NCBI RefSeq assembly: GCF_900129765.1
Contig: NZ_FQWU01000001.1
Span: forward strand, 1,240,001-1,304,000
DNA: 64,000 nt
From: Massilia sp. CF038
Lineage (GTDB): Bacteria > Pseudomonadota > Gammaproteobacteria > Burkholderiales > Burkholderiaceae_D
Direction: 5' to 3'
A program made the translations under genes and the position numbers. Of the stretch, positions 1-64,000 are shown piece by piece. Under the pieces are notes generated by a model. It saw only the letters and a list, made by a program, of their open reading frames with translations. It ran no database searches and was not told the DNA's origin. Position 1 is the first letter of the stretch. Each line of letters opens with the position of its first letter.

Positions 1-1972
1 GGCGGCTGTACATGGCGCGCGAGTAGGCGTAGCTGGCGCCGAGGAACTGGCGATCCGGGTACCCGGTCATGTTTAATACGCCCCCCAGCGAGAACAGTTC
101 CGTCAGTGGGGCGTCATCGCCCCAGATCTTGCCGCCTCGCGCGGCCAGGCTGATGCGGTGCTGGCGGATGCCCCATACACCTTCCAGGCCAGCTTCCACG
201 CGGCGATAGGTCTGGTCGGCGCCCAGCCCGGTACTCGACAGGCGCGCATTGGCGAAGGCAAAGGTGCCGGTGGTGGGGAAGACCCAGTCATCGAGCCGGT
301 CCTGCAGGAATTCCATGCGGACCACGCCAATTTGCTCGGACTGGCTGGGGAAATCCGGCACGGCCACGCTGGGGCTGGCGCGCGAACTACCCCGTTCCAG
401 GCCAAAGCGCAGCGTGGTAGTGTTGCCTATGTGGTGGCCCAGGTCCAGCCCCACCGTCTGCTGGCGGATCCGGTAAGTGGCCACGGGCCGCTCGTTGATG
501 ATCAGGTTGTCGCGCGTTTGCGACAGGCGCAGCACGGGCGCCACAAACCAATTTCCGGCCACGTCCAGCGGCTGATACAGCTGCGAATTGACCAGCATGA
601 CCTGGCCCAGCGAGACGTCGTTGCGCCATTCCAGCCCGGACGGGGTGAGCCAGGTCGAGCGGTGGTTGAGCAAAATCGAGAAGTCGCTTTGGCCGGCCAG
701 GTCGGTTGACAGGCGGAAGCCGCCGCGCAGGTAGTTCGGTCCCCATTCCTTTTCCACCGGTTCGATCACCAGCGTGCGCCCGCCCGCATCCTGTTCGAAG
801 CGGTGGTTCACGTTCTGGAAATTGCCGCTCGCGTAAAGGCTGTTCAGGTTCGCCTGCAGTTCGCTCATCTTGAGGGCGGTGCCGGGCTTGATGGTCAGCT
901 TGGCCTGCACTGCGGCCACACTGACGTGACGCAGATAGAACGGGTCGATGCGCACGGCGGCGATGTTGCCCGCGTCCAGATGGCGGCTTCGGCGCGCGGC
1001 CATGTGTGCTTCCCATTCGGTGCTGTTCAGCGAGAGTGTAGCCAGCTGCGGCGCCACCGCGCGCGCCGCCGCTTCGCCTATCACGATAGTGCTGGTGGCG
1101 TTGTCGAAGTCGGCCGCGGAATAGTCACCCAGTGCCGGCGTGATGAGAATATCGCGTGGACCAAGCTGGCGCAGCGAGTTTTCCACGTTTTGCTCGGTCA
1201 GGATGTTGAGCATTTGCTGGCCGACGCCGAACACCGAAACGATCTGGTCGCGCTTGAGCAGGGCAGTGCCCAGGTTGACGGCGATGACGATGTCGGCCCC
1301 CATCGAGCGCGCCACGTCCACCGGCAGGTTGCGTACCAGGCCGCCGTCGAGCAGGGCGCGGCCATCGATCTCCACGGGCGCGAATACGCCCGGTACCGAC
1401 ATACTGGCGCGCATGGCACGCGCAATGGCGCCGCGGTCGAGCACCACCATCTTGCCGTTTTCAATATCGGTGGCCACCGCGCGAAACGGGATGTCGAGCT
1501 GGTCGAAGTGGTCAATGTCGCCCGTGCGAGCAGCGAGGGTATTGAAGAAGAACTCGATCTGCTGGCCGTAGTTCAGACCGCGCGGGAATTGCAGTTCTGC
1601 GTCGCGAAAGCCCAGTTCGCGGCTGCTGATGCTGTTGCGCTCATTGTTCTTGGTGTAGGGCGTGCGTTCGAGGCGTGGCGGGTTGTCGTCCAGGACTTCG
1701 TTCCAGCGCACCTGTTGCAGGCGTGCGGCCAGGTCCTTGGGATCGTTGCCCATGGCGTAGGCGCCGGCGACGATGGAGCCCATACTGGTGCCGACCACGT
1801 AGTCGACCGGGATGTGCATTTCTTCCAGCACCTTGAGGACGCCAATGTGGGCCACCCCGCGTGCGCCGCCGCCCGATAGCACCAGCCCGACTTTGGGGCG
1901 GGCCAGGGCAGGAGAGGCGAGCAGAATCAGCAGCGCGGTGGCAGCGCCAAGGGTACGAAACAGGGTGGGCAT
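1..1972 (-). CDS. patatin-like phospholipase with BamA-like C-terminus (3' end outside window)
   Basis: Predicted secreted lipid acyl hydrolase of the RssA/NTE patatin group. The frame opens at an ATG ending at 1972 and stays open to the window edge, giving at least 657 residues. Residues 1-24 look like a signal peptide (MPTLFRTLGAATALLILLAS, then an ALA-type cleavage site). The patatin oxyanion motif GGGARG lies near residue 34, the nucleophile elbow GTSMG near 61 (Ser63) and the catalytic dyad DGG near 210. A POTRA-like segment and a beta-barrel region with surface-antigen character follow, as in PlpD-type (type Vd) autotransporters. Known for the family: the barrel anchors or exports the patatin domain at the outer membrane. 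Inferred: the same here. The C-terminus is not visible, so completeness of the barrel is unknown. Confidence 0.85.
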   Translation of the reverse strand, partial: MPTLFRTLGAATALLILLASPALARPKVGLVLSGGGARGVAHIGVLKVLEEMHIPVDYVVGTSMGSIVAGAYAMGNDPKDLAARLQQVRWNEVLDDNPPRLERTPYTKNNERNSISSRELGFRDAELQFPRGLNYGQQIEFFFNTLAARTGDIDHFDQLDIPFRAVATDIENGKMVVLDRGAIARAMRASMSVPGVFAPVEIDGRALLDGGLVRNLPVDVARSMGADIVIAVNLGTALLKRDQIVSVFGVGQQMLNILTEQNVENSLRQLGPRDILITPALGDYSAADFDNATSTIVIGEAAARAVAPQLATLSLNSTEWEAHMAARRSRHLDAGNIAAVRIDPFYLRHVSVAAVQAKLTIKPGTALKMSELQANLNSLYASGNFQNVNHRFEQDAGGRTLVIEPVEKEWGPNYLRGGFRLSTDLAGQSDFSILLNHRSTWLTPSGLEWRNDVSLGQVMLVNSQLYQPLDVAGNWFVAPVLRLSQTRDNLIINERPVATYRIRQQTVGLDLGHHIGNTTTLRFGLERGSSRASPSVAVPDFPSQSEQIGVVRMEFLQDRLDDWVFPTTGTFAFANARLSSTGLGADQTYRRVEAGLEGVWGIRQHRISLAARGGKIWGDDAPLTELFSLGGVLNMTGYPDRQFLGASYAYSRAMYSR

Positions 1973-2056
1973 GGGGTAGGCGTCGACAGTCAAGTTGCTT
2001 GAATGCCAAAACTTACCATAGATGGCGCCACCAGACCACATCGAGCTGGGTTAGCA

Positions 2057-2140
2057 CATCGCCCTCGCGAAGGCGGGGGCCTATTCTATGTAACCGGATT
2101 CGGTGGTGTGCTATGGGCCCCCGCCTTCGCGAGGGCGATG
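2057..2140. repeat. 84-bp palindromic intergenic repeat (copy 1)
   Basis: Two perfect 25-bp inverted arms, beginning CATCGCCCTCGCGAAGGCGG and ending with its complement, flank a 34-nt centre. It lies between the patatin gene and kynA. It is the same family as the elements at 55536-55619 and 55714-55811, which read CGTCCTCGCGAAGGCGGGGA. Its organisation, two inverted GC-rich arms around a short spacer, resembles REPIN elements mobilised by RAYT transposases. No such transposase is in the window. Confidence 0.8.
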
Positions 2141-2179
2141 TAGCTAGAGATTCACTTTCTGCCTTATTTACGCGCGCCG

Positions 2180-3025
2180 TTACAACGCCGTCCGCAGCGC
2201 GAACAATTCCGGGAACAGCACCACGTCCAGCATCTTGCGCAGATAACTTACCCCGGCCGTACCGCCAGTGCCGGTCTTGAAGCCGATGATGCGTTCGACC
2301 GTGGTCACGTGACGGAAGCGCCAGAAGCGGAAGGCAGTCTCCAGGTCCACCAGCTTTTCGGCCAGCTCATACAGCGCCCAGTGCTGCGTCGGATCCTGAT
2401 ACACACCCAGCCACGCTGCCTTGACCGATTCGTCATGCGTGGTTGGCTTGGTCCAGTCGGCATGAAGCCGTTCCGGTGCAATGGCAAAGCCGCTGCGTGC
2501 CAGCAGCATCACCGCTTCGTCGTAGACTGAAGGCGCATGCAGCTCGCGGTCGAGAATCGTGTGCGCGTCGGTGGCGGTTTCGTGCACGGCCAGCAGGGCC
2601 GCGTTCTTGTTCCCGAGGATGAATTCAAGCTCGCGGTACTGGTAGGACTGAAAGCCCGAGGACGCGCCCAGATACGGCCGGATGGCGGTGTACTCGGGCG
2701 GCGTCATGGTGGCAAGTACGTCCCAGGCATGCACCAGCTGGTCCATGATGCGCGCCACCCGCGCCAGCATCTTGAAGGCGGGCGGCAGTTCGCCGGCGCG
2801 CAGGTGCACGCGCACCGCCTGCATTTCGTGCAGCATCAGCTTGAGCCACAATTCGCTGGTCTGATGCTGAATGATGAACAGCATCTCATTATGATTAGGC
2901 GAGCGCGGATGCTGGGCGTTGAGGATCTGTTCCAGACCCAGGTAGTCGCCATAGCTCATCGCTTCGCTGAAATCCATCTTGGCGCCGTGCCAGTTGGCCG
3001 GGCATTTTTGTTCGTCGTTGGACAT
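2180..3025 (-). CDS. kynA: tryptophan 2,3-dioxygenase
   Basis: Heme enzyme that oxidises L-tryptophan to N-formylkynurenine, the first step of the kynurenine pathway in the cytoplasm. The 281-residue length is normal for bacterial TDO. Recognisable family stretches are the substrate/heme region [16 protein letters not shown], the heme-ligand region [16 protein letters not shown] and the C-terminal [13 protein letters not shown]. The start ATG (reverse strand, 3025) lies 13 nt after the kynU stop, so kynU and kynA form an operon with kynU first. Kynurenine formamidase (kynB), often the third member, is not within the window. Confidence 0.95.
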
Positions 3026-3038
3026 GGTGTGGTTCCGG

Positions 3039-4283
3039 TCAGGTCACTGCGGTGCGGCGCGCCGCAAGGTCGTAGGCCTTGTCGTCGAGGATCTGGCGCA
3101 GGATCTCGACTGCGTCCCATACCTCGGCAAAGCTTGTATACAAAGGGGTAAAACCAAAACGCATGATGGCCGGCTCGCGGTAGTCGCCAATCACGCCACG
3201 CGCGATCAGCGCCTGCATCACCGCGTAGCCGTGCGGATGGGTGAAGCTGACCTGGCTGCCGCGCAGCGCATGCGCGCGCGGCGTCACCAGACCCAATGGA
3301 TGGCTGGCGCAGCGCGCTTCGACCAGTTCGATGAACAAGTCAGTCAGGGCCAGCGATTTGGCGCGAATGGCGTGCATGTCGGTCTGCTCAAAGATCTCCA
3401 GGCCGCATTCGACCAGCGTGAGCGAGACGATCGGCTGGGTGCCACACAGGGCGCGCCCGATCCCTTCCGTCGGCACAAAGTGGGGCGCCATCGCGAACGG
3501 ATTGGCATGCCCCCACCAGCCCGACAGCGGCTGGGTGAATGCAGCCTGGTGGCGCTGCGGTACCCAGATGAAGGCGGGCGCGCCCGGGCCGCCATTCAAG
3601 TACTTGTAGGTACAGCCCACGGCCAGGTCGGCGCCAGCGGCGTGCAGGTCGACCGGCACGGCACCGGCCGAATGGGCCAGGTCCCAGATCACCAGTGCGC
3701 CCTGGGCGTGGGCATGGGCCGTTAGGGCCGCCATGTCGTGCTGGTAGCCAGTGCGGTAGTTCACGTGCGTGAGCATCAGCACGGCGCAGTCGGCGTCAAT
3801 CGCGTCCGGGATCTGGTCGACCGAATCGACCAGCCGCACTTCGTAGCCGCGCGCCAGCCAGCTGGCCAGGCCTTCCGCCATGTAAATATCGGTAGGGAAG
3901 TTGCTGCGCTCGGTGACGATCACGCGCCGGCCTGTGCCCGCGCCATGCTCCTGCATGTGCAGGGCAGCCGCCAGGGCCTTGAACAGGTTGAGCGAGGTGG
4001 TATCGTTGACGACAACTTCGCCGGGCGCCGCGCCAATCAGCTTGCCCAGACGGTCGCCCAGGCGTTTGGGTAGGTCGAACCAGCCAGCCGTATTCCAGCT
4101 GCGGATCAGGTCCATGCCCCATTCGCGCGCGACCACGTCCTGCGCCCGCGCCAGAGCGGCAGCAGGGCGGGCGCCCAGCGAGTTGCCGTCCAGGTAGATC
4201 ACGTCAGCGGGCAGGGCGAACTGTTGGCGCAGCCCGGCCAGTGGGTCGGCCGCGTCACAGTCCAGGCAATCTTGTCGATTCAT
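3039..4283 (-). CDS. kynU: kynureninase
   Basis: PLP-dependent hydrolase converting L-kynurenine to anthranilate and alanine (or 3-hydroxykynurenine to 3-hydroxyanthranilate). Length 414 residues is typical. The substrate pocket stretch [11 protein letters not shown] lies at residues 30-40. The aspartate motif [13 protein letters not shown] lies near 198-210, and the Schiff-base lysine is Lys227 in [12 protein letters not shown], the same number as in the well-studied Pseudomonas enzyme. It is the first gene of the kynU-kynA operon. Its promoter must lie in the AT-rich 550-bp region shared divergently with flhDC. Confidence 0.95.
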
Positions 4284-4647
4284 ACAGATACCCCAAAAAA
4301 TACTTTAAGCCTAAATTACTTGGGCGAAGCTGCGCAGTTTACCAAGAAATGGCATTTGAAACAGGTTGTAACGATGAAAAGTCTAGAATGTTTTTATGCT
4401 ACTATTGCCCGCGATTCAATCTACGCACGATCTTTTCGCGACTTTTTCGACTTTTCTCAAAAATTTTTGAAAAAAGCCCTCAAGTTTCCAAAAGCGCTGC
4501 CGTAACCGGATCAGACAAGGGGAAATCGGTCTGAAAAATATTTTCAAACTGCCCTAAAGATTCGGAAAAATCCGACGTTACTAGGACAACGAGACGAAAT
4601 ATTTTTTGTCCGGTAGCACCAGGTTCAGCAGTAAATCACCTTCATTC

Positions 4648-4669
4648 CGCCCCTGTTATCATAGGGGCG
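4648..4669. promoter_or_regulatory. inverted repeat in flhDC leader
   Basis: CGCCCCT, an 8-nt loop, then AGGGGCG form a perfect 7-bp stem about 165 bp upstream of the flhD start. It could be a protein-binding site or an RNA hairpin in the leader. No run of T follows, so it does not look like a terminator. Confidence 0.4.
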
Positions 4670-4687
4670 CGACAATGATCCGCCAGG

Positions 4688-4702
4688 GTTTGTCAGACAA
4701 AC
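4688..4702. promoter_or_regulatory. 15-nt palindrome in flhDC leader
   Basis: GTTTGTCAGACAAAC is symmetric about a central A. It lies 133 bp upstream of the flhD start. Its size and symmetry fit a dimeric regulator site; the regulator is unknown. Confidence 0.4.
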
Positions 4703-4835
4703 TCCTACGGATCTATCTCGCCATTCACCGACGCAAAATACAGCCAACGGCCTATTCCTGAATAATTCTCTTCGGGTCAAAATGTATCTCACTGGCAATA
4801 ACACTTAGCCAGGCAACGGATTGAAGGAGATGGAA

Positions 4836-5153
4836 ATGACTGCGAACGACATGATGGCGGAAATTCGTGATGCGAACCTGAGCTACCTGATGCTGGCCCA
4901 GCAGATGATCCGCGCTGACAAGGTGACCGCGATCTTCCGTCTCGGCATCGCAGCTGACATCGCTGACCTGATCGAAGGCATGAGCAACGCCCAGATTCTG
5001 AAGCTGGCTGGCGGCAACATGATGCTGGCGCGCTTCCGCTTCGATGATGGTGCTATTCTGTCCATGCTGACCAATTACAATAAAGACCGCGGACTGGCCC
5101 AGTCGCACGCTGCCATCCTGATGGCTGGCCAGGCTGTCGAAGAAATCGCTTAA
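4836..5153 (+). CDS. flhD: flagellar master regulator subunit FlhD
   Basis: Forms the FlhD4C2 complex that activates class 2 flagellar genes with sigma-70. The protein from ATG 4836 is 105 residues and begins MTANDMMAEIRDANLSYLML, matching the family. Upstream in-frame TTG (4821) and ATG (4830) codons exist. However, the strong AAGGAG at 4824-4829 sits 6 nt before 4836, which decides the start. The helix stretch NLSYLMLAQQMIRADK and the ending characteristic of FlhD (VEEIA) are present. flhC follows after 24 bp. FlhDC, rather than FleQ, heads the flagellar hierarchy here, as in enterobacteria and Burkholderiales. Confidence 0.95.
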   Translation: MTANDMMAEIRDANLSYLMLAQQMIRADKVTAIFRLGIAADIADLIEGMSNAQILKLAGGNMMLARFRFDDGAILSMLTNYNKDRGLAQSHAAILMAGQAVEEIA

Positions 5154-5177
5154 GCTCGTTGTCAACGGAGGCGCGCC

Positions 5178-5729
5178 ATGTCCAAGAAAAGCGTAGTGAC
5201 GGAGGCCCAGGAAATCCAGCTGGCTATCGAACTGATCCAGCTTGGCGCGCGCCTGCAACTGCTTGAAACCGAAGTCTCGCTGTCGCGCGAGCGCCTGCTC
5301 AAGCTGTACAAAGAACTCAAGGGCGTGTCGCCGCCCAAGGGCATGCTGCCGTTTTCGACCGACTGGTTCCTGACCTGGCAGCCGAACATCCATTCTTCGC
5401 TGTTCATCAACATCCATAAATTCCTGGTTGACCATGCCGGTGCCACTGGCATCGAAGCCGTCATGAAGGCCTACAAGCTGTACCTCGAACAAATGCCGCC
5501 CGAAGCTGGTGAAGAGCCGCTGCTGTCGCTCACGCGCGCCTGGACCCTGGTGCGTTTCTTCCAAAGCAATATGCTGGCGCTGGCGCCTTGCCAGAAATGC
5601 CAGGGCAAGTTCGTGGTCAATTGCATGGACTTGAATCAGCATTATCTGTGCGGCCTGTGCCACATGCCTTCGCGCGCTGGCAAGACCAAAAAATCCCGGG
5701 ACGCCGCCGCGGCGCTGCTGAACGCGTGA
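5178..5729 (+). CDS. flhC: flagellar master regulator subunit FlhC
   Basis: DNA-contacting, zinc-binding partner of FlhD. Length 183 residues. Four cysteines positioned for zinc are Cys138, Cys141, Cys158 and Cys161 (CQKC ... CGLC), within one residue of the E. coli numbering. The N-terminal helices contain LAIELIQLGARLQLLE. An AGGAG-like site (GGAGG at 5167) precedes the ATG. The stop codon overlaps a possible GTG start of the next gene, and a hairpin with a T-run begins 24 bp after the stop. Confidence 0.95.
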   Translation: MSKKSVVTEAQEIQLAIELIQLGARLQLLETEVSLSRERLLKLYKELKGVSPPKGMLPFSTDWFLTWQPNIHSSLFINIHKFLVDHAGATGIEAVMKAYKLYLEQMPPEAGEEPLLSLTRAWTLVRFFQSNMLALAPCQKCQGKFVVNCMDLNQHYLCGLCHMPSRAGKTKKSRDAAAALLNA

Positions 5730-6535
5730 CGCGGCCACGCGCAGCCACACAGCAAGGGCAGGGCGCGAGCCTTGCCCTTTTTCGCTTATGGCGCGCACCC
5801 GCCGTACAGGCCTTGCTGCTGCAGTGCGCCGCGTTTCCCCTGACCCTGATGGCGGTGTATGTGCTGGCGCGTGCCGGTATGGCGCCCGGCTACGCAGGTG
5901 CAGCGCTGATCCAGGGCGGCTTTGCGGCGCTACTGGCGCACTTGCGCAAACTGGCTGTGTGGTGGCTGGCGATTCAATTGGTGTTCCCGCTGGCGCTGCT
6001 CGAGTCGCGCCAGTTGGGCATCGCACCTGGCCTGTTCCTGGCCGGGTTTCTGTTTTTGCTGATGCTGTACTGGTCGACCTTCCGCACCCAGGTGCCGTAC
6101 TACCCGTCGGGCAAGCGTGTGTGGGATGAAGTGGCGCGCTTGCTGCCGCCGGACCGGCCCGTGTGCGCGATCGATATTGGCAGTGGCCTTGGTGGCCTGG
6201 TGCTGGACCTGGCGGCGCGCCGGCCCGAGTCGACCTTTGTCGGCATCGAGCTCGCGCCCTTGCCATGGATGGTGTCGTGGCTGCGTGCACGCGTGAGCGG
6301 TTCGGGTGCCCGTTTTGTGCGCGGCGACTATCACGATCTGGACTTCGGCAACTACGATGCGGTGTTCGCCTACCTGTCGCCAGCGGCCATGTCGGACCTG
6401 TGGCACAAGGCCGCGCGCGAGATGCGTTCTGGTGCCATTTTGCTCAGTTATGAATTTGTGATAACGGAAAAAGCGCCTGATCTTAGTATCTTGCCTACAG
6501 GGCGCGGACCCACCCTTTATATCTGGCACTTTTAG
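5726..6535 (+). CDS. membrane-anchored class I SAM-dependent methyltransferase
   Basis: Up to 269 residues. Two or three hydrophobic segments fill roughly residues 30-120 (for example LALLESRQLGIAPGLFLAGF). A Rossmann methyltransferase domain follows, with the SAM-binding motif AIDIGSGLGGLVLDLA and the acidic FVGIELAP. The substrate is unknown. The gene lies between flhC and motA, so a link to motility is possible but not shown. The start is uncertain. GTG 5726 overlaps the flhC stop and would be translationally coupled. Downstream options are TTG 5813 and ATG 5849, but ATG 5849 would cut the first hydrophobic segment. A terminator-like hairpin lies within the first 20 codons if 5726 is used. 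Confidence 0.7.
   Translation: MTRPRAATQQGQGASLALFRLWRAPAVQALLLQCAAFPLTLMAVYVLARAGMAPGYAGAALIQGGFAALLAHLRKLAVWWLAIQLVFPLALLESRQLGIAPGLFLAGFLFLLMLYWSTFRTQVPYYPSGKRVWDEVARLLPPDRPVCAIDIGSGLGGLVLDLAARRPESTFVGIELAPLPWMVSWLRARVSGSGARFVRGDYHDLDFGNYDAVFAYLSPAAMSDLWHKAAREMRSGAILLSYEFVITEKAPDLSILPTGRGPTLYIWHF
5754..5782 (+). terminator. probable intrinsic terminator after flhC
   Basis: AAGGGCAGGGC, loop GCGA, GCCTTGCCCTT, then a T-run: an 11-bp stem with a single G-T pair. It lies just past flhC. It also lies inside the reading frame of the following methyltransferase if that gene starts at 5726, which is unusual. Confidence 0.65.
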
Positions 6536-6690
6536 GCGACAAACTGGCCGTTTTCCCTTGCTCCAGCAGGCGTTCTCACGCTATTGTAGTTCCGTATGTA
6601 AATTAGTCGAGTCAGATGATTCATGCTCTTGCCAAGAACGCCACGGCTTGATTGCAACCTTGCTCGAATCACCATGGGGAGTGTGCGCAC

Positions 6691-7551
6691 TTGTTAGTCA
6701 TAATCGGATACATCGTCGTTTGCGCATCGGTGTTCGGTGGCTTTGCAGCCAGCGGCGGCCACCTCGCCTCGCTGTTCCAGCCACTCGAACTGGTGATGAT
6801 CGGCGGCGCCGCGCTCGGCGCTTTTTTTGTCGGTAACAACGGCAAGTCGATCAAAGCCACCATGAAGGCGCTGCCCTCGCTGTTCAAGGGTTCGCGCTAC
6901 ACCAAAGACCTGTACATGGAGATGATGTCGCTGCTGTTCGACGTCCTGTCCAAGGTGCGCAAGGAAGGCTTGATGTCGATTGAAGGCGACATCGACAAGC
7001 CCGAAGAGAGCCCGCTCTTTTCCAAGTATCCGGGGGTCCTGTCGGACCACCACATCGTCGAATTCATGACCGATTATCTGCGCCTGATGGTGTCCGGGAA
7101 CATGGACGCCTTCCAGATCGAAAACCTGATGGACAACGAGATCGAGACCCACCACCACGAAGGTGCGGTGCCGGCCCACGTGATCGCCAAACTGGGCGAC
7201 GGCTTGCCGGCTTTCGGTATTGTCGCTGCCGTGATGGGCGTGGTGCACACCATGGAATCGGTGGGCATTCCGCCGGCCGAACTGGGGATCCTGATTGCCA
7301 AGGCGCTGGTCGGTACCTTCCTCGGCATTTTGCTGGCCTACGGCTTCGTCGGTCCGCTTTCCAGCCTGCTCGAACAGAAGCTGGAAGAAGAAGCCAAGAT
7401 GTTCCAGTGCGTGAAAGTGACGCTGCTGGCAAGCCTGAACGGCTATGCGCCGGCGCTGGCCGTGGAGTTTGGCCGCAAGGTGCTGTACTCGACCGAACGC
7501 CCGACCTTCAATGAGCTTGAAGATCACATCAAGAAGTCGAAGACCAAGTAA
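6691..7551 (+). CDS. motA: flagellar motor stator protein MotA
   Basis: Proton-channel stator subunit in the inner membrane. I place the start at TTG 6691, giving 286 residues beginning (M)LVIIGYIVVCASVFGGFAA. This aligns with the E. coli N-terminus, and GGGGAG at 6676-6681 lies 9 nt upstream. The longer frame from TTG 6652 adds residues with no family counterpart. Four membrane segments are visible: two near the N-terminus, and two near residues 170-220 (PAFGIVAAVMGVVHTMESVG and LVGTFLGILLAYGFVGPLSS). The cytoplasmic loop carries the charged stretch that contacts FliG. motB follows 32 bp later. Confidence 0.95.
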   Translation: MLVIIGYIVVCASVFGGFAASGGHLASLFQPLELVMIGGAALGAFFVGNNGKSIKATMKALPSLFKGSRYTKDLYMEMMSLLFDVLSKVRKEGLMSIEGDIDKPEESPLFSKYPGVLSDHHIVEFMTDYLRLMVSGNMDAFQIENLMDNEIETHHHEGAVPAHVIAKLGDGLPAFGIVAAVMGVVHTMESVGIPPAELGILIAKALVGTFLGILLAYGFVGPLSSLLEQKLEEEAKMFQCVKVTLLASLNGYAPALAVEFGRKVLYSTERPTFNELEDHIKKSKTK

Positions 7552-7583
7552 GCGCGCGATGCAGCACATGACACGGAGTTTCC

Positions 7584-8525
7584 ATGGCCGATGAGGGCTT
7601 ACGACCGATCATCGTCAAACGGATCAAGAAAACCGCGGGCGGCCATCATGGCGGCGCGTGGAAGATCGCGTACGCCGACTTCGTGACTGCCATGATGGCC
7701 TTCTTCCTGCTCATGTGGCTGCTGGGTTCAACCAGCAAGGGCGACTTGAACGGCATTGCCGAATTTTTCCAGACCCCGCTCAAGGTGGCCATGCAGGGCG
7801 GCTCCGGCAGCGGTGACAGTTCGTCCATCATTAAGGGTGGCGGCGCCGATCTGACGCGCCGCAACGGCCAGGTGAAAAAGGGCGACACGGCACCGGAAAA
7901 GAAAACCTACGACCTGAAGGCGGCCAAGGCGCTGCTGGCAGCCGAAGAAGCGGGGCGCCTGAAGTCGCTCAAGGCCAAAATTGAAGCGACCATCGAAGCC
8001 AATCCCCTGCTCAAGAAATACCAGAAGCAGCTGCTGATCGATATCACCAGCGAAGGCTTGCGGATCCAGATCGTCGATGAGCAGAACCGGCCCATGTTCG
8101 CCGTTGGCAGCGCCCAGGTGCAGCCTTACACGGCCGAGATTTTGCACGTGATCGGCATGGTCCTCAATGAAGTGCCAAACCGCATCAGCCTGTCGGGCCA
8201 CACTGATTCGACGCCCTACATGACCGACGCCGGCTACAGCAACTGGGAACTGTCGGCCGACCGCGCCAACGCGTCGCGCCGCGAGCTGGTATTGGGTGGC
8301 ATGAACGACGCCAAGATCATGCGCGTGGTCGGCCTGGCCTCGGCCATGCACCTGGACCGCAAGGACCCGTTTAATCCCATCAACCGCCGCATCAGTATTA
8401 TCGTGATGAACAAGGCCACCGAAGAAGCGGTGATGCGTGATGGCGCAGCGCTGGAAGTGTCGGCTGACGCCAGTGCGGCGGAAGCGGCAGCAGCATTGAA
8501 GGCAGCAAAGGCGCCGGCGCCGTAA
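7584..8525 (+). CDS. motB: flagellar motor stator protein MotB
   Basis: Peptidoglycan-anchored stator subunit, 313 residues. The single membrane helix carries the proton-carrying aspartate in the family motif WKIAYADFVTAMMAFFLLMW (residues 28-47; Asp34). The periplasmic OmpA-like domain occupies about residues 150-280 and has the peptidoglycan-binding signature SLSGHTDSTPY and NWELSADRANASRREL. The C-terminal tail is alanine-rich. An ACGGAG site (7574-7579) precedes the ATG. Confidence 0.95.
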   Translation: MADEGLRPIIVKRIKKTAGGHHGGAWKIAYADFVTAMMAFFLLMWLLGSTSKGDLNGIAEFFQTPLKVAMQGGSGSGDSSSIIKGGGADLTRRNGQVKKGDTAPEKKTYDLKAAKALLAAEEAGRLKSLKAKIEATIEANPLLKKYQKQLLIDITSEGLRIQIVDEQNRPMFAVGSAQVQPYTAEILHVIGMVLNEVPNRISLSGHTDSTPYMTDAGYSNWELSADRANASRRELVLGGMNDAKIMRVVGLASAMHLDRKDPFNPINRRISIIVMNKATEEAVMRDGAALEVSADASAAEAAAALKAAKAPAP

Positions 8526-8553
8526 GCGCCGGTTTGCATCCTGGAGAAGTCGA

Positions 8554-9102
8554 ATGACGAGAAAAAAAATACTCGGTTCCCACGTCAAGCGCTTGCTGTC
8601 GGGCGTGTCCGACCACGGCAAGCGCCATCTGACGGAAGTGGAGACGGACTTGATCCAGACCCAGCTCCTGCTGGAAGAAGCGATCGACAAACTTACCAGC
8701 AGTTTCATGGCCATTCACAGCGTGGTCGGTGCGCGCCAGGATTGCGTCAACCAGCTGCTGGACGGCGCCACCCTCAGCGAAGAGCAGCGTGCGCAGCTGG
8801 CGCAGCTGTCGGGCGAGGTGGGCGCGCATGTCAACGCGGCCATCACCAGCATGCAGTTCCAGGACATGACGAGCCAGCTGATCGACCGCACTCTCAAGCG
8901 GGTAACGGGCTTGCGCGAATTTCTGGGCACGCTGGGGGCGCACAGCGCCGACGTGCTGCCTGAACACGGCAGCGAAGAAATCGTGGACCTGCTCGGCAAG
9001 GTCAGCATGGCGCTCGCGATTCAGTCGCTTGAGCTGCGCAGCGTATTAAGAAAAGCAGTCAATCAGCAGCATCTGGAAAGTGGCGATATCGAGCTGTTCT
9101 GA
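8554..9102 (+). CDS. CheZ-like chemotaxis protein
   Basis: A 182-residue helical protein between motB and the first cheY. It contains MQFQDMTSQLIDR at residues 100-112. The Asp104-x-x-x-Gln108 spacing is the same as the catalytic Asp/Gln pair of CheZ (DLTGQ in the true CheZ at 17155). It lacks the LLDSLGF tail by which CheZ grips CheY and ends instead in SGDIELF, very like the GGEIDLF tail of CheD in this cluster. Inference: a second phosphatase-type regulator, perhaps acting on the CheY encoded immediately downstream. Confidence 0.65.
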   Translation: MTRKKILGSHVKRLLSGVSDHGKRHLTEVETDLIQTQLLLEEAIDKLTSSFMAIHSVVGARQDCVNQLLDGATLSEEQRAQLAQLSGEVGAHVNAAITSMQFQDMTSQLIDRTLKRVTGLREFLGTLGAHSADVLPEHGSEEIVDLLGKVSMALAIQSLELRSVLRKAVNQQHLESGDIELF

Positions 9103-9165
9103 CGATAGCGCCACTCAACGATAAATGGGCACATGCCCGGGTTTTAAAAAATAGCAGGAGCAAAG

Positions 9166-9531
9166 ATGGCTAAAACAATACTCGCAGTCGACGATTCCAG
9201 TTCATTGCGCCAGATGGTCGCCTTCAGCCTGAAGGCTGCGGGCTACCTCGTGGTGGAAGCGGTCGACGGCCAGGACGGCCTGGAAAAGGCAAAGCTGCAG
9301 GCGGTGGACCTGGTCCTGACCGACCAGAACATGCCACGCATGGATGGTCTGACGCTCATCAAGCTGCTGCGCGGCTTGCCGACCTATGAGAAGACGCCGA
9401 TCCTGATGCTCACCACCGAGTCGTCCGACGAAATGAAGATGAAGGGACGGGCGGCCGGCGCCAATGGCTGGCTGGTCAAGCCGTTCGACCCGCAACGTCT
9501 GATCGAGGTGGTCAAGAAAGTCATTGGTTAA
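9166..9531 (+). CDS. cheY: CheY-type single-domain response regulator (copy 1)
   Basis: A 121-residue receiver domain. The acidic pair Asp9/Asp10, phospho-acceptor Asp53 (LVLTDQNMP), Thr in LMLTTES and Lys in WLVKPFD are all present. AGGAG at 9155-9159 precedes the ATG. It lies directly before cheA, the usual place for the response regulator that shuttles phosphate within the array, while a second CheY is encoded at 16755. It is shorter and less like E. coli CheY than that second copy, so it may act as a phosphate sink or on a non-motor target. That assignment is inference. Confidence 0.9.
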   Translation: MAKTILAVDDSSSLRQMVAFSLKAAGYLVVEAVDGQDGLEKAKLQAVDLVLTDQNMPRMDGLTLIKLLRGLPTYEKTPILMLTTESSDEMKMKGRAAGANGWLVKPFDPQRLIEVVKKVIG

Positions 9532-9583
9532 GCCCAGTTGGGAGTACGCTAATGATGTATCGCGAAACTGACGGAGCCTCATC

Positions 9584-11734
9584 ATGACGATCGATATAAG
9601 CCAGTTCTTCCAGGTCTTCTTTGATGAAGCCGAGGAGCTGCTGGCCGAAATGGAACGGCTGCTGCTGGCAGTGGACGTGGCCGCGCCGGATGCCGAAGAC
9701 TTGAACGCCATCTTCCGCACGGCGCACTCGGTCAAGGGCGGCTCGTCGACCTTTGGCCTGAATGACATGACCGACGTGACCCACGTGCTCGAGTCGCTGC
9801 TGGACCGCATCCGCAAGGGCGAGATGGCGCTGACCGGCGTGCATGTGGACGCGTTTTTGGCGGCCAAGGACATCCTCAAGATGCAGCTGGACGGCCACCG
9901 CAACGGCGCCCATGTGAACCAGGATGCCGTGGCTGACGTGCGCATGATGCTGCAGGAGCTGTCGCAGGACGCCGTGCCGGTGGCCGCGCCGGTGGCGCCT
10001 TCGTTTGTGCAGACAGACGCGCCTGTCCATGTGGGCAAGGGCGGACGGCGCTTTCGCATCGAACTGCCGCCCGTGCCGCAGCGCGACATCAGCGCCTTGT
10101 CGGCCGAACTGGGGCTGCTGGGGCGTGTTTCGCTGGTGCCGCTGGGCGGCGAGCGGCACGCCATCATCGTTACCACCCACGAATCGCTGGAAGACATCAT
10201 TGCGATTTGCTCGTTCGTGCTCGATCCCGAACAGCTGAAAGTATTCGAAGCACCGGCCCTCACGCCGGAGCAGCAAGCCATTGAAGACAAGGCCCGTGCC
10301 AAGGTCGAGAACGACCAGGGCTACGGCTTCTTCGACCCGATAGATGAACCGGTGCAGGATGACGTCAGCGACGACGAGCGTGGCTACGGCTTCTTCCAGC
10401 CGATCGAGCATATCCGCGCTGCAGCCGGCATCACCAGTACCCCGGTGGCGGTCAAGGCCGCGCCGGTGGCAGCGGCGCGCATCGAGCCGCTGGAAGTGAC
10501 CGAAGACAAAAAAGGCAAGAAGGACGACAAGGCTGCTGCGGCTGCCGAATCGTCCTCGATCCGGGTGTCGATCGAGAAGGTCGACCAGTTGATCAATCTG
10601 ATCGGCGAGCTTGTCATCACCCAGGCCATGATCGAACAGCGCAGCGACGGGCTTGACCCGATGGTGCACGAGCGCCTGCTCAATAGCGTCAGCCAGCTGA
10701 CCCGCAACACGCGCGACCTGCAGGAAGCGGTCATGTCGATCCGCATGATGCCGATGGACTTCGTGTTCTCGCGCTTTCCGCGCATGGTGCGCGACCTGGC
10801 CGCCAAGCTGGGTAAAAAGGTCGACTTCATCACCAATGGCGCTGCCACGGAACTGGACAAGGGCTTGATCGAACGGATCGTCGATCCGCTCACCCACCTG
10901 GTGCGCAACAGCATTGACCATGGCATTGAAATGCCCGAAGCCCGGGTTGCCGCCGGCAAGACCGAAGCGGGGCGCCTGTTCCTGTCAGCCGGCCACCAGG
11001 GCGGCAATATCGTCATCGAAGTGTCGGACGACGGCGGTGGTTTGAACCGTGAACGGATCCTGGCCAAGGCCGCGCAAAACGGCCTGGCCGTGCACGAGAA
11101 CATGAGCGACAGCGAAGTCTGGCAGCTCATTTTCGCGCCTGGTTTTTCGACTGCCGAAACCGTGACCGACGTGTCCGGGCGCGGCGTGGGCATGGATGTC
11201 GTCAAGCGCAACATCACTGCCATGGGCGGGTCGGTTGACATCCGTTCGGCCAAGGGCTTTGGCACCACCATTTCCATTTCACTGCCGCTGACCCTGGCCA
11301 TCCTCGATGGCATGTCGATCCGCTGCGGCGAAGAGGTCTACATCCTGCCGCTCGGTTTTGTGGTCGAGTCGCTGCAGCCAGCGCCGGAAGACGTCAAGGA
11401 AATCAGCGGCAAGGGCCGCGTGATCAAGGTGCGCGGCGAGTACCTGCCGCTGGTGCCCCTGTACCAGATGTTCGAGATCACGCCGCGCTTTACCAACCCG
11501 TCCGAAGGCATTGTCGTGATCCTCGAAGCGGACGGACGCAAGGCTGGCCTGTTTGTCGACGACCTGGTCGGCCAGCAGCAGGTGGTGGTCAAGAACCTCG
11601 AATCGAACTACCGCAAGGTGACCGGCATTTCCGGCGCCACCATTCTGGGCGACGGCGGCGTGTCGCTCATTCTCGATGTGTCGGCCCTGATGCGCTCCTC
11701 GCGCCAGCTGGCTGACGACCCGATTTTTTCGTAA
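9584..11734 (+). CDS. cheA: chemotaxis histidine kinase CheA
   Basis: Histidine kinase of the chemotaxis array, 716 residues. The P1 phosphotransfer domain has His48 in FRTAHSVKGGSSTFG. A small P2-like alpha/beta domain occupies about residues 155-225. A linker contains two copies of GYGFFxPI (near residues 246 and 267). P3 dimerisation starts near 325 (RVSIEKVDQLINLIGELV). The P4 ATPase has the N box LVRNSIDHGIE, G1 DDGGGL and G2 GRGVGMDVV. The CheW-like P5 domain runs from about 580 to the end. cheW follows 31 bp downstream. All catalytic boxes look intact. Confidence 0.97.
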   Translation: MTIDISQFFQVFFDEAEELLAEMERLLLAVDVAAPDAEDLNAIFRTAHSVKGGSSTFGLNDMTDVTHVLESLLDRIRKGEMALTGVHVDAFLAAKDILKMQLDGHRNGAHVNQDAVADVRMMLQELSQDAVPVAAPVAPSFVQTDAPVHVGKGGRRFRIELPPVPQRDISALSAELGLLGRVSLVPLGGERHAIIVTTHESLEDIIAICSFVLDPEQLKVFEAPALTPEQQAIEDKARAKVENDQGYGFFDPIDEPVQDDVSDDERGYGFFQPIEHIRAAAGITSTPVAVKAAPVAAARIEPLEVTEDKKGKKDDKAAAAAESSSIRVSIEKVDQLINLIGELVITQAMIEQRSDGLDPMVHERLLNSVSQLTRNTRDLQEAVMSIRMMPMDFVFSRFPRMVRDLAAKLGKKVDFITNGAATELDKGLIERIVDPLTHLVRNSIDHGIEMPEARVAAGKTEAGRLFLSAGHQGGNIVIEVSDDGGGLNRERILAKAAQNGLAVHENMSDSEVWQLIFAPGFSTAETVTDVSGRGVGMDVVKRNITAMGGSVDIRSAKGFGTTISISLPLTLAILDGMSIRCGEEVYILPLGFVVESLQPAPEDVKEISGKGRVIKVRGEYLPLVPLYQMFEITPRFTNPSEGIVVILEADGRKAGLFVDDLVGQQQVVVKNLESNYRKVTGISGATILGDGGVSLILDVSALMRSSRQLADDPIFS

Positions 11735-11765
11735 CTGTATTGAACACATTTGAATAGGAATAATC

Positions 11766-12266
11766 ATGTCCATGAACGCAGCAGCAAACAAATCGGGCGA
11801 AGGCAAGGATGCGGCCGGCCGCGAATTTCTGGCCTTTACTCTGGGCTCCGAAGAATACGGGATCGACATCCTGAAAGTGCAGGAGATCCGGGGCTACGAA
11901 GCCGTGACCCGCATCGCCAACGCGCCTGAATTCATCAAGGGCGTGATCAACCTGCGCGGCATCATCATTCCGGTGGTGGACATGCGCATCAAGTTCAAGC
12001 TCGGCACCCCCGTGTACGACCAGTTCACGGTCGTCATCATCCTGAACATCGGCGGGCGTATCATGGGCATGGTGGTCGACAGCGTCTCGGACGTGACCAC
12101 CCTCACCAGCGACCAGATCAAGCCGGCGCCGGAAATGGGTACCGCGTTCAATTCGGACTACCTGGTTGGACTGGGAACGGTCGATGAGCGTATGCTGATC
12201 CTGATCGATATCGACAAACTGATGTCGTCCGGCGAGATGGGCCTGATCGACAAGCTGGCAGCTTAA
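11766..12266 (+). CDS. cheW: chemotaxis adaptor CheW
   Basis: SH3-like scaffold that couples receptors to CheA. Length 166 residues. Characteristic stretches are [20 protein letters not shown] near residue 20, the receptor-binding loop [15 protein letters not shown] near 60 and [10 protein letters not shown] near 100. An AGGAAT site precedes the ATG. It lies between cheA and the chemoreceptor gene, the standard arrangement. Confidence 0.97.
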
Positions 12267-12311
12267 AGCGCAGCGACTTCGTGGCATGTGCGATATCCGG
12301 GGGAGACAAAG

Positions 12312-14018
12312 ATGAGCTTACGCGATTTTAAGATTGGGACCCGCCTGGCGATCGGTTTTGGCAGCATTCTGCTGATTCTGGTGGCCATGGTGGTGCTGAC
12401 CAACGTACTCAATGGCCGCAACAAGAGCGAGCTGTTGGGCGGGTTGACGACGTCCAACGCCAAGAACCTGCATGCGGCCACCATGAAGAGTGCGATGCTC
12501 GAAACCGGGATCGCCATGCGTAACATCGGCCTGCAGTCGGACGTGGCGCTGATGCAGAAGGAGCAGGACAAGGTCAAGGCCCAGAGCAAGCGCTACGAAG
12601 AAGCACGCAACGCGCTGCAGGCCGTCGGCCTGAGCGACGAAGAAAAAAAGGTCCTGGCCGATGTGGCCGTCGTCGACAAGGAGCTTGACACCGCCTTCAA
12701 GGAAGCCATTGGCCAGGTACTGGCATTTAACACTGAAGGCGCCACCAAGATCATCGCGGGCCGCATCGATCCACTCAACCAGCAGACGCTGGCGCTGCTC
12801 AACAAGCTGGTCGACCTGCAGCAGTCGTCCCAGCGCAACTTCCTTGAAAGTTCGGTCAAGGCCGATTCGCGCCTGAAGACTCTTATGTACGGCCTGGGCG
12901 CGGTGGCGCTGGGGCTGGGCGTGGTGTTTGCCATCGTGATTACGCGCTCGATCGTGGCGCCCTTGCACGGCGCGGTGTCGGTGGCCAAAAAGGTCGCCGG
13001 CGGCGAACTGACCTCGCAAGTGCATGTGGAAGGGCAGGATGAAACGAGCGAACTGCTGCAGGCGCTCAAGGACATGAACGACAGCCTGGCGCGCACCGTC
13101 GGCGAAGTGCGCACCGGGACTGAAACCATTACCGTCGCGGCGCAGGAAATCGCCAGCGGCAATGCCGACCTGTCCTCGCGGACCGAGTCCCAAGCCAGCT
13201 CGCTGGAAGAGACAGCCAGTTCGATGGAAGAACTGACTAGCACCGTCAAGCAGAACGCCGACAATGCACGCCAGGCCAACCAGCTGGCGGTGTCGGCATC
13301 GTCGGTGGCACTGCAGGGCGGCACGGTGGTGGCCCAGGTGGTTGAAACCATGGGCTCGATCAAGGACAGTTCGCGCAAAATCGTCGACATCATCGGTGTC
13401 ATCGACGGCATCGCCTTCCAGACCAACATCCTGGCCCTGAATGCGGCCGTGGAAGCGGCGCGTGCGGGCGAGCAGGGGCGCGGCTTTGCGGTGGTGGCCG
13501 CCGAAGTGCGCAACCTGGCGCAGCGCTCGGCCGGTGCCGCCAAAGAAATCAAGGCCCTGATCGGCGACTCGGTCGACAAGGTCGACAACGGCAGCAAGCT
13601 GGTGGACCAGGCTGGCCAGACCATGGAGCTGATCGTCACCTCGATCAAGCAGGTGGCCGACATCATGGGCGAAATCACCGCCGCTACTCAGGAACAGAGC
13701 AACGGCATTGAAGAAGTCAACCAGGCCATCACCCAGATGGACGAAATGACCCAGCAGAATGCGGCCCTGGTGGAGCAGGCCGCCGCTGCCGCCGAAAGCA
13801 TGGAAGAACAGGCCGGCATGCTTGCTGCCGCCGTGAGCATCTTCAAGCTCAATGGCGACGAGAACAAGGTCCAGCGCGCAGCGCCGGCAGCGCGTGCCGT
13901 GCGGGCAGCACCGCCGGTGAAAGCGGCGCCAGCGCGGGTGGCGGTGGAAGCGCCGGCTGCAGGCAAAGCGCCCAAGAAGATCGCTGCGGCAGCGGCAGAG
14001 GACTGGGAAGAGTTCTAA
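12312..14018 (+). CDS. methyl-accepting chemotaxis protein
   Basis: Transmembrane chemoreceptor, 568 residues from ATG 12312 ([17 protein letters not shown]), preceded by GGGAGA at 12300-12305. TM1 is about residues 12-32. A four-helix-bundle periplasmic sensor runs to about 190. TM2 ([18 protein letters not shown]) is followed by a HAMP domain and a long signalling coiled coil. The highly conserved hairpin tip reads [20 protein letters not shown]. An Ala/Pro-rich linker ends in DWEEF, which fits the xWxxF C-terminal pentapeptide that tethers CheR and CheB. The ligand is unknown. Confidence 0.95.
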
Positions 14019-14072
14019 GCAGTCCGGCGCAAGCCGGCCAGCGGATCCGACAGCATAACCTTAGGAACCAAC

Positions 14073-14936
14073 GTGGCGCTACAGAAATCCGAGTCGAACA
14101 AAGAATTCAATTTCACGCGCAGTGACTTTGAACGGGTGCGGGCGCTGATTTACCAGAAGGCCGGCATCTCGCTGGCCGAGAGCAAGCAGGAAATGGTGTA
14201 CAGCCGCCTGGCGCGGCGCCTGCGCGCCACCGGCATCGATTCGTTCGGGCGCTACCTCGACGACCTCGAAGCAGGGCGCCTGGGCGAAGAGTGGGAGTCG
14301 TTCACCAATGCCCTGACCACCAACCTGACCTCGTTCTTCCGCGAAGCGCATCATTTTCCGCTGCTGGCCGAGCACCTGAAGAAGCTGCGCGAGACGCCCA
14401 TTACGATCTGGTGCTCGGCCAGTTCCACGGGCGAGGAACCGTATTCGATCGCGATGACCGCCTGCGAAGCGTTCAACACGCTCACCCCACCAGTGCAGAT
14501 CGTGGCCACCGACATTGACACCAACGTGCTGGCCACGGGCGCGAACGGCGTGTATGGAATCGAGCGTATCGAAAAAATGGCCCCGGAACGGGCGCGCCGC
14601 TTTTTCCTGCGCGGGCGCGGCGACCAGGAAGGCATGGTCCGTGTGCGTCCCGAGCTGCGCCAGCTGGTGACCTTCCGCCAGCTCAATCTGCTGGGCGACA
14701 AGTGGCCGCTGACAGGCCAGTTTGATGTGATTTTCTGCCGTAACGTGATGATCTATTTCGACAAAGCGACCCAGCGCAAAATCCTGTCGCGCTTTGTGCC
14801 ATTGATGAAACCGCACGCCCTGCTGTTTGCCGGCCATTCCGAGAACTTCCTGTACGTGTCCGAAGCGCTCAAATTGCGCGGCAAGACCGTGTACGAACTC
14901 GACGAACGCGGCGCAGCACGGCCTGCAGTCAAATGA
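14073..14936 (+). CDS. cheR: chemoreceptor glutamate methyltransferase CheR
   Basis: Methylates receptor glutamates for adaptation. Length 287 residues from GTG 14073, with AGGAA about 6 nt upstream. The N-terminal helical domain includes LIYQKAGISLAESKQEMVYS. The SAM-binding core has WCSASSTGEEPYSIAM near 110 and the catalytic-fold FDVIFCRNVMIYFDKA near 220. It probably docks on the DWEEF tail of the receptor encoded immediately upstream. cheD follows with a 9-bp gap. Confidence 0.96.
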   Translation: MALQKSESNKEFNFTRSDFERVRALIYQKAGISLAESKQEMVYSRLARRLRATGIDSFGRYLDDLEAGRLGEEWESFTNALTTNLTSFFREAHHFPLLAEHLKKLRETPITIWCSASSTGEEPYSIAMTACEAFNTLTPPVQIVATDIDTNVLATGANGVYGIERIEKMAPERARRFFLRGRGDQEGMVRVRPELRQLVTFRQLNLLGDKWPLTGQFDVIFCRNVMIYFDKATQRKILSRFVPLMKPHALLFAGHSENFLYVSEALKLRGKTVYELDERGAARPAVK

Positions 14937-14945
14937 GAACCGACT

Positions 14946-15548
14946 ATGGCATCCGACAACGAACAATTCGCCACTAACGTTTATTACGACCGCACCTTCG
15001 ATTGCGACGCGGCCAAGATCCTGCCGGGCGAGTACTATTACACGCCCAAGGACATGCTGATTGTGACGGTGCTTGGCTCGTGCGTATCGGCCTGCATTCG
15101 CGATCGCGTCTCGGGTCTGGGCGGGATGAACCACTTCATGCTGCCCGATGGTGGCGGTGACGCCAACAGCCCCGCCTCGGCTTCGGCGCGCTATGGTTCC
15201 TACGCCATGGAGATCCTGATTAACGATTTGCTCAAGTCCGGTGCCCGGCGCGAAAACATGGAAGCGAAAGTGTTCGGCGGCGGCGCCGTGCTGCGCGGTT
15301 TCACCGCCATCAACGTGGGCGAACGCAACGCCGCCTTCGTCATGAGCTATCTGAAAACCGAGAAGATCCGGGTGGTGGCCGAAGACCTGAACGATGTATT
15401 CCCGCGCAAGGTGTATTTTTTCCCGCGCACGGGCAAGGTACTGGTCAAGAAGCTGATGCAATCACATAACGACACGCTGGCCAAGCGTGAACTCGACTAC
15501 GCCAGCCGCCTGAAAGAGCCGGTCGGTGGCGAGATCGACCTGTTCTGA
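14946..15548 (+). CDS. cheD: chemoreceptor glutamine deamidase CheD
   Basis: Deamidates receptor glutamines and can bind CheY-family partners. Length 200 residues. The catalytic cysteine lies in TVLGSCVSACIRD (near residue 45) and the catalytic histidine in GGMNHFMLP (near 60). The GGGAVLRGF stretch follows near 118. The protein extends past the usual CheD core to a tail ending GGEIDLF, which resembles the SGDIELF ending of the CheZ-like protein at 8554. It lies between cheR and cheB, matching a combined methylation and deamidation module. Confidence 0.95.
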   Translation: MASDNEQFATNVYYDRTFDCDAAKILPGEYYYTPKDMLIVTVLGSCVSACIRDRVSGLGGMNHFMLPDGGGDANSPASASARYGSYAMEILINDLLKSGARRENMEAKVFGGGAVLRGFTAINVGERNAAFVMSYLKTEKIRVVAEDLNDVFPRKVYFFPRTGKVLVKKLMQSHNDTLAKRELDYASRLKEPVGGEIDLF

Positions 15549-15560
15549 TCGGGGGATAAC

Positions 15561-16631
15561 GTGAAAAAGATCAAGGTACTGATCGTGGACGACTCGGCGC
15601 TGATTCGCAGCGTCATGAGCGAAATTATCTCCAGCCAGGCCGACATGGAAGTGGTCGGCGTGGCGCCCGACCCGCTGGTAGCGCGTGAGCTGATCAAGCA
15701 GACCAACCCCGACGTGCTGACGCTGGACGTGGAAATGCCCAAGATGGACGGCCTCGACTTCCTGGAAAAGCTGATGCGCCTGCGCCCAATGCCGGTGCTG
15801 ATGGTGTCATCGCTGACCGAGCGCGGGTCTGAAATTACCATGCGCGCGCTGGAACTGGGCGCAGTCGATTTTGTGACCAAACCGAAGATCTCGATCCAGA
15901 GCGGCATGCGCGAATACACCGAACTGATTGCCGATAAAATCCGCGCCGCCGCGCGCGCGCGCATCAAGGCGCGCACGGTGGGCCCGGCCGCGCCAGGCGC
16001 GCCAGTGCTGCCGGCGCTGCGCAGTCCTCTTACGTCGTCCGAAAAACTGATCATCATCGGCGCCTCCACCGGCGGCACCGAAGCGATCCGCGAATTTTTA
16101 ATGCAGATGCCGTCGGACTGTCCGGGTATTCTGATTGCCCAGCACATGCCAGAAGGGTTCACCACCTCGTTTGCGCGCCGCCTCGATACGCTGTGCAAGA
16201 TCAGCGTGCGTGAAGCGGCTGGCGACGAGCGCGTGCTGCCGGGTCACGCCTACATCGCGCCTGGCCACTCGCATCTGCTGCTAGCGCGTTCCGGCGCCAA
16301 CTACGTCACCAAGATCGAGCAGACCGACCCGGTCAACCGGCACCGCCCGTCGGTGGACGTGCTGTTTCGCTCGGCGGCAGCGGCGGCCGGCAAAAACGCG
16401 GTGGGCGTGATCCTGACCGGCATGGGTAAAGACGGCGCGGCCGGTATGGTCGAAATGAAAACAGCGGGCGCTTACAACTTCGCGCAGGACGAGGCCAGCT
16501 GCGTGGTATTTGGCATGCCGCGCGAAGCCATTGCCCTGGGCGGCACCCACGAAGTGGGGCCATTGACGTCGCTGCCGGGCATGGTCCTTGGCTATCTGGC
16601 AACGCAAGGCAGCCGGGCGTTGCGTGTTTGA
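15561..16631 (+). CDS. cheB: chemotaxis methylesterase/amidase response regulator CheB
   Basis: Length 356 residues, GTG start at 15561 behind GGGGGAT. The N-terminal receiver has DDSALIRS and acceptor Asp in [12 protein letters not shown] (near residue 56). A linker leads to the methylesterase domain with catalytic Ser in [12 protein letters not shown] (near 172), His in AQHMPEGFT (near 199) and Asp in TGMGKDGA (near 294). It works opposite CheR on receptor methylation and is activated by CheA phosphorylation. A 123-bp gap follows before the second cheY. Confidence 0.97.
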
Positions 16632-16754
16632 AGCGATTGCGTTGAATTCCGCGCCAACTTATTCGCTACAGGGCAACAAAAATGCTATCCTAAAGGCTGC
16701 TTCGCAAGTGGGGCAGTCACTTCAAACCACAGTACAGAATCAACGGAGTAATTC

Positions 16755-17153
16755 ATGGCTGATCCAAAGATGCGTTTTTTAGTAGTCGACGATTTCTCGA
16801 CCATGCGGCGCATTGTCCGCAACCTGCTCAAGGAACTGGGATACGCCAATGTCGATGAAGCAGAAGACGGCGTAATGGCCCTCGCCAAGCTGCGCAGCGA
16901 ACAGTTCGACTTCGTCGTTTCCGACTGGAACATGCCCAACATGGACGGTCTGACAATGTTGCAAAACATTCGTGCCGATCCCGCACTGGCCAAGCTGCCG
17001 GTGCTGATGGTCACTGCCGAAGCGAAGAAAGAAAACATCATCGCAGCGGCCCAGGCGGGCGCCAACGGCTACGTGGTCAAGCCTTTCACGGCCGCCACGC
17101 TGGACGAAAAGCTGAACAAGATTTTCGAGAAACTCGAAAAAGTCGGAGCCTGA
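16755..17153 (+). CDS. cheY: chemotaxis response regulator CheY (copy 2)
   Basis: A 132-residue receiver very close to enterobacterial Che[21 protein letters not shown] at residues 10-29, acceptor Asp57 in [12 protein letters not shown], Thr in [12 protein letters not shown] and Lys in YVVKPF. CGGAG at 16744-16748 precedes the ATG. cheZ starts 1 nt after the stop, so the two are translationally coupled. This is the likely flagellar-motor CheY. A 123-bp gap upstream may carry its own promoter. Confidence 0.97.
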
Positions 17154-17154
17154 G

Positions 17155-17820
17155 ATGGGCGACCAGAACACCGAGGTCGCGGTCCGCGCGGACGGCGCTT
17201 CGGCGGACATGGACACGCACGACGAATTCCTGAGCCGCATCGGGCACATGACGCGCGCGCTGCACGAGAGCTTGCGCGGGCTGGGCCTGGACAAGCTGAT
17301 CGAAAAAGCGGCCAGCGACATCCCTGACGCGCGTGACCGGCTCGACTACGTTGCGCGCCTGTCCGAACAGGCCGCGCAAAAAGTGCTGAACGCGACCGAC
17401 GCGGCCGGCCCCCTGCAAGACCGGATTGAAAGCGACGCGGGCGCCTTGAGCGCATCGTGGCAAACGCTGCTCGACCAGCCTGACACCACCGATGCGCAGT
17501 GGCGCGCCATGGCCATGCAGACCATGACTGCATTGCAGCAGGCGCGCACCGGTTCAGTCGAGACCAAGCGCCACCTGATGGACATTATGATGGCCCAGGA
17601 CTTCCAGGATCTGACCGGGCAGGTGATCACCAAGGTGACCACCATCGCCCAGAACCTGGAGCAGCAGCTGGTGCAGATGCTGGTCGATTTCGCCCCCGCC
17701 GAAGTCAAGCGCGAGTACGACAGCGGCTTGCTCAACGGGCCGCAGATCAATCCCACTGGCGCCGACGTGGTCTCGAATCAGGGCCAGGTCGACGACCTGC
17801 TCGACAGCCTGGGGTTCTAA
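17155..17820 (+). CDS. cheZ: CheY-P phosphatase CheZ
   Basis: Length 221 residues. The catalytic segment AQDFQDLTGQVITK has Asp152 and Gln156, the E. coli Asp143/Gln147 pair. The C-terminal CheY-binding peptide VDDLLDSLGF is intact. It accelerates CheY-P dephosphorylation. Coupled to cheY with a single-base gap. It is the last classical chemotaxis gene of the cluster. Confidence 0.96.
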   Translation: MGDQNTEVAVRADGASADMDTHDEFLSRIGHMTRALHESLRGLGLDKLIEKAASDIPDARDRLDYVARLSEQAAQKVLNATDAAGPLQDRIESDAGALSASWQTLLDQPDTTDAQWRAMAMQTMTALQQARTGSVETKRHLMDIMMAQDFQDLTGQVITKVTTIAQNLEQQLVQMLVDFAPAEVKREYDSGLLNGPQINPTGADVVSNQGQVDDLLDSLGF

Positions 17821-17882
17821 TCCTGCCGCGCAGCGCACATGCTGGCTGCGCGCACCGCACCACAACCTGACACGAATATACA

Positions 17883-19091
17883 ATGCACGAAACAAATTTC
17901 ATCGTCCGCGAACCTCTGCTTGACCCCAAACAGCGCGTGATTGGCTACGAGCTGTCCTGGCACCTCGAACCGAATCAAGTGGTCACCGATGACGACCTCG
18001 AATCGCTGATCGGCTTCGTGGCCGAAAACGTCAACGATGAAGAACACGGCTGGCTGCTCAAGGACAAAATCCTGTTCCTCGATGCGGTGCCGAACATGCT
18101 CTCGACCGACGCCCTGTTCAACATGCCGCCCGAGCGCACCGTGCTGACCATGAAAGCGAAAGACCTGGCCGACCCCGACACCCTGTCGGCCGTGCAGGGC
18201 TTGCGCGCTGGCGGCGTGGGCATCTCGGTACGCGACGGCGACCTGGCCCACCTGGGCAGCAACCTGGCCATGAGCGCCTCGTACATCGAAGTGCGCTTTG
18301 CCGGTGCCGACGTGGCCGCGCAAGCGCGCACCTATGCCCAGGCCAAGCAATCGGCCGTGCGCATGGTGGGCCGTCCGGTGGCGACCTGGGAAGACTTTGA
18401 CTCTTGCGCCGCGCTGGGGCTGGACGCGTTCGTGGGCAAGCTGCACCTGACCCCGCGCCCCGGCATTCCCGTCAAGGGCATGAACCCGGCCCAGACCATC
18501 ATCCTGCAACTGATGCAGATGGTGCAAAAGAACGAAGACATCCCCAAGATCGAAAGCGTGCTCAAGCGCGATCCCGCGCTCTCGTACAAAATGCTGCGCT
18601 TCATCAATTCTGCCGGATTCGGCGCCACGCGCGAAATCCAGTCGCTCCGCCAGGCCATCACCATGATGGGTTACGCGCCCATGTACCGCTGGCTGACCCT
18701 GTTGCTGGCCACCGCCTCGACCTCGGGCTACTCCCCGGTGCTGATGGAAACAGCGGTGGTGCGCGGCCGCCTGACCGAGCTGCTTGGCATCAAAGTGCTG
18801 AAACGTGGAGAAGGTGAAAACCTGTTCGTGGCCGGCATGTTCTCCCTGCTGGACCGCCTGCTGGGCCTGCCGATGAAAGAAGTGCTCGACACCATCCAGT
18901 TGCCCGACGAAGTGGTCGAAGCATTGATGACACGCGGCGGCAAATACGGCCCCTTCCTGGCGCTGGCCGAAGCGTGCGAGCTCGACTCGAACCTGGTCGC
19001 CTCGCTGGCGAAGAGTCTGGAAATCGACCCGGTCGACGTCAACAAAGCGCACCTGTCGGCACTGGCCTGGGCCCAGAACGTCAGCACCTAA
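17883..19091 (+). CDS. EAL/HDOD signalling protein
   Basis: A 402-residue protein of the YuxH type. Residues 1-200 have an EAL fold (FIVREPLLDPKQRVIGYELS) but lack an EAL or ExL catalytic motif, so c-di-GMP hydrolysis is unlikely. Residues 200-400 are an HDOD domain: QMVQKNEDIPKIESVLKRDP, then SYKMLRFINSAGFG and SLRQAITMMGY. Such proteins act as signalling scaffolds. It follows cheZ by 62 bp on the same strand, suggesting control with motility. It ends just before a bidirectional hairpin. Confidence 0.85.
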   Translation: MHETNFIVREPLLDPKQRVIGYELSWHLEPNQVVTDDDLESLIGFVAENVNDEEHGWLLKDKILFLDAVPNMLSTDALFNMPPERTVLTMKAKDLADPDTLSAVQGLRAGGVGISVRDGDLAHLGSNLAMSASYIEVRFAGADVAAQARTYAQAKQSAVRMVGRPVATWEDFDSCAALGLDAFVGKLHLTPRPGIPVKGMNPAQTIILQLMQMVQKNEDIPKIESVLKRDPALSYKMLRFINSAGFGATREIQSLRQAITMMGYAPMYRWLTLLLATASTSGYSPVLMETAVVRGRLTELLGIKVLKRGEGENLFVAGMFSLLDRLLGLPMKEVLDTIQLPDEVVEALMTRGGKYGPFLALAEACELDSNLVASLAKSLEIDPVDVNKAHLSALAWAQNVST

Positions 19092-19109
19092 GCCCCCAAA
19101 AAGTTTTTT

Positions 19110-19167
19110 AATCGGGGTCAGACCTCAATACTGCAATTACTTGCAGTATTGAGGTCTGACCCCGATT
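19110..19167. terminator. long perfect hairpin of the GGTCAGACCTC repeat family
   Basis: Two perfect 27-nt inverted arms, AATCGGGGTCAGACCTCAAT and onward, enclose the 4-nt loop TTAC and are followed by TTTTA. It lies between two converging genes (EAL/HDOD and the oxidoreductase) and can act as a bidirectional terminator. The core GGGGTCAGACCTC recurs at 31317-31476, so it is also a dispersed repeat. Confidence 0.75.
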
Positions 19168-19197
19168 TTATTTGGCGGTGGCGGATTGTGGCGGCGC

Positions 19198-20199
19198 TTA
19201 TTCGGCGTCGGCTGGGTAGGTGACGCCGATCTGTTGGCGTATGGTGTCGAGCAATTGCATCAAGGATAGTGTATCGGCGTGCAGCATGTGCGGGCTTTCC
19301 AGCAGGCCCGCGCGCAGGCAGCGGCCCGCTTCGATCGCTTCGTGCACGTAGCCGTTGCCCAGGAAGGGCGTGGGAATCGTGCGTACGCTACCGTCGGCCA
19401 GTTTGACGGTGACGCTTTTGGCCAGGTGGAACATGGCGTCCATGCGCACACTGCCCAGGCTGCCGGAGACGGTCAGCTCGCACGGCGTGCGTGCGCGCAG
19501 CGAACAGCTGCAGATCGACAGCGCGCCGCTGGTGTGCTTCATGGAAAAGCCGGTGGTCAGGTCGATCCCGCCATCGCTCAGCACGGCCTGGGCTTGCACT
19601 GTGCTGACGGGACCGAGCAGGGCGCATGAAATCGAGAGCGGATAAATGCCCAGGTCCAGCAGCGCGCCGCCGCCCAGTTCGCGCTTGTTGACGCGGTGCT
19701 CGGGATCCTGCGTGGCCGCGAAACCAAAGTCGGCATGAACTTGGTGGACTGTGCCGATTTCGCCGGAGGCGACGATGCGCCTGACTTCCGCCAGCGCCGG
19801 CATGAAGCGCGTCCACATGGCCTCCATCAAGAACAGCTTCTTCTCGCGCGCCAGTTGCACCACGCGTTCGGCTTCGCGCAAATTCATGGTGAACGGTTTC
19901 TCGCACAGCACGGCCTTGCCGCCGTTCAGGGCCAGGATGGCGTTCTCGGCGTGCATGGGGTGCGGCGTGCCGATGTAGATGATGTCGACGTCGGGCGCAG
20001 CCGCCAGCGCCTCGTACGAGCCGTAGCAGGCCGGTGTGCCAAAGCCACTGCCGAACGCGCGCGCGCTGGCCATGCTGCGCGAGCCCACTGCGGCGAGCAC
20101 CGCGCCTGGCGTGTCCATCAAGGCGGTGGCAAAGGCGCGCGCAATGCCGCCCGTGCCCAGAATGCCCCAGCGGACCGGTGGCGTGTCGTGTGCGTGCAT
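19198..20199 (-). CDS. Gfo/Idh/MocA-family oxidoreductase
   Basis: NAD(P)-dependent sugar or inositol dehydrogenase-like protein, 333 residues. The N-terminal Rossmann motif is WGILGTGGIARAFATAL near residue 11. The conserved EKPFTMN, with the catalytic-region lysine, is near 98. The C-terminal alpha/beta substrate domain begins with FGFAATQDPEHR. It begins immediately after the GH9 stop codon and is the last gene of the beta-glucoside operon. The substrate is unknown; a glucoside or glucose derivative is a reasonable guess from context. Confidence 0.9.
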   Translation of the reverse strand: MHAHDTPPVRWGILGTGGIARAFATALMDTPGAVLAAVGSRSMASARAFGSGFGTPACYGSYEALAAAPDVDIIYIGTPHPMHAENAILALNGGKAVLCEKPFTMNLREAERVVQLAREKKLFLMEAMWTRFMPALAEVRRIVASGEIGTVHQVHADFGFAATQDPEHRVNKRELGGGALLDLGIYPLSISCALLGPVSTVQAQAVLSDGGIDLTTGFSMKHTSGALSICSCSLRARTPCELTVSGSLGSVRMDAMFHLAKSVTVKLADGSVRTIPTPFLGNGYVHEAIEAGRCLRAGLLESPHMLHADTLSLMQLLDTIRQQIGVTYPADAE

Positions 20200-22395
20200 T
20201 TACGGTTTCACTTTCAGATAGGCTTGCAGGGCGCGCACCACCAGCGCGTGGTCTTCGGGGCCGGGCAGGCCCGATACCGTGATCGTGCCAATCTGTCCGG
20301 TGCCGCGCAGCGTGAGCGGGAACGCGCCGCCGTGGGCGGCGTATTCGCGCGGATCGAGCGTGGGAATGGCGTCATAGTCGCCACCGCGGTTTTTTACTTC
20401 GGTATGAATGTAGAAGGAACTGTGGCCGCTGCGGTCGACCAGGTTGTTCTTGCGCCGGATCCAGTCCGCATGGTCGCTGCTGGTGCCCGGCATGCCGTGA
20501 TAGAACAGCTGGGTGCCGTTGCGGCGAATGTCGACCGCCACCGACTGGCGTGCTTCACGGGCCAGCTCGATGATCTTCAGGCCGATCTCGAGCGCCATGT
20601 CGTTGCTGAAGCTGTCGAACTGCAGTGTGCTTTCCTGGCGCGCGATATCCGCCAGGGTGATCTCGGGTGCATCCATAATTTCTCGCGGCGCTTTCGTGGT
20701 CAGTTCCTTGAGTGCCGCTGTCACGTACAGCAGCGGCGCGTTCCAGTTGATCGCCACTTCATTGCTGGCGAAACTGCAGGCGTGGTCAAGGTAGGCCGTG
20801 GCGGCCAGGTTGGTTGGATAGGGCACAGGGCATTCTGCCTTGTCCTGCTGGCCAGGCTGCGGCCCGCCAGTGAGGAAGCCAGGCACCGGGGCCTCGATCC
20901 CGTCGGCCTGCGAGGGCCGGTGATGCGGATGCAGGGCAGGGCGGGTGCCAAAGCCGGTGACGAAGGAATAGCCTGTCGCATTGCGGCCCAACACGTAGTC
21001 CAGCGCCGACTGCGCTGCCGCCAGGTAGTCGCCATTGCCATTCATGCGGTAAGCCTGCAGCAGCATCATGGCCTGGTTCATGGCCACGGCATTGCTGCCC
21101 CATTCAAAATCCGGCTCGGTCATCGCTACGCGATAGCCGGACGCCTTCCATTGGCGGATCAGATTGGAAGCCAGACCGTCGATGCGTTTTTCGATCAGCT
21201 TGCGGTCAGCCAGCGGTGTCAGGCTGGCGCGGTGCTGGGCCAGCGAGATCCAGGCCAGCGAGCGCACGTCGCTCCAGGTGGGCACCGTGGCCGTGACCGA
21301 TTCCGCCTTCATGCTGCGGTAGTAGCTGTCCTTGCCGCTGGTGATATACAGTTCGGCCGCGGCCCAGGCGCGTTCGTCCGCCACCTGGTCGTCGCCATAT
21401 TCGCCAGTGACCACGTCAGACGGGTTCTTGAAGTAGCGCGCCGGATTGGCCTCGGCCCACTGCCATGCCGCTTCGGCCGCGGCCAGCATGCGTGCGGACA
21501 GGCCAGGGTGCTGCTTTTCGTAGGGGCGGAATACGCGGCTGGCGGCAGCCATGGTGGCGGCAAAGTCGAATGCTGCCGCTGTGCTTTTGGCCACCACGTA
21601 GCGCGGTGTTTTCATCGCGTCGACCGGCATCACCATGCCATCGAAGGTGAGGTTGGTCAGCTTGTGATAGACCCCGCCATCGTTCGGATCCTGCATCGCC
21701 AGCATCCACTCGAGATTCCACAGGGTCTCGTCGAGAATGTCGGGCAGAGCGTTGCCAGACTCGGGGATATTGGTGCCCAGTTTGTCGAAAAAGGCTGGGA
21801 AGTGTTCGTATGCCGCTAGCAGGGTGTATGTGGAGATGCCCGAGTTGGCGACATAGATATTGTAGTCGCCTGCATCGTACCAGCCCTTCGGTACCGCGAT
21901 CACGGTGCCTGCCGGGCGTGCGCTGGATGCGGCCGAGGCGTGCACCACGGCCGCGCTGTTGGCGTGCCCTGCGGCGCGCGCGTACACGCCGGCGTGCGCC
22001 TGCGCCAATGCGGTGCCGGCCCGGTTGAAGTAGTAGGCCTTGAGCGCGGCAGTGGTCAGCGGCTGATAGACCTTGTCGCCGATGGTGAAGCGGTCAGACG
22101 GCGCCGCCCCGGCCACCTTGATGCGGTAGCTGCCAGGCGTCTTCAAGGCCGAGAAGTCGGCCAGGCGCACCGTCTCGCCGGACGGTGCCCACGCGGCCGG
22201 GGCGCGCAAGCTGCCCTTGAAGACTGGCTTGCCGCTGTCGGCGTCAATCACCTCGAAGGCGGTCGCTTCCAGCTGCGGCACCACTGCCAGCTTGCTGGAG
22301 AGGGGCAGAAAACCGAGCTGGTTGACCTTGATGGCAGGCGTTTGTGCATGGGCCGCCGCTGTTGCCAGCAGCAGCGCGATGGGCACCAGTCTCAT
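20200..22395 (-). CDS. GH9 glucanase fused to a UPF0303 (heme-degrading type) domain
   Basis: One uninterrupted frame of 731 residues. Residues 1-18 are a signal peptide. An Ig-like CelD_N domain (IKVNQLGFLP) fills about 20-105. The GH9 catalytic domain spans about 110-565, with the paired aspartates Asp174/Asp177 in GWYDAGDYN, an RPALHPHHRPS histidine segment and the acid glutamate in NEVAINWNAP. Residues 574-731 form a complete UPF0303/YBR137W-like domain (FHRSS-type HSSFYIHTEV, YAAHGGAFPL, GTITVSGLPG) that begins with its own Met. The start overlaps the transporter stop by 4 nt. Expected function: cleavage of beta-glucan oligomers outside the cytoplasm. The role of the fused domain is unknown; lost stop codon versus real bifunctional protein cannot be decided here. 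Confidence 0.85.
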   Translation of the reverse strand: MRLVPIALLLATAAAHAQTPAIKVNQLGFLPLSSKLAVVPQLEATAFEVIDADSGKPVFKGSLRAPAAWAPSGETVRLADFSALKTPGSYRIKVAGAAPSDRFTIGDKVYQPLTTAALKAYYFNRAGTALAQAHAGVYARAAGHANSAAVVHASAASSARPAGTVIAVPKGWYDAGDYNIYVANSGISTYTLLAAYEHFPAFFDKLGTNIPESGNALPDILDETLWNLEWMLAMQDPNDGGVYHKLTNLTFDGMVMPVDAMKTPRYVVAKSTAAAFDFAATMAAASRVFRPYEKQHPGLSARMLAAAEAAWQWAEANPARYFKNPSDVVTGEYGDDQVADERAWAAAELYITSGKDSYYRSMKAESVTATVPTWSDVRSLAWISLAQHRASLTPLADRKLIEKRIDGLASNLIRQWKASGYRVAMTEPDFEWGSNAVAMNQAMMLLQAYRMNGNGDYLAAAQSALDYVLGRNATGYSFVTGFGTRPALHPHHRPSQADGIEAPVPGFLTGGPQPGQQDKAECPVPYPTNLAATAYLDHACSFASNEVAINWNAPLLYVTAALKELTTKAPREIMDAPEITLADIARQESTLQFDSFSNDMALEIGLKIIELAREARQSVAVDIRRNGTQLFYHGMPGTSSDHADWIRRKNNLVDRSGHSSFYIHTEVKNRGGDYDAIPTLDPREYAAHGGAFPLTLRGTGQIGTITVSGLPGPEDHALVVRALQAYLKVKP

Positions 22396-23726
22396 GCCGG
22401 TACCGCCTTGGCCGGGCCGCTCGCATCATCCAGCGCTTCGTCGTGCGGGAATGGCGCGGTCCAGGTCGCGATGAACGACGGGATGGTGGCCACCATCACA
22501 AACACGAAATAGCTGACGTAACCCATGGCCTCTTGCAGGTGACCGCTAATGACGCCCGTGACCAGGCCGCACAGCCCCATCACACCGGTTCCGAAGGCAT
22601 AGTGGGTGGTGGTGTATTTGCCCGGTGCCAGCTGCTGCATCAGGTAGATCATGAAGCCGACCGCGCCAAAGCCGAAGAAGAATTTTTCGATGACGACGCC
22701 CGCGCCAATCACCACCAGATTGGTGGGCAGGTACACGCTCATCAACAGGAAGGTCACGTTCGGGATGTTGATGGCGCAGCACAGGATGAACAGCGTGGCC
22801 TTGAGCCCGCGCCGCGCCACGAACCAGCCGCCCAGCAGGGAACCAAGCAGCACTGCCGCCAGGCCCCAGGTGCCATACACAATGCCCAGCAGTTCATTGG
22901 ACAGCCCCAGGCCGCCCTTGGAAACCGGATCGACCATGAAGAAAGGACCGATTTTTTCCAGGAAGCCGACACTGAGGCGGAACAGGAAAGCAAAGGCCAG
23001 CATGCGCCACACGCCTGGTTTCTGGAACAGGGTGACAAAGGCGTCGAGCAGGATGCGGCCGCCTTCGGCCACGCTGGTGGGCGTATTTTCGGCGCGGGCG
23101 CCGTCCGGCATGGTGCGCGCATGCCAGGCCGCCATTACCAGCGTCAGGCCGCCGACCAGGAAGAAGATGATGCGCCATGAATCGATCCATTGCGGACCAA
23201 AGACAGTGGCATCATGGTGGAACACTTCCGTGTGCAAGCGTCCGCTCAGATACACCATGCCACCGGCGGCGACGATGGGGCCGACGTTCCACGACAGGCT
23301 CTGAATGCCGCAGTAAAGCGACTGGGCGCGCGCGTCGAGCGAGGTGACATACACGCCGTCGCTGGCGATATCCTGAGTGGCACCCACGAACGAGAGCAGG
23401 AAGAACACCACCATCAAAAAGGCCATGTAATTGGGTAGGGCCATGAGCAGGCCCACGCCGGCAAAACCTAAGCCGATCAGCACCTGGGCGCACAGCACGA
23501 AGAACTTCTTGGTGCGGTACATTTCGACAAACGGTGCGAACAGGGGCTTGATGGTGTAAGCCAGGATCAGAATGCTGGAGTATTGCGCCGCCTTGCCGTT
23601 GTCCATGCCCAGATTTTTGAACATGATGGCGGTCACGGTGGTCAGCATCACATAGCCAAGCGCCATCGTGAAGTAACCGGTCGGGACCCACAGCAGCGGG
23701 GATACCTTGCGCTCAAACGTGGACAT
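22392..23726 (-). CDS. MFS sugar transporter (AmpG-like)
   Basis: A 444-residue polytopic membrane protein with about 12 hydrophobic segments, starting near TGYFTMALGYVMLTTVTAIM. The MFS loop IASDGVYV after helix 4 and the AmpG-like organisation (VGATQDIASDGV) suggest uptake of oligosaccharides or muropeptide-like sugars. It lies between glucokinase and GH9 in a translationally coupled run. The start overlaps the glk end by 14 nt and the stop overlaps the GH9 start by 4 nt. Import of cellobiose-like products across the inner membrane is the likely role. Confidence 0.85.
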   Translation of the reverse strand: MSTFERKVSPLLWVPTGYFTMALGYVMLTTVTAIMFKNLGMDNGKAAQYSSILILAYTIKPLFAPFVEMYRTKKFFVLCAQVLIGLGFAGVGLLMALPNYMAFLMVVFFLLSFVGATQDIASDGVYVTSLDARAQSLYCGIQSLSWNVGPIVAAGGMVYLSGRLHTEVFHHDATVFGPQWIDSWRIIFFLVGGLTLVMAAWHARTMPDGARAENTPTSVAEGGRILLDAFVTLFQKPGVWRMLAFAFLFRLSVGFLEKIGPFFMVDPVSKGGLGLSNELLGIVYGTWGLAAVLLGSLLGGWFVARRGLKATLFILCCAINIPNVTFLLMSVYLPTNLVVIGAGVVIEKFFFGFGAVGFMIYLMQQLAPGKYTTTHYAFGTGVMGLCGLVTGVISGHLQEAMGYVSYFVFVMVATIPSFIATWTAPFPHDEALDDASGPAKAVPA

Positions 23727-24756
23727 GATTTGCTTCCGATCGGGTCTGGTTGGGTTGCATGGATGATGCCACAGGCACGCTCGAATCGAGATGGTCGGCC
23801 AGGATCGCGGCGGCGCCGGCCAGGGCGGGGCAGGCAGCCGTGATCAGCAAGGTGGGGATCTGTTTGGTAAAGCCGGAGAAGCGGCCCTTTTTCTCGAAGC
23901 GCGCGCGAAACGGCGATTGCTCGAAATAGTCACCCAGACGCGGCACCACACCACCGCCGATGTAAATGCCACCGGTGGCGCCCAGGGTCACGGCCAGGTT
24001 GGCCGCCACGGTGCCGAGCATGCCCGAGAAGCAGTCCAGCGTTTCGCGGCACAGCGCATCGCCCCCCTCGAGGGCGCGTTCGACGATGGCCGATGTCGAC
24101 AAGGAGATGTCCGCCTGCAGCCCGCGGCTGTAGGCCAGGGCTTCGCGAATGAGAGCGATGCCGGGGCCCGACACCATGCGCTCGGCCGACACATGGTCGA
24201 AGCGCCGCCAGCAGTACTGCAGCACCGCCACCTCGCGTTCGTCCGAAGGCGAGAAGGCAACGTGGCCGCCTTCACTTTGCAGGGCCACCCAGCGTTCGCC
24301 AGCCGGCACCAGGCCCGACACGCCAAGGCCGGTGCCGGCGCCCACCAGGCCGATGGCGCCGTGGGGCCGGGCCTGGCCGCCGCCGATCTGGCGCAGTTCG
24401 GACGGCGCCAGGATGGGCAGCGCCATTGCCAGCGCGGTGAAGTCGTTTACCACCAGCAGGGTGTCAAGGCCCAGCTCACGCTGCGCCGCCGCGATGGAAA
24501 ACGCCCAGTGATGATTAGTCATGCGGATGGCATCGCCGTCGACCGGGTTGGCAATGGCAATCACGGCGTGGCGGGCGCCGGCGCCGGGACCAGCCAGGTA
24601 AGCCCTGGCGGCATCTTCAAAGCGGGAATAGTCGGCGCAGGCCAGATTGTGCATGGCACTGATCCGTCCAGGCCCGTATTCAAGGGCGAAGCGGGCGTTG
24701 GTGCCGCCAATGTCAGCCAGCAGGCGTGGGCCGTCTGGGTAGGAACCGGAGATCAT
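23713..24756 (-). CDS. glk: glucokinase
   Basis: Phosphorylates glucose released by the beta-glucosidase. Length 347 residues. The phosphate motif is LLADIGGTNARFALE near residue 16. The catalytic stretch LLVVNDFTALAMALP has Asp near 103. The ATP-site glycines lie in GLVGAGTGLGVSGLVP, and IYIGGGVVPRLGDYF is near 270. These are E. coli Glk-family signatures rather than ROK cysteine motifs. It lies 26 bp after the beta-glucosidase. Confidence 0.93.
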   Translation of the reverse strand: MISGSYPDGPRLLADIGGTNARFALEYGPGRISAMHNLACADYSRFEDAARAYLAGPGAGARHAVIAIANPVDGDAIRMTNHHWAFSIAAAQRELGLDTLLVVNDFTALAMALPILAPSELRQIGGGQARPHGAIGLVGAGTGLGVSGLVPAGERWVALQSEGGHVAFSPSDEREVAVLQYCWRRFDHVSAERMVSGPGIALIREALAYSRGLQADISLSTSAIVERALEGGDALCRETLDCFSGMLGTVAANLAVTLGATGGIYIGGGVVPRLGDYFEQSPFRARFEKKGRFSGFTKQIPTLLITAACPALAGAAAILADHLDSSVPVASSMQPNQTRSEANHVHV

Positions 24757-24782
24757 GAAGTGCTCCTTGTTTTACGCTGCGA

Positions 24783-26090
24783 TTAACGCTGCGATGTAAT
24801 CAGTTCGCGGTACCAGTGCGCGCTTTCTTTCGGGGTGCGCTGCTGGGTTGCATAGTCGACGTGGATGATGCCGAAGCGCTTGGCGTAGCCGGAGTTCCAT
24901 TCGAAGTTGTCGAGCAGGCTCCAGAGGAAGTAGCCTTGCACGTTCACGCCCGCTTGCATGGCCGATTGAAGCGCTTCCAAATGGCTGCGCACAAAAGCGA
25001 TGCGGGCATGATCAGGCGCGCCTGCTTCATCGGGATTGGCCATGCCGTTCTCGGTGATGTAGATTGGCGGCAGATCGTACTCGGCATTCAGCTTGAGCAG
25101 CAGCTCGGTCAAGCCTTGTGGGTAGATTTCCCAGCCCATGTCGGTGAAGCCATGCTTGCCCGGCGCCGGTAGCGGCGGGTTGGCGGCGCTGCACCAGGAA
25201 CGGAAGTAGTAATTACAGCCGAGGAAATCGATACGCTGACAAATGATGCCCATGTCGCTGTCGTGCACCACTGGCGCATCGGCGCCATGCGCGCGCAGCG
25301 CCAGTTCGGGGTAGCGGCCCTTGAAGATGGGGTCCATGAACCACTGCACCGAGCGCGCATACTCCAGTTCCGCCATGTCGCGGTCGGCCTGCGAATCGGT
25401 GGCCGGATCGGCCGTCCATTGATTGAGCACGATCCCCAGCGCGGCCGAGACTTTGGCAGCGCGCATGGCCGACATGGCCAGGCCGTGCGACAGCAGCAGG
25501 TGGTGCGACACCTGAATGGCCTGCTTTGCGTTGGCCACGCCAGGTGCGAACTGCGCATTGCCGTAGCCCAGATTGGCGGTGCACCAGGGTTCATTGTGGG
25601 TGGCGATGGTGGCCACCCGGTTGCCGAAGCGGCGCGCCACTTCAGCGGCATAGTCGGCAAAGCGGTGTGCGGTGTCGCGATTGAGCCAGCCGCCGTCGTC
25701 CTGCAGACCTTGCGGCAGATCCCAGTGGTACAGCGTGACATGGGCCTTGATGTTCTTCGCTTCCAGTTCGCTCAGCAAGCGATCGTAGAAAGCAAAGCCG
25801 GCTTCATTCCAGGCGCCTTTGCCGGTTGGCTGAACGCGTGCCCAGGCGATGGAAAAGCGGTAAGCGTCCACCCCGAGGGAGGCGATCAGGCCAACGTCCT
25901 CGCGGTAGCGGTGATAGTGGTCGCAAGCGACGGTGCCGTCGCTGGCATCCTTGATATTGCCAGGCTTGCTGCAGAAGGTATCCCAGATCGAGGGGCCCTT
26001 GCCATCGGTCGCCCAGGCGCCTTCAATCTGAAACGCGCTGGTGGCGACGCCCCACGTGAAGTCCGCAGGGAAGTGAGTCGATTGTGTCAT
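24783..26090 (-). CDS. bglA: GH1 beta-glucosidase
   Basis: Cytoplasmic family 1 glycosidase, 435 residues, no signal peptide. The acid/base is Glu167 in TIATHNEPW and the nucleophile Glu347 in YITENGM. The N-terminal family stretch FTWGVATSAFQIEGAW is intact. It should split imported cellobiose or other beta-glucosides to glucose for the adjacent glucokinase. It follows the TonB receptor gene across a terminator-like hairpin (26111-26144), so its expression may be lower than the receptor. Confidence 0.93.
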   Translation of the reverse strand: MTQSTHFPADFTWGVATSAFQIEGAWATDGKGPSIWDTFCSKPGNIKDASDGTVACDHYHRYREDVGLIASLGVDAYRFSIAWARVQPTGKGAWNEAGFAFYDRLLSELEAKNIKAHVTLYHWDLPQGLQDDGGWLNRDTAHRFADYAAEVARRFGNRVATIATHNEPWCTANLGYGNAQFAPGVANAKQAIQVSHHLLLSHGLAMSAMRAAKVSAALGIVLNQWTADPATDSQADRDMAELEYARSVQWFMDPIFKGRYPELALRAHGADAPVVHDSDMGIICQRIDFLGCNYYFRSWCSAANPPLPAPGKHGFTDMGWEIYPQGLTELLLKLNAEYDLPPIYITENGMANPDEAGAPDHARIAFVRSHLEALQSAMQAGVNVQGYFLWSLLDNFEWNSGYAKRFGIIHVDYATQQRTPKESAHWYRELITSQR

Positions 26091-26110
26091 GTGGGGCTCT
26101 GCAAAGGATG

Positions 26111-26144
26111 GAAAAAGCGGGACAGGCGCGCTGGCGCCTGCCCC
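26111..26144 (-). terminator. probable intrinsic terminator after the TonB receptor gene
   Basis: Read on the minus strand: GGGGCAGGCGC, loop CAGC, GCGCCTGTCCC, then GCTTTTTCC. The 11-bp stem has one G-T pair and is followed by five T. It should stop or attenuate receptor transcripts before the beta-glucosidase gene. Confidence 0.65.
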
Positions 26145-26153
26145 GGTACCGGC

Positions 26154-28562
26154 TTAGAAGTCGAAGCCGGTGTTCACACCGATAGTACGCGGTGGTTTGT
26201 ATTGCGACAACCATGGACCGAAGCCATTGAACGCCGAGGTCTTGACCTTCTCGTCGCTGGCATTACGCACATAGGCGTCAGCGTACCAGCCGCGGGCGGA
26301 CTGGTAGCGCAGGCCCAGATCGGCCGTACCGTAGGCTTTCTGACGGTCTGCCTCACCCAGATTGAATACCGACAGTTCGGCTTCGGTCTCGTAGTGCGCC
26401 GTGATGCGTGGGGTCAGCGTGCCGTCCGACAGGTGGAAGGTGTGCTGGTACTGGACCGTGGTCGAGAACTTCGGCGCATGCGGCAGCTTGTGGCCGGTGA
26501 CATCGAGGCAGGTGGCGATGCTGGTATCGACCGTGCAAGTTGGCAGCGTGTAGTCGTTGGAACCGGCAATCAGTGCACCGAGCTTGGTCTTCAGGAAGGC
26601 CAGGGTCACCGAAACGCGATCGTCCGGCGTGATGCGGGCGGCGATTTCGGACTCGAAGCCGTAGACCTTGGCGCCATCGGCGTTTTCGATCGCCAGACCA
26701 CGGCTGCCATCAGGGAAGCTGACCGGCGAATTGAACTGGAAGTCCTTGAAGTTCGAGTAGAACAAGGCGTTATTGACCTTGATCTTGCCGCCTGCGAAGG
26801 AGTGCTTCGAACCGATCTCGTAGTTGGTCAGCGTTTCAGGCGCATACGGCAAGCCGCGATCCTGCACACCGCCCGACTTGTAGCCGGTAGCGACGCTGGC
26901 GTAAGCCATCGTATCCTTGTCGAACTCGTAGTTGGCGCGAATCAGACCGGTGACCTTGCTGCCCTTGAAGACGCCATCGTTACCTGGCACGTCAGCTTCA
27001 AAGCCCTGGCCTGGTACGCGTGGATCCATGGATGGATTGAGCGGCAGTTGCGGCACACCCGGGGTATTGCGCCAGGTGTAGGCACGGCCGCCGACGTTCT
27101 CGCGGCGGTCCTGGGTGTAGCGCACGCCCCCGGTCAGATGGAAAGCGTCGCTGACGTTCCAGGTGGCCTGGCCGAAGGCCGCTTTCGAGTCCACGGTTTC
27201 TTCAGGCTGGATGAAGGAACCCTGCCAGCCCACGGTACCATCCTGGGTGCCGTTGAAGATCGGGATGTCGAAACGGATGTCGTTCTTTTCAGCCGCGTAG
27301 TACAGGCCGAGCTGCCAGTCGATGTCCTTCTTGCCGACCGATTGCAGTTCCAGTTCATGACTGTGGCTGCGGTAGTTCGAATCGGTGGTGGTGTGTTCCT
27401 GCCAGGTCGCGCCGGAGCGGATGCTGGTTGGTACACGCGCGCCGCCGTCCTGGTCGAAGCGCATCGAACCCTGGTACTTGGAGAAGCCGGCGATGTAATG
27501 CAGGGCCATGTCCGGAGCGACCTGGTATTCCAGGCGGCTGCGCACATTGTGGCTGTCGCGGTTGATCCATGGGGCGCTGTCCGACAAGATCGACCAGAAG
27601 TCCTGGCCAGCCCGTGGTACTTGCATCAAGTTGGCGCTTGGGGTGCCGCGGTCAGCAAATTTTTCGTAAGCGACGTTCCACTTCAACTGCGGCGTGATGT
27701 GCCACAGCAGGCTGGCGCGGAAGGCAGTCTGGTTCTGGGCGCTGTACTTCTGGTTGCCGACCGCGAACTGGTTCGGATTGATCGGACGGAAGGTCGCAAT
27801 ATCACCACCGGCAGCCACGTAAGCGGCTTGCTGGTCGGCGATCGCCACGCCAGGGAACTTCTGATAGTCGACGTAGCCGTCATGCTGCTCGTGGACGATA
27901 CCGATGCGCAGGGCAGCGGTGTCGGACAACGGCATATTGAAGGCAGCGCGCGCGCCATAGCGGTTGTAGTCGCCAATGCCCGCTTCCACGGTGCCGGCGC
28001 GGCTGTTCAATTCAGGCTTGACGGTCTGGATGTTGACTGCGCCCACGGTGGAATTGCGGCCCCACAGGGTGCCTTGCGGGCCGCGCAGCACCTCGATTGC
28101 CTCGATGTCGAACATCAGCGCGGTGGCGCCTTCGGCACGTGGCGAATACACATTGTCGACGAAGGAAGCGACTTCCGGATCGGCGTACTGGGTCTTGGCG
28201 CTGTCGTTACCGATGCCGCGCAAAGTCATGGTGGTCACGCCGTGGTCGCCCTGGGCGGTGGCCTGGAAGCCTGGTACCAGCGAGACCACGTCAAGCATGG
28301 TTTGTACATGGTTGTCCTGCAGGGTGGCCGCATTGAGCGAGGTAATCGCGATTGGCGTTTTTTGCAGGCTGGTGGTGCGTTTGGTCGCGGTGACGACCAC
28401 TTCAGGAATCAGGCCCGAGTCGCTGTTGGCGACTGCCTTCTCGGCTGCCGGGGCAGCAGTGGTCTGGGCATGCGCGCCATTGATCGAGGCGAGCAGGGTG
28501 AGGATCGCCAACTGGATCTGGGCGCCCGGACGGCGGAACGGCTTTGCTGCAGATGATTTCAT
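26154..28562 (-). CDS. TonB-dependent receptor (carbohydrate type)
   Basis: Outer-membrane active transporter, 802 residues from the ATG ending at 28562. GGAG lies 5 nt upstream; longer frames have no such site. The signal peptide is MKSSAAKPFRRPGAQIQLAI, followed by a hydrophobic run and AHAQ. The TonB-box region reads EVVVTATKR. The plug domain includes IEAIEVLRGPQGTLWGRNST. The long barrel ends GVNTGFDF with a terminal Phe. Tandem palindromes and a promoter lie just upstream. Context indicates uptake of beta-glucan oligomers. Confidence 0.93.
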   Translation of the reverse strand: MKSSAAKPFRRPGAQIQLAILTLLASINGAHAQTTAAPAAEKAVANSDSGLIPEVVVTATKRTTSLQKTPIAITSLNAATLQDNHVQTMLDVVSLVPGFQATAQGDHGVTTMTLRGIGNDSAKTQYADPEVASFVDNVYSPRAEGATALMFDIEAIEVLRGPQGTLWGRNSTVGAVNIQTVKPELNSRAGTVEAGIGDYNRYGARAAFNMPLSDTAALRIGIVHEQHDGYVDYQKFPGVAIADQQAAYVAAGGDIATFRPINPNQFAVGNQKYSAQNQTAFRASLLWHITPQLKWNVAYEKFADRGTPSANLMQVPRAGQDFWSILSDSAPWINRDSHNVRSRLEYQVAPDMALHYIAGFSKYQGSMRFDQDGGARVPTSIRSGATWQEHTTTDSNYRSHSHELELQSVGKKDIDWQLGLYYAAEKNDIRFDIPIFNGTQDGTVGWQGSFIQPEETVDSKAAFGQATWNVSDAFHLTGGVRYTQDRRENVGGRAYTWRNTPGVPQLPLNPSMDPRVPGQGFEADVPGNDGVFKGSKVTGLIRANYEFDKDTMAYASVATGYKSGGVQDRGLPYAPETLTNYEIGSKHSFAGGKIKVNNALFYSNFKDFQFNSPVSFPDGSRGLAIENADGAKVYGFESEIAARITPDDRVSVTLAFLKTKLGALIAGSNDYTLPTCTVDTSIATCLDVTGHKLPHAPKFSTTVQYQHTFHLSDGTLTPRITAHYETEAELSVFNLGEADRQKAYGTADLGLRYQSARGWYADAYVRNASDEKVKTSAFNGFGPWLSQYKPPRTIGVNTGFDF

Positions 28563-28610
28563 GCTGTCTCCAAAGGGAAGTGTGAAGTTATTGCTTTTAT
28601 AGTTTTCTAC

Positions 28611-28644
28611 GAAATCGATTTCACGTCTTGTGAAAACGTTTTCA
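28611..28644. promoter_or_regulatory. tandem LacI-type operators upstream of the TonB receptor
   Basis: Two palindromes, GAAATCGATTTC (28611-28622) and TGAAAACGTTTTCA (28631-28644), have centres 21 bp apart, two helical turns. The central CG and TGAAA/TTTCA arms are typical of LacI/GalR-family sites. They lie directly downstream of the receptor promoter, where bound repressor would block transcription. The LacI regulator at 30294 is the obvious candidate to bind them. Confidence 0.7.
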
Positions 28645-28673
28645 TGGTACATTTCAGTGCAAGAGAAAGTCAA
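28644..28673 (-). promoter_or_regulatory. candidate sigma-70 promoter of the TonB receptor gene
   Basis: On the minus strand, TTGACT (28673-28668), an 18-nt spacer, then TACCAT (28649-28644). The -10 element abuts the TGAAAACGTTTTCA palindrome. Confidence 0.5.
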
Positions 28674-28729
28674 ACGAAATATTGTGGTGCTGTAAAATTT
28701 ACCACATTCACCATAGTGGGGCAGAGTTT

Positions 28730-30280
28730 ATGAAAACTTTTCAAAATGTGTTGATCGTCGGTGGCGGCACCGCAGGCTGGCTCACTGCCTGTTTTCTGGC
28801 CAAGACGCTGGGGGCGGCACGCCCCGGCGGCGTACGCATAACCCTGGTCGAGTCGCCCCAGATCGGCATCATTGGCGTGGGCGAGGGTACTTTTCCTTCG
28901 ATTCGCGGGACTTTGTCGGCGATTGGCGTTGACGAAGCGCGCTTTGTACGCGAATGCCACGCCACCTTCAAGCAAGGCGTCAAGTTTGCCAACTGGGTAC
29001 GCCCGGCTGGCAGCTTTGGCAGCGACCATTACTTCCATCCGTTCAGCCACCCCAGCCAGCGCCAGGGCAGCGCCGAGCTGCTGCCGTACTGGCTGCGCGG
29101 CCTGGCGGGAGAGGGCGTCCCGTTCGCGCAGGCCGCGACCATGCAGAAGCGCGTGGCCGACGCCGCCCGCGCGCCCAAGCGCACCAGCGATGGCGACTAT
29201 CTGGGGCCAATGAACTACGCCTACCACTTCGATGCCGGGCGCTTTGCCAAGCTGCTGGCTGAACATGGCGTGACCCTGGGCGTGCAGCACGTGCTGGGCA
29301 ACGTGGGCCAGGTCGAGTTGAATGATGACGGCGCCATCGCACGCGTGCACACGGAAGAACACGGCGCACTGGAAGCGGACCTGTACATCGACTGCACCGG
29401 CTTTCGCGCCAGCCTGATTGGCCAGGCGCTCGGTTCACCGCTGCGCAAGCTGGACGACGTGCTGTTCGTCGACCACGCGCTGGCCATGCAAGTGCCGTAT
29501 CCGGCTGCGGACACGCCGATCCCGTCATACACCATCTCCACCGCGCATGAAGCGGGATGGACCTGGGATATCGGCCTGCAGGAGCGGCGCGGCATCGGCT
29601 ACGTCTATTCCAGCCGGCATACCAGCGACGAACGCGCTGAAGAAGTACTGCGCGCCTACGTGGGCCCGGCAGCCGCTGGCCTGACACCGCGCAAGCTCGA
29701 GCTGCAGCTGGGCTACCGCGAAGTGCAGTGGGTGAAAAACTGCGTGGCCGTGGGCTTGTCGGGCGGCTTCCTGGAGCCGCTGGAGTCATCCGGCATCGGT
29801 CTGATTGAAACGGCGGCCTACCTGATCGGCTTCCTGTTCCCGTTCAATGGCCAGACCGAGCCCGTGGCGCGCACCTTCAATGACTTGATGCGTCAGCGTT
29901 ACGAGCGCGTGGTCGACTTCATCAAGCTGCACTACTGCCTGACCCAGCGCACCGATTCGGCCTTTTGGCGCGAGAACGCCGATGCTGCATCGATTCCTGC
30001 ATCGCTGCAGGCCAAGCTGGCCATGTGGCAGGGCAGGCCGCCGCACCGGCTTGATTTTGTGACCGATCTGGAGATGTATCCACCGTCGAGCTGGCAGTAC
30101 GTGCTGTACGGGATGGAGTTCCACAGCGCGCTGCACGCCAGCGCCGCCAACGCCGCGCTGGACGGACAGGCGCGTGACGAATTCAAGACCATCGCCATGC
30201 TGGCCGAGCGGGCCCTGGCCGACCTGCCGCCGCACCGCGATTTGGTCGATCATATGTGTGCCCGCGCCAGCGCGCGGTGA
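28730..30280 (+). CDS. tryptophan halogenase-family flavoprotein
   Basis: A 516-residue FAD-dependent protein. The FAD motif is LIVGGGTAGWLTA at residues 8-20. The lysine that activates hypohalous acid in tryptophan halogenases corresponds to Lys85 in FKQGVKFANW. The WxWxIP motif appears as WTWDIG at 277-282, with the final Pro replaced by Gly. Homologues beside TonB receptors are common in glycan-use loci of proteobacteria and their substrates are unknown. It is divergent from the receptor and is followed by the LacI gene 13 bp later, so the two are probably cotranscribed. Real halogenation of tryptophan is doubtful in this context. Confidence 0.85.
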   Translation: MKTFQNVLIVGGGTAGWLTACFLAKTLGAARPGGVRITLVESPQIGIIGVGEGTFPSIRGTLSAIGVDEARFVRECHATFKQGVKFANWVRPAGSFGSDHYFHPFSHPSQRQGSAELLPYWLRGLAGEGVPFAQAATMQKRVADAARAPKRTSDGDYLGPMNYAYHFDAGRFAKLLAEHGVTLGVQHVLGNVGQVELNDDGAIARVHTEEHGALEADLYIDCTGFRASLIGQALGSPLRKLDDVLFVDHALAMQVPYPAADTPIPSYTISTAHEAGWTWDIGLQERRGIGYVYSSRHTSDERAEEVLRAYVGPAAAGLTPRKLELQLGYREVQWVKNCVAVGLSGGFLEPLESSGIGLIETAAYLIGFLFPFNGQTEPVARTFNDLMRQRYERVVDFIKLHYCLTQRTDSAFWRENADAASIPASLQAKLAMWQGRPPHRLDFVTDLEMYPPSSWQYVLYGMEFHSALHASAANAALDGQARDEFKTIAMLAERALADLPPHRDLVDHMCARASAR

Positions 30281-30293
30281 TATAGTTCAGGCG

Positions 30294-31304
30294 ATGAAAA
30301 CAGAGAGCACCACCACCACATTGCAGCAGGTTGCCGACGCTGCCGGCGTCTCGCCGGCCACCGTGTCGCGCTTCCTGAACGGGACTGCCAAAGTCTCCGG
30401 CGTCAAGCGCCAGGCGCTCGAGCGCGTGATCGAAGAGCTGCAGTACAAGCCGAACCGGCTGGCGCAAAGCCTGAAGATGGGCACCACGCGCACCATTGGC
30501 GTGCTGACCCAGTCGCTCGAAAGCGGCTACTTCAACAAGACCATGACCGGGATTGAAGACGTGATGAAGGCCGCCGGTTATGCAATGCTCATCATGAGCG
30601 GGCACTGGCATGCTGACGAAGAAGCGGACCGGGTCGAACTGCTGATCGGGCGGCGCGTGGACGGCGTGGTGATCCTGACCGGGAACATGACCGACGGGCA
30701 GATCCTGAAGTTCTCCAAACAGGTGCCCATTATCGCGTTCGGGCGCAAACTCGAAGGCGAACGCGCGCGCGGCTTCTGTCTCGACAACTACGCGGCCGCG
30801 TGTGAAGCGATGGATTTGCTGGTGGAGCAGGGGCACCGCCGGATTGCTTTCGTGGCCGGCCCGCAGGAACAGGAAGATGCGCGCGCGCGTCTGGCTGGCT
30901 ACCGCGACACGCTGAGTCGGCACCGGATCCCGTACGATCCCGCACTGGTGGTCGATGGCGACTTCCAGGAGTCGGCCGGTCTGCTGGCGGTGGACCAGTT
31001 GCTGGCATCGAAGCAGCGCTTCACCGCCATCTTCGCCGCCAACGACCTGATGGCCTACGGCGCCCGGCTGGCGTTGTACCGGCGCAGCATCCGGGTACCG
31101 GACGACATCTCGATCATCGGCTTCGACGACCTGCACAGTTCAATGTACACGACCCCACCGCTGACGACGGTGCGCCAGCCCCTGTACGAAGTAGGTACCT
31201 GCATCGGCAACATGCTGCTGCCCCTGATGGGCCAGCGCAGCGAACCGGCCCACATCCCGGCGCTGAGCCTGGTCGTGCGCGAATCGGTCCGCCGCATCGC
31301 CTGA
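30294..31304 (+). CDS. LacI-family transcriptional regulator
   Basis: A 336-residue regulator from ATG 30294. The N-terminal helix-turn-helix reads LQQVADAAGVSPATVSRFLN, followed by the hinge helix PNRLAQSLK that contacts the minor groove of a central CG. The periplasmic-binding-type effector domain spans about 60-330 (IGVLTQSLESGYFN, IIGFDDLHSSMYTTPPLTTV). The likely targets are the palindromes at 28611-28644. Likely effector: glucose or a beta-glucoside, from context. Confidence 0.93.
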   Translation: MKTESTTTTLQQVADAAGVSPATVSRFLNGTAKVSGVKRQALERVIEELQYKPNRLAQSLKMGTTRTIGVLTQSLESGYFNKTMTGIEDVMKAAGYAMLIMSGHWHADEEADRVELLIGRRVDGVVILTGNMTDGQILKFSKQVPIIAFGRKLEGERARGFCLDNYAAACEAMDLLVEQGHRRIAFVAGPQEQEDARARLAGYRDTLSRHRIPYDPALVVDGDFQESAGLLAVDQLLASKQRFTAIFAANDLMAYGARLALYRRSIRVPDDISIIGFDDLHSSMYTTPPLTTVRQPLYEVGTCIGNMLLPLMGQRSEPAHIPALSLVVRESVRRIA

Positions 31305-31316
31305 TTAAAATCAAAC

Positions 31317-31476
31317 CGGGGTCAGACCTCATTTTTGCAATGGCCTCGGGCGGAGGTCTGACCCCAGTTTGACAAATATCAAGCCGCTTGCCGCGGTCCC
31401 CTCGTGGCGGCCGAAAGTTGCAAAAATGAGGTCTGACCCCAGCCCGGGCATGTTGCAGAAATGAGGTCTGACCCCA
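31317..31476. repeat. cluster of four GGGGTCAGACCTC repeats
   Basis: Four copies lie in 160 bp between the LacI gene and panC. One forward copy (31318-31340, GGGGTCAGACCTCATTTTTG and CAA) is matched by a perfect 23-bp inverse at 31418-31440. A third, inverse copy with G replacing one A is at 31453-31475, and a short inverse copy (AGGTCTGACCCCA) at 31354-31366. The unit matches the arms of the hairpin at 19110-19167. The arrangement could fold into large stem-loops and terminate both flanking convergent genes. Confidence 0.8.
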
Positions 31477-31509
31477 GTGTTGAAACGGGGGGGCGGGGCG
31501 TTAGATGCC

Positions 31510-33265
<1,756 letters not shown>

Positions 33266-33286
33266 GATCGATCAACCGTGGGCGGA

Positions 33287-33496
33287 TCAGAGTTTGTTCT
33301 GGTACACGTAAGCTTGCTGGCGCACGCGCGATTCGGCGGTGCGGTCCTGTTCCGCCAGCGGGGTTGGGGCTTTGTCCCACAGCAGGGAGCGGCCCACGCG
33401 CTGGCCTTCTTCGATGCCGGGATTCTTGGCCTTGAGCTCGGCGATGAACTTGGTGTGCTCGGATTCGTACAGGGAATGCTGTTTGGAGAATTTCAT
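33287..33496 (-). CDS. DUF3460 family protein
   Basis: A 69-residue small basic protein, MKFSKQHSLYESEHTKFIAE at the start, with GRSLLWDKAP and a Tyr/Gln-rich end. The YES-x-HTKF ... LWDK pattern fits DUF3460, small proteins of unknown function seen upstream of scpA in Burkholderiales. An in-frame ATG at 33520 would add eight residues. Neither start has a clear ribosome-binding site, and I prefer 33496 from the family N-terminus. Confidence 0.75.
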   Translation of the reverse strand: MKFSKQHSLYESEHTKFIAELKAKNPGIEEGQRVGRSLLWDKAPTPLAEQDRTAESRVRQQAYVYQNKL

Positions 33497-33598
33497 GATG
33501 TGAAATAGTAAGGCGGACACTGCTATTTTACCGCGTGCGCGCGGGGGCGGGGCTCCGGCCAGTCCGGCGCCGCGCAGAGCGGCACCGGCCAGGTCGGC

Positions 33599-34918
33599 TT
33601 AGTCCGGGTGCAGGGCGTTGAGCTGACGGGCGATGATGTCGTGGTTCAACCACAGCACCGGGCCAATCTGTTCGGCAGCGCCATGGAACATCAGCGGGCC
33701 GGCGCCTTCCAGCACCAGCGAGCTGAGGTGGTCGGTGATCAGGGCCTTTTTGTCCTTGTGCATCTTGGTGATCTCTTCGGACAAGCCGATCATCACGTCT
33801 GCCAGGGCCGGAGTGTTGTCCATCGGCCAGGCGCCAAAGTTGCGGAAGGCAGCGCTGGTATCGTTGTTGTTATAGGACTCGATCAAGTCCAGCAGGGTTT
33901 GCAGCTGCACGCCATCTTCCAGCAAGGCCTGGCAGGCATCCCATTGCTGCTGGGCCCACTTGCCGCCGTTTTCACGCTTCAAGGCATTCAGCAGCGGGAA
34001 CAGGGGCAATTCCACGCCGACAAAAATGTCCGACGAGTTGGTGCGGATTTCCGGGCAGTTGAAGACGGTGGCATACACGCCCTGCGCCCAGGCGGCCGAG
34101 GCCACGCTTTCCAGGCGCATCTTGGCGTAGCCCTGGGTGTAGTTGGTGTAGGTTTGCCACTGGTATTTGCCATCGATCAGGATCTCGGTGCCGTGGTAGC
34201 CGTACGCCGTGTAACGCGCGCTGCCGCCAGTGGCGGTGACGCGTGCGCGGATTGCGGCGCTCGCGCTGATCAGGTAGCCCAGGGTGTTGGCGGTGACTTC
34301 GTCGAAGTTCATCAAAATCAGCTTGCCCAGGTCGCTGTCGAGCAGGGCGCGCGAGGACATAAAGCGCTCGCCACGGCCCTTGTAGATGCGGTTGGCAATG
34401 GCCAGGAAGGCCTTGATCTTCGGAATGCCGCCCGCCATGGTGTGCGCGAAGAACACGTTGGCGCCGTCCGGGATCAGCTTGTCGATCTCGGCCATGACGA
34501 TGGCGGCGGAGTCCGTGAAGCGCTTGACGCCAGCTGCGCGGCAGGCTTCGATCTTGGCCCAGTCCAGCTTGTCTTCTTGCCAGCTTTTGAGGGTAATTCC
34601 AGACAGCATTTCAGTCGGGTTCTGTTCGCCAGCGGGGGCGTCCATGTCGAAACCGGCCATCATCGGCACATTGATGATCTTGCCGCCGAGCTTTTCTTCT
34701 GCTTCGGCCAGCTCTTCCGCATTCAGGCCGCGCAAGGCATTGTTCTCGTCGCGACGGCCGACGGTGATGCCGACAATGGTCATGCCAGCAGCGCGTGCCT
34801 CATCGATCAGACCGTTGACGTAACCACGGCCGAACAGTTCGCCGAAGAGGACAAAGACATCACCCTTCTTGAACAGGTTGGTTTTAGGAATGTGCCGAAG
34901 GGAAGTCAATTCGCTCAT
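33599..34918 (-). CDS. enoyl-ACP reductase, FabMG-type
   Basis: A 439-residue cytoplasmic protein beginning MSELTSLRHIPKTNLFKKGD. I recognise it from memory as the FabMG-like family, described as triclosan-tolerant enoyl-ACP reductases found in metagenomes. It has a Rossmann-like N-terminus (DVFVLFGELFGRGYVNGLID) and internal YGYHGTEILIDG. A minus-strand -10 (TATAAT) lies at 35006-35001, between this gene and the acetyltransferase. A longer frame running back through the acetyltransferase gene is spurious. Whether it replaces FabI or is an additional isozyme cannot be seen from this window. Confidence 0.65.
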   Translation of the reverse strand: MSELTSLRHIPKTNLFKKGDVFVLFGELFGRGYVNGLIDEARAAGMTIVGITVGRRDENNALRGLNAEELAEAEEKLGGKIINVPMMAGFDMDAPAGEQNPTEMLSGITLKSWQEDKLDWAKIEACRAAGVKRFTDSAAIVMAEIDKLIPDGANVFFAHTMAGGIPKIKAFLAIANRIYKGRGERFMSSRALLDSDLGKLILMNFDEVTANTLGYLISASAAIRARVTATGGSARYTAYGYHGTEILIDGKYQWQTYTNYTQGYAKMRLESVASAAWAQGVYATVFNCPEIRTNSSDIFVGVELPLFPLLNALKRENGGKWAQQQWDACQALLEDGVQLQTLLDLIESYNNNDTSAAFRNFGAWPMDNTPALADVMIGLSEEITKMHKDKKALITDHLSSLVLEGAGPLMFHGAAEQIGPVLWLNHDIIARQLNALHPD

Positions 34919-35040
34919 AGTGGATTTACCGCTCTGTAAGTGTTGGGATCGGGTGCCGGGCCCCGTCTTGTTGTTGTCTGTTATTTCGGTCAAACGCGAC
35001 ATTATAGCGCTGCCGCGTCCGTGAAAACCAGTTTGGCGCG

Positions 35041-35520
35041 CTAGTGGCGCAGGATGCGGCGCATGACCAGCGGCGCCGGTTCGGCCGGGTTGGCGTGGGA
35101 ATATTCCAGTTCTTCGGCCAGTTCGAACGCATAGGCCGCGTACAGGTCCAACAGTTTGGGCTGATCGCCACGCACCGCCAGGCGCAATTCCTGCACGGCA
35201 CTGGCCAGGCTGTGGTGAATCACCGCTTCCAGCAAGTGCTGCGACAGGTTGTTGCCGCGGCAATGGGGCAGTACGCCCATGCGCAGGATTTCCCATACAT
35301 CCTGGTCCAGGTCGTGCGGGGCCCAGCGTACCGAGCCGACGGCTTCGCCGCCCTGCATCAATATAAAGGCGCCGCCGCGGCGCAGGTGAGCGTCCACCTG
35401 TTCGGCGGTTTCTACGTGGCCACTGGAAGTGTCGCTGACCTTGCCGGCCCACGCGGCGCGCGTGAGGGCGGCAATCAAATGGGCGTCGTCAGCGCTGGCT
35501 TCCCGGACCACGATGTTCAT
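35041..35520 (-). CDS. GNAT-family N-acetyltransferase
   Basis: A 159-residue protein with the GNAT fold. The N-terminus VREASADDAHLIAALTRAAW is followed by a beta-strand region GEAVGSVRWAP and the acetyl-CoA pyrophosphate loop MGVLPHCRGNNLSQHLLE. The substrate is unknown. It starts 9 bp after the metG stop on the same strand, so it is probably cotranscribed with metG. Confidence 0.85.
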   Translation of the reverse strand: MNIVVREASADDAHLIAALTRAAWAGKVSDTSSGHVETAEQVDAHLRRGGAFILMQGGEAVGSVRWAPHDLDQDVWEILRMGVLPHCRGNNLSQHLLEAVIHHSLASAVQELRLAVRGDQPKLLDLYAAYAFELAEELEYSHANPAEPAPLVMRRILRH

Positions 35521-35529
35521 CGGCCGGCC

Positions 35530-37665
35530 TTAACGGATGCGCATGCCCGGCTGCGCGCCTGGCCACGGTTCCAGCACGTACAGGCCTGGATTGGCTTTTT
35601 CGTCGGCAGCCGAGGCGCACAGCACCATGCCTTCGGACACGCCAAACTTCATCTTGCGCGGGGCCAGGTTGGCGACCAGCACGGTCAACTTGCCGATCAG
35701 CTGCTCTGGCTGGTAAGCCGACTTGATGCCCGAGAAAACATTGCGGTGGCGGCCTTCGCCCACGTCCAGGGTCAGGCGCAGCAGCTTGTCGGAACCGTCC
35801 ACCTGCTCGCAATTGACGATTTTGGCAATGCGCAGATCGATTTTGGTGAAGTCGTCGATCTTGATTTCGGGCGCCAACTCTTCGATGTCGCCCTTGGGCG
35901 GCGCGTCCAGGGCAGGGGCGGGCGCGGCGGCGGTTGGAGCGGCTGGGGCAGCGGCCACGACCGGCTTGTCGAACAAGTCTTCCACCATCTTGGCGTCGAC
36001 CCGGGTCATCAGGTGGCTGTAGGCGCCGATGGTGCGGCCCAGCATGGTTTCGTAGACGGCAGCACCCTTGGTGTCGCTCCACGAAATTTGCTCGTCGTGC
36101 AGGAATTCGCTGACGCGGCTGGCCACTTGCGGCAACACGGGTGACAACAGAATGGTGAGCTGGCGGAACAGAATCAATGCGGCGGTGCAGACATCATGCA
36201 GTTCGGCCGTCTTGGCTTCATCCTTGGCCAGGATCCATGGCTTGTTTTCATCAACGTACTGGTTGGTGATGTCGGCAATTTCCATGATTTCGCGCAGCGC
36301 CTTGCCGAATTCGCGATTTTCGAAGTTGGCGGCAATGCTGGCCTGGCGCTCGGCGCCATCCACGGTCAAGGCGCGGCTGATCCATTGCTGGGCGCTTGGC
36401 GACAGCGTGGTGGCCAGCTTGCCGTCGAACTTCTTGGCGATGAAGCCGGCGCAGCGGCTGGCGATGTTAACGTACTTGCCGATCAGGTCGCTGTTGACGC
36501 GCGCCACGAAGTCGTCGCCGTTGAAGTCCAGGTCTTCGACCTTCGAATTGAGCTTGAAGGCAATGTAATAGCGCAGCCACTCCGGATTCATTTTCAGATC
36601 CAGGTAGCGCAGCGGCGAAATACCCGTGCCGCGCGACTTCGACATTTTTTCGTTGTTGACCGTCAGGTGGCCATGCACATTGACCTTCAGTTTGTCGATG
36701 ATCGGGTGCTGGGCAAAATTCAGCATCGCCGGCCAGAACAGCAGGTGGAAGGACACAATATCCTTGCCGATGAAGTGCACTTGTTCGGTGGCCGGATCGT
36801 TCAGCAGGGCGTTGAAATCCATCCCTTTCTTGTCGCAATAATTCTTCAGGCTGGCCAGGTAGCCAACCGGCGCGTCCAGCCAGACATAGAAGAACTTGCC
36901 CGGCGCATCGGGAATCGGAATGCCGAAGTAGGGCGCGTCGCGCGAAATATCCCAGTCAGCCAGTTTTTCACCCGCTTCACCCAGCCATTCCGAGACCTTG
37001 TTGACCATTTCCGATTGCAGGCGGCCCGGCGTGTTCAGCCATTCCTTCAGGAAGGTGAAGCAGCGCGGGTCGGACAGGGCGAAGAAATACTGCTCGGACG
37101 GCTTCAGGATCGGCGTGGACCCGGTAAACACCGAGAATGGGTTCACCAGTTCGGTTGGCTGATAGGCCGCACCGCACACTTCGCAATTGTCGCCGTACTG
37201 GTCCTTGGCGCCGCATTTCGGGCACTCGCCCTTGATGTTGCGGTCCGCCAAAAACATGCCCTTGACCGGGTCGAAGAAGCGGTCGACCGTCTTGGTGACG
37301 ATCAGGCCCGTATCGCGCAGCTTGCGGTAAATGCCCTGCGACAGCTCGACGTTTTCCGGCGAATCGGTGGAGTACCAGTTGTCAAACGCAATATGGAAGC
37401 CGTCCAGGTATTGCTGGCGGCCAGCGGCGATCTTGGCCACGAATTCTTGCGGCGTGATGCCTTCCTTTTCGGCAGCGATCATGATCGGCGTGCCGTGGGT
37501 GTCGTCGGCGCACACAAAATGGACTTCACGCTGGCCACCGGCATCGCGCTGCATTCGCTGAAAACGTACCCAGATATCGGCCTGGATGTATTCCATCATG
37601 TGGCCGATGTGGAAGGCTGCGTTGGCGTAGGGCAGGGCGGTGGTGACGAACAGCTTGCGGGTCAT
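35530..37665 (-). CDS. metG: methionyl-tRNA synthetase
   Basis: Length 711 residues. HIGH motif in [11 protein letters not shown] (near 16) and KMSKSRGT (near 340). The zinc knuckle is [19 protein letters not shown] (near 144-162), the double-knuckle subtype. The C-terminal EMAP-like tRNA-binding domain (about 605-711) begins [17 protein letters not shown], preceded by an Ala/Pro linker. It charges tRNA-Met, including the initiator encoded at 55389. It is divergent from apbC. Confidence 0.97.
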
Positions 37666-37827
37666 GGTTGCGCTTTTTGGTGAGTATTGGAAAAAGAGTA
37701 AAGCATTTTACCAGCGCTTGGGGCGCATGGGCACCGCCAGCGGGCAGGCAGGCCGCCGTTTTGACCTTTTGGCAAGGCTGGCCGGGGCGATTTGCGCTAA
37801 ACTTCGGGATCACATACGGAGATTTTC

Positions 37828-38916
37828 ATGCGCATCACAGTAGAAGACGTCAAAGCGGCACTAGCGGCAGTCATCGATCCGAATACCCAGAAAGACCTCG
37901 TTTCCACCCGTTCCATCAAGAATGTCAAAGTCGACGGCGACAACATCGCGCTCGACGTGGAACTGGGTTACCCGGCAAAAAGCCAGTTTGATCTGCTGCG
38001 CGCGGCCGTGGTGGCCAAACTGCAAACACTGCCTGGCGCCGGCACCATCACGGTCAATGTGACCTCGAACATCATTTCCCACACGGTGCAGCGCGGCTTG
38101 AAGATCATGCCGAACGTGAAGAACATCATTGCAGTGGCGTCCGGCAAGGGCGGCGTTGGCAAGTCGACCACGGCAGTGAACCTGGCGCTGGCCCTGGCTG
38201 CCGAGGGCGCCAGCGTGGGCGTGCTGGACGCCGATATTTACGGGCCGTCCCAGCCGATGATGCTTGGTATCAGCGGGCGCCCGGAAACCACCGACGGCAA
38301 AACCATGGAACCGATGGAAAACCACGGCCTGCAAGTGTCGTCGATCGGTTTCATGATCGATCCGGACGAGCCCATGGTCTGGCGCGGCCCCATGGTCACC
38401 CAGGCGCTGCAGCAATTGCTGGAGCAAACCAACTGGCGCGACCTGGATTACCTGATTGTCGATATGCCGCCTGGCACCGGCGACATTCAGCTGACCTTGT
38501 CGCAAAAAGTGCCTGTGACCGGCGCCGTGATCGTGACCACCCCGCAAGACATTGCCTTGCTGGACGCGCGCAAGGGCCTGAAAATGTTTGAGAAGGTCGG
38601 CATTCCTATCCTGGGCGTGGTGGAAAACATGAGCACCCACATCTGCTCGAACTGCGGCCACACCGAAGCCATCTTCGGCCACGGCGGCGGCGCCAAAATG
38701 TGCGCCGACTTTGGTGTTGATTTCCTGGGTGCCTTGCCATTGACCATGGCGATTCGCGAACAGACCGATTCCGGCAAGCCAACCGTGGTTGCCGAACCCG
38801 ATGGCGCCGTGGCTCAGATCTACAAAGAAATTGCGCGCAAAGTGGCGATCAAGATCGCCGACAAGGCCAAGGACATGAGCAGCAAGTTCCCGACCATCGT
38901 GGTCAAAAACGATTAA
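37828..38916 (+). CDS. apbC: iron-sulfur cluster carrier ATPase ApbC/Mrp
   Basis: Length 362 residues. The N-terminal MIP18/DUF59 domain (about 1-90) is followed by a deviant P-loop ATPase with ASGKGGVGKSTTAVNLALAL near 107. The cluster-binding CxxC is in HICSNCGHTEA near 272. It carries and delivers Fe-S clusters as a dimer. Divergent from metG; a GC-rich hairpin follows its stop codon. Confidence 0.95.
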   Translation: MRITVEDVKAALAAVIDPNTQKDLVSTRSIKNVKVDGDNIALDVELGYPAKSQFDLLRAAVVAKLQTLPGAGTITVNVTSNIISHTVQRGLKIMPNVKNIIAVASGKGGVGKSTTAVNLALALAAEGASVGVLDADIYGPSQPMMLGISGRPETTDGKTMEPMENHGLQVSSIGFMIDPDEPMVWRGPMVTQALQQLLEQTNWRDLDYLIVDMPPGTGDIQLTLSQKVPVTGAVIVTTPQDIALLDARKGLKMFEKVGIPILGVVENMSTHICSNCGHTEAIFGHGGGAKMCADFGVDFLGALPLTMAIREQTDSGKPTVVAEPDGAVAQIYKEIARKVAIKIADKAKDMSSKFPTIVVKND

Positions 38917-38930
38917 ATTCCCGCCTCGCT

Positions 38931-38963
38931 TTGCCGGCCCATGGTGGCCGGCAATGTCTTTCT
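38931..38963 (+). terminator. probable terminator after apbC
   Basis: TTGCCGGCC, a 6-nt loop, GGCCGGCAA, then TGTCTTTCTT. The 9-bp perfect stem has an interrupted T-run, so termination may be partial. Confidence 0.55.
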
Positions 38964-39238
38964 TCCCGCCCGTGTTGAATGGTGCTGCCTTGTCAGGAAG
39001 CCCATAGGTACGGCATCTTCGTCAATGTTTGATGTCGAGTTCGCCAGCACCCTTGTGCATGTGGCAGCGCTTTGCACGCCCGTGTGTGGCGCCAATTGAA
39101 CACAGCACAAATATAGTGCCTGTTCACAAGTTAGTTTCCATGCGGCATGTGAAATACTGAATGCAAGAAAGTGACCGACGGAACTTTTTTGCTGAGCTGC
39201 AATCCAAGCTCATGTGAACACACTTGGGAAGAGACATC
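38964..39238. other. intergenic region upstream of the beta-helix gene
   Basis: Together with the terminator this makes a 322-bp gap. I see no convincing gene, RNA or strong sigma-70 promoter in it. It presumably contains the promoter of the gene at 39239. Confidence 0.4.
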
Positions 39239-40432
39239 ATGATGACATTGACACGCCGTACTGTATTCGCCACCGCTGCTGCCTTGCTGGGCGCTGCTCC
39301 CTTTGCTGGCGCCGCCACCTTGTCGGTGGGGCCAGGCATGACTTACGCCACGCCCTGCCGCGCCTTTGCTGCCGCCGCTGCCGGCGACACCGTGGAGATT
39401 GCCGCTGCCACATACACCGGTGACGTGTGCGGGATCTATGCGCACAATCTGACCATTCGCGGCATTAATGGCCGCCCAAAAATTAATGCCGGTGGTAAGA
39501 ATGCAATGGGCAAGGCAATCTGGGTTGTTGTCGGCAACAACATCACGATCGACAACGTGGAAATGTTTGGTGCCAAGGTGCCCGATTTGAACGGTGCCGC
39601 GCTGCGTCTGGAAGGCACGGGCTTCACGATGCGCAACAGCTTCTTGCACGATAACGAAAACGGCATTCTGTCGGGTGCGAACTTGAACAGCGATGTGCTG
39701 ATTGAAAACACCGAGTTCGGCCACAATGGTTACGGCACCGGCCAGACCCACAATCTGTACATCGGCAATGTGCGCACGCTGACTTTCCGCTACAACTTTT
39801 CGCACGATGCGGTGGTCGGGCACAACCTGAAGTCGCGCGCCCGCACCAACCATATTCTGTACAACCGTTTCTCGAGCCTGGCGCCGGGTCAGGTGGGCAC
39901 CACGGCTGCCGGTCAGCCCAGTTACGAGATCGATCTGCCAAATGCAGGCGAGTCTTACATCATCGGTAATGTGATTCAGCAGCCAGCAGCGCACCAGAAT
40001 CCGAGCATGGTGGCCTATGGGGAAGAGGGTGCCAGCAATCCCAGTCACAACCTGTACGTGGTCAATAATACCTTCCTGAACGACGATACCGTGCGCGGTA
40101 CCTTTGTGATGGTCGGCGGCAGCGTGACCAAGCCGATCCTGCTGCAAAATAATATTTTCTCGGGCACGGGTACGCTGAGCAACCAGGTCGCGGCCGTCGC
40201 CAAGACCAACTACCGCTCGATTGCGCCTGGCTTCGTCAACCGCGCCGCCTTCGACCTGCGTCCGACCGCCAATGCACTGGTGATCGATGCCGGTTCTGCG
40301 CCTGGTTTGTCAGCGACTGGCGTGGACATGGCGCCGTTGGCCGAGTACAAGCACATCGCGCTGGGGATGGCGCGCCCACTGTCGGGGCAGCTCGATATTG
40401 GTGCGTACGAGGGCGTGTCCAGCGCACCTTGA
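39239..40432 (+). CDS. secreted right-handed beta-helix protein
   Basis: A 397-residue exported protein. The N-terminus MMTLTRRTVFATAAALLGAA combines a twin-arginine-like TRRTVFA with a hydrophobic core and a PFAGAA cleavage region, so Tat export is possible. The mature part has short beta-helix coils rich in Asn/Gly (NNITIDNVEMFG, LYIGNVRTLTFRYNFSHDA, NLYVVNNTFLND) and ends QLDIGAYEG, a tail common to parallel beta-helix and pectate-lyase-like proteins. No catalytic residues can be assigned, so whether it is a polysaccharide lyase or a binding protein is unknown. It converges with the haloperoxidase-like gene across a terminator. Confidence 0.8.
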   Translation: MMTLTRRTVFATAAALLGAAPFAGAATLSVGPGMTYATPCRAFAAAAAGDTVEIAAATYTGDVCGIYAHNLTIRGINGRPKINAGGKNAMGKAIWVVVGNNITIDNVEMFGAKVPDLNGAALRLEGTGFTMRNSFLHDNENGILSGANLNSDVLIENTEFGHNGYGTGQTHNLYIGNVRTLTFRYNFSHDAVVGHNLKSRARTNHILYNRFSSLAPGQVGTTAAGQPSYEIDLPNAGESYIIGNVIQQPAAHQNPSMVAYGEEGASNPSHNLYVVNNTFLNDDTVRGTFVMVGGSVTKPILLQNNIFSGTGTLSNQVAAVAKTNYRSIAPGFVNRAAFDLRPTANALVIDAGSAPGLSATGVDMAPLAEYKHIALGMARPLSGQLDIGAYEGVSSAP

Positions 40433-40452
40433 TGTTGCTGCGTTGACCCGCG

Positions 40453-40486
40453 AAAAAGCCGCCTCGAAGTTTGAGGCGGCTTTTTT
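40453..40486. terminator. bidirectional intrinsic terminator
   Basis: AAAAAGCCGCCTC, 7-nt loop, GAGGCGGCTTTTTT: a 13-bp stem with T-runs readable from both strands. It separates the convergent beta-helix and haloperoxidase-like genes. Confidence 0.9.
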
Positions 40487-40505
40487 ATTCACGCTACGCT
40501 GCCGT

Positions 40506-42041
40506 TCAGGCCTGTCCTTTCCAGTAACGTTCGGCCAGCGCGAAGGCAGCGCCGCCGACCTGTTCGCCCAGTGCCCGTCCGGCCACGTCGGCATCGTGGA
40601 AATGAATGCCGCCGTACACGCGCGAGGTCCCCGCTTCGCAAGCGGCCAGGGTGAAGCTGGGCCAGGCCAGGGTCACGGTGCCGGTCGGCACGGTCGGCTC
40701 GATGCTGGACGAGGCAGCAGGGATGACCAGGCTGTGGTTGAAGGCATCGCTGCCGGTATAGCGCTTGAGCACTTCCGCTGCCGCTGCACTCAATGTGCTG
40801 TGGCCAGACACATAGTCGGGGAAAGGCAGGGTGGGGTTGCTGAGCGGCTGGTAGGGCATCCATTCCTGGCCCAGGATCTGGTTCAGGCCGGCAAGTGGCC
40901 CGCCCAGGCCATAGGCGCGAATGCGCTGGCCGCACAGCACCCATCGCACTGCACTAAGTGGCCTGGCTGAATCGTAGGAGCGCTTGGCGTCCCAGGCGGC
41001 AATGGCTGCATCGGACTGGGCATTGGTCAGGGCGAACAGTAGTTTGATGTCGCCGTCTTCGTTCAGATGGTCGCGCGTAGAAACGAATGCGGCAAAGTGC
41101 GACCAGGTGGCAGCCGGCGTTTCGCCGCTGATGCCGCTACGCCAGAAGTCCACCATGACCTTCTGTTCTTCGGTCAGGGCAGCCTGGATGTTGACGATAT
41201 CACGCGCCTGGTCGGTAAATGCGGAAGTGCCGAACTGGGCCGGTGGGGCTGGGCGGAACTGGGCCCCGCTGGTCAGCGCGAAGGGGCGCACCTGGCCCCA
41301 GAACGGCAGCAGGAAGGTCTGGGTGCGCAGCACACCGCCGGCATCCAGATATGTCAGCGGCTGCCAGTGGCCCGGATCAGGAATGTAGGCGCGCTCGGTG
41401 GCATGCGTCACCAGCAGGGCGGGATTGCGCGCCGCGTAGCCGCTGTAATCGGCAAACGGGACGCCGCCCGGCGTCAGCGTGCCCAGCTGGTTGGAGCCAT
41501 CGGTGTACGCGTAGTCCAGCAGCACGCGTGCCGTCAGGCCGCCTATCCCTTCCGGCGTGAGCGGGTCGAGCGAGGCGCGCGCCGGGTTGTAGGCCAGCAG
41601 CGCCATGTGGGCGTCGAAGGCAGCTCGCTGCGTTGGAAATTGATCAAGCAGCACGGCATAGGCGGCGTAGCTGACGGCACGCAGCTGGTTTGCTGCCGTG
41701 CGTTCTTGCGCCGGGCGGCGCAATTGCGCGGCGTGGCGTGTGCTCAGTGCAATGGCGTCATAGGCGGCCCAGGCGTTATACATGGCCGTATGCAAGATGG
41801 CCAGCGTGCGCGCTGCCAGCGGTGCCGAATTGCGCGCCGCCGTCAATGCAGCCAGCGCGACCGTGTTCCAGCCGAAGGCAACTTTGCTGCGGGTCGGTTC
41901 CGGTGGTGTTGGCGGGGTGGGTGGCGGTGGCGGATTGGGGCCAGGGCGCGGCCGGTAGTGGCCACCGCTACCGCCACAGGCAGTCAGGGCGGCGCCCAGT
42001 GCGGCGCCCGATCCAAGCTTGATGAAATTTCGGCGTTCCAT
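40506..42041 (-). CDS. vanadium-dependent haloperoxidase-like (PAP2) lipoprotein
   Basis: A 511-residue exported protein. It begins MERRNFIKLGSGAALGAALT and continues ACGGSGG, a lipobox (LTAC) behind an RR-containing n-region. A proline-rich linker (PNPPPPPTPPTPPEP) follows. The PAP2/vanadate pocket motifs are KRSYDSARP (KX6RP), YVSGHSTLSAAAAEV, and SRVYGGIHFHDAD carrying the vanadate-binding His. Family members are bromo- or chloroperoxidases or acid phosphatases; the activity here cannot be told from sequence. A longer frame to 42119 has no added family match. Confidence 0.85.
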   Translation of the reverse strand: MERRNFIKLGSGAALGAALTACGGSGGHYRPRPGPNPPPPPTPPTPPEPTRSKVAFGWNTVALAALTAARNSAPLAARTLAILHTAMYNAWAAYDAIALSTRHAAQLRRPAQERTAANQLRAVSYAAYAVLLDQFPTQRAAFDAHMALLAYNPARASLDPLTPEGIGGLTARVLLDYAYTDGSNQLGTLTPGGVPFADYSGYAARNPALLVTHATERAYIPDPGHWQPLTYLDAGGVLRTQTFLLPFWGQVRPFALTSGAQFRPAPPAQFGTSAFTDQARDIVNIQAALTEEQKVMVDFWRSGISGETPAATWSHFAAFVSTRDHLNEDGDIKLLFALTNAQSDAAIAAWDAKRSYDSARPLSAVRWVLCGQRIRAYGLGGPLAGLNQILGQEWMPYQPLSNPTLPFPDYVSGHSTLSAAAAEVLKRYTGSDAFNHSLVIPAASSSIEPTVPTGTVTLAWPSFTLAACEAGTSRVYGGIHFHDADVAGRALGEQVGGAAFALAERYWKGQA

Positions 42042-42322
42042 GTCATTCTCGATATAGAAGTACTTCCTGCCGGGAAGCTGTCGGATGCCGATACGCATCG
42101 CACGCTCGGCACGGGTCAAGATGCAAAACTCCGAGATTCAGTATCGGGAAGGCGGAACGCGTCAGTGTTGAGGCGGCTCACGGCCATTGACGTTGTTGGG
42201 AACTTTGTGCTGGTGCTGAGAACGGCAGGCAAGAAGGTCCGCTCGCGCAGCAATGCCGGCCGGGCCGCCCGGCACGGCGGCGAGGCTGTAAAATAGATCT
42301 CTTTTTCACCACGAACATCGCC

Positions 42323-43717
42323 ATGACCGACGTCCGCACCCGTTTTGCCCCGAGCCCGACCGGCTACCTTCACCTGGGTGGCGCTCGCACCGCCCTTTAC
42401 AGCTGGGCGTATGCCCGCCATTTCGGCGGCACCTTTGTCTTGCGCATCGAAGATACCGACCTGGAACGTTCCACCCCGGAAGCGGTGCAAGCCATTATTG
42501 AGGGCATGCAGTGGTTGGGTCTGTCGCATGACGAAGGCCCGTTCTACCAGATGCAGCGCATGGACCGTTACCGCGAAGTCGTGGCGCAGATGCTCGCTGC
42601 CGGCACCGCTTATCTGTGCTACTCCTCCAAGGAAGAAGTGCAAGCCATGCGTGATCGCTTTACCGAACTGGGCGAAAAGCCGCGCTACGATGGCACCTGG
42701 CGTCCGGAGCCGGGCAAGACCTTGCCGCCAGTGCCAGCCGATCGCACACCCGTGGTGCGCTTCAAGAATCCCCAGGACGGCGACGTCACTTGGGACGATG
42801 TGGTCAAGGGCACCATCACCATTGCCAACCGCGAGCTGGACGACCTGATCATTGCTCGCCCGGACGGCACCCCGACCTACAACTTCTGCGTGGCCGTTGA
42901 CGACTGGGACATGCGCATTACCCACGTGCTGCGCGGCGATGACCACGTGAACAACACGCCACGCCAGATTAATATCCTGCGTGCCATTGGCGCGCCACTG
43001 CCGCAGTACGGCCACCTGCCCATGATCCTGGGCCCCGATGGCGCCAAACTGTCCAAGCGCACGCACGCAGCCAGCGTGATGGAGTTTTCCACCATGGGCT
43101 ATCTGCCGGAAACCATGCTCAACTACCTGGCGCGCCTGGGCTGGAGCCACGGCAATGAAGAAGTGTTTTCGATGGAGCAGTTCTGCGCCTGGTTCGATAC
43201 TGACCACCTGACCTCGTCGGCCGCGCAAATGAACATGGAAAAGCTGGCCTGGCTGAACAACCATTACATCAAGCTGGCCGACAACGCGCGTCTGGCCACG
43301 CTGGCCCAGCCCTTGATGGCCGCGCAGGGCGCCGACTTTGCCGGCGGCCCCGACCTGGCTGCCGCGTTGGGCCTGATGAAAGAGCGTGCCAACACGGTCA
43401 ACGAACTGGCGGACGCGGCCATGCTGTTCTTCCGCACGCCCCAGCCTGATCCGGCCCTGCTGGCGCAGCACCTGACCGATGCCGTCAAGCCGGCCCTGGC
43501 CCAGTTTGCCGAGCGCTGCGCCACGGTCGACATGAGCAAGGAAGCCCTGGGCGCCATGATCAAGGAAGTACTGGCAGCCCACGGCCTGAAAATGCCGCAA
43601 CTGGCCATGCCCTTGCGCCTGGTATTGACGGGGCAGTTGCAAACCCCGGCCATTGACGCTGTCATCGCCCTGTTGGGACGTGAGATGGTTTTGGCCCGGA
43701 TCCAAAAATTTCTATAA
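42323..43717 (+). CDS. gltX: glutamyl-tRNA synthetase
   Basis: Length 464 residues. Class I HIGH-type motif in [20 protein letters not shown] (near residue 8) and [10 protein letters not shown] (near 243). The catalytic domain is followed by an all-helical anticodon-binding C-terminus. It charges tRNA-Glu, two copies of which lie directly downstream (43891 and 44075), a suggestive association. The 64-bp gap to tRNA-Ala contains a separate sigma-70 promoter. Confidence 0.97.
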
Positions 43718-43735
43718 ATTTCTTTGATTAACCCT

Positions 43736-43763
43736 TTGCATATTCGGTGGACTCCGCTATAAT
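43736..43763 (+). promoter_or_regulatory. sigma-70 promoter of the tRNA-Ala/tRNA-Glu genes
   Basis: TTGCAT (43736-43741), a 16-nt spacer, then consensus TATAAT (43758-43763). The tRNA-Ala begins 18 bp after the -10 element. Confidence 0.75.
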
Positions 43764-43781
43764 TTTGCTTCTTCGCGGAAC

Positions 43782-43857
<76 letters not shown>

Positions 43858-43890
43858 ACTCGAAGAAGCAGTAACCGTAATCAGTACCGG

Positions 43891-43966
43891 GTCCCCATCG
43901 TCTAGAGGCCTAGGACATCACCCTTTCACGGTGAGTACGGGGGTTCGAATCCCCCTGGGGACGCCA
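43891..43966 (+). tRNA. tRNA-Glu (TTC), copy 1
   Basis: A 76-nt cloverleaf with encoded CCA. Acceptor GTCCCCA pairs with TGGGGAC. The anticodon loop CTTTCAC gives TTC. It lies 33 nt after tRNA-Ala and shares its promoter. A terminator follows at 44000. Confidence 0.97.
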
Positions 43967-43999
43967 AGAATTGGCAGTGGAAGTTTAGTACCGCTAAAC

Positions 44000-44022
44000 A
44001 CCCTGATACGTCAGGGTTTTTT
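44000..44022 (+). terminator. intrinsic terminator after tRNA-Glu copy 1
   Basis: ACCCTGA, loop TACG, TCAGGGT, then six further T. Confidence 0.85.
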
Positions 44023-44074
44023 ATTGGTGCAGCAGGTTAGGTCAGGATGTAGAATGCATCCAGGACAGATTACT

Positions 44075-44150
44075 GTCCCCATCGTCTAGAGGCCTAGGAC
44101 ATCACCCTTTCACGGTGAGTACGGGGGTTCGAATCCCCCTGGGGACGCCA
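44075..44150 (+). tRNA. tRNA-Glu (TTC), copy 2
   Basis: Identical over all 76 nt to copy 1, while the flanks are unrelated. It follows the terminator of copy 1 and has its own terminator. A weak -10-like TAGAAT at 44050-44055 is the only promoter hint, so it may depend on read-through or its own weak promoter. Confidence 0.97.
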
Positions 44151-44158
44151 GTTGGAAC

Positions 44159-44187
44159 AAAAAGCCGCTTTCGAGCGGCTTTTTGCA
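44159..44187 (+). terminator. intrinsic terminator after tRNA-Glu copy 2
   Basis: AAAAAGCCGCT, tetraloop TTCG, AGCGGCTTTTT. The A-run on the other side makes it usable for the convergent protease gene ending at 44197. Confidence 0.9.
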
Positions 44188-44196
44188 TTGTGGCGC

Positions 44197-46086
44197 CTAC
44201 CACGGCCGATAGGCAAAGCCTGGCGGCATGGCAAACATGCCGGGCAGGGCGAACGGCTGGGGCAGGGGAATGCCATAGCCTTGCTGCCCCGGCAGCATGG
44301 CGCCCAAATTGGCCGGCACCGTTTGCTGCTGCAGCCCGACCGCCAGCACGGCATCGGGCAAGCCCAGGCCCACCCGGCTCGGATCGGCCAGACTGACCCG
44401 GCGCGCACTCATGCGTATCAACTGGAACAAGCGTTCGACCCGGTCCGCGTTGCGCGCCTGGAATACGGTCTGGAATTCCGGATGGTGGGCCAGCACCAGC
44501 GCGGCCAGGCCGGTGATATGGGGCGCTGCCATCGAAGTGCCGTCCCAGGCCGCATAGTTATTTGGCGGCACCGAGGACGCGATGGCCACACCTGGCCCGC
44601 ACACTGCCACCTGCGGACCGTAGCAGCTGAAGCTGGCCGTAAAGTAGCCGCCCGCATCCACGTTTTGCGTCAGGGTCTGGGCATGGTAGCTGTCGGGCGG
44701 GAATTCATCGAGCTTGCCGATAGCCGCCACCGCCAGCACATTGGGCGATGAAGCCGGGTACTGCACCGGACCGCCCGAATTGCCGGCCGCGACAATACAG
44801 GCAATGCCGGCCCGGCGCGCACGCTGGATTTGCTGCTCCAGCGCTTCGGACACCTCGGCCCCGCCCAGGCTCAGGTTGACCACATCGATCTGGTGTTCAA
44901 TGCAGTATTCCAGTGCGTCGATCAGCTGGCTGACTTGCCCGCCCGGGAACAGCTTGCAGGCATGCAGCTCGGCGTCAGGCGCGAAGCCGCGAATACCGTA
45001 AGCCAGTTCGGCACCGCCAATGACGCCCGCGCAGTGCGAGCCGTGGCCGAGCGTGTCGTCGTTCCAGGTATCGGGCGAGGTTTTTTTATTGACGATATCG
45101 AAGCCGTTGTGCACGCGCCTGAGTTCCTCATGCGTGGTGGCGATGCCGGAATCGATGACCGCAATCTTGATGCCCTGGCCGCGGTAGGTGGCTGGCAACT
45201 GGTCCATGCGCATGGCCTTCTGGCCCCAGCCCACGGTCTTTTGCTGCGGGAAGCCGGCCAGCGAGGGCCAGTCGGCCAGGGCGCGCAGGGTCACCACGTT
45301 GGGCTCGTCGGGCGAGATGTCGGGGTCGCGCTGGTAGAAGCTCCAGTAGTCCGACTTGGGCTTGACATACAGACTACGTACCGAGCTTGCCGTTTCTCCG
45401 AACAACGACAAGGTGACCTGTCCGCTGGCATCGGTTGCCGCAGTCGCTGGCAGCATGCTGCCAAAGAGCGACACTTCGGCGTTCGCCACCGGCGCGCCAT
45501 CCTTGCTCACCACCTTGATAACGGCAGTCAGCGCGGGCCCGCTGCTGGGCGTGACGCTGGTGACAAAGCTGGGCTGCAGATGTGACGCGTCCATCAGGCC
45601 CAGGTGCTGATCGCGCTCGACCAGCAGACGGCCCTGGCCCTGCTGGTGCAGCACGCCTGCCTTTTGCTCGGTCATGCGGGCGACCAGTATTCCCTGGCTG
45701 CCGCCCATGCCATTAGCCAAAGCGCCCACCACATTTTTGGGGCCGACCGTATCGACGACGTCAATGTCGGGACTGTTGCGCAGCGCTTGTTCCACCGTGG
45801 ACAGCGACAGCGGCGACAAGCCCAGCGGCGCCAGCCCCTCGGGATGGCGCGGTGCGATCAGAAATTGTTTTTTGCGTTCGCCGATCTGCTTGCCGCCGGC
45901 CGCGGCAGTGCCGCTTTCGGGTGTCGCGGGGGACGCCGCTGGTGCGGCGGCGCGCGCTTCAGGAGCGGCAGCGCGTGCTTCAGCAGGCGCGCGGTTGGGA
46001 CCGCGCCGTTCACTGGCGCCATTTTCAGCGCCATCAGGATTGACATCGAGAGGACCGCCTGGTCCGCTATCGGGTGTTTTAGGCAT
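44197..46086 (-). CDS. subtilisin-family (S8) serine protease
   Basis: A 629-residue S8 protease with no visible signal peptide; residues 1-65 are Ala/Pro/Glu-rich. Residues about 70-168 form a prodomain-like region (IDVVDTVGP, LLVERDQHLGLMD). Residues about 180-270 look like an Ig or carboxypeptidase-regulatory-type insert. The catalytic domain spans about 300-580 with Asp312 (AVIDSGIATT), His348 (LGHGSHCAGV), Asn436 (VAAGNSGG) and Ser518 (WDGTSMAAP). The C-terminus is Pro/Gly/Met-rich. Its start overlaps the end of the 98-residue prodomain-like gene by 8 nt, and the glycine-zipper repeat protein heads the operon. Probable function: a self-processing endopeptidase acting on, or together with, the repeat protein. 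The export route is unclear. Confidence 0.88.
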   Translation of the reverse strand: MPKTPDSGPGGPLDVNPDGAENGASERRGPNRAPAEARAAAPEARAAAPAASPATPESGTAAAGGKQIGERKKQFLIAPRHPEGLAPLGLSPLSLSTVEQALRNSPDIDVVDTVGPKNVVGALANGMGGSQGILVARMTEQKAGVLHQQGQGRLLVERDQHLGLMDASHLQPSFVTSVTPSSGPALTAVIKVVSKDGAPVANAEVSLFGSMLPATAATDASGQVTLSLFGETASSVRSLYVKPKSDYWSFYQRDPDISPDEPNVVTLRALADWPSLAGFPQQKTVGWGQKAMRMDQLPATYRGQGIKIAVIDSGIATTHEELRRVHNGFDIVNKKTSPDTWNDDTLGHGSHCAGVIGGAELAYGIRGFAPDAELHACKLFPGGQVSQLIDALEYCIEHQIDVVNLSLGGAEVSEALEQQIQRARRAGIACIVAAGNSGGPVQYPASSPNVLAVAAIGKLDEFPPDSYHAQTLTQNVDAGGYFTASFSCYGPQVAVCGPGVAIASSVPPNNYAAWDGTSMAAPHITGLAALVLAHHPEFQTVFQARNADRVERLFQLIRMSARRVSLADPSRVGLGLPDAVLAVGLQQQTVPANLGAMLPGQQGYGIPLPQPFALPGMFAMPPGFAYRPW

Positions 46087-46375
46087 GTGGATTCCTTTCC
46101 GACCGATGCAGAAAGCCGGCAGTCTTGTCCAGCAGCGACAAGGGCCGGTCCCGCTCGATCAGCAGATGAGGTGAGTTACGGAAGCGCTGCTCGAAGTCGG
46201 CCGCCAGTTCAGGCTCGACGGCAAGCACCGCCGTGTGTGGCTGTTGTGGCGGCCCGATGGTGTCGACCACCTCCAGGTTGGGATCGTCTTGCAGCGCATT
46301 GAGAAAATCGGTCAGCGTGTCGCCTTCGTGGCGTGCACGGACAATGAAGCGGGTGCGTTCCATCGCGTTCTCCAT
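46079..46375 (-). CDS. free-standing prodomain-like protein next to the S8 protease
   Basis: A 98-residue protein (MENAMERTRFIVRARHEGDT at the start). It shares with the prodomain-like region of the neighbouring protease the pattern P-N-L-E-VVDTIGP (protease: P-D-I-D-VVDTVGP) and LLIERDRPLSLLD (protease: LLVERDQHLGLMD). This looks like a stand-alone I9-type propeptide. Known for I9 proteins: they chaperone folding and inhibit subtilisins. Inferred role: inhibitor or chaperone of the adjacent protease, or a duplicated prodomain. GGGAG at 46387-46383 lies 7 nt before the ATG but inside a hairpin arm. The stop overlaps the protease start. Confidence 0.7.
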   Translation of the reverse strand: MENAMERTRFIVRARHEGDTLTDFLNALQDDPNLEVVDTIGPPQQPHTAVLAVEPELAADFEQRFRNSPHLLIERDRPLSLLDKTAGFLHRSERNPHA

Positions 46376-46380
46376 GGTGG

Positions 46381-46440
46381 GGCTCCCGCGCTTGCGCGCG
46401 CAGGTGCGGGAGCCGTTCTGCTAGCCCTGTGGCCGGGCTA
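46381..46440 (-). promoter_or_regulatory. tandem hairpins between repeat-protein gene and prodomain-like gene
   Basis: In the 70-nt gap, TAGCCC-7 nt-GGGCTA (46440-46422) precedes a 9-bp perfect stem (GGCTCCCGC ... GCGGGAGCC; 46414-46406 with 46389-46381). The ribosome-binding GGGAG of the next gene is within the 3' arm. No T-run follows, so the structures look translational or mRNA-stabilising rather than terminating. Confidence 0.55.
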
Positions 46441-46445
46441 TTGGA

Positions 46446-47522
46446 TTAGTGAATTGTCGGCTGCTGGTATTGCTGCATGCCTTGTTGCGGGTAGTAGCCG
46501 TTGCCTGCCATTTGCGCCTGCTGCTGTGCCAGTTGCGCTTGCTGGGCGTAGGCTTGCGAGATCGGGTCGGCGCCAAACGGCAGCATGCGGCCAATGCCGC
46601 CCGCCACCCCCCCAATGGTGCTGCCCAGGCCGGAGTTGCCAAACAGCCCGCCAATGGCGCCGCCCAGCGGCTGGCCCACCTGGCCGATCAGGTTGCCAAA
46701 CCAGCCTTGCGGGGCCATCTGGCCTTGCTGGGCTTGAACTTGCGGTTGCTGCCCAATGGATTGCATCAGCAGTGCCATCTGTTGCTGCTGTTGCTGCAGT
46801 TGCTGCTGCACCTGGGCCAGATGCTGAAATACCTGCGCATGCTGCTGCATGATTTGCTGCAGCTGTGGCGCTTGCATCGTTTGCGCCTGCGGGTCGGCGC
46901 TGAAAGGCAGATAACGGCTCAGCCCGCCGGCAACACCGCCAATCGCGCTGCCCAGTCCGGCATTACCGAACAGGCCGCCAATGGCGCCACCGAGCGGCTG
47001 GCCGACCTGCCCAATCAGATTGCCCACCCAGCCTTGCGGATTGAGCTGCTGGGCCTGCGCCATTTGCTCGAGCTGCGCTTGCTGCTGCAACTGGGCTTGT
47101 TGCACTGGATCGGCGCCGAATGGCAGCATGCGGCCGATGCCGCCGGCAATGCCGCCGATCGTGCTGCCCAGGCCGCTGTGGCCGAACTGGCCGCCGATCA
47201 TGCCACCAAGGGGGCGTCCCACCTGGCCGATCAGGTTGCCGAACCAGCCCTGTGGATTGTATTGCTGCGCTTGCTGCATTTGTGCCAGCTGGGCTTGCTG
47301 CATCTGTGCTTGTTGCACAGGATCGGCTGCGAACGGCAGGAAGCCGCCACCGATGCCGCCAGCTGCCTGGCCAATCTGGCGGCCCAGGTTGGCGTTGCCC
47401 AGCAGGCCACCCACGCCACGGCCAATCAAGCCGCCCAGTGGGGCGCCCAGCAGGCTGCCAAAGAAGCCTTGAGGCGCATATTGTTGTTCCATTCCATACG
47501 GTACGTTTTGAAATTCATTCAT
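46446..47522 (-). CDS. glycine-zipper and glutamine-rich repeat protein
   Basis: A 358-residue protein I do not recognise. AAGGAGAT lies 6 nt before the ATG at 47522. It has four repeats of about 50 residues starting at 17, 90, 162 and 271: PQGWFGNLIGQVGQPLGGAI, then GGLFGN-type and IGGVAGGIGRMLPF-type glycine zippers, ending GADP. Gln-rich linkers separate them (QQAQLQQQAQLEQMAQAQQ), the longest about 60 residues before repeat 4. Glycine zippers (GxxxG, alanine-rich) usually pack in membranes or amyloid-like assemblies. No signal peptide is visible. It is the first gene of the operon with the prodomain-like protein and the S8 protease. Possible roles are precursor of protease-released membrane-active peptides or an assembling matrix protein; both are guesses. 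Confidence 0.85.
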   Translation of the reverse strand: MNEFQNVPYGMEQQYAPQGFFGSLLGAPLGGLIGRGVGGLLGNANLGRQIGQAAGGIGGGFLPFAADPVQQAQMQQAQLAQMQQAQQYNPQGWFGNLIGQVGRPLGGMIGGQFGHSGLGSTIGGIAGGIGRMLPFGADPVQQAQLQQQAQLEQMAQAQQLNPQGWVGNLIGQVGQPLGGAIGGLFGNAGLGSAIGGVAGGLSRYLPFSADPQAQTMQAPQLQQIMQQHAQVFQHLAQVQQQLQQQQQQMALLMQSIGQQPQVQAQQGQMAPQGWFGNLIGQVGQPLGGAIGGLFGNSGLGSTIGGVAGGIGRMLPFGADPISQAYAQQAQLAQQQAQMAGNGYYPQQGMQQYQQPTIH

Positions 47523-47891
47523 CACAATCTCCTTGTTGTTGCTATTGCGGCGAGCGGACGGCCAGGTCGCCGTTCGGCCTTCAAGAGGCATTCTTGATTG
47601 TTGACAGGCCGGCCGAACGCCCTGCGGCGCTCTGGCCATTCCGGTACGCAAAACGATGTGCACCACAGCGCAGCGGCAAGGAGCGCCGCACGCGGTACGC
47701 GAATCCAGCACGCATGCTTGGCCGCTCGGGAATGTAGATGTTGCAAAACAGAACGGCCTTCGCACTGGTAGCCTTTGGACCGGGGCGCTTTCGTTAAAGT
47801 TTTGATATTTGAGGTGGCTATTTGAAGTTGAGTGTCAGTGTGTTGCCGGGTGCGATAAAATGACGGCCCGCCCGTTCCTGCCTGACTCGCC
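47523..47891. promoter_or_regulatory. divergent promoter region, repeat-protein operon and earP
   Basis: A 369-bp interval between two divergent genes. The strong ribosome-binding site of the repeat-protein gene is at 47529-47535 on the minus strand. The earP-proximal 110 bp is A/T-rich (CGTTAAAGTTTTGATATTTG near 47785) and probably holds the earP promoter. I see no gene or RNA in it. Confidence 0.4.
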
Positions 47892-49085
47892 ATGTCCCAG
47901 CCACTGCCGCCCGCCACCACGCTCGCCATTTTTTGCAAGGTGGTCGACAACTATGGCGACATCGGCATCTGCTGGCGCATGGCGCGCCAGTTCGCCGCCG
48001 AGCATGGGGTGGACGTCACCCTCTGGGTGGACGATCTGGCCAGCTTTCAGCGCATCTGTCCACAAGTGCGCAGCACGGCGCCCAGCCAGCAGATTGCAGG
48101 CGTAACGGTGCGCCACTGGCATGACCAGGCAGCGCAGTTCACGCCAGCCGAGGTGGCCGACATCGTGATTGAGTTTTTCGCCTGTGACATCCCGCCTGGC
48201 TATGTTGCGGCCATGGCGCAGCGCGCCCAGCGTCCCGTCTGGCTCAATTACGAGGGCTTGAGCGCCGAAGAATGGGTGGAGGGTTGCCATACGCTGCCGT
48301 CACCCCATCCGCGCCTGCCCTTGACCAAGCATTTCTTTTTCCCCGGCTTCACCGAGCGCACCGGCGGCTTGCTGCGCGAAACGGATCTGGCGCAAGCGCG
48401 CCAGCAGTTCCAGGCCGATCGCGCTGCCCAGCACGCCTTCCTGGCGCCGTTTGGCGTGCGTGCCGAAGAGATGGCGGCGCTGAAAGTGTCGCTGTTCTGC
48501 TACCCCTCCGCCCCGGTTGCGGACCTGCTGGCAGCATGGCAGGGCGGGGCGGCGCCGGTGCTGTGTCTGGTGCCGGAAGGCGTGGCGACCCAGGCAGTGG
48601 CAGATTTCCTGGAGCAGGCGCCTGTGGCTGGCGCCAGCCGCACCCGGGGTGCGCTGACGCTGCGCGTGCTGCCCTTTGTGCCCCAGCCCGACTACGACCG
48701 TCTGCTGTGGGCCTGCGATCTTAATTTTGTGCGCGGCGAAGATTCCTGGGTACGCGCCCAGTGGGCCGCGCGCCCCTTCGTCTGGCACATTTATGAGCAG
48801 GACGAGAATTTGCACCACAAGAAGCTGCGCGCTTTCCTGCAGCGGTTCGCGGGCGGCGCCGCGCTGGACGCGTTTTCGCTGCTGTGGAACGGGGCCGGGC
48901 AGGGCGCGCAGGATTGCGCCAGCCTGTGGCCGGCCCTGCAGGCGGCATTGCCCGCGCTGGCCGTGCGCGCCCAGGCCTGGGAAACGGCCCAGCTGGCGCA
49001 CGGCGATGTGTGCAGCAATCTCCTGGCCTTTGCTGCTGTTGTTTCGTCCGTGAATCCAGAAAACTCGGGTATAATGCCCGGTTAA
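47892..49085 (+). CDS. earP: EF-P arginine rhamnosyltransferase EarP
   Basis: Transfers rhamnose from dTDP-rhamnose to Arg32 of EF-P, a modification needed to relieve polyproline stalling in some beta- and gammaproteobacteria. Length 397 residues. The N-terminal catalytic-site motif FCKVVDNYGDIGICWR (Asp19, Asp23) and the C-terminal nucleotide-sugar motif RGEDSWVRAQWA (Glu283 region) are intact. The glycine-rich FFFPGFTERTGGL lies between. efp follows 96 bp downstream, and its -10 element lies inside the last codons of earP. Confidence 0.95.
   Translation: MSQPLPPATTLAIFCKVVDNYGDIGICWRMARQFAAEHGVDVTLWVDDLASFQRICPQVRSTAPSQQIAGVTVRHWHDQAAQFTPAEVADIVIEFFACDIPPGYVAAMAQRAQRPVWLNYEGLSAEEWVEGCHTLPSPHPRLPLTKHFFFPGFTERTGGLLRETDLAQARQQFQADRAAQHAFLAPFGVRAEEMAALKVSLFCYPSAPVADLLAAWQGGAAPVLCLVPEGVATQAVADFLEQAPVAGASRTRGALTLRVLPFVPQPDYDRLLWACDLNFVRGEDSWVRAQWAARPFVWHIYEQDENLHHKKLRAFLQRFAGGAALDAFSLLWNGAGQGAQDCASLWPALQAALPALAVRAQAWETAQLAHGDVCSNLLAFAAVVSSVNPENSGIMPG
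49070..49075 (+). promoter_or_regulatory. -10 element upstream of efp
   Basis: Consensus TATAAT within GGGTATAATGCCC, 106 bp before the efp start and inside the 3' end of earP. No good -35 at standard spacing is visible. Confidence 0.5.
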
Positions 49086-49181
49086 TTTCACAGATATTTT
49101 TTCGATCAAACGTGAGCTTGCGGCGCTTTTCGCCACGAGGCGACCGCTGATTTTCATGCAACCCACTTATTACGTACATTT

Positions 49182-49757
49182 ATGAAACCTGCAAAAGAAA
49201 TTCGTGTTGGCAACATCATCATGGTTGACAGCAAGCCATTCATCGTTCTGCGTTCGGATGTCAACGGTTCGAGCCGCACGGGCTTCACCTACAAATGGAA
49301 GATGAAAAATCTTCTGACCAACAGCCCGCTGGAAAACGTGTTCCGCGGCGACGACAAGTTCGACGTGGTTGTGCTCGACAAGAAGCCAGTGACCTACTCG
49401 TACTTCGCCGATCCGCTGTTCGTCTTCATGGATGGTGAATACAACCAGTACGAAATCGAAGAAGAAAACCTGGGCGATGCTTTGCATTACCTGAAGGACG
49501 GCATGGAATGCGAAGCTGTGTTCTACGACGGCAAGGCGATCTCGGTTGAACTGCCAACCACCATCGCCCGCAAAGTGGCGTACTCGGAACCAGCCGTCAA
49601 GGGCAACACGTCGGGCAACGTCCTGAAAGAAGCCAAGCTGGAAAACGCCATCGAAGCCCACGCCCACACCGTGCAAGTACCGCTGTTCGTGAGCACCGAC
49701 GACGTCATCGAAATCGATACCCGTACCAACGAGTACAAGCGCGTGGTCCGCAACTAA
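49182..49757 (+). CDS. efp: translation elongation factor P
   Basis: Rescues ribosomes stalled at polyproline. Length 191 residues with three beta-barrel domains. The loop that enters the peptidyl-transferase centre reads [11 protein letters not shown], with Arg32 at the tip, which is the EarP-type (rhamnosylated) form rather than the lysine form. The C-terminal domain ends [15 protein letters not shown] terminator follows. Several proteins here carry polyproline runs (50106-50200 region, haloperoxidase linker) that would need it. Confidence 0.97.
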
Positions 49758-49773
49758 GTTTGCACCGCCCAAT

Positions 49774-49803
49774 AAAAAAGCACGCTTCGGCGTGCTTTTT
49801 TTT
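49774..49803. terminator. bidirectional intrinsic terminator after efp
   Basis: AAAAAAGCACGC, tetraloop TTCG, GCGTGCTTTTTT with further T. Usable from both strands, between efp and the convergent lipoprotein gene. Confidence 0.92.
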
Positions 49804-49805
49804 GC

Positions 49806-50267
49806 TTATTTCGGCTTGTTGGCCTTTTTGGCGCGGGTAAAGGCAGGGCCCCACAGCGGGTGGCCATGCTCGCCCGGCAGCAGATCGAAGGCAGGATCGA
49901 GCTTGAAGGCCTTGTCGAACTGCTGGCGGCACAGGATCTGGCGCGCCGTCACGCAATAGCTGAAGGCGGTGTACTTGGCGGCGGCAACCTGATTCGCCTT
50001 GGCGCCGCCAGCGATGTCGGCCGAGCCCAGGCGCTTGATGGCTTCGTTGTACTGGCCCTTGTTGTACATGGCAATGCCTTCGCGCAGCGCCACTTCGTCG
50101 GCCGTTGGTGCTGGTGGCGGCGGCGGGGTGACCACGGGCGGCGGCGCTGGACGCGCTGGCGCCGGCTTGGGCGCGGCTGGCTGCGGTGTCGGCTTGTTGA
50201 ACTGGCTGAGGGTGTCGCAGCCGGCCAGCAAGGTCAGCGTCAGGAGGGAAAGTGAAAGTCGTTTCAT
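49806..50267 (-). CDS. TssQ-like T6SS-associated lipoprotein
   Basis: A 153-residue lipoprotein. MKRLSLSLLTLTLLAGCDTL shows a lipobox (LAGC, Cys18). A Pro/Ala-rich linker includes polyproline. A TPR-like helical part follows (REGIAMYNKGQYNEAIKRLG, then AFSYCVTARQILCRQQFDKA, two Cys). The organisation matches the TssQ family named from T6SS-linked operons of Burkholderiales; I assign it from memory. It is the last gene of a kinase/phosphatase operon, 19 bp after the kinase stop. No core T6SS gene is in the window. Confidence 0.6.
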   Translation of the reverse strand: MKRLSLSLLTLTLLAGCDTLSQFNKPTPQPAAPKPAPARPAPPPVVTPPPPPAPTADEVALREGIAMYNKGQYNEAIKRLGSADIAGGAKANQVAAAKYTAFSYCVTARQILCRQQFDKAFKLDPAFDLLPGEHGHPLWGPAFTRAKKANKPK

Positions 50268-50286
50268 GGCCACGATCATAATATTT

Positions 50287-51909
50287 TTATTTGGAATCTG
50301 CTGTGAAATCGTGCTCAATCGTGCCGGTCTTGTTCTTGGCCAGGTTTACTTCCATGTCGAAGTCAGGGAAACCCGGGTTGACCAGGCGGATCTTGTGCTT
50401 GCCTGCTGGCAGGGCGATTTTTTTCAGGGGCGGGCTTACGCCGTGCTCCTTGCCATCAACGTAGATGGTGCCCCAGGGCTTGATGGCCAGGCGATAACTG
50501 GCCGTATCGGGTTCGGCCGGTTTTTCTTCCACCACCACCGCACTGGCGGCAGCCGCCTCGGCTTCCACGGCGGCCGTGACGGCAGCAACCTGGGCATCGG
50601 TGACGGCAGGCTCGGGCGCGGCGGACGCGTCCGGCGGCAAGGCCGGCAGTGGCTCGGCGGCCTGCACCACGGGCGGTGGGGTTGGGTCCGGGCGCTTGAT
50701 CAAGGTCTTGGCGCCAAAGCCGGCAATGGCCAGCAGCGCACAGCCCAGCGCGATATGCGACAGCCAGCGCGGTGCAGGTGCGGCCAGGCCCTTGGCTGGC
50801 GGCCCCGCCTTGGCTGCGGTCCCCTTGGCGGCTGCGCCCGGCGGCGCCTTGCCGTTGCTGGCAGCGCTGCTGTTGCCAGAACTACGCCCGGAACTGCTGC
50901 CGGAACGTTTGCGTTCCGGACCGGTCACAGTATTGAGGAAAGGCGTCGGCAGTGTTTGATCGATCGAGGCAAAGCGCTGGGTCGCGCCCACGGGCCGCGC
51001 ACGTGGCGTGCCAGCGGACGGAATGCCCAGCAGTTCGCGGAAGGCGTCAATGGTTTGCGGGCGTTCGTTGGCCATCACGGCCAGGCCCTTGTCAATGGCA
51101 GTCAAAAATTCGCGGCTGTAGCCTTCCAGGTTGCGCTCGGCCAGCGGCAGCATGGGGTCTTTGACCATGCGCGCGATCGAGGTCGCTGGCGGCTCTTTGC
51201 AGATCGCAAAGTAAATCACGGCCGAGAGGGCGTAAATGTCGGTGTAGGCGCCCTGGTCCAGCGAGGCGTCACCGGCATACTGTTCCACCGGTGCGTAACC
51301 GGGCTTCAGAATCACGGTCAGGCCGCGCGTGCGGTCGCCAATGATCTGGCGCGCCGAACCAAAGTCGAGCAGCACGGCATCGCCGCTTTCTTGCACAATG
51401 ATATTGTCCGGCGACACGTCGCGGTGCAGGATGCGCATGGTGTACAGCATTTCCAGCGCTTCCAGGATCTGCTTGAGCATCTTGCGGCACCAGGCTTCAT
51501 TGACCAGGTGCGGGGCGCTGTTGACGATATCCTTGACGGTACGGCCATCGTAATACTGCATGGCCGTGTAGGCCGTGTGGTTCTGTTCCCAGAAGCGGTA
51601 CACCTTGACCAGCGACGGATGGTCAAACTGGGCCAGGAAGCGCGCTTCGTTAATAAAGCTTTTCAGGCCGACGTCGAAGGTTTCGCGGTGCCGTTCGGCG
51701 CGCACGCGAATGCCGTGGTCCGAGCCGCGCGCGGCCAGCACGCCCGGCATGTATTCCTTGATCGCCACCGAGCGCTGCAGGGAATGGTCGAACGCAATGT
51801 AGACGATGCCAAAGCCGCCTTCGCCCAGAATGCCGGTGATTTCGAAGTCGTGCAGCCGCGTGCCGATTGGCAGGCAGTTCTCGGAACCTTTGACCACCAG
51901 CGCGTTCAT
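50287..51909 (-). CDS. Ser/Thr protein kinase with PEGA domain (PpkA-like)
   Basis: A 540-residue kinase. The Hanks-type domain covers about residues 15-290: glycine loop GEGGFGIVY (29-37), Lys51 in VAIKEYMP, catalytic HRDVSPDN (Asp164) and DFGSA (Asp182), all intact. A Ser/Ala/Lys-rich region leads to one membrane helix near 365-385 (HIALGCALLAIAGFG). An Ala/Pro-rich stalk leads to a C-terminal PEGA-type domain (GTIYVDGKEHGVSPPLKKIA). The kinase would be cytoplasmic and PEGA periplasmic. Its start overlaps the phosphatase stop by 4 nt, giving a coupled kinase/phosphatase pair like PpkA/PppA of T6SS regulation. Confidence 0.9.
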   Translation of the reverse strand: MNALVVKGSENCLPIGTRLHDFEITGILGEGGFGIVYIAFDHSLQRSVAIKEYMPGVLAARGSDHGIRVRAERHRETFDVGLKSFINEARFLAQFDHPSLVKVYRFWEQNHTAYTAMQYYDGRTVKDIVNSAPHLVNEAWCRKMLKQILEALEMLYTMRILHRDVSPDNIIVQESGDAVLLDFGSARQIIGDRTRGLTVILKPGYAPVEQYAGDASLDQGAYTDIYALSAVIYFAICKEPPATSIARMVKDPMLPLAERNLEGYSREFLTAIDKGLAVMANERPQTIDAFRELLGIPSAGTPRARPVGATQRFASIDQTLPTPFLNTVTGPERKRSGSSSGRSSGNSSAASNGKAPPGAAAKGTAAKAGPPAKGLAAPAPRWLSHIALGCALLAIAGFGAKTLIKRPDPTPPPVVQAAEPLPALPPDASAAPEPAVTDAQVAAVTAAVEAEAAAASAVVVEEKPAEPDTASYRLAIKPWGTIYVDGKEHGVSPPLKKIALPAGKHKIRLVNPGFPDFDMEVNLAKNKTGTIEHDFTADSK

Positions 51910-52679
51910 GCGCCCGCCTTGTGCACGAGAATGGCATAGGCGGAATAATTGTCGCGCACCTTGCCGCTGTTTTTAATGTTGTCGTCGGCCAGGCGGCACA
52001 TGCGCGCCAGCCAGTCGGCACTGTTGCTGGACTGCGCCAGGGTGCGCTCCATATCAGCCTCCATCACCCACTCCCACAAGCCGTCGCTGCACAGCAGCAG
52101 GGCGTCGCCCGGCAGCAACTGGACCGCGCCAGCGAGCAGTTCCACGCCAGTATCGCCTTCGGCGCCAATGGCAGCAAACAGGATGTTGCGTTGCGGGTGC
52201 AGGCGCAATTGTTCGGCACGGGCATAGCCGGCGTCGATGAGTTGCTGGGTCATGCTGTGGTCTTTGCTCATGGCATGCAGGCGCGCTGCGCGGAACAGAT
52301 ACACGCGGGTGTCGCCCAGGTGGCCCCACAAGGCTTCGCCGCGTGCGCGGTCCACCAGCAAGGCGGCCACGGTGGTGCTCATGTCGGCCAGGCGTGGCTC
52401 GTGCTTTTTACGGCGCGCCACATCGCTGCTGGCGCTGGCGGCGTAGGCCAGCATGGCTTCCGGCCCGAAGGCCGGGTTCTGGCGGAAGCGGGTCAGGATG
52501 GCGTCGACCACGACCTTGGAGGCGATTTCGCCGCCCTCGTGGCCGCCGGCACCATCTGCCACCACGAAGCAGGCCAGCGGGTCGGCAAAGGCTTCGCCCA
52601 CCGTATCCTGGTTGCTGGGACGCTTGCCGATTTCGTTAATCCGCGTCCACGACAGATCCACTGGTACTTGATCAACCAT
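51906..52679 (-). CDS. PP2C-family protein phosphatase (PppA-like)
   Basis: A 257-residue metal-dependent Ser/Thr phosphatase. Conserved motifs are RPSNQDTVGEAF (near 20), VVADGAGGHEGGEIAS (metal-binding Asp near 41), LWGHLGDTRVYLFR (near 117) and LLCSDGLWEWV (metal Asp near 196). It should reverse phosphorylation by the neighbouring kinase. It overlaps the upstream gene by 8 nt and the kinase by 4 nt, so the operon is tightly coupled. Confidence 0.92.
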   Translation of the reverse strand: MVDQVPVDLSWTRINEIGKRPSNQDTVGEAFADPLACFVVADGAGGHEGGEIASKVVVDAILTRFRQNPAFGPEAMLAYAASASSDVARRKKHEPRLADMSTTVAALLVDRARGEALWGHLGDTRVYLFRAARLHAMSKDHSMTQQLIDAGYARAEQLRLHPQRNILFAAIGAEGDTGVELLAGAVQLLPGDALLLCSDGLWEWVMEADMERTLAQSSNSADWLARMCRLADDNIKNSGKVRDNYSAYAILVHKAGA

Positions 52680-53298
52680 GATTGTGACCCACGATGCGGT
52701 GCACTTCCTTTTCGTACGCGTCCAGGAAGTCGGGCCCGAACAGGGTCTTGAACTGGTCTTTCGATTCGCCCGCCACGCAATGGTGCTGCTGGCGGTACAA
52801 ATCCCACAGTGCCGCTTTGCGGCGGAAGGGAATGGCCGACTGCAAGGGTGTGGTTTTCAGGGCCGACTCGATGCGCTCGGGGCGCAGGCGGCGGATCACC
52901 TTGTCCATGCTGGCCTTGGTGCCGGCCACCACGCCGTTCTGATGGCCGCGCAAATCGCGATGCGCATCGTCCAATGCTTCCAGCGGCTCCATGAAGCCGG
53001 GCATCTTCTTGCGCAGCATCTGAGTCAGCACGGTCTGGCTGTCAGGGAAAAACTTCATGGGGTTGTTGTTGCGCAGGACTACGACGGTGACGTCGGCCTT
53101 GACTTCCTGCTTGACCAGCGAGCGCAGGGCCAGCAAGTCGATGGTCCCCTGGATACAATTATTCATCATCTTGCCGAGCAATTCCATCAACTCTGGCGTC
53201 AATGTACCGATTGCTTCAGCAGGCAGGCCGGCGCCACGCAGGAAGGCCTGTTTCAATGCTTCGCTATCATCGGTGATGACTACATTGTTCATTAGCAT
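52672..53298 (-). CDS. TagH C-terminal domain protein without FHA domain
   Basis: A 208-residue protein that resembles only the C-terminal half of the T6SS FHA protein TagH/Fha: LRGAGLPAEAI, the NNNPMKFFPDSQ stretch, DDAHRDLRGHQNGVVAG and the closing FKTLFGPDFLDAYEKEV. The FHA phosphothreonine-binding domain that should precede it is absent, and the 340 bp upstream contain no trace of it. Start: ATG 53298 or the second Met at 53292. It is the first gene of the phosphatase-kinase-lipoprotein operon. It may be a naturally split or trimmed form. Confidence 0.65.
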   Translation of the reverse strand: MLMNNVVITDDSEALKQAFLRGAGLPAEAIGTLTPELMELLGKMMNNCIQGTIDLLALRSLVKQEVKADVTVVVLRNNNPMKFFPDSQTVLTQMLRKKMPGFMEPLEALDDAHRDLRGHQNGVVAGTKASMDKVIRRLRPERIESALKTTPLQSAIPFRRKAALWDLYRQQHHCVAGESKDQFKTLFGPDFLDAYEKEVHRIVGHNHG

Positions 53299-53638
53299 GG
53301 GATCCCGAAAAAATAATGTTTATCCGCAGCAATAATGCCAGAATTGTCGACGCCGGTCACCCCTCACGCACACCTTATTTCACTGTTGTGTAACGATCTG
53401 CGACACAAACCCACGGCGCGATGGCTTTGTGGTACGGAATAGCAGACCGAAATTGAACAACGTGCAATGAAACAGCGGCGGCTTACATGCATTGTATGCA
53501 AATAAATACGCTGTGGCACGTGTGATTGCAAGAAATGTGGATGGATGCAGTGATCTCCCGGACAGGCGCAGGCATTCCCTGTCGACGAGTATAGGCGATG
53601 TTATCGCAGCAATGTTGAATTTTGTACTGCGGGCCAGC
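53299..53638. promoter_or_regulatory. 340-bp upstream region of the phospho-signalling operon
   Basis: Relatively A/T-rich, without a supported gene. It should hold the promoter of the operon starting at 53298. I found no clear -35/-10 pair and no FHA-coding remnant in any frame I followed. Confidence 0.4.
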
Positions 53639-55048
53639 CTAAACGTCGATGAAACGCATCTTGAAACTGCGCCCTTTGATGTTGCCAAAATCCGGTCCCA
53701 GCGTATTGCCGGCATTCAGGCGTTTGAAGGCGGCCTCGGCGACGTGACGATCCAGCGCCACATACGTCATGAACTCGAAGACATTGATCTTGCCCACTTG
53801 TTCCTTGCTGAGGCGGGCATCGCCCGTGAGTGCGCCCAGCAAGTCGCCCGGACGCAGCTTGTCCTTCTTGCCGCCCATGATGCACAAGGTCACCATCGGC
53901 GCAGGCGCGGCCTCGGCCTCGGCGCCGCCCAGTTCCTCGAGCGGATGCCAGCTGACCGGGGCGTTCTGGTATTCCTCGATCAGGCGTACCCATTTTTTTT
54001 CGTTCGGCGCGCACAGCGACAGGGCCAGGCCCGATTCGCCGGCGCGGCCCGTACGGCCCACGCGGTGGATGTGGACCTCGGTGTCTTTCGACACGTCGAC
54101 GTTGATCACCGCACCCAGGTTGGCAATATCGAGCCCGCGCGCGGCGACGTCAGTCGCGACCAGCACCGAGCAGCTGCGGTTGGAAAACAGCACCAGGATT
54201 TCATCACGCTCGCGCTGTTCCAGTTCCCCGTACAGGGCCAGCGCCGAAAAGCCTTGCGCGCGCAGGCTTTCGGCCAGCTCGCGGCAATGTACCTTGGTAT
54301 TGCAGAAGGCCAGGGCGGACACCGGCTTGAAATGCTTGAGCAGACGGCCAACAGCGGCATCGCGCTCGTCAAAGCCCACTTCGTAGAAGCGCTGCTCGAT
54401 CTGCTCGCCCGTGTGCTGGGCTTCCACAATCACTTCGACCGGGTTATGCAGGAAATGTTCGGTGGCCTGGCGAATATCGTCCGGATAGGTGGCCGAGAAC
54501 AGCAAGGTCTGGCGTCGTTTCGGGCAGGCCGAGACAATGCCCGCGATCTCGTCGTAGAAGCCCATGTCCGTCATGCGGTCCGCTTCGTCCAGCACCAGGG
54601 TTTGCACCTTGTCCAGATTGATGGTGCCGCGGCCTAGGTGATCACGGATGCGGCCCGGTGTGCCCACCACGATGTGGGCGCCATGCTCGAGCGAGGCCAC
54701 TTGCGGGCGCATCGGTGCGCCGCCGGTCAGGGTCAGCACCTTGATGTTGCCTTCGCCGCGCGCCAGGCGGCGCAATTCATTGGCGACCTGGTCGGCCAGT
54801 TCACGCGTCGGACACAGCACCAGGCCTTGCACGGCAAACCAGGCCGGATTGAGCTTGTGCAAAATGCCGATGCCGAAGGCGGCCGTCTTGCCGCTGCCGG
54901 TTTTCGCTTGCGCAATCAGATCGCGCCCTTCCAGCACATGCGGCAGGCTCTGGGCCTGGATCGGCGTCATCTGGTGGTAGCCGAGGCTGTCCAGATTGGC
55001 GAGGAAGGAAGCCGTCAGCGGCAGGTTGGCAAAGGGTTGTGGATGCAT
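53639..55048 (-). CDS. dbpA: ATP-dependent RNA helicase DbpA
   Basis: DEAD-box helicase acting on 23S rRNA during 50S assembly. Length 469 residues from MHPQPFANLPL. Motifs: Q motif MTPIQAQSLP, Walker A AQAKTGSGKTAAFG (near 50), DEAD in LVLDEADRM, SAT in LFSATYP and HRVGRTGRAG. The C-terminal RNA-binding domain specific to DbpA (about 395-469) includes KLRPGDLLGALTG and VEVA-type sheet residues, ending GRSFKMRFIDV. A TTG 15 nt upstream is possible, and no strong ribosome-binding site decides it. Confidence 0.94.
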   Translation of the reverse strand: MHPQPFANLPLTASFLANLDSLGYHQMTPIQAQSLPHVLEGRDLIAQAKTGSGKTAAFGIGILHKLNPAWFAVQGLVLCPTRELADQVANELRRLARGEGNIKVLTLTGGAPMRPQVASLEHGAHIVVGTPGRIRDHLGRGTINLDKVQTLVLDEADRMTDMGFYDEIAGIVSACPKRRQTLLFSATYPDDIRQATEHFLHNPVEVIVEAQHTGEQIEQRFYEVGFDERDAAVGRLLKHFKPVSALAFCNTKVHCRELAESLRAQGFSALALYGELEQRERDEILVLFSNRSCSVLVATDVAARGLDIANLGAVINVDVSKDTEVHIHRVGRTGRAGESGLALSLCAPNEKKWVRLIEEYQNAPVSWHPLEELGGAEAEAAPAPMVTLCIMGGKKDKLRPGDLLGALTGDARLSKEQVGKINVFEFMTYVALDRHVAEAAFKRLNAGNTLGPDFGNIKGRSFKMRFIDV

Positions 55049-55094
55049 GGTGCTAGCCGTCAAAAAGAGGGGACGGCCAAGTCTAACAGGCTCG

Positions 55095-55328
55095 TCAGGC
55101 GGCAGCCCAGATGGGCAGGCCGGTCAGGTCGGTATTTTCGTCGCGCCGCCACACGGGCAGGCCGGACGCATCGGTTTCTTCCAGCAATTCCAGCTGGTGC
55201 TGCTTGACTGTCACCTTGCGCTGGCGCGGCACAGTCGTGCGGCGCGCTTCGGCGGGCGGATGCATCAGCGGTGCGGCTGGTCCGAATCCCGGCAGGTCGA
55301 AGGTCGCGTTATCTTTTTTGTCTCTCAT
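55095..55328 (-). CDS. small protein with duplicated GLPxW motif
   Basis: A 77-residue protein (MRDKKDNATFDLPGFGPAAP start) that I do not recognise. The basic middle (RRTTVPRQRKVTVKQHQLEL) is followed by two related peptides, DASGLPVWRRDE and DLTGLPIWAAA, the second at the extreme C-terminus. Codon use looks like the surrounding genes. It lies between dbpA and the initiator tRNA. An in-frame TTG at 55349 would add seven residues. Existence as a real gene is likely but not proven. Confidence 0.55.
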   Translation of the reverse strand: MRDKKDNATFDLPGFGPAAPLMHPPAEARRTTVPRQRKVTVKQHQLELLEETDASGLPVWRRDENTDLTGLPIWAAA

Positions 55329-55341
55329 TTTACTGCGCCGG

Positions 55342-55373
55342 AAAAACAAAAGCCCGGCTGCAAGAGTCGGGCT
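55342..55373 (-). terminator. probable terminator of initiator tRNA gene
   Basis: On the minus strand AGCCCG, 11-nt loop, CGGGCT, then TTTTGTTTTTCC. The stem is only 6 bp but the T-rich tail is long. Confidence 0.6.
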
Positions 55374-55388
55374 CAGTTTGAAAAATTC

Positions 55389-55465
55389 TGGTTGCGGGGA
55401 CAGGATTTGAACCTGTGACCTTCGGGTTATGAGCCCGACGAGCTGCCAGACTGCTCCACCCCGCG
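55389..55465 (-). tRNA. initiator tRNA-Met (CAT)
   Basis: A 77-nt tRNA with encoded CCA. Initiator hallmarks are the C1-A72 mismatch (CGCGGGG against CCCCGCA) and the three G-C pairs of the anticodon stem (TCGGG-CTCATAA-CCCGA). Anticodon CAT. A promoter lies just upstream. Confidence 0.97.
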
Positions 55466-55477
55466 TCTGAGGCGCAT

Positions 55478-55506
55478 ATTGTATAGAAGTGCAGGGAATC
55501 GTGCAA
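55478..55506 (-). promoter_or_regulatory. sigma-70 promoter of initiator tRNA
   Basis: On the minus strand TTGCAC (55506-55501), 17-nt spacer, TACAAT (55483-55478). The tRNA begins 13 bp after the -10 element; a short processed leader would be needed. Confidence 0.7.
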
Positions 55507-55535
55507 TGCTTATCGCGCGGGCAAGTGAACCCCTA

Positions 55536-55619
55536 CATCGTCCTCGCGAAGGCGGGGACCTATATCAACCTGAGTGAATGCGGTAATGGTCTATAGGTCC
55601 CCGCCTTCGCGAGGACGAG
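55536..55619. repeat. 84-bp palindromic intergenic repeat (copy 2)
   Basis: Arms CATCGTCCTCGCGAAGGCGG (55536 on) and its complement ending at 55619 enclose a spacer containing CAACCTGAGTGAATGCGGTA. Same family as copies at 2057 and 55714. The spacer is the reverse complement of that in copy 3, so copies 2 and 3 are in opposite orientation. Confidence 0.8.
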
Positions 55620-55713
55620 GTCACAGGCTGCGCTGGCGTCAGAGTGAAATCAGCTCGGCCTAGCGCGGCATACAAGGGATCCGACGAATCGCTGGAGCGC
55701 CGACGCACAACAA
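55620..55713 (-). pseudogene. decayed duplicate of the 3' end of the downstream methyltransferase gene
   Basis: These about 90 bp align with the last about 90 bp of the methyltransferase gene (from 55812) at roughly three-quarters identity by eye. Read on the minus strand, the copy ends AELISL-stop-RQRSL-stop where the intact gene ends AELTSLWRLRAL-stop. The tryptophan codon has become TGA and frame-shifting gaps lie further in. It sits between two palindromic repeats, so the duplication probably involved them. Confidence 0.7.
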
Positions 55714-55811
55714 CATCGTCCTCGCGGAGGCGGGGACCCATAGACCATTGCCGGATTCACTCAGGTTGCTATGGGGCCTGCGCATGCGCAGGCACCTTCG
55801 CGAGGACGACG
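55714..55811. repeat. palindromic intergenic repeat (copy 3)
   Basis: The left arm CATCGTCCTCGCGGAGGCGG (55714 on) and a right arm ending GCGAGGACGACG (55811) enclose a spacer with CCGGATTCACTCAGGTTGCT. An extra CTGCGCATGCGCAG palindrome interrupts the right arm. It touches the stop codon of the methyltransferase gene. Confidence 0.75.
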
Positions 55812-56987
55812 TTACAGGGCGCGCAGGCGCCAGAGCGAGGTCAGCTCGGCTGAGCGGGCCGCGTGCAGCGGGTCGGACGGGTCGCTGGCGCGCGGATGCA
55901 CGGGACGCACATCGTGCCGTTCAATGAGCTGCAGCCCGCCAGCAGCGATCCACGCGTCCAGATCGCTGCGCGGGCGCAGGCCCAGATGTTCGGCCAGGTC
56001 CGACAGAATCAGCCAGGCTTCGCCGCCGGGCGCCAGGTGCGCTGCCACGCGGCTCAGAAAACCCCGCAGCATGCGGCTGTCGGGATCGTAAATCGCATAC
56101 TCAATCGATGAACTAGGGCGGCCCGGCAGCCACGGCGGATTGCACACCACCAGGTCGGCGCGGCGCTCGGGGAACAGGTCGGCCTTCATCAGCTCGACAT
56201 GCTGGTCCAGCTGCAAGCGCTGCAAATTCTCGCGCGCGCACGACAGGGCGCGCGGATCGAGGTCGGTGGCTACGATGTGCGCCAGCCCGCGCCGCGCCAG
56301 CAGCGCCGCCAGCACGCCGGTGCCAGTGCCAATGTCGAACGCCACCTTGGCGCCTGGCGGCAAGGGCGCGTTGGCCACCAGTTCCAGGTATTCGCCGCGA
56401 ATCGGCGAAAACACGCCGTAGTGGGGATGGATTTTTTCGCCCAGGGCCGCGATCGGCACGCCGTTGCGGCGCCACTCGTGCGCGCCGATCAGTCCCAGTA
56501 ACTCGCGCAGCGAGGCGACAAACGGCGTCTCGCCGCGGCCGTAGGCTTCGTTGCAGGCCAGCGCCACATCCGGGGCGCGCCGCAGCGGAATGCGGTAATC
56601 GGCATCGAACGGAATGAGCAGCATGGCCAGAGTGCGCGCGCGCTGCGACTGGGCCTGGCGGTGCAGATGGAATGCTTCGGCCGGCGAGGAAGGCACCCGG
56701 GCCGGCTTGCCGCGCCGGCCTTTGTCGGCCTTGCCGCCTTTGTGGTCGGCGCGCCGTGCCAGCGCCTGCAGCAACTGGCGCGCATTTTGAAAGTCGCCGC
56801 GCCACAGCAAGGCCGTGCCTTCGCAGGCCAGGCGGTAGGCCAGATCGGCCGGGGTCTGGTCGTCGGCGATGACCACTTTTTTGGGTGCTGGCATCCCGCT
56901 TTCAGAGCGCCAGCGGGCCGAGCGCTCGACGCCGTCCTCGGTCCAGTGGATGTGGGCAGGGGCGTCGGCGGCGGGCAGTGGGTGCAT
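55812..56987 (-). CDS. class I SAM-dependent methyltransferase (NPPW type)
   Basis: A 391-residue cytoplasmic protein. The N-terminal half is basic and of unknown fold. The C-terminal methyltransferase domain (about 205-340) has the SAM motif VAFDIGTGTGVLAALLARRG, ATDLDPRALSCAREN, and the VVCNPPWLPG catalytic motif of amino-methyltransferases such as PrmC, RsmC and RlmG. The substrate is therefore probably RNA or a protein glutamine. A minus-strand TATAAT (57050-57045) lies 58 bp upstream of the start. Its 3' end has been duplicated at 55620-55713. Confidence 0.85.
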   Translation of the reverse strand: MHPLPAADAPAHIHWTEDGVERSARWRSESGMPAPKKVVIADDQTPADLAYRLACEGTALLWRGDFQNARQLLQALARRADHKGGKADKGRRGKPARVPSSPAEAFHLHRQAQSQRARTLAMLLIPFDADYRIPLRRAPDVALACNEAYGRGETPFVASLRELLGLIGAHEWRRNGVPIAALGEKIHPHYGVFSPIRGEYLELVANAPLPPGAKVAFDIGTGTGVLAALLARRGLAHIVATDLDPRALSCARENLQRLQLDQHVELMKADLFPERRADLVVCNPPWLPGRPSSSIEYAIYDPDSRMLRGFLSRVAAHLAPGGEAWLILSDLAEHLGLRPRSDLDAWIAAGGLQLIERHDVRPVHPRASDPSDPLHAARSAELTSLWRLRAL

Positions 56988-57084
56988 GTATTGTGTCGAA
57001 AAGCGCTAAGGATGGGCGTGCGCAGGCGGCACGCGAATGCGCCCATTATACTTGGCAGGAATGGCGCGTCGCGCCAGGGGAAGC

Positions 57085-57912
57085 TTACGCCGCTTCGCTC
57101 AGGTCGGACACGCCGGTCGCCGCGGCCACATCCGCCTTGGCATAGGCGCTGGCGGCAGCCTTGGCGCGCTCCACCGGCGTCGCTTCCGGGTCGTCGGCAC
57201 GTGCGCGTGGCGCCAGCAGGGCAGCGCGGTCCACCAGGCGCTGCAGGCGCAAAGTCATGCTGCCGGTGCTCGGGCCGTCGGAGACGTCGGTGCGCAGTTC
57301 GCGGCTAAGCAGCTTGAACAGGTCGTTCAAACTGCCGGGGAATTTAATGGCAGGCAGCGGTTTGCCCGTCAGGACCAGCATGTCGGGCGGCTCGATCGTG
57401 ATTGGCTCGGGCAAGGGCGCCGCACCAGGCTGGGCCTGCGCTTCATACTTGACCGCCACTTCAAAATCGAAGGTCTGGCCATCGTCGGTAACGATCTGGC
57501 CACTGCCGCTGAAGCTGATGCTTTGGTTGAGAGCGAACGCTTCGGGGCGTGCAGTATCGTTCTGGCTGTCGACGGCACTGAGCGTGCGCACCGACCGGAA
57601 CGACGCCAGGTTATAGGAGACAGAAGCGGTCTGGGCACCATCGCCAAACAGATTTTGCGCAATCGCGCTGACAAAGCTTTGCGCCGAATCGCTGACCGAC
57701 GCGCTGGCGCTGCCTGGCGCCTGCAAGCCAAGCACTGACAAACTTACAACATCGTCCTGCAGCGCCACGGGATCCACGGTCGGCAGACGGGCTGCCACCT
57801 TGCCCGTTGCCGACACCGACTGCGCACCCGCACTCGCGCCGCCAACCTGCACGCTGGCAGGAAGTACGGGTTGGGCGGGAGGGCGTGAGCCCAGCGTAGA
57901 GTTCGGTGACAT
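57085..57912 (-). CDS. hypothetical protein, function unknown
   Basis: A 275-residue protein (MSPNSTLGSRPPAQPVLPAS start) that I do not recognise. Residues 1-80 are Ala/Ser/Gly/Pro-rich, without a signal peptide. The middle (about 100-165) has a beta-rich pattern ending SFSGSGQIVTDDGQTFDFEV. A short segment (PPDMLVLTGKPLPAIKFPGS) and a helical LNDLFKLLSRELRTDV follow, then an Ala-rich end. Length and low complexity at the start recall hook-length or surface-exposed proteins, but there is no specific match. The start is supported by a leader (GAGATTGCC-like) shared with the next gene upstream. Confidence 0.6.
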   Translation of the reverse strand: MSPNSTLGSRPPAQPVLPASVQVGGASAGAQSVSATGKVAARLPTVDPVALQDDVVSLSVLGLQAPGSASASVSDSAQSFVSAIAQNLFGDGAQTASVSYNLASFRSVRTLSAVDSQNDTARPEAFALNQSISFSGSGQIVTDDGQTFDFEVAVKYEAQAQPGAAPLPEPITIEPPDMLVLTGKPLPAIKFPGSLNDLFKLLSRELRTDVSDGPSTGSMTLRLQRLVDRAALLAPRARADDPEATPVERAKAAASAYAKADVAAATGVSDLSEAA

Positions 57913-57994
57913 GGCAATCTGGCTGCGAAAGTGTGGGTAACACTGCAACTAACGGCATGCCTTGACCAAACTTTAGCTATTTTTTGAATATTTT

Positions 57995-58207
57995 TTAGTG
58001 ATGGTGGGTCCAGCTGCCGTCTGCCGAGGTCAGGAAGGACTCAACTGCGTCCTTGTTTCCCGTAGCATAACGTTTTGGCTCGCCGCAGGCGCACAAGCCC
58101 TGATAAGGCTGGATATGGGAGCAGGCAGAGACCTTTTGCAGGAAGACTTTGACCGGTTGTTCGCACTTGGCGCACTTGAAGGTGAGGATACGGGCTGGTT
58201 TGGACAT
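57995..58207 (-). CDS. small zinc-ribbon-like protein
   Basis: A 70-residue protein (MSKPARILTFKCAKCEQPVK start). Two cysteine pairs are visible: CAKC near residue 12, then a Cys/His stretch (SACSHIQ) and CACGEPK near 45. This suggests a small metal-binding fold. The function is unknown. GAGATTGCC precedes the ATG. The frame could be extended to 58237 but the family-like start is the Met at 58207. Confidence 0.6.
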   Translation of the reverse strand: MSKPARILTFKCAKCEQPVKVFLQKVSACSHIQPYQGLCACGEPKRYATGNKDAVESFLTSADGSWTHHH

Positions 58208-58330
58208 GGCAATCTCGGTGCGGGGAAAAGCGCGCATTTTAGCACCGCCCCGGCGCCGTCAACCCCGTTGGCGCGGCTGCGTTAACAGGGTATGGACCCC
58301 GTGGTCCGCTTCTCTGAATGGGAAAATGCA

Positions 58331-58480
58331 ATGTGCAAGCAAGTGCAGCAGCAACCGAGCAAAGAAAGCGTGCGCAACTGGTTGCGCGCGCGCCAGGAAC
58401 AAAAAGGCCCCCCACCGGACGGCCAGCAGATTCGCCGCGAGCTGGGCTGGGGCCTGGTGCGCCCCTTGCGGCGCCGCTGA
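58331..58480 (+). CDS. small basic protein, function unknown
   Basis: A 49-residue protein (MCKQVQQQPSKESVRNWLRA start), ending GWGLVRPLRRR. It is rich in Arg and Gln. GGGAAAA lies 11-5 nt upstream of the ATG. An in-frame ATG at 58292 would add 13 residues but has poor spacing to a ribosome-binding site. No recognised family. Its stop lies 14 bp before the convergent sbcC end. Confidence 0.45.
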   Translation: MCKQVQQQPSKESVRNWLRARQEQKGPPPDGQQIRRELGWGLVRPLRRR

Positions 58481-58494
58481 GCGGCGCTTCTCTA

Positions 58495-61400
58495 TTATTG
58501 TACGGTCACGCTGCTGCTGCCGCCCCCGGCAGGCTGCACCAGGATGCGGGTGGCAATCCGTTCCGTCATCTCCTGCACATGCGAGATCACGCCCACTTTG
58601 CGCCCCATCGACTGCAAGCCGTCCAGCGCGTCCATGGCCACGCGCAGGGTGTCGGCATCCAGACTGCCGAAACCTTCATCAATAAACAGCGACTCGACCC
58701 GTACCCGGTTCGATGACAGCGAGGCCAGGCCCAGCGCCAGCGCCAGCGACACCAGGAATGATTCGCCGCCCGAGAGCGAATTGACGGAGCGGATTTCGTC
58801 GCCCATATCCTGGTCGCGCACCAGCAAGCCGAGTGATGGTCCGCTGCTGGCGGTTACGCGTTCAAGTCGGTAGCGGCGCGCCAGCAGCGCCAGATGGCTG
58901 TTGGCGTAACCGAGCAGCACGTCCAGTGTGAACTGCTGCGCGTAGTTGCGGAATTTTTTGCCATCGGCCGAGCCAATCAATTCGTTCAAGCGCCCCCAGC
59001 GCAATTCGCTGACTTGCTGACGCTCGATCTCGGCCGTGAGCGCCTGCGCGTTCTCGCGCCGCACATTGTCCTGTGCCAGTTGCAGACGCAAGGCGCTTGC
59101 TGCGTCGGCGGCCAGTGCGCGCTCGGCCAGGTGCGCTGCGAGGGCAGCGTCGACGCTGGCGGCATCGTGTTCGGGCGCAGTTTGCTGGTGCAAGACGCGC
59201 TGGTTGCGCCGTTCCGTCAGCACGGTTGCAGCGTTGGCGACCGTCGTATCAAGCTCCTGCAAGGCGCTGCGCTCGCGCGCGATCACGCTGCGCTCTTCGG
59301 CCAGCAGGGTCGCCAGGTGGGCAGCGTCACTGACCGGATTGCCGGGCGCGGCCAGCCACGCTGTGATCTGGTGCTGGGCCGCCTGCGCTTGCTCTTCAAT
59401 GGCGCCGATGCGCAATGCCGCCTGGGCCGCAGCCTCGCTTGCGCGGGTGAGACCTTGGGCGGCGTCCGCGCTGGCCGTTTCCTCTTGCGCCAGTTTGGCG
59501 CGGGCGCTGGTGACAGCGGCCGTCAGTGCCTGTTCGACGTCGGCCACCGCGCGGCCATCCCACAGCGCCGCACGCTGCTGCGATTTGGTGCCAATGTCGG
59601 CGTCGATGCGGGCAAATTCGGCGCTGGCCGTCTCCAGTGCATTCTGTGCCAGCACCGCCACTTGCACGGCGCTGGCGTGCGCCGCTTCCAGGCGGACCAG
59701 CTGCGCAGCCCCTTGTTCCTGGCGCGCCGCATGTTCGCGCCAGCTGCGCACTTCAAATGCGCGCGCCTGGTGAAACGCGTCCGCTCCGGCCTGCCATTGT
59801 GCGCGCCAGCCGCTTGCAAACGCGGCATCGAGCTCGTTCAGCAACGCCGCCAATGTATCTTGCGCCTGGCCGTGACTGGCGCTCAAGGTCAGGTGGCGCG
59901 CAGTGGCCGCGTCCAGCTTGGTACGCGCTGTGCCAGCCTGCTGCGATGCGATGGCATGCTGGGCCGCGGTCGCATCGCAGGCCTGCTGGGCGGTGTCGCG
60001 TGCGGCGCCGGCCTGGCGCAGGGCCTGTTCCGCCACTTCCAGCGCCAGCGCTGATTCACGCAGCGTGGCCAGCGCGCGCACGAACCAGCTGCTGCGCTGG
60101 GTTTCCTCGGGCGCCTCAGCGGCAACAGGCAGCGTGGCCCACTGGGCGCGCAGCGCGGTCAAGGTCGCCGTGATGGCCGTGGTGTCGCGGATGCAGCTGG
60201 CCAGCTGCTGGTCGCTGCCATCGGCCACGGCGCGCTGGGTCGCCTGCGTGGTCCGATTGTCCTGGGCCCGAACGCGTGCCTGGTCAAGCTCGGCGCGCAA
60301 TGTGGACAGCAGCGTGGCCAGGACCGCGTCCTGGTGCTGATAAGGATGGTCGGCGCTGCCGCAGACGGGGCAGGGAGCGCCGTCCGCCAATGTGGCGCGC
60401 AACGACGCGACGCTCTCGGCGCAAGCCAGTTCGGTGGCCTTGAGGGACCGTTCCGCCTGCGCCAGCGCCCCCTCCAGCGGGCCGGCTTGCGCCGATGCCG
60501 CATCCAGCTTGGCCAGTGCATCTTGCCTGGCGGCCTCCAACGCCATTACCTGCGCTTGCAGTTCGCGCGCACGCACGTCGGCCGCCACCAGCGCGTTCCA
60601 GACTGACTGACCTTCGCCCAGCGCCTCGCGACGCTGGTCCAGGCTCTGGCGCTGCTGGCCCAACTGCGCCTGGTCGATGCGGGCCAGTGCCGCGATGGCG
60701 TCCTGGCGTGCTGCTTCGCGCTCGCCCATCTGTGCGGCGGCCGCGGCCAGTGCCGTCGCCGCTTCCTGCTCGCTGCGCGCTGCTGCATCGCGCACCTGCG
60801 CCGCTTCGTGCATGGCCTCCTCGGCGGCAGCTGCGCTGGCTTCGGCCTGCAGTGCCTGCCGCAGCAGCGTATCCCAGCGTGGCCACGACGCCGCCAGATC
60901 GTGCCAGCTTGCGTGGTCCGCCAGCCAGTGGCCGTTCTGTGCGTGCTCGGCCTGGATGTTCTTTAATTGCGCGGCCGCGCTGTCGCGTGCCATGCTGGCA
61001 TGGTTCAGGGCGGCTTGCGCTTGCTGACGGTTGGCCGCTGCCTGTTGATGCGACGGCATCAGGGCGGCAATGCTGGCATCGAGTGCCTTGGCCTGGTTCA
61101 GGTGTGGCGTGGCGCTCGCCACGTCCGCTTCGGCCGCTTGCAGCTGCATGCGTGCCGCCGCAAGCGCGGCCGCCGACTGCTGCTGCACGGCTTGGGCGCG
61201 CTGCACGGCGGCGCCGGCCACTACGCCGGTCTGCACCGCCGCCGCGCGTTCACGTGTCAGCCGTTCACGCTCCGCTTGCAGCGCGCGTGCCGGTTCTGCG
61301 GCATCGAGCAGGGCCAAATGGGCGCGCCGGTCCGCGGCCGCTTCGCCTGCGGCCAGCGCCAGCGTCAATGCCTGCTCGGCCTGGGCTTCGATGGCGGCCA

Positions 61401-62214
61401 GCTTGGCGGCCTCCTGATGCCAGCGCTGCTCTTGTTCGAGCGCCATCTTGCGGCTATCGGCCAGCGCCAGGGCGGCATCGGCGGCGGCGCATTGCGCCTC
61501 CACGGTGGCGCGTGCCTCGGCGGGCATGGGCGCATGGTCGGCCAGGCGCGCGCTTAACTGCTGCATGGCCGCCTGCTCCTGCTTGAAGCGCTCGAAGGCG
61601 CGCCGCGAAATGGCGCTGTAGACGGTGCTGCCGGTGAGGGTTTCAAGCAGTTCGCCGCGCTCGTTCTCTTCGGTTTTCAAGAACGCGGAAAATTCATTTT
61701 GCGCCAGCAGTACGGCGCGGGTGAACTGTTCGAAGTTCAAGCCGACGCGCTGCACGATTTCCTGCGCTACCTCGGTGTTGGTGCCGCCAAGCGCAATCTG
61801 GTCGTGCAGGCGCAGCAGGGTCATGGACTGCTTTTGCAGTGCCCCGCCAGCCTTGCCGCGCGATCGGCGCACACTCCAGCGGGCCCGGTAGCGCAGTGCG
61901 TCGTTGCCGATGAAATCAACTTCTGCGAAGGCGTCGGCAGCGCCGCGCCGCAGCAGGGTGCGCGGATCCTGCACCGACACGGTTTCGCTGCCCACGTCCG
62001 GCAGAACGCTGCCGGCGCGTTTGCTCTTGAGCAGACGCGGGGTGGCGTCGTACAGTGCCACGCACAGCGCATCGAGCAGCGTGCTTTTTCCAGCGCCGGT
62101 GGGGCCGCTGATCGCGAACAGGCCGGATGAGGCCAGCGGCTCCTGTTCAAAGTCGATGCAAAATTCACCCGCCAGCGAAGCGAGATTCTTGCCGCTGATT
62201 TTCAGGATCTTCAT
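58495..62214 (-). CDS. sbcC: exonuclease subunit SbcC
   Basis: Rad50-like ATPase partner of SbcD, cleaving hairpins and processing double-strand ends. Length 1239 residues. Walker A SGPTGAGKSTLLDALCV (near 37). Long Ala/Gln-rich coiled coils surround a zinc hook CPVCGSADHPY near residue 615. The ABC signature is NSLSGGESFLVSLALALGLA and Walker B VESLFIDEGFGSLD. The start overlaps the sbcD stop by 4 nt. The coiled coils are unusually Ala-rich, in keeping with the GC content. Confidence 0.95.
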   Translation of the reverse strand: MKILKISGKNLASLAGEFCIDFEQEPLASSGLFAISGPTGAGKSTLLDALCVALYDATPRLLKSKRAGSVLPDVGSETVSVQDPRTLLRRGAADAFAEVDFIGNDALRYRARWSVRRSRGKAGGALQKQSMTLLRLHDQIALGGTNTEVAQEIVQRVGLNFEQFTRAVLLAQNEFSAFLKTEENERGELLETLTGSTVYSAISRRAFERFKQEQAAMQQLSARLADHAPMPAEARATVEAQCAAADAALALADSRKMALEQEQRWHQEAAKLAAIEAQAEQALTLALAAGEAAADRRAHLALLDAAEPARALQAERERLTRERAAAVQTGVVAGAAVQRAQAVQQQSAAALAAARMQLQAAEADVASATPHLNQAKALDASIAALMPSHQQAAANRQQAQAALNHASMARDSAAAQLKNIQAEHAQNGHWLADHASWHDLAASWPRWDTLLRQALQAEASAAAAEEAMHEAAQVRDAAARSEQEAATALAAAAAQMGEREAARQDAIAALARIDQAQLGQQRQSLDQRREALGEGQSVWNALVAADVRARELQAQVMALEAARQDALAKLDAASAQAGPLEGALAQAERSLKATELACAESVASLRATLADGAPCPVCGSADHPYQHQDAVLATLLSTLRAELDQARVRAQDNRTTQATQRAVADGSDQQLASCIRDTTAITATLTALRAQWATLPVAAEAPEETQRSSWFVRALATLRESALALEVAEQALRQAGAARDTAQQACDATAAQHAIASQQAGTARTKLDAATARHLTLSASHGQAQDTLAALLNELDAAFASGWRAQWQAGADAFHQARAFEVRSWREHAARQEQGAAQLVRLEAAHASAVQVAVLAQNALETASAEFARIDADIGTKSQQRAALWDGRAVADVEQALTAAVTSARAKLAQEETASADAAQGLTRASEAAAQAALRIGAIEEQAQAAQHQITAWLAAPGNPVSDAAHLATLLAEERSVIARERSALQELDTTVANAATVLTERRNQRVLHQQTAPEHDAASVDAALAAHLAERALAADAASALRLQLAQDNVRRENAQALTAEIERQQVSELRWGRLNELIGSADGKKFRNYAQQFTLDVLLGYANSHLALLARRYRLERVTASSGPSLGLLVRDQDMGDEIRSVNSLSGGESFLVSLALALGLASLSSNRVRVESLFIDEGFGSLDADTLRVAMDALDGLQSMGRKVGVISHVQEMTERIATRILVQPAGGGSSSVTVQ

Positions 62215-63461
62215 GCGCCTTCACCGGGCAGCATCAATTCCGCAAAGGCACTGAGTTGATCATCGGGGGCATCTTCGCCAAATTTTTGCAGATACAGGCG
62301 GCGAAAGATATCGTCCGGCTGCAACTGGGCCAACTGATCGAGCGACAGCGCAGCTGCCTCGCCGGTGGCGCCTTCCAGTTTGCGGGTGGGTTCAATTTTC
62401 GCCAGCCGTACCGGCTTGCCGGCCAGCGCAGCCTCGATCCGCCCGCGCAGACCGGGTTCCGGCGCATCGAGCAGCACGCGTACCTCAAGAAACGGCTGCG
62501 TGTGCAGCGGCCGCTCGGGCAATTCAAGGGCGCCCAGCGCCGTGAGTACCTCATCGAGCGGCGCCGGTTTGGGCGGCACCCGCAGCAGTTCGATTGCGCG
62601 CGGCACCAGCAGCGGCGTGACTGTCTGCGCGCGAGCACCATCCAGGTCCACCCGCAGTACCTGGTGCTGATAGCCCACCTCGGAAAATGACAGAGGCAGC
62701 GGGCTGCCGCAGTAGCGTATGTGTTCCTTCTGTCCCACGCGCTGCGACAAATGCAAGTGGCCCAGGGCGGTGTAGGCGATGGCAGGGTCGAAGACCGCCG
62801 CTGGCAGTGCCTCGGTGCCGCCGATGACAATCCGGCGCTCGGAATCGAGCGAGGCGGCGCCGTCGACCATATGGCAGTGGCCCATGGCGACAATGGCCTG
62901 TCCCTCGGTGCAGCGCGCCGCGGCCAGGGCAAAGGCCTGACCGTAAAGCAGGGCGATCCCGGCCAGATAAGGATCGGCGGCCGGCGCTTCGCCCTCGGCC
63001 GCTTCGCTGCGCGGTACATCGCCGGGCCGCAGGAAAGGCACGGCCAGGCACCAGGCCTTGAGCGCGCCGTCGCGGTCATGCAGCGGCACCAGCAGGCGCT
63101 CGAGATCGATGCCGCCATCGTCGTTGCGGACCACATGGCCGATGACGCGGGTGCCATGCGCTTCCAGCAGCGGCCCGGGTGCCTCCAGCCGGCCCGGTGA
63201 ATCGTGGTTGCCTGCAATGATGACAATGTCGAGCTCGGGCGCGCGCGCACGCGCCTGCTGCAAAAAGCGGTATAGCTGTTTCTGAGCGGCAGCTGATGGA
63301 TTGGCGGTATCAAACACATCTCCCGCGATCAACAGCGCATCGGCCTGTTCGGAAACGATGGTGTCGAGCAACCAGTCGAGAAAGCACTGGTGTTCATAGG
63401 CGCGGTCGAACTGGTGCAGAGTCTGGCCGAGGTGCCAGTCGGAGGTGTGAATCAGACGCAT
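62211..63461 (-). CDS. sbcD: exonuclease subunit SbcD
   Basis: Mre11-like nuclease, 416 residues. Metal-binding phosphoesterase motifs are HTSDWHLGQTL (near 5), LLIAGDVFDTANPS (near 43), IIAGNHDSPGRLEA (near 81), MGHCHMVDG and YTALGHLHLSQRV. C-terminal capping domain follows. First gene of the sbcD-sbcC pair with a 4-nt overlap. Confidence 0.95.
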   Translation of the reverse strand: MRLIHTSDWHLGQTLHQFDRAYEHQCFLDWLLDTIVSEQADALLIAGDVFDTANPSAAAQKQLYRFLQQARARAPELDIVIIAGNHDSPGRLEAPGPLLEAHGTRVIGHVVRNDDGGIDLERLLVPLHDRDGALKAWCLAVPFLRPGDVPRSEAAEGEAPAADPYLAGIALLYGQAFALAAARCTEGQAIVAMGHCHMVDGAASLDSERRIVIGGTEALPAAVFDPAIAYTALGHLHLSQRVGQKEHIRYCGSPLPLSFSEVGYQHQVLRVDLDGARAQTVTPLLVPRAIELLRVPPKPAPLDEVLTALGALELPERPLHTQPFLEVRVLLDAPEPGLRGRIEAALAGKPVRLAKIEPTRKLEGATGEAAALSLDQLAQLQPDDIFRRLYLQKFGEDAPDDQLSAFAELMLPGEGA

Positions 63462-63542
63462 GAATCGCCGGGAAAGAAAAACCAGCCGCCACTATACCTC
63501 GAAACTTTTCCCCAGCGCGCCCAGACCCGGGTTTGAAGGAGC

Positions 63543-64000
63543 TCAGGCGGTGGTGCGGTAGGTGTTGCGGCCGGCTTGCTTGGCCTGGTAGAGCAGGCGG
63601 TCGGCGTCGCGGATCAGGGCGTCGGGGTCGATCGGACCGTCGCTGAAGTAGGCCAGGCCGATGCTGGCCGAGATCTGCACCGTGACGTCGTTTAACTGGA
63701 ACGGCGCCTGCATGGCGCTGACGATTTTTTCGGCCAGGATGGTGGCGTCTTCGCGCCGGCCCAGCTTTTCCATCACGATTGTAAATTCGTCGCCGCCCAG
63801 CCGGGCGATGGTGTCGCTGGCGCGCAGGGTATGCGTCAGGCGCGCCGAGAAGGCTTTGAGCAGGGCGTCGCCCACCTGGTGGCCATGGGTGTCGTTGACG
63901 GGCTTGAAGTGGTCAATGTCCATGTACATCAGGGCCATCAGGCGCGCTTCGTCGGCGTTTTCCTGCATGGCCAGCGTCAGCTTTTGCATGAAACCGGCCC
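63543..64000 (-). CDS. GGDEF-domain diguanylate cyclase (5' end outside window)
   Basis: Only the C-terminal 152 or so residues are inside the window; the frame continues past base 64000 (upstream codons read AGF before MQKL, matching the NRxGF start of GGDEF domains). Visible are MDIDHFKPVNDTHGHQVGD, the active-site RLGGDEFTIVME, an inhibitory-site RASD five residues before GGDEF, and the closing YQAKQAGRNTYR. All indicate an active, product-inhibited c-di-GMP synthase. The sensory N-terminus is unseen. Confidence 0.92.
   Translation of the reverse strand, partial: AGFMQKLTLAMQENADEARLMALMYMDIDHFKPVNDTHGHQVGDALLKAFSARLTHTLRASDTIARLGGDEFTIVMEKLGRREDATILAEKIVSAMQAPFQLNDVTVQISASIGLAYFSDGPIDPDALIRDADRLLYQAKQAGRNTYRTTA

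What the first reader, a model, noticed from the sequence alone, without database searches (positions are those of the whole stretch)
44197..47522. Three-gene operon: glycine-zipper repeat protein, free prodomain-like protein, S8 protease
Seen: one operon encodes a 358-residue protein with four about 50-residue glycine-zipper repeats and Gln-rich linkers. It also encodes a 98-residue protein sharing VVDT[VI]GP and LL[VI]ERD patterns with the prodomain region of the next gene, and a complete S8 protease. None of the three has a signal peptide. Known: I9 propeptides fold and inhibit subtilisins; glycine zippers form membrane pores or amyloid-like packing. Inference: the protease, restrained by the free prodomain-like protein, trims the repeat protein at the Gln-rich linkers to release membrane-active or assembling units. 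I know of no named system with this combination.
Basis: partly seen in the sequence, partly recalled or inferred. Interest (0 to 1): 0.78.

Follow-up and report, generated by a model that had tools for sequence, protein, structure and literature searches.

The report
Repeat protein, protease and free prodomain
Relatives of the bacterium Massilia carry a conserved three-gene cassette that makes a protein of repeated membrane-loving segments, a subtilisin-type protease that probably cuts it into pieces, and a loose copy of the protease's own safety catch; I found no name for the whole set.

Summary
The three genes are real and form a conserved operon. In 78 genome loci found through the protease, all 69 with recognisable repeat units also carry the 98-residue gene, in the same order (two of the 69 matches are weak); none of 6 assessable loci without such units does. 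The small protein is a homologue of the protease's own N-terminal domain (profile match 98.8%, E 4e-17), is predicted to have the same fold, and in three genomes is fused to the protease. All three genes show purifying selection in 13 species pairs. A strong hairpin separates repeat gene from small gene in 61 of 61 measured loci. Some divergent relatives keep the layout with other amphipathic units. Best reading: a bacterial counterpart of fungal Kex2-processed repeat proteins, with a free prodomain as restraint. Cutting is more likely at the conserved Leu-Pro-Phe ending of each unit than in the Gln-rich linkers. Cleavage, inhibition and export are inferred, not shown. P2 has no I9 sequence match. 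No exporter or immunity gene was recognised among the commonest neighbours.

The parts
46446..47522 (-). P1: 358-aa repeat protein, first gene; almost no charges (0 K, 6 R, 4 D, 3 E); ends ..TIH
   Evidence: conserved in relatives; dN/dS 0.05-0.24 in 13 pairs of relatives
47325..47474 (-). P1 unit 1 (residues 17-66, PQGFF..LPF)
47106..47255 (-). P1 unit 2 (residues 90-139, PQGWF..LPFGADP)
46890..47039 (-). P1 unit 3 (residues 162-211, PQGWV..LPFSADP)
46563..46712 (-). P1 unit 4 (residues 271-320, PQGWF..LPFGADP)
46381..46414 (-). Intercistronic hairpin between P1 and P2 (arms 46381-46389 and 46406-46414), -25.3 kcal/mol
   Evidence: hairpin of -14.7 or stronger in 61 of 61 relatives measured (8 of 69 not measured), control
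46079..46375 (-). P2: free prodomain-like protein, 98 aa as read; likely start at 46363 (94 aa)
   Evidence: predicted fold
44197..46086 (-). P3: 629-aa S8 protease, overlaps P2 by 8 nt
45577..45891 (-). P3 N-terminal prodomain (about residues 66-170), homologous to P2
   Evidence: fold of the orthologue
45277..45564 (-). P3 Ig-like domain (about residues 175-270), between prodomain and catalytic domain
   Evidence: Big_1 in 29 and CarboxypepD_reg in 26 of 41 orthologues at E 1 or better, below the curated cut-offs in the window protein; strands in this stretch of the model
44404..45180 (-). P3 subtilisin catalytic domain (residues 303-561); Asp312 45151-45153, His348 45043-45045, Asn436 44779-44781, Ser518 44533-44535
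44159..44184 (-). Terminator-like hairpin with T run just after P3, -19.5 kcal/mol
   Evidence: not among the sites listed by the scan

Best explanation
A self-contained operon for a proteolytically processed repeat protein. P1 is made in excess as a precursor of several hydrophobic or amphipathic units, each opened by a Pro-Gln-Gly motif and closed by Leu-Pro-Phe. P3 is the dedicated maturation protease. It has a docked prodomain of its own, then an Ig-like domain, then the catalytic domain. P2 is a free second copy of that prodomain which binds mature P3 with its C-terminal Pro-Leu-Ser-Leu-Phe-type tail in the active-site cleft and holds it off in the cytoplasm until the products are wanted. 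The released units then insert in membranes or assemble at the surface. Shown here: conserved order and co-occurrence, P2-prodomain homology, folds by prediction, purifying selection, hairpin. Inferred: that P1 is the substrate and in excess, where it is cut, that P2 inhibits, export, and what the units do.
For: Of 78 loci, 69 of 69 with recognisable units have P2 between P1 and P3 on one strand, no order violation (L142 and L145 P2 are weak, i-E 0.016 and 0.005); 0 of 6 assessable loci without units have P2; L107 (P2 present) and L121, L130 are cut by contig ends. Tree: P2 was lost at least twice inside the P2-bearing clade (L139, whose sister L127 has it fused; L123+L126, whose sister L117 has it), each time with eroded units in P1 (L126 P1 is partial). 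P2 vs prodomain profile 98.8%, E 4.2e-17. Natural P2-P3 fusions in L100, L105, L127. The L100 fusion model has two tandem beta-alpha-beta-beta-alpha-beta domains and matches unprocessed pro-subtilisin E over 522 columns, TM 0.84 by target length, versus about 311 columns for mature subtilisins: the P3 prodomain probably sits as in pro-subtilisin. P2 tail PLS[LM]F in 49 of 70. Units: LPF 191, xP[FWY] 213, PQGx 204 of 231; inner units more alike within a genome (0.79) than between (0.63). Hairpin P1/P2 in 61 of 61, median -26.5 vs -16.5 for shuffles. Some distant partners of P3 also look like precursors: Azoarcus P1 with three tandem copies of a 25-residue amphipathic peptide, and an acidic-leader (26 D+E, 4 K+R in 78) / cationic (21 K+R, 0 D+E in 67) protein upstream of P3 in L162. 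Streptomyces P3 lost the catalytic Ser (G, T or A) and there P1 has no units and P2 is absent.
Against: No cleavage, inhibition or export is shown. P2 does not match Pfam I9 nor a three-sequence subtilase propeptide profile (prob 1.9). Foldseek finds a procarboxypeptidase prodomain first, E 0.01, and no subtilisin propeptide in the top 50. The Ig domain between prodomain and protease is not usual (recalled). No exporter, immunity or modification gene was recognised among the commonest neighbours. LPF is absent from P1 of L109, L112, L118, L132, L135 and L145 although P2 is present (L145 has other Pro-aromatic ends). P2 loss with unit loss rests on about three events. L172 has a trio-like layout whose small gene is not detectably P2 (prob 4.4); L173 and L162 have P3 with an intact Ser and no P2. 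The window's own P2 tail is SLL, not SLF, and runs about 17 residues further. First-unit amphipathicity is not above shuffles (105 of 1000). 68 of 900 coding windows fold as well as the hairpin.
Confidence: 0.5

Rival explanations
1. P1 is a finished self-assembling protein (surface or intracellular fibre, glycine zippers as glue, Gln-rich linkers as spacers) and P3 is a quality-control protease that clears misassembled P1; P2 limits P3.
For: P1 is about as strongly constrained as P3 (dN/dS 0.05-0.24 vs 0.04-0.19), has very few charges and ends in [LIMV]-His in 65 of 74 loci, which suggest that the whole protein matters.
Against: Unit ends carry a conserved subtilisin-type motif; some distant partners look like precursors of amphipathic peptides rather than one fibre protein.
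Confidence: 0.25
2. P2 is a folding helper for P3 (prodomain chaperone in trans), not an inhibitor.
For: Prodomains of mesophilic subtilases are both chaperone and inhibitor (PMC10580911, start of abstract, passages). P2 and P3 lie close: of 69 loci counted, 62 overlap or are at most 40 nt apart, 3 are fused, 4 are further apart.
Against: P3 keeps a complete prodomain of its own, probably docked; lineages without P2 keep the catalytic Ser (L123, L126, L139).
Confidence: 0.15
3. An antibacterial polyprotein: units are bacteriocin-like peptides for killing neighbours.
For: Glycine-zipper bacteriocins exist (Cdz, PMC5380434 passages); the Azoarcus unit resembles frog antimicrobial peptides below the Pfam cut-off (20.4 vs 22 bits); L162 partner strongly cationic.
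Against: No exporter or immunity gene recognised among the commonest neighbours; purifying selection in all 13 pairs, no sign of diversification; the window's P1 carries almost no charge.
Confidence: 0.1

Closest known systems
Kex2-processed repeat proteins (KEPs) of fungi, e.g. Rep1 of Ustilago, Ece1 of Candida (PMC7329392, passages read)
   Same: One precursor with repeats released by a subtilisin-family protease (Kex2 as a subtilase is recalled); some products are water repellents or membrane-active.
   Different: KEPs have an ER signal peptide and dibasic sites, and Kex2 is a general processing protease (recalled). Here there is no signal peptide by eye, no dibasic site in P1, a protease in the same operon, and a free prodomain.
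PopC/PopD of Myxococcus xanthus (PMC6434023, passages read)
   Same: A subtilisin-like protease without a signal peptide forms a complex with a separate protein (PopD) that inhibits its secretion until starvation; then it cleaves one target.
   Different: PopC's N-terminal part is described as having no recognizable domains; PopD homology to P2 was not tested; no repeat precursor is mentioned in the passages read.
Free propeptide-like inhibitors of fungi (POIA1, yeast IB2; PMC10580911, passages read)
   Same: Free inhibitors whose C-terminal residues affect inhibitory strength; that they have the prodomain fold is recalled.
   Different: Fungal proteins; P2 has no sequence match to I9 in Pfam or to the propeptide profile used.
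Cdz contact-dependent glycine-zipper bacteriocins (PMC5380434, passages read)
   Same: Glycine-zipper, aggregation-prone hydrophobic products.
   Different: Cdz has a type I exporter, small single toxins (86 and 84 aa) and a membrane immunity protein; none was recognised around this trio.

Membership tests
Peptidase S8 (subtilases), P3 | Match to PF00082 above curated cut-off | tested here: met
   153 bits, cut-off 21.8; 41 of 41 rows of A3 match
Peptidase S8 (subtilases), P3 | Asp-His-Ser triad and oxyanion Asn | tested here: met
   Asp312, His348, Asn436, Ser518 in the window; invariant in the 41 rows of A3; Ser lost in the four Streptomyces homologues seen
Inhibitor I9 / subtilase propeptide, P2 | Sequence match to the I9 family | tested here: not met
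   No member of 18 matches a Pfam I9 model at E 1; profile against three subtilase propeptides prob 1.9; PDB profile search 0 hits
Inhibitor I9 / subtilase propeptide, P2 | beta-alpha-beta-beta-alpha-beta fold | tested here: met
   Predicted, pLDDT 77.6; same topology in both domains of the L100 fusion; Foldseek best hit procarboxypeptidase prodomain, E 0.01 only
Inhibitor I9 / subtilase propeptide, P2 | Homology to the prodomain of a subtilase | tested here: met
   hhalign to P3 N-domain 98.8%, E 4.2e-17
Inhibitor I9 / subtilase propeptide, P2 | Binds and inhibits its protease | not testable with these tools
   No complex prediction or assay available
Subtilase propeptide, P3 N-domain | Docked on the catalytic domain as in pro-subtilisin | tested here: inconclusive
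   L100 fusion model matches pro-subtilisin E 3whi over 522 columns, TM 0.84 by target length, rmsd 5.3; inferred from the score, coordinates not seen
Cdz-like bacteriocin system | Type I secretion genes and immunity gene next door | tested here: not met
   None recognised by eye among the 22 commonest neighbour clusters within about 6 kb in 78 loci (ORFs under 110 aa not clustered, so a small immunity gene could be missed)
Kex2-processed repeat protein | Signal peptide and dibasic sites between repeats | tested here: not met
   0 Lys in P1 and no Arg-Arg; no signal peptide by eye
Kex2-processed repeat protein | Tandem repeats flanked by a conserved protease motif, cut by a subtilisin-family protease | tested here: inconclusive
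   Motifs conserved, protease adjacent; cleavage not shown
PopC/PopD | Homology of either protein | not tested
   Sequences not fetched

The most novel reading that the evidence does not exclude
A bacterial, self-contained counterpart of Kex2-type repeat-precursor processing: one operon encodes the multi-unit precursor, a dedicated subtilase that excises the units at Leu-Pro-Phe ends, and a free copy of the prodomain that serves as a cytoplasmic off-switch. The module accepts different membrane-active units in different lineages and has turned into a pseudoprotease pair in Streptomyces.
Probability: 0.35. Interest if true: 0.8.

Novelty: new variant of a known kind. Interest (0 to 1): 0.62.

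Why it matters
Gene cassettes that pair a repeat precursor with its own protease and a free prodomain would add a route for bacteria to make membrane-active or self-assembling peptides. The free prodomain, its fusion forms and its repeated loss give a natural series for testing how a subtilase is kept silent inside a cell. P1 and P2 have no family in Pfam, NCBIfam or PADLOC, so annotation with those libraries does not show the operon, and the ready substrate-protease-inhibitor set could be tested in vitro at once.

Tried and rejected
Anti-phage system: P3 hits the PADLOC subtilase model (E 1e-23), but that is the S8 domain only; P1 and P2 hit nothing there. Mobile or viral origin: no match in 50,697 phage records, none confirmed in viral contigs, two plasmid records of 72,556, both Streptomyces. 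P1 as a plain membrane protein: hydropathy peaks 1.25-1.26 in 19-residue windows, below usual transmembrane level (level recalled). P1 hits in G093 and G008:C25 look like chance and an ordinary glycine-zipper protein (by eye) and were dropped. The P2 hit in G062 lies in P3's own frame and was dropped; the L123 P2 hit is a minus-strand match and was dropped.

P2 rows could not be placed on the P2 part of the fusion in a joint alignment, so the fusion model had only 3 rows there. No coordinates or domain-error map came back, so where P2 sits in the fusion is unknown. A first regular expression for the P2 tail was faulty and was replaced. In one search the label test is not informative (unlabelled rows are not counted) and was not used; 4 of 78 loci (L116, L129, L137, L141) were left out of the tree, 4 other rows added. 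In one search strict patterns miss many residues by spelling; only the Ser count and the window positions are used from it, with alignment A3 for the triad.

Counts: Ser is present in 72 of 78, Gly in 2 (Streptomyces), unreadable in 4 cut or frame-broken genes. In five of the 69 unit-bearing loci the units lie in more than one frame (L084, L089, L097, L120, L141). In one search, 8 of 69 loci were left out (P1 frame broken or gap over 200). In one search, 60 loci were used; in 42 none of 40 shuffles reached the observed energy; 68 of 900 coding windows did. The scan patterns are tuned to this family, so distant relatives are under-sampled.
Full report
WHAT IS THERE. On the minus strand of the window three genes follow each other: P1 (46446-47522, 358 aa), P2 (46079-46375, 98 aa; the orthologues point to a start four codons later) and P3 (44197-46086, 629 aa), P2 and P3 overlapping by 8 nt. 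P1 has four 50-residue units rich in GxxxG, joined by Gln-rich linkers (39-50% Gln, tail included). P3 is a subtilase with all catalytic residues, preceded by an N-terminal domain and a weakly recognised Ig-like domain. Pfam, NCBIfam and PADLOC have no family for P1 or P2. A terminator-like hairpin follows P3 and a strong hairpin lies between P1 and P2.

IS IT MORE THAN CHANCE. In 148 related genomes (own included) P3 N-domain matches occur in 23, of which 20 are strong (E below 1e-20); P1 and P2 searches of the same number found 21 and 20. After removing two P1 hits that look unrelated and one P2 hit that is P3's own prodomain, 18 genomes have all three side by side (G006, G010 and G015 have frame breaks in one or more genes, G032 is cut by a contig end and G020 P1 has a masked stretch). 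G062 has P1 and P3 only, G008 has only broken remnants of P2 and P3, and G034 has divergent versions. A scan of the collection of 84,980 species genomes with the P3 N-domain gave 78 loci, mostly Massilia, Duganella, Rugamonas, Noviherbaspirillum and relatives, plus MAGs labelled Acidobacteria, Azoarcus and Arthrobacter, and two Streptomyces. Of these, 69 have recognisable P1 units and all 69 have P2, in the order P1-P2-P3 on one strand (P2 of L142 and L145 is weak). L107 has P2 at a contig start; L121 and L130 cannot be judged; L123, L126, L129, L139, L146 and L147 have neither recognisable units nor P2. The trios sit in several different gene neighbourhoods (by eye). No fourth gene is common to them: the commonest neighbours are an EarP-like gene (46 loci), an amidase-like gene (31) and gltX (20), named by eye, which look like housekeeping synteny. 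A lactate-permease-like gene (9 loci) and an ABC ATPase (6 loci) also occur nearby; ORFs under 110 aa were not clustered. All three genes show dN/dS below 0.43 in 13 species pairs. Outside the family it is rare: 8 of 399 genomes of the order, own included (6 in the family, 2 weak), 2 of 274 of the class, 3 of 299 of the phylum (1 weak), 4 of 296 in the phylum of the Arthrobacter MAG (3 weak), 1 of 197 in its family (itself).

P2 IS THE PRODOMAIN, FREE. Profiles of P2 and of the P3 N-domain match at 98.8% probability, E 4.2e-17. P2 is predicted as beta-alpha-beta-beta-alpha-beta. In Noviherbaspirillum aerium, N. malthae and an Acidobacteria-labelled MAG, P2 and P3 form one open frame. The model of the first of these fusions has two such domains in tandem, then a stretch of strands, then the protease. 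It matches unprocessed pro-subtilisin E over 522 columns with TM 0.84 by target length (355), while mature subtilisins give about 311 columns and 0.88 of 275. Such a score is hard to reach unless a prodomain is docked as in pro-subtilisin, and the column count suggests that it is P3's own; I did not see coordinates, and the rmsd is 5.3. Against this, neither P2 nor the P3 N-domain is found by Pfam I9, a small set of true propeptides is not matched, and Foldseek with P2 alone finds other ferredoxin-like proteins, a procarboxypeptidase prodomain first. So: it works like, and is predicted to have the fold of, a subtilase propeptide; membership of I9 by sequence is not met. P2 ends in a short tail, PLS[LM]F in 49 of 70, with 9-25 residues from the ExD motif to the end; the window's own tail reads SLL. 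In known cases the propeptide tail lies in the active-site cleft like a product, and C-terminal residues affect the strength of free inhibitors (PMC10580911, passages).

P1 LOOKS LIKE A PRECURSOR. Units start PQG and end LPF, mostly followed by xxDP: 204, 191 and, for any x-Pro-aromatic, 213 of 231 units. The model was made from units that had both motifs, so these are not unbiased rates; six P1 proteins with P2 next to them lack LPF altogether. Pro at P2 and Phe at P1 is the classic subtilisin substrate pattern (suc-AAPF-pNA; recalled). Inner units resemble each other more within a genome (0.79) than between genomes (0.63), while the first unit differs from them (0.55) and is more alike between genomes (0.69) (59 loci), so inner units seem to be exchanged or recopied. 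The P1-P2 hairpin, with varied sequences but similar strength in 61 of 61 loci (median -26.5 against -16.5 for shuffles), fits a design in which P1 message outlasts or outnumbers P2-P3. Distant relatives are telling. Azoarcus P1 has one zipper-like unit and three near-identical 25-residue amphipathic peptides. L172 has a non-zipper amphipathic repeat with the same PQG start, Gln-rich linkers and ..TVH end, followed by an 80-aa gene and P3 (the small gene is not detectably P2). L162 has an acidic-leader, Arg-rich protein and another small ORF upstream of P3 with an intact Ser, without P2. In Streptomyces P3 has lost the catalytic Ser in three different ways, P1 is a Gln-rich protein without units, and P2 is absent.

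HOW IT PROBABLY WORKS. P1 is made in excess; P3 folds with its own prodomain; P2 caps the mature enzyme; on release P3 cuts P1 at unit ends; the units act in a membrane or assemble. The last steps have no direct evidence. Strong purifying selection and the lack of a recognised exporter or immunity gene speak against a classical bacteriocin. The association of P2 with intact units, lost together at least twice in the tree and absent with the dead protease, is the best hint that P2 matters for handling the units, but it rests on few events, and L162 and L173 have P3 with intact Ser but no P2.

WHAT IS KNOWN. Closest in logic are fungal Kex2-processed repeat proteins (PMC7329392, passages), PopC/PopD (PMC6434023, passages), free propeptide-like inhibitors (PMC10580911, passages) and Cdz glycine-zipper bacteriocins (PMC5380434, passages). 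Full-text searches aimed at the combination found nothing (no paper) or listings in which I saw no paper on it (the first 10 to 12 titles of 10 to 2,034 papers each); most subscription journals are not in that library, so this is weak evidence of novelty.

VERDICT. Observation confirmed. A new variant of known kinds, worth a direct test.

Noticed in passing
L146, L147 (Streptomyces genomes), L163, L164 (Streptomyces plasmids): P3 homologues with the catalytic Ser replaced by Gly, Thr or Ala, each after a Gln-rich protein: pseudoproteases with a kept partner.
   Followed up: partly
L162 5051-5488 and 5561-5983: Two small ORFs before a P3 with intact Ser: one with an acidic first half and an Arg-rich second half (21 K+R in 67), one acidic; no P2.
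   Followed up: partly
L172 about 2968-6784 (minus strand): Divergent trio-like locus in the same family: 454-aa repeat protein with AQ/AL-rich amphipathic units ending ..TVH, an 80-aa ORF, and P3.
   Followed up: partly
L173 2-2471: P3 homologue with intact Ser behind a 200-aa protein with two PQG-type segments; no P2.
   Followed up: no
P1 and P3 C-termini in the 78 loci: P1 ends in [LIMV]-His in 65 of 74 (TLH in 45) and P3 in Trp in 66 of 78; reason unknown.
   Followed up: no
L145 5358-5696: Arthrobacter MAG has an extra 107-aa ORF between P1 and P2, no Pfam match.
   Followed up: no
L127, L139: Two MAG contigs labelled Acidobacteria carry P3 inside the Oxalobacteraceae clade: transfer or misbinning.
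   Followed up: no
window 43891-43966 and 44075-44150: Two tRNA-Glu(ttc) genes just downstream of P3, after tRNA-Ala(ggc) 43782-43857.
   Followed up: no
window 47892-49085 and 49182-49757: EarP-like and EF-P-like genes next to the operon (names by eye); an EarP-like neighbour recurs in 46 of 78 loci.
   Followed up: no
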